Part shown: in pieces, positions 1-41,189 of the stretch
How the letters are laid out: each line of letters opens with the position of its first letter
Numbering within the stretch: position 1 is the first letter of the stretch
The notes under the pieces: generated by a model
Told to the model about the DNA's origin: nothing
The model's database searches: none
Seen by the model: only the letters and a program-made list of their open reading frames with translations
From: Chloroflexota bacterium
GTDB lineage: Bacteria; Chloroflexota; Limnocylindria; Limnocylindrales; CSP1-4
Assembly: GCA_003152165.1 (NCBI GenBank)
Contig: PLZO01000064.1
Span: 1,093 to 42,281 of the forward strand
Length of the DNA: 41,189 bases
Reading direction: 5' to 3'
Position numbers and translations under genes: made by a program

Positions 1-195
1 TCGGCGGTGATCTTCAACGCCTTGATCATCGTCGCGCTCATCCCGCTGGCGCTCCGCGGTGTGGGCTTCCGGCCCGCCTCGGCCAGCGTCCTGCTCCAAC
101 GCAACCTCCTCATCTACGGTCTCGGTGGCATCGTCGCCCCGTTCGTCGGAATCAAGGCGATCGACCTGATCGTCTCCGCGCTCCACCTCGCTTAG
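1..195 (+). CDS. kdpB: K+-transporting ATPase subunit B, C-terminal fragment (truncated by window start)
   Basis: Open frame from base 1; translation ...[22 protein letters not shown]...[24 protein letters not shown] matches the KdpB C-terminus; followed directly by kdpC. Confidence 0.93.
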
Positions 196-208
196 GGGTC
201 ACATTCCA

Positions 209-811
209 ATGCAGAACTTCCTCCGTCACATGCTGGCGCCGGCCATCGCGCTCCTGGTGGCCCTGACCCTGATCACCGGGGTCATCTACCCTGCCGCCGT
301 GACCCTCGTCGCCCAGGTGGCGTTCCCCTCACAGGCCAACGGCTCGCTCATCACGGTCGACGGCAAGACCGTCGGCTCCAGCCTGATCGGCCAGGCGTTC
401 GACCAGCCGAAATACTTCTGGGGCCGGCCCTCGGACGCCGGTGCAACGACGAGCAACCCGGGCGGCTATGACGGTACGTCCAGCGCGGGCTCCAACCTGG
501 GGCCCACGAGCTCCGCCCTGATCGATGCCGTCACGGCCCAGGTCGATCGGCTACGGGCCGCCAACGGCAACGCCCCCATCCCTGTCGATCTGGTGACCGC
601 ATCGGCGTCCGGTCTCGATCCGGATATCAGCCCGGCGGGAGCCGAGTACCAGGTCGCCCGCGTCGCGGCTGCCCGGGGCCTGACCGTCGCCGCCGTGCGG
701 GCCGCAGTCACGCGCCACACGACCCAGCCCCTGTTCGGGTTCATCGGGGAGCCCGTGGTCAACGTCCTCCAGCTCAACCTCGATCTCGACGGGCTGCTGA
801 CCAGCAAGTGA
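209..811 (+). CDS. kdpC: K+-transporting ATPase subunit C
   Basis: N-terminal TM segment, TLITGVIYPAAVTLVAQVAFPSQANGSL, KYFWGRPS and TSNPGGYDGTSSAGSNLGPTS motifs of KdpC. Confidence 0.95.
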   Translation: MQNFLRHMLAPAIALLVALTLITGVIYPAAVTLVAQVAFPSQANGSLITVDGKTVGSSLIGQAFDQPKYFWGRPSDAGATTSNPGGYDGTSSAGSNLGPTSSALIDAVTAQVDRLRAANGNAPIPVDLVTASASGLDPDISPAGAEYQVARVAAARGLTVAAVRAAVTRHTTQPLFGFIGEPVVNVLQLNLDLDGLLTSK

Positions 812-815
812 GCGG

Positions 816-1985
816 GTGAGCGGCGCCGTGACACCGGAACGCGACGAGCGGCCCACGGGCGAGGAGATGCTCGCCCGGGTCAGTGCCGAGGAGCGGGCTG
901 ACCGCGGCCGGTTGCGCCTCTACCTGGGCATGGCTCCGGGCGTCGGCAAGACCTATCGTATGCTCGAGGAAGGCCACCGGCGCCTCGAGCGCGGGACCGA
1001 CGTCGTCGTGGGCTATGTCGAAGTCCACGGTCGGCCACGCACCCAGGCCTTGCTCGACGGTCTCGAGATCGTGCCGCGCGTGCGTGTCGAGTACGAGGGT
1101 GTGAACGTCGAGGAGATGGACACAGCGACGATCATCGCCCGCCATCCGGCGGTGGCCCTCATCGACGAGCTGGCCCACACCAACGTCCCGGGCTCGCCCC
1201 GCGAGAAGCGCTGGCAGGACGTGGAGCTCATCCGCGATGCCGGGATCGAGGTCGTCAGTACCTGCAACGTGCAGCACCTCGAATCCGTGGCCGACGCGGT
1301 GGCCACGATCGTGGGCGCACCGGTGAACGAGCGCCTCCCGGACGCGCTGGTCGAGGGTGCCGACGAGGTCGAGCTGGTCGACATGAGCCCGCATGCCCTG
1401 CGCCAGCGGATCCGCCACGGCAACGTCTACCCGCCTGAGCGCGCTCGAGTGGCGCTCGACCGTTTCTTCACTGAGCCGAACCTGACCGCCCTGCGCGAGC
1501 TGTCGTTGCGCTTTGTCACGCACGCCGTGGATGAGCAGCTGGAGGACATCGTCAGCGAGCGGGGGCTGGGACGAATCCGCCCGGTGAGCGAGCGGGTCCT
1601 GGTGGCGGTCGACGATCGGGCGATCAGCCGTCGCGCGCTGCGTCGCGGGGCCATGCTCGCCACCGCCTTTGGTGCGAGCCTGACCGCGGCCGTCATCGTG
1701 ACGCCGGCCGTGGAGAGGCTAGCCTTCGATCAGGCCCGCGACCTCCAGGAGCACCTCGACTACGCCAACGACCTCGGCGCGCAGATCGTGCAGCATCCAG
1801 CCCGTGACCTGCTGACCGGCCTCGTTGAGCTTGGCAAGGGCTTGCGGATCACCCATGTCGTGCTTGGTCGCGAGACCCGCTCAGGCGTCGTCGGCAGGCT
1901 TGGTCCAAATCTTGCGGACCAGCTCCTGCGGCAGATGCCTGAGATCGAGGTCCACCTCGTCGGCGAAGGTGTCGGCCAGGGCTAG
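816..1985 (+). CDS. kdpD: Short KdpD-like protein: KdpD N-terminal sensor domain plus Usp domain, no TM or histidine-kinase region
   Basis: LYLGMAPGVGKTYRMLEEGHRR (Walker-A type), VVVGYVEVHGRP, IDELAHTNVPGSPREKRWQDVE, STCNVQHLES; GTG start; clean stop at 389 aa. Confidence 0.88.
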   Translation: MSGAVTPERDERPTGEEMLARVSAEERADRGRLRLYLGMAPGVGKTYRMLEEGHRRLERGTDVVVGYVEVHGRPRTQALLDGLEIVPRVRVEYEGVNVEEMDTATIIARHPAVALIDELAHTNVPGSPREKRWQDVELIRDAGIEVVSTCNVQHLESVADAVATIVGAPVNERLPDALVEGADEVELVDMSPHALRQRIRHGNVYPPERARVALDRFFTEPNLTALRELSLRFVTHAVDEQLEDIVSERGLGRIRPVSERVLVAVDDRAISRRALRRGAMLATAFGASLTAAVIVTPAVERLAFDQARDLQEHLDYANDLGAQIVQHPARDLLTGLVELGKGLRITHVVLGRETRSGVVGRLGPNLADQLLRQMPEIEVHLVGEGVGQG

Positions 1986-2120
1986 GCCCGGATCAGGCTG
2001 CGATTCGTGGGCGATCCGGCGTGCGGATGGCGCGGTAGACCAGCGCAGCGTTCTCGGCGTCGGTTCGGCGGCCCGGCTGCGGCGTTCTTGGGCCGGCCGG
2101 CCTCGTGTCGGCCGCGCCTT

Positions 2121-2165
2121 GGGACGAATGTCGCTGCCAGAGGCACTACGCCCGAGATTCGTCCC
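2121..2165. repeat. 45-bp element with 9-bp perfect terminal inverted repeats (copy 1)
   Basis: GGGACGAATGTCGCTGCCAGAGGCACTACGCCCGAGATTCGTCCC; ends GGGACGAAT/ATTCGTCCC are reverse complements; ~40/45 identical to 5354-5398. Confidence 0.8.
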
Positions 2166-2214
2166 GATGGCCTGACAAGTGCGAACGTGCCGCTGAACTC
2201 GGCGAGGTGGGCCT

Positions 2215-3072
2215 TCAACCGGCGAGCACGGCTCGCGGCGGGCGGCCGGCAGCGCGCAGGGCGACCTCGATGAACGGGCGCAGGCGGGCGGCTACGTCGA
2301 CCTGGGTCCGCCGGAACGCCGCGAGCTTCTCCTCTTCTGTGCCCTCGACCTCCGAAGGATCATCCAGGCCCCAGTGGAGCGAGTTCGACGAGCCCGGAAA
2401 GACTGGGCAAGTCGCCCGCGCCCGGTCGCAGACCGTGATCACGTAGTCGAACTGCTGGTCGAGGAACTCGCCGATCACCTTGCTCCGGGCCTGGCTCCAG
2501 TCGATGCTGAGTTCACCGAGGACCTGGACCGCCAGGGGGTTGACCCTCGTCGCCTCGGTTCCCGCCGAATCGACCTCGAAGTCCGCGCCGCCATAGCGTT
2601 GCAGGAGCGCTTCCGCGATCTGGCTGCGAGCCGAGTTGTGGGTGCACACGAACAGGACCCGGATGGGCGCAGATGGCACGGGACGCTCCTTCCTGCTGGC
2701 TCGGCCGGCCGCGGCGATGGTCATTTCCAGGTCGAGCAGCTCGGCTTCGAGCCGGTCCAGGTCGGCCCGCTGGCGGTCGATGGCGGCACGCTGGCCGGCA
2801 AGGACCGGAGCCAGATCGAGGTCAACCGAGCCGCGCTCGATGCACAGTCGTGCGAGCCGGCCGGCATCCTGTGGGCTCAGCCCGAGCCGGCGCAACGAGA
2901 CAACCAGGCGCAGGCGAGCGAGATCGACTTCCTGGTACTCGCGGTAGCCGTTCTCCTCACGCACTGCCGCCGGGATGACGCCCTCCGTCTCGTACCAGCG
3001 CACGGCCGATGCGGCGATACCAGCACGTCGGGCGAACTCGGCGATCTTCACTTCCGCAGCGTAGGCCTTCAA
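2215..3072 (-). CDS. MerR-family HTH regulator fused to LMW-PTP-type arsenate reductase
   Basis: N-term VKIAEFARRAGIAASAVRWYETEGVI...NGYREY (MerR HTH); C-term IRVLFVCTHNSARSQIAEALL (CX5R), VITVCDRARATCPVFPG, HWGLDDPS (ArsC/LMW phosphatase). Confidence 0.9.
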   Translation of the reverse strand: MKAYAAEVKIAEFARRAGIAASAVRWYETEGVIPAAVREENGYREYQEVDLARLRLVVSLRRLGLSPQDAGRLARLCIERGSVDLDLAPVLAGQRAAIDRQRADLDRLEAELLDLEMTIAAAGRASRKERPVPSAPIRVLFVCTHNSARSQIAEALLQRYGGADFEVDSAGTEATRVNPLAVQVLGELSIDWSQARSKVIGEFLDQQFDYVITVCDRARATCPVFPGSSNSLHWGLDDPSEVEGTEEEKLAAFRRTQVDVAARLRPFIEVALRAAGRPPRAVLAG

Positions 3073-3151
3073 GTCACTCGAAGGTCAAGCCCGATCTTGC
3101 GACGCCAGGCGCGGCCGGCCACTCCGACGGTCGTGCCGGTTCGATCCGTCC

Positions 3152-3961
3152 TTAGCAGCAGCCGCCTGAGCCGCACCCACAACCCGACTCGGCGACGGGC
3201 AATGATCGGGGCGAGAGGTCGATCATGGGCTTGGCGTCGAACGGCTTGCTGGCCTTCACGATTACGCTGACCATCCCGTCGGCGACGCTGTAGGTCGGTG
3301 TGATGGAGATGTCGACGAGGCCGACCGCTTCGAGCCCCCGGCGGAAGTCCGTGACGGACAGCGCGCCGGCGATGCAGCCGACGTACGAGCCACGCTCGGC
3401 CCGCTGCTCGGCGCTGAGGTGATCCTCGCCGACGATGTCGGTGATCCCGATCCGGCCACCCGGCCGCAGCACGCGGGCGATCTCCGCGAAGACGGCCGGC
3501 TTGTCCGCGGCGAGATTGATCACACAGTTACTGATCACCACATCGATGGATTCGGCGGGCAGCGGGATGTCCTCGATGTTGCCCCGAATGAGCTCGACGT
3601 TCGTCGCGCCAGCCTCGGCGATATTTCGCTGGGCCAGGGCGAGCATCTCATCGGTCATGTCCAGGCCGAGCACGCGACCAGTCGGGCCGACCCGTTTCGC
3701 CGAGAGCAGCACATCGATCCCGCCGCCTGAGCCCAGGTCGAGGACCCGCTCGCCGGCGTGCAGGTCGGCGACCGCGATCGGGTTGCCGCAGCCGAGCGAG
3801 GCAAGCACCGCGGCATCGGGCAGCTCGTCGCGCTCGAGCGCGGAGTAGAGCTCGGCGCCGATCGAATCGGAGCTCCCGCTGCAGCAACCACCGTCATTGG
3901 CCTGGGTGGCCGCGGCGGCGTAGCGCGCCCGGACTTCCTCGTGGATCATCTCGGTCGTCAT
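3152..3961 (-). CDS. arsM: Arsenite S-adenosylmethionine methyltransferase
   Basis: VLDLGSGGGIDVLLSAKRVGPTGRVLGLDMTDEML, NVELIRGNIEDIPLP, DVVISNCVINLAADK; Cys pairs CC and C-terminal CGCGSGGCC. Confidence 0.93.
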   Translation of the reverse strand: MTTEMIHEEVRARYAAAATQANDGGCCSGSSDSIGAELYSALERDELPDAAVLASLGCGNPIAVADLHAGERVLDLGSGGGIDVLLSAKRVGPTGRVLGLDMTDEMLALAQRNIAEAGATNVELIRGNIEDIPLPAESIDVVISNCVINLAADKPAVFAEIARVLRPGGRIGITDIVGEDHLSAEQRAERGSYVGCIAGALSVTDFRRGLEAVGLVDISITPTYSVADGMVSVIVKASKPFDAKPMIDLSPRSLPVAESGCGCGSGGCC

Positions 3962-4038
3962 TCGGGCTCTCCTGGACAGGTGCGATAGACCTGATATTGA
4001 TACTTGCCGATATTTGTGTTTGTCAATACCATGGCGTC
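3962..4038. promoter_or_regulatory. Divergent arsM/arsR promoter-operator region
   Basis: Inverted repeat TATTGA (3995-4000)/TCAATA (4023-4028); + strand TTGCCG (4004-4009)-17 bp-TACCAT (4027-4032)-6 nt-ATG of arsR; SD-like CAGGAGAG for arsM on minus strand. Confidence 0.55.
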
Positions 4039-4380
4039 ATGAAGCGCCAGATCGATCCCGATACCCTCCTGCTCCAGGCCGCGGCCGACCCCAGTCGGCT
4101 GGCGATCCTGCGCCAGCTCGCGGCAGGCGATGACGTCTGCGCCTGCGATTTCGTCGGCTGCTGCGACGTCGCCCAGCCCACTGTCAGCCACCACTTGAAG
4201 GTGCTCCGCGAGGCCGGCTGGGTCCGATCCGAGCGCCGCGCCTCATTCATCTACTACCAGCTCCGGCCCGAGGCGGTGGAGCGCTTTCGAGCGATCGCCG
4301 GCGAATTCGCGCCGCGGATCAGCCAGGTCTCGCCACGCACCCTGCTGGTCATCGAGTCCCGAGCCGGGACGCAGGCGTAG
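4039..4380 (+). CDS. arsR: ArsR-family metalloregulatory transcriptional repressor
   Basis: ADPSRLAILRQLAAGDDVCACDFVGCCDVAQPTVSHHLKVLREAGWVRSERRASFIYYQLRPEAV; ArsR winged HTH with Cys motif; start taken at the internal ATG (4039). Confidence 0.92.
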   Translation: MKRQIDPDTLLLQAAADPSRLAILRQLAAGDDVCACDFVGCCDVAQPTVSHHLKVLREAGWVRSERRASFIYYQLRPEAVERFRAIAGEFAPRISQVSPRTLLVIESRAGTQA

Positions 4381-4410
4381 TCGCAGCCTCAACGCGCCCC
4401 GGCGACCTCC

Positions 4411-5334
4411 GTGTCCTCCCCCACCCTGAGCCGCCGAGACCTGCCGGCGCTGACCCTGGCCGCGGCATCATGGGGCCTGGGAACGGTGGTCAGCAAGCGG
4501 GCCCTGGACGAGATCCCGGCGCTGACCTTGTTGCCAATCCAGCTCGCCGCCAGTCTGGTCGTCCTCGCCGTGCTGATGCGCCGTCGAGGCCTGCCCCTTC
4601 GCGGGAGTCCCGCGATCCTGGGGCGGCTCGGCATCCTGAACCCGGGCCTCGCGTACGCCCTGGGCCTGCTCGGTCTCGGTTCGATCACCGCCAGCCTGGC
4701 GGTCCTGTTATGGGCGGTCGAGCCGCTCATGATCCTGGTGTTGGCGATTTGGTTGCTGCGAGAGCAGGTGGCTCCGGTCGTCGGCGTCCTCTCACTGGTC
4801 GCGGTCGCCGGCCTGGTCCTACTGGTCTACGACCCGAGCACGAACGGCCAATGGGGCGGCGTGGCCCTGGCCCTGGCTGGCGTCGCCTGCTGTGCGACCT
4901 ACACGATCGTGGCCCGGCGCTGGATCGCGGCCTCCGACTCGACCGCCCAGGTGGTCTTCGCCCAGCAGGCGCACTCCCTCGTCTTTGCCCTGCTCGTTGT
5001 CGCCCTCGTCGGCATCCTTGGTGGTGCGGTCCGCCCGATGTCGATCTCGGCCATCGGGCTGCTGAGCGCGATCATCTCAGGGGTTCTGTACTACGCGGCC
5101 GGGTACTGGCTGTACCTGACCGCGCTGCGCGGTGCTCCGGCATCGCTGGCCGCAATCTCGTTCTACCTGATCCCGGTGTTCGGCGTGGCGGGCGGCATCC
5201 TGCTCCTGGGCGAGGGGCTCGACCCCCGGCAATGGGCTGGTGCGGCGATCGTCCTCGTTGCCGTGCTCGTGATCACCTTCAGGCCGAGTGCGAGTCAAAC
5301 GGCCGCCGCGGACCCCGCCCCGTCGGGCCAGTAG
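4411..5334 (+). CDS. EamA/DMT-family permease
   Basis: About 10 hydrophobic segments with duplicated EamA architecture (LTLAAASWGLGTVVSKRAL...; ATYTIVARRW...; ISFYLIPVFGVAGGILLLGE). Confidence 0.88.
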   Translation: MSSPTLSRRDLPALTLAAASWGLGTVVSKRALDEIPALTLLPIQLAASLVVLAVLMRRRGLPLRGSPAILGRLGILNPGLAYALGLLGLGSITASLAVLLWAVEPLMILVLAIWLLREQVAPVVGVLSLVAVAGLVLLVYDPSTNGQWGGVALALAGVACCATYTIVARRWIAASDSTAQVVFAQQAHSLVFALLVVALVGILGGAVRPMSISAIGLLSAIISGVLYYAAGYWLYLTALRGAPASLAAISFYLIPVFGVAGGILLLGEGLDPRQWAGAAIVLVAVLVITFRPSASQTAAADPAPSGQ

Positions 5335-5353
5335 CCTCACCGGGCAACTACTT

Positions 5354-5398
5354 GGAACGAATGTCGCCGGCAGACGCACTACGCCCGGGATTCGTCCC
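5354..5398. repeat. 45-bp inverted-repeat-ended element (copy 2)
   Basis: GGAACGAATGTCGCCGGCAGACGCACTACGCCCGGGATTCGTCCC; about 40/45 identity with 2121-2165. Confidence 0.8.
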
Positions 5399-5487
5399 GT
5401 CGGCCCGGTTCCGGGACGCTGCGGACCGCGACTCACGCACGAACTGAGCGTGGCGGACCGCCCGGACCCACGATTCGGCCGGGCTTG

Positions 5488-5518
5488 GGCGTAGTGCGTC
5501 TGGTGGCGACATTCGTCC
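5488..5518 (-). repeat. Partial inverted copy 3 of the 45-bp element
   Basis: Reverse complement GGACGAATGTCGCCACCAGACGCACTACGCCC; lacks the ATTCGTCCC end; head-to-head with copy 2. Confidence 0.75.
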
Positions 5519-5851
5519 GAACTCCGGGGCGCTGAGCGGGTTGACGGGAGTCGGGAGGGGAGGGTCTGGAGTGTCCGGAAACCGGCACCGCGAAAACGGG
5601 ATGGACTATGGACTACAGGGGTGTCGATATGGACCATGCGTTCCCGGACAAGCCTCCGGGAAGTGGCGGGCCTGAAGGCTTTGCCTTGCCTGCGCGGTAG
5701 GCCGGTGGCGGGTTTGCGGGCCTCCGAGCCCATGGACCCTATCCGGTCAAGGTGGCTGATCCCCCGGTGTCCCGTTGCTCTGAGCCAATGGACTCCATCC
5801 GGCCGACGACCGTGGGCATGGATGCCTGGTGGGCAGGGAATGCCCCAAGCA

Positions 5852-6031
5852 AACGGCTTCTCAAAGAAGGTCGAGAACCACGCGGCGGCGATCAGCCTGC
5901 ATTTCTTCTACATGAACTGGGGTCGGCCCCACAAGAGCCTCGCCAACCCGTACCCGCGAACCCCCGCTATGGCCGCGGGCCTGAGCGACCACCTGTGGAC
6001 GTGCGAGGAGATTGCGGAGTTTCTGGACTAA
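5852..6031 (+). pseudogene. C-terminal remnant of an IS transposase/DDE integrase
   Basis: NGFSKKVENHAAAISLHFFYMNWGRPHKSLANPYPRTPAMAAGLSDHLWTCEEIAEFL resembles the C-termini of IS transposases (..NGFSKKxENH..H..YNF.R.HK.L..TPAMAAG..); no upstream catalytic region in frame. Confidence 0.8.
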
Positions 6032-6626
6032 GCCCTAACTCACGTTGGGCCTCTAGGAGCACGACCTCTGTCGTCCCCAGAAAACTCAATGTCATCCCAC
6101 GCCAGGCGTCGGGAGAGCTGTTCGCGAGAAACGTCGCGGCATTCGCGAATTGCCTGTAGAGCGGGTTGCCACCACCAATAGCTCGGGGACGAAGTCTGAC
6201 TTGCGCCGACGGAACGGATGTGCTTTAACCTGATCTGTGAACGCACGTTCTCTCGCGGTGCTACTTGGGCTGGGGCCTGACGCACCCCGACGACTGCGGA
6301 CAGAGGCAAAGAGCCTCGCTGGTTCTCGTGAATGAGCCACTACCTCCCGTCGGGCTCCCTTGCCAATCCAACGATGAGACCCTATCATTCGACCCGTCCT
6401 CGAACCTGCCGGCGCGTCCCTGGGGGTTGTGACATTGAGTTCGAGGACGAGACTCCCAACGAAGCCGTCGCAGTCGACTCGGCTGTCCGACTGCGCGCGG
6501 CTCGCCGCCATCGGCGTCGCGATCCTCGCGGCCGCGGGCGGGACGGTCCACGGCCAGCCCCTGTTCTTCGGCGCGACGTTCGCGCTGCTCCGCCTCGCGG
6601 CGAGAGGCTAGACCGTCACTAGGGCT

Positions 6627-7295
6627 CTAGCAGATGGACGCTGTCGTAAGGAGCGTCCAGTGAATGGCTGACTGCAGGAAGAAGCTGTCGGGTGCCGGGG
6701 TTGTCTCTCCAGTCGACGAAACGACAGCCGCGATGGTGTAGTTCACATCGAACGGCGTGATGAAGTACATCGTCCAGGACAAAGTCTCCGAGCGGCCAGG
6801 CGGAATCTCGGGTCCCGGCAGCGCGACGCTATTGGCGTCGCCGAGCGCATACAACTGGGCGCCCCAACTCACCCGTCCGTCCAGCATTTGGATCGACGTG
6901 TCGTTCGTGCTCGTGGCGAGCCAGACGTAGCCGCTCTTCCGCTGCCCCTTGTTCGTGATCGTCAGGCTGAAGTCAACCGGCACGCCCCCGAACGTGTGAC
7001 CCTGAGGGTCCTGAATGTTGGAGTTCCAGCACCCGGTGGCGTTGTAAGACAGCGTCCCGAAGCTCAGTGACGCCGGCCTGAGAGTCGGACGTGGAGTCGG
7101 GGTGGGTTTCGGCTTCGTTGTGGGACTCGACGTCGCTGCGGCCGGCGTTGCTGTGGCAGGGCTCGGTATTGAGGCCATTGAGGGGCTGCCAGGGCTGGGC
7201 GGGGCTGTGACGTAGATGATCTGCGGCGTCGGCGCGTCCGCCGCCTGACAACCGGCGACGATCAACAACGCCGCGAACATCGCGAGACGTCTCAT
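6627..7295 (-). CDS. Putative lipoprotein with Pro/Thr-rich linker
   Basis: Signal peptide with lipobox MRRLAMFAALLIVAGC, then a PT-rich linker and a ~140-aa globular domain. Confidence 0.7.
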   Translation of the reverse strand: MRRLAMFAALLIVAGCQAADAPTPQIIYVTAPPSPGSPSMASIPSPATATPAAATSSPTTKPKPTPTPRPTLRPASLSFGTLSYNATGCWNSNIQDPQGHTFGGVPVDFSLTITNKGQRKSGYVWLATSTNDTSIQMLDGRVSWGAQLYALGDANSVALPGPEIPPGRSETLSWTMYFITPFDVNYTIAAVVSSTGETTPAPDSFFLQSAIHWTLLTTASIC

Positions 7296-7380
7296 TGACT
7301 ACTCCCTGGTGGAAGAGTCTGCGCCCACGGAGCAAGAGACCTCAGGGAAGGCGCCCAGGCGCGGTTGCCTCGCGGAGTGA

Positions 7381-7563
7381 CGCGAGTTCCCGGGGAGCGC
7401 GTACGTTGGTCATTCGAAGGAGGTGCAAGAGGATGGCGAGGTCGAGTCGGAGCCCGGCGGCGTCTTCAAGCTGGCCGAGCCGCTCGTCGTGACGATGGCC
7501 AAGCGACAGTTTCAGAACGATCTCGACAACCTCCGGGACCTCATGGAGTCGCGCGCGCTCTAG
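7381..7563 (+). pseudogene. C-terminal remnant of an SRPBCC/polyketide-cyclase-like protein
   Basis: Open frame without plausible start: ...GEVESEPGGVFKLAEPLVVTMAKRQFQNDLDNLRDLMESRAL*; resembles SRPBCC C-terminal helix; TGA at 7378-7380 interrupts upstream. Confidence 0.4.
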
Positions 7564-7599
7564 GCTAGGCCGATATGGCGGTCATCGCCGGCATTAGAG

Positions 7600-8061
7600 G
7601 TGAAGCTCATGGACTCTCCAGACTTCGACGAAGCCATCGAGAGAAATCACACGTGGCTGAGCGAGTTCATCAAGGGAAACGTGGAGCCGGCCAAAGTGAT
7701 GTTCTCCCACCACGACGATGTCAGCCTTGCTGGGCCGCAGGCGACAGCGCATAGAGGCTCGATCCCGATTGCGCATGGGTGGGAACAGGTGTCCGAGACG
7801 CTGGAGTCAGCCATACAGAACTTTCGAAAGGGCCAGGTGACGGCCTTCGAAAACATCGCCACGTACGCGTCGGGCGACCTTGGATTCACCGTCGAGGTGG
7901 AGCGGTTCAAGGCCCAGGTTGGTGGAAGTCAGGAGCTGGCGCCTGTTGCGCTCCGTGTGACGAGCATATTCCGGCGTGAAGAGGGCGACTGGAGGGTCGT
8001 GCATCGCCATGCCGACCCGATCACGGCGGTGCAAGCGCTGGAATCGATCGTTCAGGCCTAG
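7600..8061 (+). CDS. SnoaL-like/nuclear transport factor 2 fold protein
   Basis: DEAIERNHTWLSEFIKGNVEPAKVMFSHHDDVSLAGPQ...VTSIFRREEGDWRVVHRHADP typical of the SnoaL/DUF4440 fold. Confidence 0.8.
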   Translation: MKLMDSPDFDEAIERNHTWLSEFIKGNVEPAKVMFSHHDDVSLAGPQATAHRGSIPIAHGWEQVSETLESAIQNFRKGQVTAFENIATYASGDLGFTVEVERFKAQVGGSQELAPVALRVTSIFRREEGDWRVVHRHADPITAVQALESIVQA

Positions 8062-8346
8062 TTCAGGCTGACGCGCGGGGCGCAGTCAACACTACTAGAA
8101 CTTTTCTGATCGCTCTGGAGGCTGATCCCAGGCTGCTTGCGGAGTTCGGGAGTACGCGATGACGACGGGCTCATATGGTCGGGCCAAGTGAGATGATGCT
8201 CGTGTGAAGTAGCGGTGCCGGCCATGGCCCTGCGGAGGCGCGGCGCCGAGATACGACGCAAGGGCGGCGTCGTTGCGCAACTGGAACGCGCCAGCGGGCA
8301 GCCCGCCGCCTGACTTGTCGCCTGCGCCCGTGGGCAGTGATGTCAC

Positions 8347-8733
8347 ATGAGCGGGAATGTCCGCAACCGCCCAATGCCAAAACCCGCTCCCGGTCGGAGC
8401 GTCCGGATCGTGAGCCTGGCTGCCTTCGAGCGAGCCGGCCCGGCGGCAATCGCGACGGCTCGCGCGGCCGGGGAGGACCCCAGCCATGGCGGACGGGCCG
8501 CACTGGCCAGGGGTGCCACGCAGAGTGTCAGGCGACGGGACGAGCTGGCCTGGCGGGGAGTGCCCACCGATCCGGCAGCGTTTGCCCGCGACGTGCTTCC
8601 GGCCATCGCCCTCGTGCCGCTAGGGGTCCTGTGCGAGCGCACGGGCCTCTCGATCCGGTATGTCAGTCTGATTCGGCGGGGGCTTCGCGTGCCACACCGT
8701 CGCTGGTGGGCGGCGCTGACGGGTGAGGGCTGA
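8347..8733 (+). CDS. Small protein with C-terminal HTH-like segment
   Basis: [47 protein letters not shown] looks like an XRE-type HTH; N-terminal part not recognised. Confidence 0.5.
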
Positions 8734-8750
8734 GCGCTAGGTTCTGCGTG

Positions 8751-8888
8751 ATGTCAGCGTTCAACGACGGCCGCGTCATCTTCCACATGAAGAGCCGGCG
8801 GCCGGACATCCTGGTCGAGGTCCGGGCGGACGAGGCGGGCAGGGTCACGGCGTGGAGCCCGCAGCCTCTGCCCTCGCCGTCTTCCTGA
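8751..8888 (+). CDS. Possible small ORF (45 aa)
   Basis: ATG at 8751; MSAFNDGRVIFHMKSRRPDILVEVRADEAGRVTAWSPQPLPSPSS*; plausible composition, no homolog recognised. Confidence 0.25.
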   Translation: MSAFNDGRVIFHMKSRRPDILVEVRADEAGRVTAWSPQPLPSPSS

Positions 8889-8989
8889 TCGGCTACCCGC
8901 GGACGAAGCACATCGCCCGGACCCGGTGCGCCGATCTGTCCGCATGCTGCTCTCGATCGCCTCCCGACCATGCCCCAGGCGCTTTGACC

Positions 8990-9033
8990 GGTCGGCCCGT
9001 GCCCGGCAGCCTGGTCGGCCCGTGCCCGGCAGC
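8990..9033. repeat. Tandem direct repeat, 2 x 21 bp (period 23)
   Basis: GGTCGGCCCGTGCCCGGCAGC at 8990-9010 and 9013-9033. Confidence 0.8.
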
Positions 9034-9172
9034 TCGGGTGCCACTGCCGGCGGGGCTGTCCGTGAACGCATGTCCCAGTCCGGTGGGGCGGGGCCGTTGG
9101 GGGTCATGTCGGATCTGCGCTGCCGGCTTCACGCCACTTCCTTAGGGCTCTCCCCTCTCTCCCCTGAGCGGG

Positions 9173-9202
9173 TTGACCCGGCTCGAATCGGACGACTACA
9201 CT
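9173..9202 (+). promoter_or_regulatory. Putative sigma-70 promoter upstream of the PRC/MgtE_N/CBS gene
   Basis: TTGACC (9173-9178)-18 bp-TACACT (9197-9202); would give a leader of ~235 nt. Confidence 0.4.
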
Positions 9203-9445
9203 CGGGCTGTCCCGTGCGGCCGGTGTCGCGCCGAATCGGGCTGCCGGGGAACTCCAAGCCAGCACCGGAGGACCACTCCTCTCGTGGAGTCAGGACCCAG
9301 TCGAGGGACGCCAGCGAGTCGCACGATCGTCGTGGACCGCGCCAACGGCGCCCGCCAGCACCCGGTCCGCCTCGCCCGCTGACGGCGGCTCGCCCACGGG
9401 GTGTGCGCCACCAACGCGCGGGACGGACCCGCCGCGAGGTGGCAG

Positions 9446-10705
9446 ATGCTCTACCTGAGCCAGGTGATCGGACGGCCCGTCCGGGACCGGAACGACGAGC
9501 CGATCGGCAAGGTCGCCGACCTGATCGTGGCCGTCGGCGACCGCTATCCACCGGTGACCGGCCTCGTCGTGGAGACCGACCGGCGGCGAATCTTCCTGCC
9601 CTGGACCTCGGTTGATCGGCTCGACGAATCCGGCGCCAAGCTGAGCACGCTGACGATGGACCTGGGCAAGTTCCATCAGCGTCCTGATGAGATCCTCCTG
9701 CGGACTGATCTGATGGACAAGCAGATCGTCGACATCGACGGACGCAAGGTGGTCCGGGTCAACGACCTCCGCCTCGACGAGGTCGAGGGTGCACTCCATC
9801 TCGTCGCCGTAGACGTGGGCGCGGCTGGCCTCCTTCGGCGGCTGGGGGTGGAAGGCGGGATGCGCACGATCGCCCGGAACCTGCGCGTCGGGGTGCCCGA
9901 GAAGTACATCGACTGGGAGGACGTCGACCCGGTCGAGACCTCGATCGCCTCGATCAAGCTGCGCGTGCCCCACGCCGGGCTGGCCGAGCTTCACCCGGCC
10001 GACCTGGCCACGATCATCGACCAGCTCGCCCCGCGCGACCGGGCCGGCGTCCTGGCCTCGCTCGGCGATGACGCCGTGGCCGATGCGATCGAGGAGATGG
10101 AGCCCGAGACCCAGGTCGAGGTGCTCGAGGACCTCGAACCCGGGCGGGCCGCCGACATCCTCGAGGAGATGTCGCCCGACGATGCCGCCGACCTGGTGGC
10201 GGACCTCTCGCAGACGACCCGCGACGAGATCTTCGCCCTGATGGAGAAGGACGAGAAGGCCGAGGTCCAGGAGCTCCTCGGCTATCCCGAGGACTCGGCC
10301 GGCGGGATCATGACCACCGAGTTCGTGGCCGTCCCGGAGCACCTGACCGCCGCCGAGACGATCGACATGCTCCGCCAGCTCGAGCCGAACGCCGAGACGA
10401 TCTATTACGTCTACGTGACTGACGACGACGGCCGCCTTGTCGGCGTGCTGTCGCTGCGTGACCTGATCGTGGCCGCACCCGACACCCAGATCGGGCACGT
10501 GATGATCAAGGAGCCGGTCGCCGTGGGCGTGCTGGCCGACCAGGACGAGGTGGCCGAGGTCGTCGCCCACTACAACCTGCTGGCGGTGCCGGTGATCGAT
10601 GAAGACGGCCGGCTGGCCGGGATCGTGACCGTCGACGACGCCCTCGACACGGTCCTGCCCACGGCCTGGAAGCGGCGGCTGCCGCGCCTCTTCGCGCGCG
10701 GTTAG
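9446..10705 (+). CDS. PRC-barrel/MgtE N-terminal/CBS-pair protein (MgtE-like, no membrane domain)
   Basis: PRC barrel (VIGRPVRDRNDEPIGKVADLIV), MgtE_N helices (LHPADLATIIDQLAPRDRAGVLASL..DDAADLVADL), CBS domains (GGIMTTEFVAVPEHLTAAE..VYVTDDDGRLVGVLSLRDL); no TM segments. Confidence 0.88.
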   Translation: MLYLSQVIGRPVRDRNDEPIGKVADLIVAVGDRYPPVTGLVVETDRRRIFLPWTSVDRLDESGAKLSTLTMDLGKFHQRPDEILLRTDLMDKQIVDIDGRKVVRVNDLRLDEVEGALHLVAVDVGAAGLLRRLGVEGGMRTIARNLRVGVPEKYIDWEDVDPVETSIASIKLRVPHAGLAELHPADLATIIDQLAPRDRAGVLASLGDDAVADAIEEMEPETQVEVLEDLEPGRAADILEEMSPDDAADLVADLSQTTRDEIFALMEKDEKAEVQELLGYPEDSAGGIMTTEFVAVPEHLTAAETIDMLRQLEPNAETIYYVYVTDDDGRLVGVLSLRDLIVAAPDTQIGHVMIKEPVAVGVLADQDEVAEVVAHYNLLAVPVIDEDGRLAGIVTVDDALDTVLPTAWKRRLPRLFARG

Positions 10706-10734
10706 GCCGGTCAGCGCGCGCCGAGGACCGAATC

Positions 10735-11005
10735 GTGCCGCAGCTGCCTACCGTTCGAGACGTTGCCCGCCAGGCCGAGACGGGGGCCCGGCGCGCCGTC
10801 GAGACCTGGCGCCACCCAACCGAACGCCGGCGGCGATCCGGCCGTTCACCCAACATTCCGTTCTCGGCCGCCTGCGCGATCGGATTGCCAACCGCGAGTT
10901 CCTGCAGTTGCGCGGCCGCTTCCGTGGACGGCGCGGCCTGATCGCATACCTCGCGGTCATGGGGCCCGGCTTGATCGCCGGGGTGGCGGGCAACGACGCT
11001 GGCAA
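10735..11005 (+). pseudogene. N-terminal relic of an Nramp (MntH-like) divalent metal transporter
   Basis: VLGRLRDRIANREFLQLRGRFRGRRGLIAYLAVMGPGLIAGVAGNDAG is an Nramp N-terminus; frame appears shifted relative to the GTG at 10735 and homology stops abruptly at GNDAG. Confidence 0.7.
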
Positions 11006-11047
11006 GGCGCGGCGACGCTCGGCCCGGCGATGCAGGGCCCGAATGGC

Positions 11048-12565
11048 TCAGGAGTGCGAATGGTCATGCTCGACGGGGAACGGAGCGTCCTCGATCCGAG
11101 CCCTGCGAGGGGCGCCGCCGGCGCCGCTGCCGCGTTCGAGCGGGAAGCCATGGGCTGCCCACGCGTCCATGCCGCCAGCGACCCAGCTGACGTTCGTGAA
11201 GCCGGCCGCGTCGAGGAGTCCAGCAGCGACGCTGGCGCGATCGCCGACGCCGCAGACCGCCGCGATCGCGCCATCGCGAGGCAGCTCGGCCAGGCCGCCG
11301 GGGAGGTCGCCGGCGCCAATGTGCCACGCGCCGGCGACATGGCCAGCCTCGTATTCGGTTGCTTGGCGGACATCCAGCACGAGCGGCGAATCGGCGTCAG
11401 CACGCTCGACTGCCTCGGCCAGCTCGCTGACGCTCAAACGGCCGTTTGATTCGGTCGGCAGACCGGCCCCGAGCCAGGCGCCGAGGCCTCGATCCAGGTA
11501 GCCGAGGACCGACTCCTGGCCGATCCGGAGCGCCTGCCGGATCGCATCATCCCAGGCGGCTGCATCGGCGCCTCGGGCCGGGCCACTCGCGCCGCCCTCG
11601 CCGTGCTCAACCTCGGGCAGCACGAAGACCACGGACCGATCCAGGTCGACGACCCAGCCGAGCCACGTTCCGAACGACGAGCCCGCCGGAATCGACAGCG
11701 AGCCCGGGATATGGCTTTGGGCGAAGGACCTCGGCGAGCGCAGGTCCACCACCACGGCCCCGCCGGCCAGCAGTCGGCGCAGCTCGCCGAGCGAGACCGG
11801 CGCTGGCGCCGGGATCCCGCCGAGGACCCGCGGGCCGGCCTGGTTCATCGAACGCATCCGGGCGAAGTAGCGCGGCACGGCCGGCTGGCCGGCGAGGAGC
11901 AGCCGGGCGAACGCATCGACCTCTGTCGGCTGCAGGAGTGGGTTGTACCGGCGCTCGAAACCAATCGTCGAGTTGGGGGTCGAGCCGATCCCGGTCGAGC
12001 ACAGCGAGCCGGCGCCGTGAGTTGGGAAGATGCCCACGAAATCCTCGTGGGTCAGGAGCGTATCGTGGAGCGAGTGGAACATCAGCTCGGCGTACGGCCG
12101 GGCGTGGTCCGCGCCCAGGAGATCCGTCCGGCCGACGGCGCCAACCAGCAATGACCCTCCGGTGAAGATGAGCAGCGGCTCTTCGGCCCGGCTCGTGTCG
12201 GCGACGGCATAGGCGACGTGCTCGGGGGTGTGGCCGGGCGTGTCGAGGACGCTGAACTTCAAGCGGCCGACCGCCGCAATATCGCCGTTGCGCATCGGTC
12301 GATGCTCGTAGGCAAGCTCGGCTCCGGCACCGATGGCGTGCTCAGCGCCGGTCGTAACGGCCAACTCACGGCCGCCCGAGACGTAATCGTTGTGGAGGTG
12401 GGTCTCGATCACGTGGCTGATCCGGAGGCCGCGCTCGCGGGCCGCATCGACGTAGATGTCAACGTCGCGCCGGGGGTCGATGACCGCGGCCAAGCCGGCC
12501 TCTTCGTCTCCGATCAGGGTGGAGAGGTGGCCAAGTCCTTCGATCTGGAACTGGCGGATGAACAT
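11048..12565 (-). CDS. MBL-fold metallo-hydrolase with two rhodanese-like domains (persulfide dioxygenase/glyoxalase-II-like)
   Basis: THLHNDYVSGG, DTPGHTPEHVAY, FTGGSLLVGAVGRTDL, FPTHGAGSLCS; rhodanese domains VVVDLRSPRSFAQSHIPGS (no Cys) and VLDVRQATEYEAGHVAGA...AVCGVGDRAS. Confidence 0.92.
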   Translation of the reverse strand: MFIRQFQIEGLGHLSTLIGDEEAGLAAVIDPRRDVDIYVDAARERGLRISHVIETHLHNDYVSGGRELAVTTGAEHAIGAGAELAYEHRPMRNGDIAAVGRLKFSVLDTPGHTPEHVAYAVADTSRAEEPLLIFTGGSLLVGAVGRTDLLGADHARPYAELMFHSLHDTLLTHEDFVGIFPTHGAGSLCSTGIGSTPNSTIGFERRYNPLLQPTEVDAFARLLLAGQPAVPRYFARMRSMNQAGPRVLGGIPAPAPVSLGELRRLLAGGAVVVDLRSPRSFAQSHIPGSLSIPAGSSFGTWLGWVVDLDRSVVFVLPEVEHGEGGASGPARGADAAAWDDAIRQALRIGQESVLGYLDRGLGAWLGAGLPTESNGRLSVSELAEAVERADADSPLVLDVRQATEYEAGHVAGAWHIGAGDLPGGLAELPRDGAIAAVCGVGDRASVAAGLLDAAGFTNVSWVAGGMDAWAAHGFPLERGSGAGGAPRRARIEDAPFPVEHDHSHS

Positions 12566-12572
12566 CTTCGTC

Positions 12573-13322
12573 CTACATCATCACCAGGCCGCCGTCGACG
12601 GCCAGCACCTGGCCGGTGATGTAGGCCGCCTCGTCCGAAGCAAGGAAAGCCACGGCGTTCGCAATCTCGTCGGCCGTGCCGAACCTGCCGAGCGGCGTGG
12701 CGGCAGTGATCTGGGCCTGCAGCGGCTCGGGCAGGTCGCGGGTGAGCTCGGTCAGGACGAAGCCCGGCGCGACGGCGTTGGCGGTGATCCCGCGGCTAGC
12801 TAGCTCCCGCGCGGTGGCCTTGGTCAGGCCGATCAGTCCAGCCTTGGCCGCCGAGTAGTTTGCCTGACCGGTCTGGCCGGCCTGGCCGGAGACGCTTGTG
12901 ATGTTGATGATCCGGCCACCCTTCGCCTTGAGCATCGGCCGGGTGACCGCCTTCGTCGTGTAGAACGCCCCGAACAGGTTCGTCTCGAGGACCTCGCGCC
13001 AGGCGTCGACGCTCATCCGCATGATCAGGTCGTCGCGGGTGATCCCGGCGTTGTTGACCAGGATGTCCACCTTGCCGAAAGCCTCGAGTGCGGCCTTGAC
13101 CAGACTCTCGGCAGAGGCCGGATCGGCCACATCGCCCTGATGGGCGATCGCCTTTCGACCCAGGGCCTCGACCGCAGCCACCGTATCGGCCGCTGCCGTG
13201 GCGTTGCCGCGGTAGCTGAAGACAACGTCAGCGCCCTGCTCGCCGAGCCGCACAACGATCGCCCGCCCAATTCCGCGCGAACCCCCGGTGACGACAGCAC
13301 AGCGCCCGGACAGATCAATCAT
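12573..13322 (-). CDS. fabG: 3-oxoacyl-[ACP] reductase
   Basis: VTGGSRGIGRAI, NNAGITRDDLIMRM, YSAAKAGLIGLTKA, SDEAAYITGQVLAVDGGLVM. Confidence 0.95.
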   Translation of the reverse strand: MIDLSGRCAVVTGGSRGIGRAIVVRLGEQGADVVFSYRGNATAAADTVAAVEALGRKAIAHQGDVADPASAESLVKAALEAFGKVDILVNNAGITRDDLIMRMSVDAWREVLETNLFGAFYTTKAVTRPMLKAKGGRIINITSVSGQAGQTGQANYSAAKAGLIGLTKATARELASRGITANAVAPGFVLTELTRDLPEPLQAQITAATPLGRFGTADEIANAVAFLASDEAAYITGQVLAVDGGLVMM

Positions 13323-14518
13323 CGGAGCGACGGGTGAACGGCCGGTTCGGGTTCGCCGGGGACGACATCGGACAGGTCGAGCGGGACACGACCCGGTCGG
13401 GCGAGGATCTCGGCCAGGGCATCAGGGATCGGATCGACCGAATCCCAGTCGAGCGGCGGCCGGACGTGGACCGAGTCGGGGGAAACGGCCTCGCCAAGCA
13501 TGCCGCGGGCCGGATCGGCGGTCCACTCGATGGCCACGGCGCCCGACGTGAAGCCGGCTCCGAAGGCGACGATGACGATCCGATCGCCAACCTTGATCCG
13601 GCCGCTGTTGGCCGCCTCGGCGAGGGCGATCGGGATCGATGCCGCCGAGGTGTTGCCGTAGCGGTCCACGTTGACGAACATCCGGTCCATCGACATGTCG
13701 AGGCCCCTGGCCACGGCCTCGATGATCCGGACGTTGGCCTGGTGGGGAATGATCAGGCTGATGTCCGACGGCTGCAGGCCGGCGTGGTCGATCGCGGCCA
13801 GGGCCGTGCTCGCCAGGGTCCGCGTCGCGAAGCGGTATGTCTCGCGGCCTTCCATCCGGATGTAGTGCTCGCCCCGCGCGATCGTCCCGGTCGACGGTGG
13901 GCTTTTCGACCCGCCCGATGGCAGCCAGATCATGTAGGCGCCCTGGGGCTCCGTCGTGAGCTCGATCCCGAGGCCGCCGCCGGGCTCATCGGACGCCGAC
14001 AGGACCACCGCTCCGGCTCCATCGCCGAACAGGATGCAGGTGTTGCGGTCCGTGTAGTCGAGGAAGCGGGTGAGCAGCTCCGCCCCGATCACCAGGACAT
14101 GCCGGGCCATCCCACTCGTGATGTAGGCCTGGGCGGTGGAATAACCGTAGACGAAGCCGGAGCATGCGGCTGAGATGTCCATCGCCACGGCCCGGGTATT
14201 GCCGATCGCCTCCTTGACCAGGGCGGCAGTGGCCGGCATCCAGTAGTCCGGGGTGAGGGTGGCGAGCAAGATCAGGTCGATCTCGTCCGGGTCGATCCCG
14301 GCCACAGCAATTGCCCGTTTCGCAGCAACCGCAGCCATCGAGGCGGTGGTCTCATGAGCCGCGGCAACCCGCCGTTCGCGGATGCCGGTCCGGCTGACGA
14401 TCCACTCGTCGGACGTGTCGACCATCCGGGCGAGATCGGCGTTGGTCAGGACGCCGGACGGCGCATAGCGCCCCCAGCCGGTCAAATGGGCGAAGCGGGG
14501 ACGAGAGTCGGCGCTCAC
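13319..14518 (-). CDS. fabH: Beta-ketoacyl-ACP synthase III with C-terminal extension
   Basis: TSDEWIVSRTGIRERR, ISAACSGFVYG, FGDGAGAVVLSAS, IPHQANVRIIEA, VDRYGNTSAASIPIALAEA. Confidence 0.95.
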   Translation of the reverse strand: MSADSRPRFAHLTGWGRYAPSGVLTNADLARMVDTSDEWIVSRTGIRERRVAAAHETTASMAAVAAKRAIAVAGIDPDEIDLILLATLTPDYWMPATAALVKEAIGNTRAVAMDISAACSGFVYGYSTAQAYITSGMARHVLVIGAELLTRFLDYTDRNTCILFGDGAGAVVLSASDEPGGGLGIELTTEPQGAYMIWLPSGGSKSPPSTGTIARGEHYIRMEGRETYRFATRTLASTALAAIDHAGLQPSDISLIIPHQANVRIIEAVARGLDMSMDRMFVNVDRYGNTSAASIPIALAEAANSGRIKVGDRIVIVAFGAGFTSGAVAIEWTADPARGMLGEAVSPDSVHVRPPLDWDSVDPIPDALAEILARPGRVPLDLSDVVPGEPEPAVHPSLR

Positions 14519-15078
14519 AGCGGGTCCACCTCGACCAGTGGCTGCCGGGCCTTGACCAGCTGGCCACTCTCCGCGACCACCCGCACGACCCGTCCAGCCA
14601 GGTCCGATTTGATCTCATTGAACAGCTTCATCGCCTCGATCAGGCCGATCACCTGTCCGACTGCAACCTCGCCGCCGACTTGGACGTAGTTCGCTGAGCC
14701 GGGCGCAGGCGAGGCATAGAAGATTCCGGTCAGCGGCGCATTGACCGATGGGCGGGTGACCTCGACGCCCGCAACGGCTGAGACCCCGCCGGCCGGCCCG
14801 GGGGCTGCTGAACCAGCCGGCGCAACCGATCCGGCCTCGCCGCCCGGGCCAGCAATCCGCAACGCAGCCGCCTTGCGCAGGACGAGACCAGTCCCACCGG
14901 CCTGCACCTCCAGCTCGGTCAGCTCGCTCCGCTCGAGCAGCAGCGCGAGTCGATCGACCAGGCCCAACAGCGATCGGTCGGCGCCGCTGAGGTCGGCCGC
15001 GGCCGACGGCCCCGAGCTGGCCATGGTGGACGCGGCATCGGCGGCGGGACCCGCGTCTGGAGCGACGTCGTGGGTCAT
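14515..15078 (-). CDS. accB: Acetyl-CoA carboxylase biotin carboxyl carrier protein
   Basis: VTRPSVNAPLTGIFYASPAPG...VGQVIGLIEAMKLFNEIKSDLAGRVV with canonical EAMK biotinylation site. Confidence 0.95.
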   Translation of the reverse strand: MTHDVAPDAGPAADAASTMASSGPSAAADLSGADRSLLGLVDRLALLLERSELTELEVQAGGTGLVLRKAAALRIAGPGGEAGSVAPAGSAAPGPAGGVSAVAGVEVTRPSVNAPLTGIFYASPAPGSANYVQVGGEVAVGQVIGLIEAMKLFNEIKSDLAGRVVRVVAESGQLVKARQPLVEVDPL

Positions 15079-16334
15079 CCCGCGAACCGGGTGAAGATCA
15101 GGACGGTGTTCTGGCCGCCGAACCCGAACGAGTTGCTGAGCGCGGTCGTGATCTCACGGCGGCTGGCCACGAGAGGGGTCAGGTCGAGTCCCTCAGCAAG
15201 CTCGTCCGGGTCGGTCAGATTGATCGTGGGCGGCACGATCCCTGTCCGGATCGACTGGATCGTGACCATCGCCTCAATCGCACCGGCAGCGCCCAGGGTG
15301 TGACCCAGCATCGACTTGTTGGCGGTGACGGCCACCTCCGGCGCCCGGTCGCCGAAGATCGTTCGGATCGCCATCAGCTCCGCCTTGTCGCCCGGCGGTG
15401 TCGAGGTTGCGTGGGCGTTCACGTGGTCGATTGCCGCCGCGGTCAGGCCGGCCTTCTCGAGCGCACGTCGGGCGGCTCGGACGGCTCCTCTGCCGCCCGC
15501 CGCGGGCAGGGTGATATGTTCGGCGTCAGCCGTCGCTCCGTAACCGACCAGTTCGGCGAGCGGCTCGGCGCCCCGGGCACGGGCATGCTCAAGCTCCTCG
15601 AGCACGAGGATTCCGCAGCCCTCGCCGATGACGAAGCCATCGCGCCCCGCATCGAACGGACGCGACGCGCCTGCCGGATCGTCATTGCGGGTCGACAGTG
15701 CACGCATTGCGCAGAACCCGGCGACGAGTGCCTCCTGGACCCCGGCCTCCGAGCCCCCGGCAACCATCACGTCCGCGTCACCACGCCGAATGATCTCCCA
15801 CGATTCGCCGATCGCGTGACCGCCGGTCGCGCACGCCGACGCAATGGCAAAGTTCGGGCCGAGGGCTCCGAACGTGATCGACAGCTGACCTGCACCGACG
15901 TTCGGGATCGCCATCGGCACGAAGAACGGGCTGACCCTGTCCGGGCCGCGGGTCACATTGATCGTGATCTGCTCGCACAGCGTATTCACACCGCCGAGAC
16001 CCGTGCCCAGAATGATCCCGGTTGCCTCGGCGAGGCTGCCTTCGAGGCGGCCCGGCAGGCCGGCCTGGTCGAGGGCCTCACGAGCAGCGACCAGGCCCAG
16101 CTGGGTGTAGCGATCCGCCCGGCGAAGCTCCTTCCGGTCAAGGACGTTGCTCGCGCCGAAGTCCCCGACCGAGGCGGCGATCTTCGAATCGACCCGGTCG
16201 GGCTCAAACGAGTCAATCCGGCGGACCCCCGAGCGACCGGCCACCAGGCCCTCCCAGGTCGCCTCGACGCCGATCCCGACAGCCGACACGACCCCCATGC
16301 CGGTCACCACGACGCGGCGTTCGGAGCGGCTCAT
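15075..16334 (-). CDS. fabF: Beta-ketoacyl-ACP synthase II
   Basis: VVVTGMGVVSAVGIGVEATWEGLVAGRSGVRRI, ASACATGGHAIG, NAHATSTPPGDKAE, NKSMLGHTLGAAGAIEA, NSFGFGGQNTVLIF. Confidence 0.96.
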   Translation of the reverse strand: MSRSERRVVVTGMGVVSAVGIGVEATWEGLVAGRSGVRRIDSFEPDRVDSKIAASVGDFGASNVLDRKELRRADRYTQLGLVAAREALDQAGLPGRLEGSLAEATGIILGTGLGGVNTLCEQITINVTRGPDRVSPFFVPMAIPNVGAGQLSITFGALGPNFAIASACATGGHAIGESWEIIRRGDADVMVAGGSEAGVQEALVAGFCAMRALSTRNDDPAGASRPFDAGRDGFVIGEGCGILVLEELEHARARGAEPLAELVGYGATADAEHITLPAAGGRGAVRAARRALEKAGLTAAAIDHVNAHATSTPPGDKAELMAIRTIFGDRAPEVAVTANKSMLGHTLGAAGAIEAMVTIQSIRTGIVPPTINLTDPDELAEGLDLTPLVASRREITTALSNSFGFGGQNTVLIFTRFAG

Positions 16335-17074
16335 CGGACGAGTTTTCCGGTGCGCACGGTGGCCGCCCGATAGACGTCACCAGGGAGGCCGCGAGCCGAC
16401 AGCATGTTGCTGACCGCGAGCGCGTCGAACTCCGTCCGGCGGATCTCGCCACCGACCTGCTCGTCATCGACATCGACGAGGGCCCAGGACGCCGTCGGCT
16501 CACCGTCGAAGACGTAGCCGGCGCTGCCGGCGTTGACGATCAGCTTCCAGCCAAGGTCGCGGACCTCGGGCAGGTGGGTGTGGCCGCAGCAGATCACCCG
16601 GGCGTCGGTCCGCGCTGCCCGCTCGATCGTCACGTTCGGGTCGAGGACGGCGTCGAAGCCCTCGGTCTGCGAGCCCGGCGAGGCATGGGTCGCCAGCAGG
16701 AGCATATCGCCGACCCGCCAGCGGCGCTCCGAAGGTAGGCGCCGGAGCCAGTCAACGCGTGCATCGCCGAGCTGGTCATGGGCCCATTCGGCTGCGGACC
16801 GGATCGATTCGGGAATCCCGTCCATCAGCGATGGGAACGCCGCCGCATAGTCGAAGTCGGCCACCGCGATGTCGGTGTTGCCGGCCACCACGAGGGCACC
16901 ATCAGATTCGAGCTCACGGATCGCGTCGACGACCCCCACCGGGTCGGGGCCGTTGAGGACGAGGTCGCCGCAGATCATCACGGCATCCGGCCGTTCCTTT
17001 TTGAGCGCGGCCCGAACCGCCTCAAGCGCGAGGAGGTTACCGTGGACGTCGCTGATGACCGCGATCCGGGCCAT
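16331..17074 (-). CDS. Calcineurin-like metallophosphoesterase (YfcE-like)
   Basis: MARIAVISDVHGNLLALEAV, VMICGDLVLNGPDP, VAGNTD, LLATHASPG, ICCGHTHLPEV, NAGSAG; start set at the internal ATG overlapping the fabZ stop. Confidence 0.92.
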   Translation of the reverse strand: MARIAVISDVHGNLLALEAVRAALKKERPDAVMICGDLVLNGPDPVGVVDAIRELESDGALVVAGNTDIAVADFDYAAAFPSLMDGIPESIRSAAEWAHDQLGDARVDWLRRLPSERRWRVGDMLLLATHASPGSQTEGFDAVLDPNVTIERAARTDARVICCGHTHLPEVRDLGWKLIVNAGSAGYVFDGEPTASWALVDVDDEQVGGEIRRTEFDALAVSNMLSARGLPGDVYRAATVRTGKLVR

Positions 17075-17553
17075 CAGCGGAGCACCGAGGCGTCGGGGAT
17101 GATGAAGCTGAGCGTGGCCTGGCAGGCGACCTGGCCGTCCACGGTGGCTGTGCCCAGGCCGCGACCGAAGCGCCTTCCAAGCTTGTCCATGGTGACCTCG
17201 AGGCGGAGCGTGTCGCCCGGGCTGACGACACGCTTGAAGCGGCACTCGTCGATCCCGCCGAACAGGCCGATCCGGTCACCGAAGCCGGGCTGCTTGGCCA
17301 CGAAGATGGCCATCGTCTGGGCCAGCGCCTCCACCTGGAGCACGCCGGGCATGACCGGCAGCCCGGGAAAGTGGCCTTGGAAAAACCATTCCGTGGCAGT
17401 GACCGCCTTGATCCCGACGATCCGCCGGGCCCCTTCGTCGTACTCGATGATCCGGTCGACGAGGAGGAACGGCCAGCGATGCGGGATCAGCCCCTCGATC
17501 TCGCGGGTGGTGTGGACGATGGCGGGCGCGGCTTGGGTCACGGGCGGCTCCAT
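17074..17553 (-). CDS. fabZ: 3-hydroxyacyl-ACP dehydratase
   Basis: EIEGLIPHRWPFLLVDRIIEYDEGARRIVGIKAVTATEWFFQGHFPGLPVMPGVLQVEALAQ. Confidence 0.95.
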   Translation of the reverse strand: MEPPVTQAAPAIVHTTREIEGLIPHRWPFLLVDRIIEYDEGARRIVGIKAVTATEWFFQGHFPGLPVMPGVLQVEALAQTMAIFVAKQPGFGDRIGLFGGIDECRFKRVVSPGDTLRLEVTMDKLGRRFGRGLGTATVDGQVACQATLSFIIPDASVLR

Positions 17554-17627
17554 GCAGGTGGCTGGGGGAAGTGTGCCCGGCGCGCATCGGCCCGTGTGCG
17601 CGGATCAGTGCAGGTCTGCAACGCGGC

Positions 17628-18995
17628 TCATCTCGCGGCGGCGGCGAGGAAGGCCGCCGCACCGACCCGGTCGACGAGGTTCGTGGTCATCTTCCCGGCC
17701 AGAAAGGTCTCGTTGCGGAGGAGGGCCTGGTGGATTGCGAGATTGGTAACCAGGCCGTCGATCACCAGCTCGTCGAGGGCGACCAGCGAACGAGCGATGG
17801 CCGTCGGCCGGTCCGGTCCCCACACGATCAGCTTGCCCAGGAGCGAGTCATAGAACGGCGGGACCTCGTAGCCGGTGAACAGGTGGCTGTCGACCCGGAC
17901 CCCCGGCCCGCCGGGGGCCAGGTAGCGCTCGACGACGCCGCTGCTCGGCCGGAAGTCGTGCTGGGTGTCCTCGGCGTTGATCCGGAATTCGAGGGCGTGG
18001 CCGCGCAGGGTCACGTCGGCCTGGCTGAAGCCCAGCGGCTCCCCCGCGGCAATTCGGATCTGGGTGACCACCAGGTCGATCCCCGTCAGCATCTCCGTAA
18101 TCGGGTGCTCGACCTGGATCCGGCAGTTGATCTCGATGAAATAGGCCTTTCCGGCGGGATCGACCAGGAACTCCAGCGTTCCCACGTTCTCATAGCCGGC
18201 GGCGACGATAGCTCGGATCGCCCGGTCGGCGAGCTCACCCCGAGCGGCGTCACCCAGGGCCGGCGTCGGAGCCTCCTCCAGGAACTTCTGATGGCGGCGC
18301 TGGACGGAGCAGTCACGCTCGCCCAGATGAACCCCGTGCCCGAATCGGTCAACCGCCACCTGGACCTCCACGTGGCGGTTGTCCTCGAGCCATTTCTCCA
18401 GGTACAGCGAGTCATCGCCGAACGCCGCGCGCGCCTCCGAGCGGCAGATCTTCAGGGCGGCCTCGAGTTCGCGCGGGGTGCGCACCATTCGCATGCCCTT
18501 GCCGCCACCACCAGCCGACGGCTTGATCAGGACCGGGTAGCCGATCCGCTCGGCCTCTTCCAGTCCGTGCAGGTCGTCGCGGAGCATCCCGTTTGAGCCC
18601 GGGATGGTAGCCAGACCCTGGGCACCCAACAATCGTCGGGTCGCCTCCTTGCTCGCGAACCGCTCGAGGACCTGGGGTGGCGGCCCGATGAACGTGAGGC
18701 CGTGGGCGCGGACGACCTCCGCAAAGCCCTCGTCCTCGGACAGGAAACCGTAGCCGGGGTGGATCGCGTCGCAACCGGACACGATCGCCGCGCTGATCAC
18801 GGCCGGCGCCGACAGGTAGCTCCGCTTGGCATCGGCGGGGCCGATACAGATCGCCTCGTCTGCCTGCTGGACGGCCAGGCTCTCGCGGTCGGCTTCGCTG
18901 TAGGCAACGACGGCCTCCACGCCGAGGGTCCGGCAGGCGCGCAGGATCCGTACGGCGATCTCGCCCCGGTTGGCGATCAGGATCTTCGAGAACAT
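17628..18995 (-). CDS. accC: Acetyl-CoA carboxylase biotin carboxylase
   Basis: MFSKILIANRGEIAVRILRACRTLGVEAVVAYSEADRESL, HPGYGFLSE, KPSAGGGGKGMRMV, FIEINCRIQVEHPITEMLTGIDLV. Confidence 0.96.
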   Translation of the reverse strand: MFSKILIANRGEIAVRILRACRTLGVEAVVAYSEADRESLAVQQADEAICIGPADAKRSYLSAPAVISAAIVSGCDAIHPGYGFLSEDEGFAEVVRAHGLTFIGPPPQVLERFASKEATRRLLGAQGLATIPGSNGMLRDDLHGLEEAERIGYPVLIKPSAGGGGKGMRMVRTPRELEAALKICRSEARAAFGDDSLYLEKWLEDNRHVEVQVAVDRFGHGVHLGERDCSVQRRHQKFLEEAPTPALGDAARGELADRAIRAIVAAGYENVGTLEFLVDPAGKAYFIEINCRIQVEHPITEMLTGIDLVVTQIRIAAGEPLGFSQADVTLRGHALEFRINAEDTQHDFRPSSGVVERYLAPGGPGVRVDSHLFTGYEVPPFYDSLLGKLIVWGPDRPTAIARSLVALDELVIDGLVTNLAIHQALLRNETFLAGKMTTNLVDRVGAAAFLAAAAR

Positions 18996-19522
18996 CAGGC
19001 GTCCCGTCCGCCTCGCTCGGCCGGCGTCGAGATCAGCTCGATCCAGACAAGCTCCTGACCATACTCGACAGCGTCGCCGTTCTCGACCAGCCCGGCGCCC
19101 ACGATCCCGTTGACGGGTGCGACAACCTCCTGAGGGATGCCCAGCACGTCGACGCTGCCGATTCGGTCGCCGGCCCGGACCCGTGATCCGGAGGCAATCT
19201 CAGGCCGCGGATGGTAGACACCCACGGCGGGCGAGGTGGCGGCCGAGCGGTACGCGTCGCGGGGCGCCTCCGGCGCGGCTGGATGGGCGTGGTCGAGGTG
19301 GCCGGGCCCGGATCTCGTGCTCCGTCCCAGGGCGCCCTTCGCGGCGGCGCCTGCACCGTCTGCCGACCGGCGCAGGCGCACCCTCCAATCGCCCTCGCGG
19401 AGCTCGAGCTCGCCCAGCCCGGTTGCGCCAAGCTTGGCGATCAGGGCGGGCAGCAACTCATCGGCCAGCCCCTCGATCTGGGCGTGGTCGACGAGGCGGG
19501 CGGCCTCATCGCGATCGGGCAC
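18995..19522 (-). CDS. BCCP-like protein with degenerate biotinyl domain (no biotinylation lysine)
   Basis: Located between accC and accA; VGVYHPRPEIASGSRVRAGDRIGSVDVLGIPQEVVAPVNGIVGAGLVENGDAVEYGQELVWIEL; DVLGIPQ replaces EAMKM. Confidence 0.85.
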   Translation of the reverse strand: MPDRDEAARLVDHAQIEGLADELLPALIAKLGATGLGELELREGDWRVRLRRSADGAGAAAKGALGRSTRSGPGHLDHAHPAAPEAPRDAYRSAATSPAVGVYHPRPEIASGSRVRAGDRIGSVDVLGIPQEVVAPVNGIVGAGLVENGDAVEYGQELVWIELISTPAERGGRDA

Positions 19523-19525
19523 GGA

Positions 19526-20557
19526 TCAGACCTCCTCGCGAGCCGGCGGCTCGTCGTGCGAACGTGTCGGATTCGAACCGGTCCCGTTGCTCGCCCGAGC
19601 CGAGCCTCCGAGCAGGTTGCGGAGGCGGTCGGCAAAGCCGGGCCGTTCGGGAATCGCGACCGGCTCAAGATCGACGGTCGTGAACGCGCCGAGGGCACGA
19701 TAGCGCCGATAGCGCGCCTCGATCAGCTCATCGAGCGGACGGCGCTCCAGAGCGGCAAGATGCCGGACGACCGCGGTCTTGATCGTGGCGGCCGTCGCGG
19801 GATGATCCGTGTGGGCACCGCCGCGCGGTTCCGGGATGACCTCGTCGACGACTCCGAGCTGGAGCTGGTCGGTGGCCGTCATCCGCATCGCCAATGCAGC
19901 CGCCGGTGCCTGGTCGGGCGTCCGCCACAGGATCGAGGCGCAGCCCTCTGGGCTGATCACCGAGTAGACGGCGTTCTCGAGGGCCAGCACGACATCGCCC
20001 ACCGCGATCGCGAGGGCGCCACCCGAGCCTCCCTCGCCGGTGATCACGGTCACGATCGGAGTCTGCAGCCGGGTCATCAGCGCGATCGAACGAGCGATCG
20101 CCTCGGCGATTCCGCGCTCCTCCGACTCCGCCCCGGGATGAGCGCCGGGCACGTCGACGAAGGTCACGATCGGCAGGCCCAGCCGTTCGCCCAGCTCCAT
20201 CACCCGCATTGCCTTGCGGTAGCCCTCGGGGTGGGGCATCCCGAAGTTGCGCCGGATGTTCTCGTCCGTCTCGGCGCCCTTCTGCTGGCCGACCACGACG
20301 ACCCGCCGGTCGTCGATCCGGGCCAGGCCGGCCACAATCGCCGGGTCATCGCCGAAGAAGCGATCGCCGTGGAGCTCTACGAAGTCATCGGCGATCAGGG
20401 CCAGCAGCTCCAGCGTCCTGGGGCGGCGGAGGTTACGAGCGAGCTGGACCTTCGCCCAGACGGCGGCCGTTGGGTCGGCGGGTGCCTCCGGCTCGCGTGC
20501 GAGATCCGCATCCGAACTTCCTTTGCGCCCGCTTCGGCCGATCAGGCGCTCAACCAC
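19526..20557 (-). CDS. accA: Acetyl-CoA carboxylase carboxyltransferase subunit alpha
   Basis: VQLARNLRRPRTLELLALI, FVELHGDRFFGDDPAIVAG, GMPHPEGYRKAMRVMELGERLGLPIVTFVDVPGAHPGAESEERG, SPEGCASILW; GTG start overlapping accD. Confidence 0.95.
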   Translation of the reverse strand: MVERLIGRSGRKGSSDADLAREPEAPADPTAAVWAKVQLARNLRRPRTLELLALIADDFVELHGDRFFGDDPAIVAGLARIDDRRVVVVGQQKGAETDENIRRNFGMPHPEGYRKAMRVMELGERLGLPIVTFVDVPGAHPGAESEERGIAEAIARSIALMTRLQTPIVTVITGEGGSGGALAIAVGDVVLALENAVYSVISPEGCASILWRTPDQAPAAALAMRMTATDQLQLGVVDEVIPEPRGGAHTDHPATAATIKTAVVRHLAALERRPLDELIEARYRRYRALGAFTTVDLEPVAIPERPGFADRLRNLLGGSARASNGTGSNPTRSHDEPPAREEV

Positions 20558-21494
20558 GGACGGCCTCGTCGGACTCGGGGATGACCCGCTCGGCAAGTGC
20601 ACTGAGGAACGACAGCGGCCGAAACGCCGGGATGTTGCCGTTGTCCGAGGACGGAGCGGGCAGCTGAACCGGGGCCAGCAGGGCGACCAGCTTGACCAGT
20701 TCGTCGCGAAGGTTCGAGCGATGCACGATCCGGTCGACGAAGCCATGGTTGAACAGGAACTCGGAGCGCTGGAAGCCTTCGGGCAGCTCGCCCTGGATCG
20801 TGCCGGCACTGACTCGCGCCCCGGCGAAGCCGATCAACGCGTTCGGCTCGGCCAGGTTCACGTCGCCAAGCGCCGCGAACGAGGCGAAGACGCCGCCGGT
20901 GGTTGGGTCGCTCATCACTGAGATCAGGGGCACGCCGGCCAGGCGCAGCCGTTCGGTCGCAGCCACCGTCTTGACCAGCTGCATGAGCGACAGGGTGCCC
21001 TCCTGCATCCGTGCTCCACCCGAGGCCGACACGATGACCAGCGGGATGCGCCGAGCGAGCGCCGCTTCGGCCGATCGAGCGACCTTCTCGCCCACGACGC
21101 TGCCCATCGAACCGCCCATGAACGAGAAGTCCATGACGCACATCGCGACCTGCCGGCCACCGATCGAGCCAAACCCCCAGACAGCTGCGTCGCGCAACCC
21201 CGTCGTCGCCTGGGCTGCGCTGACCCGATCGGGATACGCCTTGAGGTCAACGAAGCCGAGCGGATCGAGCGACTGGAGGCCTGCGTCGCATTCCTCGAAG
21301 CTGTCCGGGTCGAGCAGGAGGTTGAGCCGGGCCGGGGCGGACAACCGGAAGTGGTGGCCGCAGTTCGAACAGACCCGGAGGACCTTCTCGAGTTGCTTGT
21401 TGAAGAGCATCTCCTGGCATGACGGGCACTGGGTCCAGAGGTCGGGTGGGTAAGCATCCCGGCGCTGGCGAAACGACGGCAGCTTGATCGGCAT
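20550..21494 (-). CDS. accD: Acetyl-CoA carboxylase carboxyltransferase subunit beta
   Basis: CPSCQEMLFNKQLEKVLRVCSNCGHHFRLSA zinc finger; SASGGARMQEGTLSLMQLVKT; ISVMSDPTTGGVFASFA. Confidence 0.96.
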   Translation of the reverse strand: MPIKLPSFRQRRDAYPPDLWTQCPSCQEMLFNKQLEKVLRVCSNCGHHFRLSAPARLNLLLDPDSFEECDAGLQSLDPLGFVDLKAYPDRVSAAQATTGLRDAAVWGFGSIGGRQVAMCVMDFSFMGGSMGSVVGEKVARSAEAALARRIPLVIVSASGGARMQEGTLSLMQLVKTVAATERLRLAGVPLISVMSDPTTGGVFASFAALGDVNLAEPNALIGFAGARVSAGTIQGELPEGFQRSEFLFNHGFVDRIVHRSNLRDELVKLVALLAPVQLPAPSSDNGNIPAFRPLSFLSALAERVIPESDEAVRG

Positions 21495-22018
21495 CAGGCG
21501 AGACCACCCTGGTGATTCGTCCGGCCACGGGCGGCCCGGATTGCCCGGACCATCGGATGGGCCGGCCGGCTGAGACGCCAGGCCACGAGCGCCGCCCCGG
21601 CCAGCGAGATGGCGGCCGAGGTCAGGGCGCCGCCGATCAACAGCGGCCGGGCGCGGATCGCGAATGGATCGTCGTCGACGAGACGGGCGGGGTCGAGGAG
21701 GTCGACCGGGTCGAACTCAGCGCTGCCGATCACGACCAGGGGCCGGGGAAGGTCCGACTCAGCGGTGGCGGCCGGCATCCGGAGGTTGCCGGCCAGGTCG
21801 GCCAGCCGGCGGGCCAGGCGCTCCTCGAACCGGAACGATGGGTGGACTCGAACAAGATCGGAGGACAGCCGTTCGGCGGTCGCGCGAAGGTCAGCGTCGA
21901 GTTGTGGATCGTGCAGGGCGACGATGGCGCCACGCTCGCGGGCAACCAGAATCGACTCGAGATAGCGATCGACCCGGAGCGCCTCGATCTCCGGCTCGTG
22001 GTCGGCGCCGAGCGTCAC
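21494..22018 (-). CDS. Single-pass membrane protein encoded directly downstream of the ECF sigma gene (candidate anti-sigma)
   Basis: GTG start overlaps the sigma stop (GTGA); C-terminal TM segment PLLIGGALTSAAISLAGAALVAWRL; no homolog recognised. Confidence 0.6.
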   Translation of the reverse strand: MTLGADHEPEIEALRVDRYLESILVARERGAIVALHDPQLDADLRATAERLSSDLVRVHPSFRFEERLARRLADLAGNLRMPAATAESDLPRPLVVIGSAEFDPVDLLDPARLVDDDPFAIRARPLLIGGALTSAAISLAGAALVAWRLSRPAHPMVRAIRAARGRTNHQGGLA

Positions 22019-22635
22019 CAGCGTCGGCCGCCCAGATCCCGGGCGACGGCGCGCAGGCCGCGGTGGATCAGGACCCGGACCGCACCCTCCGAGCGGCCCA
22101 GGATGCCGGCGATCTCTGCTGTCGACATCTCCTCCACAAAGCGGAGGACGAGGGCTCGCCGACGCTCCGCGGGTAGCCGCCCCACAGCCGCCCATGCGGC
22201 ACCCGCCTCCTGGCGCCGGCTCACATCACCTTCGATGTCCAGCGGGTCGGCCACGATCGCCGCCACCTCGATCGGCACGACCAGATGGCGGCGTCGGCCA
22301 CGCCGGATATTCGCGACCACGTTCCGGGCGATCCGGAAGAGCCAGACCCGGAACGTGGAGGCGCCCTCGCCGTCGGCCGGCCGGGCCCGCTCCTCGAAGC
22401 GCGACAGGGCGCCGAGGGCGAGCATGAACGTGCGCTCGGCGGCGTCCTCCGCGTCGTGGTGGCTGCCGAGTTCGTAGTAGGCGTAGCTGTACACCTGGGC
22501 CAGGTACTTCCGATACAGGGCGTCGAAGGCTGCCGGGTCGCGCAGGGCAGCCTCGACGAGGGCTCGATCACGATCGAGGTGGACGAGACGGTGATCGTTC
22601 TCCGTCTTCACTCTCCTAAACACCGGACGAGCCAC
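22015..22635 (-). CDS. RNA polymerase ECF-type sigma factor
   Basis: DPAAFDALYRKYLAQVYSYAYYELGSHHDAEDAAERTFMLAL; LPAERRRALVLRFVEEMSTAEIAGILGRSEGAVRVLIHRGLRAV. Confidence 0.93.
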   Translation of the reverse strand: MARPVFRRVKTENDHRLVHLDRDRALVEAALRDPAAFDALYRKYLAQVYSYAYYELGSHHDAEDAAERTFMLALGALSRFEERARPADGEGASTFRVWLFRIARNVVANIRRGRRRHLVVPIEVAAIVADPLDIEGDVSRRQEAGAAWAAVGRLPAERRRALVLRFVEEMSTAEIAGILGRSEGAVRVLIHRGLRAVARDLGGRRW

Positions 22636-22639
22636 CGCG

Positions 22640-23602
22640 TTACACCTCCACGGCTGGCAATTCGGGCCGGGGCGCCGAGCGGGCTGTGGGCGTTGGGCTC
22701 GACGGCAGCCTGAGGTGATGAATCTCGCCGGTCAGGATTGTCCGCTCGCCGCCGGGCGCAGCCGGATCCTCGATAACGAGGCCACCGGACCGGGCATCAA
22801 CGCCCAGCGCCCGCGTCTCGAGAGGCGGGCCGTCGGGCAGCTCGAGCCTGATTCGCCGGCCGTTGGTCAACTGGCGGTCCACCCAGTCGGCGATGTCGAA
22901 GTGGCCGCCACGCAGGGCGATCGTGCGCGCCTCCACCCGGTCGATGAACGCGGCGAACAGCGCCGGGAGGTCGATCGGTCGGCCGCTGGAGGCAACCCGC
23001 AGGCTGGTCATCGTATCGGCCAGCTCGGCCGGGAAATCGGCCGCAGCCCAGTCGACGTTCAGGCCGAGGCCGATGATCACCCGCGGGTCGGCCGTTCCCA
23101 ACCCGATCGTCTCGCCCAGGACACCGCCCACTTTGCGCACGTCCAGCGGCCCATCGAGCAGGCGGTTGGCCGCCTCGCCGGTGGCGTTGGCCAATCGAAC
23201 GCCGGCCACGCCGGTCGTTTCGACCACGAGGTCGTTCGGCCACTTCAATCGAATCGCCCGGTCAGGCAGGCCCGCGACCTCCTCGGCCGCATCAGCCATC
23301 GCCAGCGAGACGATGGCGGCCAGACGCCAGGCTCGATCCGGGCTGAGCCACGTCGGCCGAAACCCGATCGAGCAGAGCAACCCGGCGCCCGCCGGTGCCA
23401 GCCACGTCCGCCCGTTGCGGCCGCGGCCGGCAGTCTGCTCGTCGGCGACGGCCAGGCAGACCTCGGGCGCACCTTCGGCCAGCCAGGAGCGAACGACGTC
23501 GTTCGTCGAACCTACGCTTGGGAAGCGCTCCTGACGGCTGATGAACGGCCCATCCTCGGCCGGCTCGAAGGCCATCGCCGGCTGCGTCTCGACGCTGGTC
23601 AA
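22640..23602 (-). CDS. birA: Biotin-[acetyl-CoA-carboxylase] ligase (no N-terminal HTH)
   Basis: PSVGSTNDVVRSWLAEG, ADEQTAGRGRNGRTWLAPAGAGLLCSI, IRLKWPNDLV, IGLGLNVDW. Confidence 0.93.
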   Translation of the reverse strand: MTSVETQPAMAFEPAEDGPFISRQERFPSVGSTNDVVRSWLAEGAPEVCLAVADEQTAGRGRNGRTWLAPAGAGLLCSIGFRPTWLSPDRAWRLAAIVSLAMADAAEEVAGLPDRAIRLKWPNDLVVETTGVAGVRLANATGEAANRLLDGPLDVRKVGGVLGETIGLGTADPRVIIGLGLNVDWAAADFPAELADTMTSLRVASSGRPIDLPALFAAFIDRVEARTIALRGGHFDIADWVDRQLTNGRRIRLELPDGPPLETRALGVDARSGGLVIEDPAAPGGERTILTGEIHHLRLPSSPTPTARSAPRPELPAVEV

Positions 23603-24945
23603 GCCGCGCCGGAGGTTGTCTCGCCGCCGCCCGGACGGGCGGCCGGATCTCCCTGGATTGCCTCCGGCCGCTCAAGGGCGAAGGCCGCATGGAGCGCCCG
23701 GACCGCGGTCTCGACCTGGTCCTCGGCGATGATGCAGGTGATCCGTACCTCGCTCGTCGAGATCATCTCGATGTTCACCTCGGCGTCGGCCAGCGCCCCG
23801 AACATCCGGGCGGCGTAACCGGGCGCATTGTGGATGCCCGCACCTACAATCGACACCTTGGCAACGGCTGAGTCGGCCGTCATCTCGCGGAAGCCCAGGT
23901 CGCGGATGATCGGCCCCAGGATCCGTTTTGCCCGGCCAAGCTCGACCTCGGCGATGGTGAAGCTCATGTCGGTCGAGCCAGCGTGGCCGACATTCTGGAC
24001 GATCATGTCCACGTTGATCCCGGCATCGGCCAGCGGAGCGAAAATCTGATGGGCGACACCCGGCCGGTCCGGAACTGCGACCAGGGTGATCTTGGCCACG
24101 TTCCGATCATGGGCCAGGCCGCGAACCTTGTTGCGCTGCTCCACGAACGGATCCTCCTTGATCAGGGTCCCCGGGGCGTCTTCGAACGAACTGAGGACCT
24201 CGATGACGACGTCATTGACCCAGCCCAGCTCCACGGCCCGGACCTGCATGACCTGGGCACCCTGGTGGGCGAGCTCGAGCATCTCCTCGTAGCCGATCAC
24301 CGCCAACTGCCGGGCGTCGGCCACGATCCGCGGATCAGCCGTGTAGATCCCGCGCACGTCGGTGAACACCTGGCAGCGAGTCGCTCCCAGCCGCGCTGCC
24401 AATGCGATCGCGGTGGTGTCCGAGCCGCCCCTGCCCAGCGTAGTGGTCTCGGCTTGCTCGAGGTCGGTCTGGCTGACGCCCTGGAACCCGGCCACGATCA
24501 CGACCCGGCCGTTGGCCAGTTCCTGGCGGACCCGGCGGGGATCGACGTTGGCGATCCGGGCCCGACCGTGGCGGCCGTCGGTGGTGATCCCGGCCTGGGC
24601 CCCGGTCAGGCTGACTGCGGGGACGCCCAGGGCCTGGAGCGCCATCGACACGAGCGTCGCGCTCTGGTGCTCGCCGGTCGCCAGGAGCATGTCCAGCTCG
24701 CGCGAATCCGGATCGTCGGTGATTGCGGCGGCGAGGGCCAGCAGCTCGTCGGTCGTGTCGCCCATTGCGGAGACAACGACGACGAGGTCGGACCCGCCAT
24801 CCCGCTCGCGGGCGATCCGCCGGGCGACACGCCGAATTCGGTCCGCGTCGCCTACCGACGAGCCGCCGAACTTCTGGACGACGAGCGGGCGGGCGGCAGC
24901 CGGGAGGGGCGGCTCGGAGGTGGCCTCGGATCCGGGTACGAACAT
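23599..24945 (-). CDS. lysC: Aspartate kinase
   Basis: LVVQKFGGSSVGDADRIRRVA, GRGGSDTTAIALAARLGATRCQVFTDVRGIYTADPRI, C-terminal ACT repeats; start set at ATG 24945. Confidence 0.96.
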   Translation of the reverse strand: MFVPGSEATSEPPLPAAARPLVVQKFGGSSVGDADRIRRVARRIARERDGGSDLVVVVSAMGDTTDELLALAAAITDDPDSRELDMLLATGEHQSATLVSMALQALGVPAVSLTGAQAGITTDGRHGRARIANVDPRRVRQELANGRVVIVAGFQGVSQTDLEQAETTTLGRGGSDTTAIALAARLGATRCQVFTDVRGIYTADPRIVADARQLAVIGYEEMLELAHQGAQVMQVRAVELGWVNDVVIEVLSSFEDAPGTLIKEDPFVEQRNKVRGLAHDRNVAKITLVAVPDRPGVAHQIFAPLADAGINVDMIVQNVGHAGSTDMSFTIAEVELGRAKRILGPIIRDLGFREMTADSAVAKVSIVGAGIHNAPGYAARMFGALADAEVNIEMISTSEVRITCIIAEDQVETAVRALHAAFALERPEAIQGDPAARPGGGETTSGAA

Positions 24946-24952
24946 TCGGCCG

Positions 24953-24958
24953 ATTCTA
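24953..24958 (-). promoter_or_regulatory. Putative -10 element of a leaderless lysC transcript
   Basis: Minus strand TAGAAT-N7-ATG(lysC). Confidence 0.5.
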
Positions 24959-25030
24959 GCAGCGGGATCGCGTGCGTCCCCGGCGCCGCTTCGCGCTACG
25001 CTTCGCAGGCCCTGACTTGGAGGTCCGCCG

Positions 25031-25795
25031 ATGTGTTTCGATCTCGACAGCCACCCGCCGATCCGGCCGATCGCGGGGGGCGCCCTCGACCACGAGGATC
25101 TTGTCCTGGCCTGCACGGACGGCAGCCAGTTCGCGGCGTTCCGGGCGCGGGCGGTCGATCCACGCGGCGCCGGGGTGGTGATCCTGCCCGATGTTCGCGG
25201 CCTCTATTCGTTCTACGAGGAGCTGGCTCTGCGCTTCGCCGAGGCCGGCATTGACGCCCTCGCCATCGACTACTTCGGGCGGACCGCCGGCGCGAGCAAG
25301 CGTGACGCGGACTTCCCATACATGGAGCACGTCCCCCAGACGAAGCTAGCCGAGTTGCGGGCCGACTTGACCGCCGGGGTCGAGGAGTTACGCCGGGACG
25401 CCCGGGTCCGGGCCGTCTTCGTGATCGGCTTCTGTTTCGGCGGACGGCTGGCGTACACGGCTACCACGTTCGGCCTCGTCCTGTCCGGCGCGATCGGGTT
25501 CTACGGGATGCCGACCGGCGATCGACCGGGCTACCCGGCCCCGGCCAGCGTGGCGGCGGCGATGGCCAGCCCAATCCTGGGCCTGTTCGGCGGCGCCGAT
25601 GCGGCCATCCCACCTGAGGCGATCGCGGAGTTCGAGGGGGCCCTCAAGGCGGCCGGCGTCGATCACGAAGTGGTGACCTATCCCGGTGCCCCGCACAGCT
25701 TCTTCGACCGCAAGGCTGCCGATTACGGACCGGCGTCCGCCGACGCCTGGAGCCGGACCCTAGGCTTCATCGCGGCGCAAACCCCCAGCGCCTGA
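25031..25795 (+). CDS. Dienelactone hydrolase family protein
   Basis: VILPDVRGLYSFYEELALRFAEAGIDALAIDYFGRTAG, VIGFCFGGRLAY (GxCxGG nucleophile), LFGGADAAIP, YPGAPHSFFDRK. Confidence 0.93.
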   Translation: MCFDLDSHPPIRPIAGGALDHEDLVLACTDGSQFAAFRARAVDPRGAGVVILPDVRGLYSFYEELALRFAEAGIDALAIDYFGRTAGASKRDADFPYMEHVPQTKLAELRADLTAGVEELRRDARVRAVFVIGFCFGGRLAYTATTFGLVLSGAIGFYGMPTGDRPGYPAPASVAAAMASPILGLFGGADAAIPPEAIAEFEGALKAAGVDHEVVTYPGAPHSFFDRKAADYGPASADAWSRTLGFIAAQTPSA

Positions 25796-25850
25796 AGCTG
25801 ATCGGGGAACGGGCTTGGCCTCACGCCCGTGACGAGCACGAGGCGGCCGC

Positions 25851-26042
25851 TCAGTGGCGGATCAGGGTGGCGAAAAGCAACACGAGCACGACGACCACCA
25901 CCAGGGCCACGATCGGAAATCCGCCCGGCACCACCCGGCTGGTCTGGTTCACGATCGAGTTGATCGTGGCCGCGATCGAGTTCAGGGCGCCGCCGACGAC
26001 GCTGCCCAGCCCATGTCCGACGGACTGGGCGAGCCCGTCCAT
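25851..26042 (-). CDS. Small membrane protein (63 aa)
   Basis: MDGLAQSVGHGLGSVVGGALNSIAATINSIVNQTSRVVPGGFPIVALVVVVVLVLLFATLIRH; start overlaps thrB stop; one strong TM. Confidence 0.6.
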   Translation of the reverse strand: MDGLAQSVGHGLGSVVGGALNSIAATINSIVNQTSRVVPGGFPIVALVVVVVLVLLFATLIRH

Positions 26043-27004
26043 CAGGCGTTGGCCACGACGCGGGCGCCGGCGTTGCGAGGGGCGGCGATCGCGACCCGTC
26101 CGGGCACGTCCAGGTCCGCCGCAACCGCGCTGAGCGCGCCCTCGATCCGGCTCAGGGTCGCCAGTCCATCCGCGAACGCGATCACGGACGAGCCGGCACC
26201 CGACAGGCAGGCTCCCACGGCCCCGGCGTCACGAGCGGCCTGGACCAGGGCCGGAAATTGCGGATACACGGCCGCCCGGTACGGCTCGTGGAGGCGATCC
26301 AGGGTGAGAGCGCCCAGATGCTCGTACGTGCCTGAAGCGATTCCAGCCACGCCGATCGCGACCCGCCCCAGATTCGCGATGGCGTCCTCCAACGGGACGG
26401 TCTTCGGCAGGACCTCGCGCATCCGTGCCGTCGACAGGCGCAGCTCCGGGATGAACAGGACCACCTTCAGGTCGCGCGGGACGTTGAACCGGATCGTCGT
26501 CGGCGGACTGGCCGACGAGTCGACGACGACGAAGCCGCCATGCAGGGCGGCCGCGGCGTTGTCCGCATGACCCTCGATTCCGGTCGCCAACCGGAGCAGC
26601 TCGGCCGGACTGAGCGGCCCGCCCAGCAGGGTATTGCCGGCCAGCAAGCCGCCGACGGTCGCGGCCGCCGACGAGCCGAGGCCACGGCTGAGCGGAATCC
26701 GGTTGCGCATCGAGATTCGCCATCCGATCTGCTCGGGCAGCTGACCGCGAACTGCCACGAGGGCGGCCTCCAGTCCCTGGACGAAGCGGTTGTGCCGGTC
26801 GTCGGTCAGCTCGTTGGCACCTTCGCCCTCAATCTCGAGCTCGATCGCACCTCGGCTCCAGCCGCGCACTTCGAGGTTGATCCGGTTGACCAGGTCCAGG
26901 GCCAGGCCGAGGCAGTCGTAGCCCGCCCCCAGGTTGGCCGAGGACGCCGGCACCTCGACCGTGACCCGCCGCCCGTCGAGCTCGGCCAGCCAGTTCGTCA
27001 CCAT
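26042..27004 (-). CDS. thrB: Homoserine kinase
   Basis: VEVPASSANLGAGYDCLGLALDL, RIPLSRGLGSSAAATVGGLLAGN, CLSGAGSSVIAF (GHMP kinase). Confidence 0.95.
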   Translation of the reverse strand: MVTNWLAELDGRRVTVEVPASSANLGAGYDCLGLALDLVNRINLEVRGWSRGAIELEIEGEGANELTDDRHNRFVQGLEAALVAVRGQLPEQIGWRISMRNRIPLSRGLGSSAAATVGGLLAGNTLLGGPLSPAELLRLATGIEGHADNAAAALHGGFVVVDSSASPPTTIRFNVPRDLKVVLFIPELRLSTARMREVLPKTVPLEDAIANLGRVAIGVAGIASGTYEHLGALTLDRLHEPYRAAVYPQFPALVQAARDAGAVGACLSGAGSSVIAFADGLATLSRIEGALSAVAADLDVPGRVAIAAPRNAGARVVANA

Positions 27005-27008
27005 CGCC

Positions 27009-28094
27009 TCACCATCCCAGAATTTCGGTTACGGCCGCCGCAGTCGGGTCTGCCACGAGCAGGCCGCTCACGTTCTCCTGGGCGGTCTTTGGGTCCTTCA
27101 GGCCGGAGCCGGTCAGGACGCATACGATGGTCGCGTCTCGATCAACCCGACCCTCGGCGGCCAACCGGCGGATGCCAGCCAGGCTGGCCGCCGAGGAAGG
27201 CTCGCAGAAGATGCCCTCGAGCCGAGCGAGGTCCCGCCAGGCCGCCAGGATCTCGTCATCGGTCACCGCCTCGATCAGCCCACCCGATTCGTCACGGGCG
27301 GCGGCCGCCTTCGTCCAGCTCGCCGGATCGCCGATCCGGATCGCGCTGGCGATTGTCTCGGGAGCCTCGACCCGGTGACCGAGGACGATCGGGGCGGCAC
27401 CGGCGGCCTGGAAGCCGAACATCCGGGGCAGCCCGGCGCTCAGCCCGGCTGCCCGATAGTCGCGGAAGCCCGCCCAGTAGGCGCTGATGTTGCCGGCGTT
27501 GCCGACCGGGATGGCCAGGACGTCGGGTGCTCGACCGAGGTCGTCGCAGATCTCGAAGGCGGCAGTCTTCTGGCCATCGAGCCGGAACGGGTTGACCGAA
27601 TTCACGAGGGTGATCGGATGGCTCGTCGACTCGGCCAGCTCGCGCACGATCCGCAGGGCCTGGTCGAAGTTGCCCTCGACCGCCACCACCCGGGCGCCCG
27701 TGACCTGGGCCTGGAGCAGCTTTCCCGCGGCGATCTGGCCGCGTGGCAGGACGACGACCACCTCCAGGCCGGCGGCCGCCCCATACGCCGCCGCCGACGC
27801 GGACGTGTTGCCGGTCGACGCACAGATCAGGGCCCGGGCACCCGCCTCGAGCGCCTTGCTGACGGCCACGACCATGCCCCGGTCCTTGAAGCTGCCAGTG
27901 GGATTCTGGCCCTCCACCTTGGCCGACAGATGCGCCAGCCCGAGATCGCCGCCGATCCGACCGAGCCGGACCAGCGGGGTGAAGCCCTCGCCCAGGCTGA
28001 GCAGCGGCGTCGCGTCGGTGATCGGCAGGAAAGCGCGATACCGCTCAGCGAGCCGCGGACGGCCGCGGGCCATCTCGGCTGCCGGCGGGCTCAC
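27009..28094 (-). CDS. thrC: Threonine synthase
   Basis: LGEGFTPLVRL, KVEGQNPTGSFKDRGMVVAV, ASTGNTSASAAAYGAAAG, NSVNPFRLDGQKT. Confidence 0.95.
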   Translation of the reverse strand: MSPPAAEMARGRPRLAERYRAFLPITDATPLLSLGEGFTPLVRLGRIGGDLGLAHLSAKVEGQNPTGSFKDRGMVVAVSKALEAGARALICASTGNTSASAAAYGAAAGLEVVVVLPRGQIAAGKLLQAQVTGARVVAVEGNFDQALRIVRELAESTSHPITLVNSVNPFRLDGQKTAAFEICDDLGRAPDVLAIPVGNAGNISAYWAGFRDYRAAGLSAGLPRMFGFQAAGAAPIVLGHRVEAPETIASAIRIGDPASWTKAAAARDESGGLIEAVTDDEILAAWRDLARLEGIFCEPSSAASLAGIRRLAAEGRVDRDATIVCVLTGSGLKDPKTAQENVSGLLVADPTAAAVTEILGW

Positions 28095-29365
28095 GCGGCA
28101 TCCTCAATCGGGTAGAGCGTCGCCTGGACGCCGAGCGCGGCAAGCCCGGCGCGGACCTGATCGAGGGACTGGGCGATCGTCACGAAGCCATCTGCGGCCG
28201 CTGCCTCCAGGTCCAGCTGGTCGCGGATCAGCTGGTCCGGCAGCACCGACTGGAAGAACCAGCGGCGGGCCAGCCGATCGTCTGCCGCGCCGGCGTCCAC
28301 GGTGCGCTCGGCGGCCGGTGGCGAGCCCGCCCAGGTGCTGCCGCCGCCCCGGGCGATCGCGATCAGGTCGCCCAACACGGCGCCTCCGGTCGAACCGCCG
28401 CCCGCACCGGGTCCACTCAATTCGAGCCGGCCGAGCGGCGAAGCGTCGATCTCGATCCTGTTGACCACGCCACTCGATCGGCCAAACCCGGAGTCGGCCG
28501 GAACGGCGACCGGCTGCACCGACGCCTCGATTCCCTGGGCCCCGATTCCCTGAGCCCGACGGCCGTCGACGATCAGCTTGAGGCGCAGGCCGTGGACCGC
28601 GGCGGCGGCGACCTCATCGGCGGTCACCCCGGTGATCCCCGGCCGGCCGAGTCCGTTGGCCGTCGCCGGCCGACGCTCGATCGAAGCCGGCCGGAGCCAC
28701 TGCCCGAACGCGAGGCGGGCGAGGATAACCAGCTTGTTGAGCGCATCGTCACCCTCGACGTCGCCGGCCGGGTCCGCTTCCGCGTAGCCCGCCCGCTGGG
28801 CATCGAGAAGAACCGCCTCGTAGCCCCGGGTACGCTCGGTCATGGCGCTCAGGACGAAGTTCGTCGTGCCGTTCACGATTCCCCGGACGCGCTCGATCCG
28901 GTTGGCTGCGAGGTCCGCCGCGAGCGGTCCCAGGATCGGGATCCCGGCTGCAACGGCGGCCTCGAAACGGAGGGGCGTGCCGGTCGAGCGAGCCAGGGCC
29001 TCGAGCGCCGGGCCATGGTGGGCGATCACGCGCTTGTTGGCAGTCACGACCGGCTTGCCGGCTGTGAGCGCTGCGACGATCAGGGTCCGGGCCGGCTCGT
29101 CACCGCCCATCAGCTCCACGATCAGGTCCACCTCGGGCGAGGCGACGAGATGGGCCGGGGCGTCGGTCAGGAGCGCCTCGGGGATCCCGGCGGCCGCGGC
29201 CTTGGCAGGGTCACGGACGGCGATTCGCGTGAGCACGAGCCGCGCCCCATCGAATGGCGCCAGTCGCTCCGGAGCATCGAGGAAGGCCCGCACGACGGCC
29301 GTGCCCACGGTTCCGGCACCGAGCAGGCCGACGCGTAGGGGCGAACGCGGCGGTGGGCTGGGCAT
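28091..29365 (-). CDS. hom: Homoserine dehydrogenase
   Basis: VGLLGAGTVGTAVVRAF, VVTANKRVIAHHG, FEAAVAAGIPILGPL, VRGIVNGTTNFVLSAMTE, AGYAEADPAGDVEGDDALNKLVILA. Confidence 0.95.
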   Translation of the reverse strand: MPSPPPRSPLRVGLLGAGTVGTAVVRAFLDAPERLAPFDGARLVLTRIAVRDPAKAAAAGIPEALLTDAPAHLVASPEVDLIVELMGGDEPARTLIVAALTAGKPVVTANKRVIAHHGPALEALARSTGTPLRFEAAVAAGIPILGPLAADLAANRIERVRGIVNGTTNFVLSAMTERTRGYEAVLLDAQRAGYAEADPAGDVEGDDALNKLVILARLAFGQWLRPASIERRPATANGLGRPGITGVTADEVAAAAVHGLRLKLIVDGRRAQGIGAQGIEASVQPVAVPADSGFGRSSGVVNRIEIDASPLGRLELSGPGAGGGSTGGAVLGDLIAIARGGGSTWAGSPPAAERTVDAGAADDRLARRWFFQSVLPDQLIRDQLDLEAAAADGFVTIAQSLDQVRAGLAALGVQATLYPIEDAA

Positions 29366-29456
29366 GCGCCGAATGGTAGCCGACCCTCAAACCGGGACGT
29401 TGGCTCGGCGGTCCCCGGCATCACCACCAGGTGGGCGGCCGCTACACTCCGCGGCA

Positions 29457-30476
29457 ATGGCCCTAGAGCTTGCTCCAGCCCCCGCCCCGGTGCCAGTGGC
29501 CGCCGGGCGACCGCGGATCTTCAGCGGGATTCAGCCCTCCGGAATCGTCCACCTGGGCAACGACCTGGGTGCCGTCCGCAACTACGTCCGCTTGCAGCAC
29601 GATTACGAGGCGATCTACTGCATCGTCGACTACCATGCTCTGACGACCACCCATGACGGTGCCCTGCTGCGCGTACGGACCCGCGAGATGGCCGCCTCGC
29701 TGCTGGCCCTGGGCCTGGACCCCGAGCGTTGCACGCTTTTCGTGCAAAGCGACCGGCCGGAGCACACCGAGCTGGCCTGGCTGCTGGCGACGGTGACGCC
29801 CGTGAGCTGGCTCGAGCGGACGCCGAGCTACAAGGAGAAGAAGCTCAATCAGCCCGACGACATCAACCATGGCCTGCTGACGTATCCGGTCCTGCAGGCT
29901 GCCGACATCGTCATCTACAAGGCATCGGTGGTGCCCGTCGGGCGCGACCAGGCCGCCCATCTGGAGCTGACCCGGGAAATCGTCCGGGCCTTCAACGCCC
30001 GCTACGGCGAGACCTTCCCCGCGCCACAGGCCGTTTTCACCGAGGCCCCGATCGTGCTTGGCACGGACGGCGTCAGGAAGATGAGCAAGTCGGTCGGCAA
30101 CACGATCGATATCTTTGCTCCGCCCGACGTCATCCGGAAGCAGGTGATGTCGATGGTCACCGACACGAAACGCATCCTGCGCATGGACCCGGGCCGGCCA
30201 TCGGTCTGCAATGTCTGCCAGCTCCATCGTCATTTCGGCCCCGACTATGAGGCCATCTGGGAGGGCGAGCGAACGGCCCGGACCGGCTGCGTCGACACCA
30301 AGCGGCTGTTGGCCGAGCGAATCATTGCCTATTACGCACCCGCCCGCGAGCACTATCTCGAGTTGATCGCCCGACCGGACGACGTCGACGAGGTCCTGGC
30401 CGCAGGTGCGGCCCGGCTCAAGCCGTGGGCCGAGGCCACCCTGGCCGAGGTCCATGCGAAGATGGGGCTCCGCTGA
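29457..30476 (+). CDS. trpS: Tryptophanyl-tRNA synthetase
   Basis: RIFSGIQPSGIVHLGNDLGAVRNYV, LTYPVLQAADIVIYKASVVPVGRDQAAHLELTREI, KMSKS; start ATG 29457. Confidence 0.95.
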   Translation: MALELAPAPAPVPVAAGRPRIFSGIQPSGIVHLGNDLGAVRNYVRLQHDYEAIYCIVDYHALTTTHDGALLRVRTREMAASLLALGLDPERCTLFVQSDRPEHTELAWLLATVTPVSWLERTPSYKEKKLNQPDDINHGLLTYPVLQAADIVIYKASVVPVGRDQAAHLELTREIVRAFNARYGETFPAPQAVFTEAPIVLGTDGVRKMSKSVGNTIDIFAPPDVIRKQVMSMVTDTKRILRMDPGRPSVCNVCQLHRHFGPDYEAIWEGERTARTGCVDTKRLLAERIIAYYAPAREHYLELIARPDDVDEVLAAGAARLKPWAEATLAEVHAKMGLR

Positions 30477-30486
30477 GGGTAAGGCC

Positions 30487-31773
30487 ATGACCGAACCGGA
30501 TCGGCAGGAACGGCACGACTCCGCCAACGACGGGCGGATTGGCGCGGCTGGGCAGGCCGCCGCGGACATCAGCCGGATCCTGGGGCGGGACCCACGCTGG
30601 TTCGCGGTGCTCCTCGTCAGCGTCACCGTGATCGCCGTCTACTTCGCGATCACGGTCGTAGGCTCGGCGATCTTGGCCTTCGGCGACATCGTCCTGATCT
30701 TCTTCATGGCCTGGTTGATCGCGTTCATCGTGAGCCCGTTCGCATCGGCCCTCAAGCGCCTGGTCCGGCCTCTGCCCCAGGCCGCCGCGGTCCTGATCGT
30801 GTATCTGGTCGCGATCGCCGGACTGCTCCTGACGATCTTCGTGGTTGCCGCCAACCTGGCCAGCTCGATCAGCCAGTTCGTCCAGTCGATCCCCCAGATC
30901 GAACAGAACCTCGGCCAGTACCTGGCCCCCTGGCAGGACCGGCTCAACAGCCTGGGCCTGTCGGTGAATCTCGTCGCGCTTGTCCATTCGGTGCTGGACA
31001 ACCTGCAGACGGGCGCGATCGACGTGGTCGGACCGATTCAGCAGGTCGCGGTCGCCAGCATCAGCGTGATCGGCACCGTCCTGATCATCTCGACCATGTC
31101 GATCTACATTGCGATCGACCGCAAGCGGATCCTGGCCTTCCTGTTCCGGCTCACGCCGAGCGCCTACCGGGCCGAGGCCGAGCTGCTGCGGGTGAGCGTC
31201 AACCGCTCGTTTGGCGGCTTCCTGCGCGGCCAGCTGATCATGGGCGTGGCCTACGGCGTGATCGCAGTCGGCGTGTCGGTCGTCTTCGGACTCAAGCTCA
31301 TCCCGATCACGGCGACGGCCGCCGGTGCCTTGATGGCGATCCCGTTCTTCGGCCCGTTCGTGGCCTGGACACCGCCCGTCCTCGATGCCCTGATCTTCAA
31401 CCCCGACCTGCTCCTGCCCGTAGCGATCCTGATTGGAATCGGCTGGATCATCGTCATGAACGTCCTCCAGCCCCGGCTGATGGCGGGCGCGGTGGGTCTG
31501 CACCCGATCGTGGTCCTGGGTTCAGTCCTGGTCGGGGGCAAGATCGCGGGGGTTGCCGGGGCGATCTTCGGGATTCCGATCGCGGCGATCGTGACCGCCT
31601 TCTTCTGGCACTACCTCGAGGAGCAGACCGGCGAGACCATCGCTCAGCGGGCCGCGCGGCGAGTGGAGCGCCGGGAGGGCCGGCCAGTCCGTATCCCCTC
31701 CGAGCCGCGACCCGGGATCGACCCCGATGTTGAGGACGAGGGGATCAGCGCCGGCGCTTCTTCCAGTCGCTGA
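30487..31773 (+). CDS. AI-2E/PerM family membrane transporter
   Basis: Multiple TM segments; FMAWLIAFIVSPFASALKR, GGFLRGQLIMGVAYGVIAVGVSVVFGLKLIP, NVLQPRLMAGAVGLHPIVVLGSVLVGGKIAGVAGAIFGIPIAAI. Confidence 0.92.
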   Translation: MTEPDRQERHDSANDGRIGAAGQAAADISRILGRDPRWFAVLLVSVTVIAVYFAITVVGSAILAFGDIVLIFFMAWLIAFIVSPFASALKRLVRPLPQAAAVLIVYLVAIAGLLLTIFVVAANLASSISQFVQSIPQIEQNLGQYLAPWQDRLNSLGLSVNLVALVHSVLDNLQTGAIDVVGPIQQVAVASISVIGTVLIISTMSIYIAIDRKRILAFLFRLTPSAYRAEAELLRVSVNRSFGGFLRGQLIMGVAYGVIAVGVSVVFGLKLIPITATAAGALMAIPFFGPFVAWTPPVLDALIFNPDLLLPVAILIGIGWIIVMNVLQPRLMAGAVGLHPIVVLGSVLVGGKIAGVAGAIFGIPIAAIVTAFFWHYLEEQTGETIAQRAARRVERREGRPVRIPSEPRPGIDPDVEDEGISAGASSSR

Positions 31774-33427
31774 GGATCTCGCGAGCGGCGTTGTGGCCGG
31801 GAACCCCGGTGATCCCACCGCCCGGATGGGCACCCGATCCGGCGAGGTAGAGCCCGTCAACCGGCAGCCGGTAGCGGGCACTGCCGAGGAGTGGCCGCCA
31901 CAGGAAGAAGCTGTCCAGGCTCGGCTCGGCGTGGTACGGGTGGCCGCCGGTCAAGCCGTAGTCCTGCTCCAGGTCGAGCGGGCTGAGTACCTGCCGGCCC
32001 ACGACGAGCTTGGTGATCCCGGGAGCGTATGGCTCGAGCGTCTTGAGGGCGAGGTCGCCGAGCTCGTCGCGACGGGCCGGCCAGGTGCCCTCGCGCAGGG
32101 TGTACGGCGCGTATTGCAGGTGAATGCTCATCACGTGGTGGGCGGCGCGGCGCGCGCCGGCGCGCGGATCATCGACTAGTGTCGGATCAAGCAGTGACGG
32201 GATTGTCGCCTCGATGTAAGGCGCCGCGCTGAGCTCGCCATACTTCGACGCGTCGAACGCCCGCTCGACGTAGTCGATGCCCAGGGCGATGACGATCCGG
32301 CCGCTCAACAGGCGCTCAGCATCGGCACCCTTGCCGGCGGCGATGAAGGCAGGCAGCCCGGCCAGGGCCAGGTTGACCTTGGCGACGGTCCCCGGCGTTC
32401 GGATGTTGGTCGCCCGCCAGCGCAGGCCCGGCCCGACGGTGACCGGATCGAGCAGCCCGGTCAGGACCCGTTTCGGGTCGACTCCAGCGACGACGATTCG
32501 GGCGGCGATCTCCTCACCCGAAGCGAGCACCACCCCGGTGGCCCGGCCACTCCGGGTCGTGACCTGGACGACCTCGGCGCCGGTCCGAATCTGGCCGCCG
32601 GCGGCTCGCACGACCGCCGCCAGCGCATCCGCCAGCGCACCCGGGCCACCCCGGGCATAGACCGTCTGGCCGGCCGCTCCCCCGTCGTTGCCGGCCGAGT
32701 CGGCCAGGAATACCGCCGTCGTGCCAGCCGACCAGGGGCCCATCGCCGTGTTCTGGATGCCCCGGGCGGCAAGGACCCCGCGCAGCGCGTCGGTCTCGAA
32801 CGACTCAGCGACGAAGTCCGCGATCGCCATGGGCAGGATCCGCAGGACCGCGCGAGCGTCGTGCCTGCCCAGGCCGCGGAACGCCCGGGTGAGCTTTAGC
32901 CCGGTCAGGGCATCGCCGAGCGAGGGCGCCTGGATATCGGGCGGGGTCGCGCCGCCCACCTCGGCCAGGAAGCGTCCGATCGAGCGGACCTGCCGGTCGA
33001 AGGCGGCATAGTTGGCAGCGTCCTGGCCGGAGCGCGCCCGCAGTCCATCGGCGGTCCGCCGGACGTCGTCGTAGAGGGTGATTGCCGAGCCGTCCGGGCC
33101 GGGCGCAAAGACGCGTACGTCCGGTGCGACGAAGGTTAGCCCGTGGGCCCGCAGGCCGAGCTCCCGGACGACCGCGGGCTTGAACCGGCCGACGGTGTGG
33201 GCGACGGCGGGGACCCGAGTGCCGGGCGTCAGCTCAATCGTGGCTGCGATCCCACCAACCCGCTCGCGGCGCTCCACGACCAAGGTCGACAGGCCGGCCT
33301 TGGCCAGATAGGCGGCAACGACCAGGCCGTTGTGTCCGCCACCGACCACCACAGCATCCCATCTGCGGTCGCCCGTAACCACGGCCGGCATGGCCCGCGC
33401 CGGCTCTGGCGTTGACTCGGCGGTCAC
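31745..33427 (-). CDS. NAD(P)/FAD-dependent oxidoreductase (phytoene desaturase/PYROXD2-like), paralog A
   Basis: WDAVVVGGGHNGLVVAAYLAKAGLSTLVVERRERVGGIAAT dinucleotide fold; LYLAGSGAHPGGGITGVPGHNAAREI; GTG start near 33427. Confidence 0.9.
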   Translation of the reverse strand: MTAESTPEPARAMPAVVTGDRRWDAVVVGGGHNGLVVAAYLAKAGLSTLVVERRERVGGIAATIELTPGTRVPAVAHTVGRFKPAVVRELGLRAHGLTFVAPDVRVFAPGPDGSAITLYDDVRRTADGLRARSGQDAANYAAFDRQVRSIGRFLAEVGGATPPDIQAPSLGDALTGLKLTRAFRGLGRHDARAVLRILPMAIADFVAESFETDALRGVLAARGIQNTAMGPWSAGTTAVFLADSAGNDGGAAGQTVYARGGPGALADALAAVVRAAGGQIRTGAEVVQVTTRSGRATGVVLASGEEIAARIVVAGVDPKRVLTGLLDPVTVGPGLRWRATNIRTPGTVAKVNLALAGLPAFIAAGKGADAERLLSGRIVIALGIDYVERAFDASKYGELSAAPYIEATIPSLLDPTLVDDPRAGARRAAHHVMSIHLQYAPYTLREGTWPARRDELGDLALKTLEPYAPGITKLVVGRQVLSPLDLEQDYGLTGGHPYHAEPSLDSFFLWRPLLGSARYRLPVDGLYLAGSGAHPGGGITGVPGHNAAREILSDWKKRRR

Positions 33428-33432
33428 AATCG

Positions 33433-35028
33433 TCAGGCCACCTTCCGCCCGGCGGCGCGGAGGACTTCCATTGCCGCGATCCGGCCGTTGGCGCCCATGA
33501 TCCCGCCGCCTGGATGGGTGGCCGAGCCGCACAACCACAGGTCCCGGATGGGGGTCCTGAACCGAGCGTAGCCGGGCATCGGCCGGTTGAAGAACAGCTG
33601 CTCGAGGCTGAGCTCGCCCTGGAAGATATTGCCCTCGGTCAGCCCGAACCGTCGCTCGATGTCGAGTGGGGTAAGGACCTGGCGGTGCAGGATGATCTCC
33701 CGGATGTTCGGGGCAACTTCCGCGATTCGATCGATCACGGCATCACCGAACGCCTCCCGGTTGTCGTCCCAGCTGCCCAGGCTCGGGTCCAGGTGGTACG
33801 GCGCATACTGGACGAAGCAGCTGATAACGTGCTTGCCGGGCGGCGCCATCGACGGGTCGACGAGGGTGGGGATGATCATGTCGATGTACGGCCGCCGGCT
33901 CCAGTGGCCGTACTTCGCGTCGTCGTACGCCCGCTCCATGTCCTCGATCGAGGCGCTGTAGCTGATGGCGCCGCGGAGGTGCTCGCCCTCGCCCGGCAGG
34001 CAGCTGAAATCAGGCAGGCGATCGACAGCCAGGTTCACCTTGCCCGACGAGCCCCGGAACTTGAACCGGCGGACCTCGTCCTCGAACTCCGGCTCGAGCG
34101 TGCCAGGCTCGATCAGGCCGAGGTAGGTCAGGCGCGAGTCGACCGATGACAACACGTGCCGGGCATAGATCTCCTCGCCCGACTCGAGCGCGACCCCGAT
34201 CGCCCGACCGGCGCGGGTCATGATCCTGGCAACCGGCGCCTCGAGCCGGATCTCGGCGCCCTGGGCGCGGGCCGCGCTGCCGATCGCGTTCGAGACGCCG
34301 CCGGCGCCGCCCCGGGGGATCCCCCAGGCCCGAAAGGCGCCGTCAATCTCGCCCATATAGTGATGGAGCAGGACGTAGGCGGTGCCCGGTGACTTGACGC
34401 CCTGGTAGGTCCCGATGATGCCCGAGGCCGACATCGTGGCCATCAGCGGATCGGTCTCGAACCACTGGGCGAGGAAGTCGGCCGCGCTCATCGTCATCAG
34501 CTGGACGAATACCGCCTGCTGGTGCTGGGGCAGGCGCTGGAACGACCGGGCAAGGCCGGTCAGGGGTGCGAACTGGCGCGGGTCGAGACCCGTCGGATCG
34601 GGTGGCACGATCGACAGGATGGGCTTGATGAAGCGGGCCATCTCGACCATCAGCTGGCCGTACTCCTCGTACGCCTCGGCATCCGACTTCGACCAGCGAC
34701 GCAGTTCGCGGATCGTCCGGCCATGGTCGTTCACCCGCCACAGGTAGTCACCCTGGAGCGGAGTGAACGTGCCGTCGAGGGGCAGGATATCCAGGCCGTG
34801 GGCCGGCAGGTCGAGCTCGCGGATGATCTCAGGACGGAGCAGGCTGACGACGTACGAAGCCACGGAGAAGCGGAAGCCGGGGAAGATCTCCTCGGTCACG
34901 GCCGCGCCGCCGAGCAGCTCGCGCTTCTCGACGACGAGGGTACTGAGGCCGGCCCGGGCCAGGTACGCGGCGCTGACCAGGCCGTTGTGGCCGCCGCCGA
35001 TGATCACCGCGTCGTACGTCTTGGCCAC
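33433..35028 (-). CDS. NAD(P)/FAD-dependent oxidoreductase (phytoene desaturase/PYROXD2-like), paralog B
   Basis: YDAVIIGGGHNGLVSAAYLARAGLSTLVVEKRELLGGAAVTEE; LWLCGSATHPGGGIMGANGRIAAMEVL; GTG start with SD GGAGG. Confidence 0.92.
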   Translation of the reverse strand: MAKTYDAVIIGGGHNGLVSAAYLARAGLSTLVVEKRELLGGAAVTEEIFPGFRFSVASYVVSLLRPEIIRELDLPAHGLDILPLDGTFTPLQGDYLWRVNDHGRTIRELRRWSKSDAEAYEEYGQLMVEMARFIKPILSIVPPDPTGLDPRQFAPLTGLARSFQRLPQHQQAVFVQLMTMSAADFLAQWFETDPLMATMSASGIIGTYQGVKSPGTAYVLLHHYMGEIDGAFRAWGIPRGGAGGVSNAIGSAARAQGAEIRLEAPVARIMTRAGRAIGVALESGEEIYARHVLSSVDSRLTYLGLIEPGTLEPEFEDEVRRFKFRGSSGKVNLAVDRLPDFSCLPGEGEHLRGAISYSASIEDMERAYDDAKYGHWSRRPYIDMIIPTLVDPSMAPPGKHVISCFVQYAPYHLDPSLGSWDDNREAFGDAVIDRIAEVAPNIREIILHRQVLTPLDIERRFGLTEGNIFQGELSLEQLFFNRPMPGYARFRTPIRDLWLCGSATHPGGGIMGANGRIAAMEVLRAAGRKVA

Positions 35029-35073
35029 GGGTCCTCCGCCTTGGGATCGTCATCGGTCGGGGACGCCAGCCGG

Positions 35074-35100
35074 TCATGCAGGCTGCATACGTTTCATGCA
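35074..35100. promoter_or_regulatory. Operator-like palindrome plus spaced direct repeat in divergent intergenic region
   Basis: ATGCAG-G-CTGCAT (35076-35088) and TCATGCA at 35074-35080 and 35094-35100 (20-bp spacing). Confidence 0.5.
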
Positions 35101-35171
35101 CGACTGTACCGCATACTGGACCGCCAGCGGACCGGCCGGTGGAACCGTCTGGTCGAGTCGGAGGAAGCACC

Positions 35172-36365
35172 GTGAGCGTCGGTACTGCGTTCCACCCCCG
35201 GACCGCGGCCCATAACCGGAAGATGCAATGGCGCGAGTGGTCGGGTTACTTCGCGGCGAGCGTCTATGCCGATTTTCATGACATCGAGTACAACGCGATC
35301 CGCGAGCAGGCCGCCCTGATCGACGTCTCACCGCTCTACAAATACGAAATCCAGGGGCGCGACGCCGAGCAGCTGGTCGACCGGGTGATCACCCGTGACG
35401 CGACGAAGCTCAAGGTTGGGCAGATCTACTACACGCCCTGGTGCGACGAAGCCGGCAAGGTTGTCGATGACGGCACCATCCAGCGCTTCGGTGGCACTCG
35501 ATTCCGGTGGACGGCAGCCGACCCGCAGTACCGCTGGCTGCAGCTGAATGCGGCCGGTCTCGAGGTCGAGATCGAGGATATCAGCGAGTCAACGGCCGCC
35601 CTGGCGCTCCAGGGGCCGCTCAGCCGATCGGTCCTGGAATCGGCCGGCGGCGAGAGCTTCGCCGACCTGCGCTACTTCCGACGGCGGCCGGCCACCGTCG
35701 CCGGAATCCCGATCGATGTCAGCCGGACCGGGTACACCGGCGACCTCGGCTACGAGCTGTGGGTCAAATCCGACCACGCCCTGGATCTGTGGGATGCGAT
35801 CGTGGCGGCCGGCAAGCCGTTCGGGATCCGGCCGGCCGGGATGATCGCGCTCGACATCGTTCGGCTCGAGGCCGGCCTGATCCTGCTCGAAGTCGACTAC
35901 ACCAGCGCCCGTCATGCGATGAACAGTGATCAGGCGTATTCGCCGGGCGAAATCGGGTTGGGCAAGCTGGTCGACTTCGACAAGGGCGACTTCGTCGGCC
36001 GACGGGCGCTGCTCGAGGAGCGCCGGATCGGTGGACCGCGCCGGCGCCTGGTGGGGCTCGAGATCAGCTGGCCCGACATCGACGCGATGTACCACGCCCG
36101 GGGCCTGCCCCCCAGCGCACCGGCGGTCGTGGATCGCTTAGCTATCCCGCTGTACGACGCGAACGGCCGGCCCGTCGGCCGGATCACCAGCCACGGCTGG
36201 AGTCCCATGCTGAAGAAGCCGATTGCCCTTGCTTCCGTGCCCGCCGCCTTGGAACGACCCGGCACGCATCTTCAGGCGGAGTGGACAGTCCAGGCTCGCC
36301 GCGGCCGGGTCGGCGCGACGGTGGTCGAAACGCCGTTCCTGGACCTGGCTCGCAAACGAGCCTGA
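35172..36365 (+). CDS. GcvT-like aminomethyltransferase family protein
   Basis: EYNAIREQAALIDVSPLYKYEIQGRDAEQLVDRVITRD, SRTGYTGDLGYELWV, DIVRLEAGLILLEVDYT; GTG start with SD GGAGGAAG. Confidence 0.92.
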   Translation: MSVGTAFHPRTAAHNRKMQWREWSGYFAASVYADFHDIEYNAIREQAALIDVSPLYKYEIQGRDAEQLVDRVITRDATKLKVGQIYYTPWCDEAGKVVDDGTIQRFGGTRFRWTAADPQYRWLQLNAAGLEVEIEDISESTAALALQGPLSRSVLESAGGESFADLRYFRRRPATVAGIPIDVSRTGYTGDLGYELWVKSDHALDLWDAIVAAGKPFGIRPAGMIALDIVRLEAGLILLEVDYTSARHAMNSDQAYSPGEIGLGKLVDFDKGDFVGRRALLEERRIGGPRRRLVGLEISWPDIDAMYHARGLPPSAPAVVDRLAIPLYDANGRPVGRITSHGWSPMLKKPIALASVPAALERPGTHLQAEWTVQARRGRVGATVVETPFLDLARKRA

Positions 36366-36414
36366 CTCCCCAGACGCTCGGTCGCAATCGGGTCACGGGG
36401 CGGCCATCCATCGG

Positions 36415-37542
36415 TCAGCTGGTCGCGAAGCGCTCCAGGCCGGCCAGGGCTTCAGGCAGGTCAACCCGGCCAAACCCCAGGCGGACGTGGTTGCCCGGCT
36501 GGCCGAAGCGGGAGCCGGGCAGGAGGAGGACGCCTTCGGCCTCGACAAGCTCCGCGGCGAAGCGGTCGGCGTCCCAGCCCGCGAACCGGCCGGCCATGGT
36601 CAGGGACGGGAAAGCGACCGAGCCGGCCCGCGGTCGAATCCAGGTCATCACCTCCGGTCGGTCGCCGAAGAAACGATCGAGGCAGGCCAGGTTGGCCGAG
36701 ATGATTCCGTGGGAGCGTCGGAGCACGGAGTCACGAGCGCGCAAGGCGATGAGGCTCAGGATCTCGGCAGGAGCGGACGGGCAGATCGTCGTGTAGTCCT
36801 TGAACGCCGCGCAACGCTCGAGCAGCCGGCGATCGTGAGTAGCCAGCCAGCCGATCCGCAGCCCAGCCAGCGCGAACGACTTTGACATCACCCCCAGGCT
36901 GACGCCGGTCGGGAGGGCGTCGGCGCCGGCGACGAGTCGATCACTGTCGTCGTATTCGAGGAAGCGGTAGACCTCGTCGGCGAAGAGATGGAGGCCGGCC
37001 TCGGCGCACAGCTCCGTCAGGTCCCGCCACTCGGCGTGGCTCGGCAGCATCCCGGTCGGGTTGTGCGGAGCATTGACCACGATCAAGCGGGTCTCGGGTC
37101 GGAGCGCCGCCCGGATTCGGTCGACGTCGAGGGCCCAACCGTCCTCCTCACGGAGCTCGTGAAGGCTGGTCTCCGCTCCGGCCGCCAGCGCGATCTGGAA
37201 CAAGCTCTGGTACCCGGGCCAGGTCACAATCGCGTGATCGCCAGGCCCGACCAAGACGTTCAAGAGGCAGAAGATTGCCTCTTCGGCGCCCGAGAAGACC
37301 AGCACCTCATCCGGACTGATCGTGTCATAGAGCGCGGCGATCTCGGCCCGCAGAAGGGGATGCCCGCTCGACTCGGTATAACCAAGTCGGAGGTCCTGCC
37401 ACAGCCCGCGGGACTGATCGTCGGCCAGCCCCACGAGCTCGGCCATCGGGTAGCCCTCGAGGTCCGACGCGCAGAGGAGGTGCCGAACAGCGAATTCCCA
37501 CCGGGCGAAGTAGCGCTCGAGCTCGAAATCGGCGATCTTCAA
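36415..37542 (-). CDS. Class I/II PLP-dependent aminotransferase
   Basis: LGYTESSGHPLLRAEIAALY, VLVFSGAEEAIFCLLNVLVGPGDHAIVTWPGYQSLFQIA, VNAPHNPTGMLPS, SLGVMSKSFALAGLRIGW (PLP Lys); probable TTG start. Confidence 0.9.
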   Translation of the reverse strand: MKIADFELERYFARWEFAVRHLLCASDLEGYPMAELVGLADDQSRGLWQDLRLGYTESSGHPLLRAEIAALYDTISPDEVLVFSGAEEAIFCLLNVLVGPGDHAIVTWPGYQSLFQIALAAGAETSLHELREEDGWALDVDRIRAALRPETRLIVVNAPHNPTGMLPSHAEWRDLTELCAEAGLHLFADEVYRFLEYDDSDRLVAGADALPTGVSLGVMSKSFALAGLRIGWLATHDRRLLERCAAFKDYTTICPSAPAEILSLIALRARDSVLRRSHGIISANLACLDRFFGDRPEVMTWIRPRAGSVAFPSLTMAGRFAGWDADRFAAELVEAEGVLLLPGSRFGQPGNHVRLGFGRVDLPEALAGLERFATS

Positions 37543-37559
37543 CTGCCTACCGGACGTGG

Positions 37560-38255
37560 TTAGTTGATTGCGTGGAGGGCAGCCGTCAGGGCAAGGAAGG
37601 TCGCCTGGTCGAGGCCGTTGCCGATCGCCAGCCAGCTTGGCTTCTCGCCCTTGGCCACGACCAGGGCAAAGCCGCTCGAGGTCTGGACCAGGCTCCCACT
37701 TAGATCGCCGTAAGGACCCGTGCCGGCCGATATCCCGCCCGGAACACAGCCTGAATCGTCGGTGCAGAACGAGCCCTCGTCGAGCTCGAGCGTTGCGCTG
37801 TCGACCTTGCGCCGGAAGCTGATCGTAATGTGGCCGCCGTTGGCGAGGCGATACGTGCCCGAGACGAGCGACCAGCCGGTCGGCAGGACGGCGCAGTAGA
37901 CGGGGAAGGTGACCGAGCTGGCGAACGACTCGTAGAAGTTCGGCGTGTCCTGGGCTCCAGAGCAGACGGACGCTCTGCTGGAAGCGGTCGGCGAGGGTCC
38001 GACCGAGCCGGACGGCGTCGCTTCGGCGCTTGGTTCGGTCGAACCAGCCGGACTCGGCGTGGTCGAACCGGAGGGGCCGGGCGAAACCGCGTTCGAGGCG
38101 GTCGAGCCGACGCTCGGACCCACGCTGGCCGGGGTCAGGTCGGACGGCGCGTTCGAGGCGGTGCCCAGGCCGCAACCGGCGAGCACGAACATCCCGGCGG
38201 CAAGGAACAGGGAAGGCCAGACGGTCCGGGCCGTCCGTAGGCGCATCGGCGTCAC
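37560..38255 (-). CDS. Putative lipoprotein with Ser/Pro-rich linker
   Basis: Lipobox LAAGMFVLAGCG, PSG/ST-rich linker, conserved-looking C-terminal domain with four Cys. Confidence 0.72.
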   Translation of the reverse strand: MTPMRLRTARTVWPSLFLAAGMFVLAGCGLGTASNAPSDLTPASVGPSVGSTASNAVSPGPSGSTTPSPAGSTEPSAEATPSGSVGPSPTASSRASVCSGAQDTPNFYESFASSVTFPVYCAVLPTGWSLVSGTYRLANGGHITISFRRKVDSATLELDEGSFCTDDSGCVPGGISAGTGPYGDLSGSLVQTSSGFALVVAKGEKPSWLAIGNGLDQATFLALTAALHAIN

Positions 38256-38623
38256 CCGGCAAGCCTAGCCGCAGCCGGTGACAGCGGTCAACGATCCGAT
38301 CCGGCGTTCATTTGCTGCGAGCAGCGAAGATCGACTGACTGAGCCTGGATCGACGCCGTCGCCGAGTTGGATGCCCTGATCGCAGCTGAGTCGCAGGTAG
38401 CACCGCCCTGTGATGCTGCGGGTGACATGGATCAAGCAGCCGCCCGGGTCCATTCCGCAGGACTACCGGGACCGGCCCTGAGTCAGATCGGTGCCAGCCT
38501 GTCGTCACCTCGGCGACCACCGGCAGCCGCTGGGACCGCTTGGCGGTCAGGCCCTGCCGTCGATCGATACTCGGGCTCTGCACCCCGATTGGCTACGGTG
38601 CTTCGAGGCGCCTCCTGGCCCGC

Positions 38624-39088
38624 CTAGCCCGATCGGATCGAAGATGAACCACCGGGTGGCCAGATCTCCAGGACCCGCTTGAGGAGGTCGAGGGTCCGGA
38701 CCTCGGCGTCCATCGTCTTCTGGACCGCGGAAGTGATGAGCAGCTTCCGCACGCCCCGGAGCTGGACGTCAAGCGAGAACGTCAGGCGCGTCCCGCCGGC
38801 CACGGCCTCGAAGTCGTAGCGACCATGCGGACGGGCCGGTCCGGCGATCGTCTGGAACTCAAGCCGCTGGTTCGGCAGGAAGACGGTGATCTCGTAGTCG
38901 GCCGCTATTCGGCGACCCAGCGGTCCGCTCACGCCCTGCGCATATCGCGCGCCAACCGCGTCCCCGGAGACGCGCGTGATATCCGTGATACCGGGATGCC
39001 ACTGCGGGCCCTTCTCGCCATCGGCGACGAACGCGAAGACGGCGTCGACGGGACACGAGATCGTGACGGCGTACTTCGCCTGGAGCAT
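38624..39088 (-). CDS. SRPBCC family (polyketide cyclase/START-like) protein
   Basis: YAVTISCPVDAVFAFVADGEKGPQWHPGITDITRVSG...YDFEAVAGGTRLTFSLDVQLRG. Confidence 0.85.
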   Translation of the reverse strand: MLQAKYAVTISCPVDAVFAFVADGEKGPQWHPGITDITRVSGDAVGARYAQGVSGPLGRRIAADYEITVFLPNQRLEFQTIAGPARPHGRYDFEAVAGGTRLTFSLDVQLRGVRKLLITSAVQKTMDAEVRTLDLLKRVLEIWPPGGSSSIRSG

Positions 39089-39328
39089 ACGGGCGAGGCT
39101 GCGCGGCCAACCTGAACGAGAGCTGAAGGCCCGGGGGTCGGCGCGCGCCTAATGGGCCGGGAACTCCGACATGATGAACCCATCGTGTCTACCGCATCAT
39201 CCGTCGCCTGTCTTGCTTCAACCGCTGCTGGCGCCGTCGCCAGCTCGTTGGAGCCTCGATGATCCGGCTTCCCGAGACGTTGTTCCCGCGGACCTCAGCC
39301 GTGGTCGCTGGGCCTGTGATGGCTGGCC

Positions 39329-40450
39329 TCACGCTTGTCCCAAGACCTGGCGAACCTCACGGGCGATCTGGAGATCCTCGCGCGCCTCGATGACGAGCGT
39401 GCGGACCGGCGCGGCCAGCGCGCTGATGTCACGGTCAGGCGCGCTGGCGTCGGGCGTGTCCTCGTTGGCCGCCCGGTCGAGATGCACGCCCACAAAGGCA
39501 AGGCCTTCACACGCGCTCGCTCGGACGACTGACGCGTGCTCGCCCACACCGCCGGTGAAGACCAGGACATCCAGACCACCCATGGCCGCGGCCATGGCGG
39601 CGATCCCCGACCGCAAGCGATGGATGTAGACGCCCAGTGCAAGGCTTGCGGCCTGGTCACCAGTGTGGGCTCGGGTGAGGACGACCTGCATGTCGGCCGT
39701 GCCCGCCAGCCCGAGGAGCCCTGAGCGATGCTCGAGCGTGGCGGCGAGTTCCTGGGCGGGCATGCCCACGTGCTCCTGCAGCCACAGCAAGAGACCAGGG
39801 TCGACGCTGCCCGAGCGCGTCGCCATAACCAAGCCCTCGAGCGGCGTGAAGCCCATGGTCGTGTCCACGGACTTGCCATCGACGACGGCGGCCAGCGAGG
39901 CACCGGCCCCGAGGTGGCACGTCACGGCACGGAAGGTCTCCGGGGCCTGGGCCAGCATCTCCCCCGCTCGGTGGGTGGCATACGCATGGGAGAGGCCGTG
40001 GAACCCGTAGCGCCGCAGATCCCAGCGCTCTCGCCACTCTCGCGGCAAGGCATAGGTCGCCGTGGCCGCCGGCATGCCGGCGTGGAAGGCGGTATCGAAA
40101 CAGGCCACCGCCGGGACGTGCGGGTACAGCCCCTTGACGGCCTCGAGGGCGTCGAGCGATTTGGGCTGGTGCAGGGGCGCGAGGTCGACCAGCAGATGCA
40201 GCTCGCGTTCCACCGCTTCGTCGAGTCGCACGGGCCCAAGGTATCGGCGGCCGCCATGCACGATCCGATGACCGATGGCATCGGGTGGGCCGTGATCGGC
40301 GAGCGTCTGCGCCAGGGCGGCTCTGTCGATGGTTCCTGCCGCCACGGGCAGGTCCCACCGGGCCACGACCCGATCGTCGGTATCGAGAAGCCGCAGCTTG
40401 AGACTGCTCGACCCGGCATTGACGACCAGGATGCGTTGAGGAGGGCTCAT
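39329..40450 (-). CDS. ackA: Acetate kinase
   Basis: [117 protein letters not shown]. Confidence 0.96.
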
Positions 40451-41189
40451 CCCCGCTGGGATCCGCTCCAGGTCCAGTCCCGGATCTCCGGTGGGTCGTC
40501 TCCCACGCGGCGCGTGTAGTCACGGCATTCGAGGCGACGGTCGACCATCAGCTGGCGCACGTGGCCGGCCCGCGATGCCAGCCCGGGCACCCGGTCGATG
40601 ACGTCCATGACGAGGTGGAACCGATCGAGGTCGTTGAGCATGACCATATCGAAGGGGGTCGTGGTCGTGCCCTCCTCCTTGTAGCCGCGGACGTGGATAT
40701 TGGCATGGTTCGTACGCCGATAGGTCAAGCGGTGGATCAGCCAGGGGTAGCCGTGATAGGCGAAGACGATCGGGCGATCGGCCGTGAACAGCGCGTCGAA
40801 CTCGGGGTCCGACAGCCCGTGCGGGTGCTCGCTCGGGGGCTGCAGGCGCATCAGGTCGACGACGTTGACGACCCGGACCTTGACGTCGGGCAGGTGCTGC
40901 CCAAGCAGGTCGACCGCCGCCAGCGTCTCCAGCGTCGGCGTGTCACCGCAGCAAGCCATCACCACATCGGGCTCGCCGTCCTGGTCGTTGCTCGCCCAGT
41001 CCCACATGCCGATGCCTCGGGTGCAATGGAGGATGGCCTGGTCCATCGTCAGCCAGTCGAGCGAGGGCTGTTTGCCGGCAACGATGAGGTTGACGTACTG
41101 GCGACTACGCAGGCAGTGGTCGGCGACCGTCAGGAGCGTGTTCGTGTCGGGCGGCAGGTAGACCCGGATGACCTCGGCCTTCTTGTTGA
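40447..41189 (-). CDS. xfp: Xylulose-5-phosphate/fructose-6-phosphate phosphoketolase, C-terminal part (truncated by window end)
   Basis: In-frame to window edge: [84 protein letters not shown]...[56 protein letters not shown]. Confidence 0.96.

Follow-up and report, generated by a model that had tools for sequence, protein, structure and literature searches.

A MerR regulator fused to an arsenate reductase domain in Limnocylindrales: a candidate autoregulated, TipA-like arsenic resistance gene

The usual switch of ars operons is the ArsR repressor, which senses arsenite, the product of the arsenate reductase ArsC. ArsC is often joined to other ars functions, as in Acr3-ArsC (M. tuberculosis), AqpS-ArsC (Salinispora), and ArsN-ArsC, and ArsR-ArsC fusions are known from L. 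ferriphilum, Microbacterium, and Sinorhizobium (PMC6205960). A different pairing is found in ArsR-M of Brevundimonas sp. M20, an arsenic regulator fused to an arsenite methyltransferase, which binds its own promoter (PMC10190100). TipA (TipAL/TipAS) of Streptomyces lividans is a minimal autoregulated resistance gene, in which two start codons yield a regulator and a neutraliser (PMC7762955). For a fusion of a MerR regulator to ArsC, we found no description in the open-licence papers searched, and "arsen" occurs nowhere in the text of a review of the MerR family (PMC9909328).

The window analysed here is a stretch of 41,189 nucleotides from a Chloroflexota bacterium (Limnocylindrales; assembly GCA_003152165.1, contig PLZO01000064.1), whose draft genome consists of 177 contigs and is 92% complete. 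At 2215-3072 on the minus strand, the ORF list and Pfam matches show one uninterrupted frame, in which the DNA-binding half of a MerR protein is joined to a full-length ArsC of the thioredoxin type. An earlier sequence-only reading had reported a MerR-like HTH and a complete ArsC in this ORF, which Pfam confirms, and had counted 285 residues from position 3072. We moved the start: it is almost certainly GTG 3051-3049, which gives 278 residues, rather than TTG 3072, because this TTG lies within the spacer of the promoter, and in-frame stop codons separate the two positions in four homologues (L011-L013, L019). Residues are numbered from GTG 3051 in the following, and Pfam ranges from TTG 3072. 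The parts of the gene are:

2215..3051, minus strand: MerR-ArsC fusion gene, 278 aa from GTG 3051, with Pfam MerR_1 and LMWPc matches and 45 homologous ORFs
2700..3051, minus strand: MerR half, a winged HTH followed by a long putative dimerisation helix (model residues 78-120), from Pfam, AlphaFold2, and a Foldseek match to CueR (4wls)
2218..2679, minus strand: ArsC domain, at the same time the span of a predicted free ArsC of 154 aa that starts at GTG 2679-2677, from conserved residues, similarity to 8p5n, and a junction start with a Shine-Dalgarno stretch

The N-terminus carries the winged HTH of MerR-family regulators, with matches to Pfam MerR_1 (residues 9-74; 52.7 bits, cut-off 21.6) and Pfam MerR (45.1 bits, cut-off 28.2), and the C-terminal half matches LMWPc (residues 139-260; 64.6 bits, cut-off 23.2). 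This is the single LMWPc gene of the window genome. An AlphaFold2 model built from 43 aligned fusions (pLDDT 86.5, pTM 0.70) shows two folded halves connected through one long helix plus a short linker; the helix (residues 78-120) follows the HTH and, in the model, would serve dimerisation. The ArsC half contains the P-loop Cys-x5-Arg and two redox cysteines seven residues apart. Cys136, Arg142, and Cys215 are present in all 43 aligned fusions and Cys208 in 42 of them, and Asp231 is likewise conserved. Its closest solved structure according to Foldseek is ArsC2 of D. indicus (8p5n), and its best NCBIfam family is pI258-type ArsC (TIGR02691; 125.1 bits over 127 of 129 positions), where the score lies under the equivalog cut-off of 174.3, so that we call it pI258-like and not a certified equivalog. 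With pI258-class enzymes (S. aureus, B. subtilis, D. indicus ArsC2), which are free-standing, it shares the P-loop C-T-x-N-S-x-R and two resolving cysteines seven residues apart, and it is predicted to reduce arsenate with thioredoxin.

Compared with the known systems, the fusion resembles TipA in its MerR HTH and coiled coil, its putative C-terminal ligand domain, its two candidate starts within one gene, which would yield a full-length regulator and a free C-terminal domain, and its predicted autoregulation. It is no member of the TipA class, since the TipAS domain (PF07739) is absent from its Pfam matches: its C-terminal domain is a predicted arsenate reductase instead of the TipAS drug-binding fold and would convert its substrate, which TipA sequesters. 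By analogy, TipA is nevertheless the nearest working model. ArsR-ArsC fusions likewise join an N-terminal regulator HTH to ArsC in an ars operon setting, but their HTH is that of the ArsR repressor, so that a different promoter logic is expected for the MerR-type protein. We also found ArsR-ArsC fusions with HTH_20/HTH_5 domains on plasmids of Bosea (WP_149134523; L203, NZ_CP042333.1) and Tistrella (WP_014747562; L204); both adjoin arsJ/GAPDH genes and represent an independent regulator-ArsC fusion. ArsR-M combines an arsenic regulator and an arsenic enzyme from other families. The partners of ArsC in Acr3-ArsC, AqpS-ArsC, and ArsN-ArsC are transporters or an acetyltransferase and, unlike the MerR half, no DNA-binding domain; they tie ArsC to ars functions much as ACR3 and MIP genes follow the fusion in some relatives. 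With CueR, MerR, and CadR, the protein shares the HTH, the coiled coil, and a dyad in a 19-bp spacer, but it lacks the metal-binding cysteines at the helix start and the metal loop, and carries ArsC instead.

The fusion is a family-wide feature. Among 107 genomes of the window's own family, we counted 45 fusion ORFs in which both halves are present and the start could be located; they are spread over 43 genomes from 13 genera and are 55-95% identical; two additional fusions are cut by contig ends and stand outside this count. Matches through both halves were absent outside this family (Chloroflexota, Limnocylindrales) in a 400-genome sample of the phylum, and a search of 72,556 plasmid records, at a coverage of 80%, gave no MerR-ArsC fusion either. 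When genome contigs were scanned with the MerR half, ArsC followed MerR in at least 27 loci among the 80 matches listed, all of them Chloroflexi MAGs; the named relatives among the matches listed were Chloroflexi MAGs, one labelled Candidatus Limnocylindrales. Both halves are under purifying selection (dN/dS mostly 0.05-0.5), and dN/dS of the linker is near or above 1 in many pairs. One copy (G357a) has an internal stop, and its genome holds a second, intact copy. Several lineages (G424b, G431, G235, and G187) have lost the MerR half and carry ArsR or another gene upstream of ArsC instead. The evidence is sequence-based throughout and comes largely from draft MAGs. The tree was built by a quick method and many of its branches are weak, so that we used it solely to show that unfused G424b, G431, G187, and G049c42 nest among the fusions; where G235 belongs is uncertain.

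Directly upstream of the fusion gene lies a predicted promoter with the features of MerR-regulated genes:

3083..3088, minus strand: -35 element TTGACC, conserved in homologues
3066..3084, minus strand: predicted operator dyad CCTTCGAG-TGA-CTTGAAGG, 19 bp, inside the 19-bp spacer that separates -35 from -10 and reaching the -35 element
3058..3063, minus strand: -10 element TACGCT, followed by the start codon 6 nt later

The same block, CTTGACCTTC-R-AG-N3-CT-Y-GAAGG-TnTAnnnT, immediately precedes 41 of the 45 fusions and comprises the -35 element, a 19-bp spacer with the dyad, and the -10 element; the dyad consensus CCTTCRAG-N3-CTYGAAGG lies between TTGACC and TAnnnT. The canonical spacer of MerR promoters measures 19-20 bp (PMC9909328). 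In the alignment at the gene, these 31 nt hold 1.55 bits per base, compared with 0.27 in the preceding 25 nt. The distance from the -10 element to the start codon is 6 nt in 37 cases and 7 nt in 4; the start codon thus sits where transcription should begin, and the mRNA is predicted to be leaderless. The dyad is expected by chance 0 times in the window, and the genome contains exactly one such site, with no second at one mismatch.

The sequence-only reading had proposed a second regulator beside ArsR in this cassette, and the protein does look like one, since its own predicted MerR-type operator precedes its own gene. The DNA-binding targets suggested at that time fit less well: 3962-4038, the arsR/arsM intergenic region, contains no match to the operator, and 3073-3151 overlaps part of the dyad at 3066-3084 but does not hold the whole of it. 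That reading did not contain the predicted leaderless promoter, the predicted internal start giving free ArsC, or the conservation across the family.

In other genomes, the site precedes a separate ACR3 gene in two relatives, L122 (genome G426) and, with one mismatch, L121 (G306), and the unfused MerR of a Dehalococcoidia MAG (L150) has the same operator as the fusions. An operator-like site at G339:C17 precedes no ars gene. Sites in G402:C46, G243, G466, and G155 have other half-sites (TTCCAG, TTGGAG) and were putatively assigned to other regulators. At L116/L117 (G313:C40, C42), the operator and an ATG are followed by the last ArsC codons alone and then by MIP; here an internal deletion of a fusion copy has apparently left the promoter driving MIP.

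A second candidate start lies at the junction of the two domains:

2686..2694, minus strand: internal Shine-Dalgarno stretch AGGAAGGAG, 6 nt before GTG 2679, with a similar stretch at this place in homologues
2677..2679, minus strand: internal in-frame start GTG at the domain junction, ATG or GTG in 43 of 45 fusions

It is ATG in 30 fusions, GTG in 13, and missing in two (G211 and G404a), so that it is not essential everywhere, and it stands 9-12 codons before the catalytic cysteine. Pairing with the anti-Shine-Dalgarno sequence has a median of -8.1 kcal/mol here, versus -2.7 at other in-frame ATG or GTG codons of the same genes. All 13 valine codons at this position are GTG, while GTG makes up 34% of valine codons otherwise, and on the quick tree with its many weak branches at least five changes between ATG and GTG are needed. 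The linker in which this codon lies is the part whose dN/dS is near or above 1 in many pairs. A synonymous-codon test of the Shine-Dalgarno stretch had little power gene by gene (median p 0.32), and its combined value (Stouffer z -6.1) comes from related sequences; the test is weak because the local amino acids (Lys-Glu, Glu-Glu) already yield Shine-Dalgarno-like codons. The lineages without the MerR half retain the ArsC start together with a Shine-Dalgarno-like stretch, and a scrap of the coiled coil may remain before ArsC in three of them (G424b, G431, G235). As far as genomes can tell, this retention is the best natural evidence that the junction start works, and free ArsC is probably made alongside the fusion.

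The fusion gene belongs to an ars cassette with the following neighbours:

3152..3961, minus strand: arsM, arsenite methyltransferase, upstream of the fusion on the same strand (NCBIfam PRK11873 above cut-off)
4039..4380, plus strand: arsR, ArsR/SmtB repressor, divergent from arsM (NCBIfam HTH_metalloreg above cut-off)
2174..2218, minus strand: truncated MIP/aquaporin gene, the first ~15 codons, overlapping the fusion stop (TTGA) and adjoining a palindromic repeat

The gene caller gives arsR a product of 113 aa, and its longest ORF opens at 3997. The truncated MIP gene encodes LKAHLAEFSGTFALV, which matches the start of an intact MIP at the same place in a close relative (G453). In other members of the family, ACR3 follows the fusion directly in seven cases and MIP in five, and four of these ACR3 genes, like every one of the five MIP genes, overlap the fusion stop by 4 nt. 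ArsR, ArsM, ACR3, ArsP, or MIP is nearby in 39 of 51 loci, and a small thioredoxin gene in 14 of 51. No ACR3 was found in the window's own 92%-complete genome and the adjoining MIP is truncated, so that in this strain the regulon may consist of nothing but the fusion gene, and the disposal of arsenite may fall to ArsM or to unassembled genes.

The cassette is bounded by a palindromic repeat (2118-2172, 5351-5405 on the plus strand, and 5484-5521 on the minus strand; the direct copies are 87% alike), of which the genome holds these three copies and no others at up to 3 mismatches, and which may delimit a mobile cassette. An EamA-type transporter (4411-5334, plus strand) adjoins arsR, and a relative with 65% identity follows an unfused MerR in G469 (L112), hinting that it acts in the same stress. 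At 5850-6031 (plus strand), a C-terminal stretch (HFFYMNWGRPHKSL...) resembles an IS transposase by eye, with no Pfam match, and is possibly an IS scrap at the cassette edge. On the other side, convergent with the fusion and after kdpC, lies a gene for a KdpD-like protein without the kinase half (816-1985, plus strand), whose best NCBIfam family is KdpD_non_kinase, below cut-off.

To approach the question of the sensor, the MerR half can be compared with its unfused relatives, which occur in the same family and in the Dehalococcoidia MAG mentioned above. These proteins (L150, L148/L113, L112, and L154) carry extra cysteines, with two where the dimerisation helix begins and more Cys near the C-terminus, and L150 and L154 have a Cys-rich C-terminal tail or cluster. 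In the fusions, Cys70 is the sole cysteine of the MerR half (40 of 43), the cysteine pattern of metal-sensing MerR proteins at the dimerisation-helix start and in a C-terminal metal loop is lacking, and ArsC occupies the position of the tail. Most simply, ArsC would have replaced the sensor. Since it stands where the unfused relatives bear a Cys-bearing sensor tail, ArsC itself is the probable sensor and the best reading of the pattern. The earlier proposal of a sensing catalytic domain is partly supported by the position of ArsC in the protein, from which sensing is inferred.

Several other explanations have to be weighed against this reading. That two genes were joined by a missed stop or an assembly error, as might be feared in a 177-contig draft, has a negligible probability: 44 further copies, nearly all in other draft genomes, conserve the fused frame and both halves are under purifying selection, which rules out the missing stop or frameshift that the sequence-only reading had named as a possible undoing, along with a wide earlier description of this architecture, of which the papers searched gave no sign. 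Unlikely, though the most serious of the competitors, is sensing by the MerR half: arsenite would bind to Cys70, perhaps shared with the Cys70 of the partner subunit, and ArsC would be just a tethered, co-regulated enzyme. Cys70 could take part in arsenite sensing, given that it is present in 40 of 43 fusions and in the unfused relatives too, and ACR3, part of the regulon in some relatives, disposes of arsenite and not of arsenate. However, the relatives' second cysteine near the helix start and their C-terminal cysteine are gone from all fusions, so that the usual two- or three-thiol site is impossible from the MerR half of one subunit, and three fusions lack even Cys70.

This last point also weakens a mixed sensor, in which arsenite made by ArsC is captured between Cys70 and the catalytic cysteines and the protein reports its own turnover. 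The one conserved cysteine of the MerR half and the three of ArsC could form an As(III) site, and an arsenic-bound structure of ArsC is known for the closest solved relative (PMC10483234), but the available model is a monomer with a pTM of 0.70, and we regard this arrangement as improbable. HiNmlR is a known MerR regulator without a sensor domain. It is among the structural matches found by Foldseek, and together with the several lineages that exchanged the MerR half for ArsR or another upstream gene it would fit a fusion of mere convenience, a constitutive autorepressor or decaying regulator attached to ArsC that senses no ligand. Against this, slightly less credible still than the mixed sensor, stand the purifying selection on the MerR half, the operator kept in 41 of 45 fusions, and the occurrence of the site before ACR3 as well. 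More specific than ArsC sensing as such, and put forward tentatively, is a MerR activator switched by the turnover state of its fused ArsC, with feedback closed by excess free enzyme from the internal start, all in one leaderless gene.

With ArsC as the preferred sensor, the fusion and its conservation, the promoter and its unique operator, the junction start with its Shine-Dalgarno stretch, the loss of metal-site cysteines, and the ars context suggest how DNA binding, activation, a sensed state, and the production of both proteins might be connected. In the established mechanism, a MerR regulator keeps its promoter off until a signal makes it distort the DNA by twisting, which switches transcription on. 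The full-length protein would be translated from a leaderless mRNA at GTG 3051, dimerise via the MerR coiled coil, and occupy the dyad in its own promoter, whose spacer of 19 bp is over-long and which it would keep silent and then activate by this mechanism. The signal would most likely come from the ArsC domain, which stands where relatives have a metal-sensing tail, as bound arsenate, a Cys-As intermediate, or the turnover disulfide Cys208-Cys215. A second ribosome start at GTG 2679 would supply free ArsC from the same message, which would reduce arsenate in bulk and so remove the signal. In relatives, the same operator would drive arsenite disposal by ACR3 or MIP, either downstream or in trans; for action in trans, sites before a separate ACR3 were found in just two genomes. 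We give slightly better than even chances to this entire scheme, in which one TipA-like gene encodes regulator and enzyme for arsenic, controls itself, takes its signal from ArsC, and also supplies free ArsC.

With an arsenate reductase attached, a MerR regulator could respond directly to arsenate or to the reduction of arsenate. If this is true, it would be a second logic in arsenic resistance and could serve as a compact building block of arsenate biosensors, and it would suggest that the TipA design of a regulator and a neutraliser from one gene with two starts has arisen more than once, here with an enzyme. In these bacteria, the sensing, switching, and detoxifying of arsenic would then seem to be packed into a single gene.
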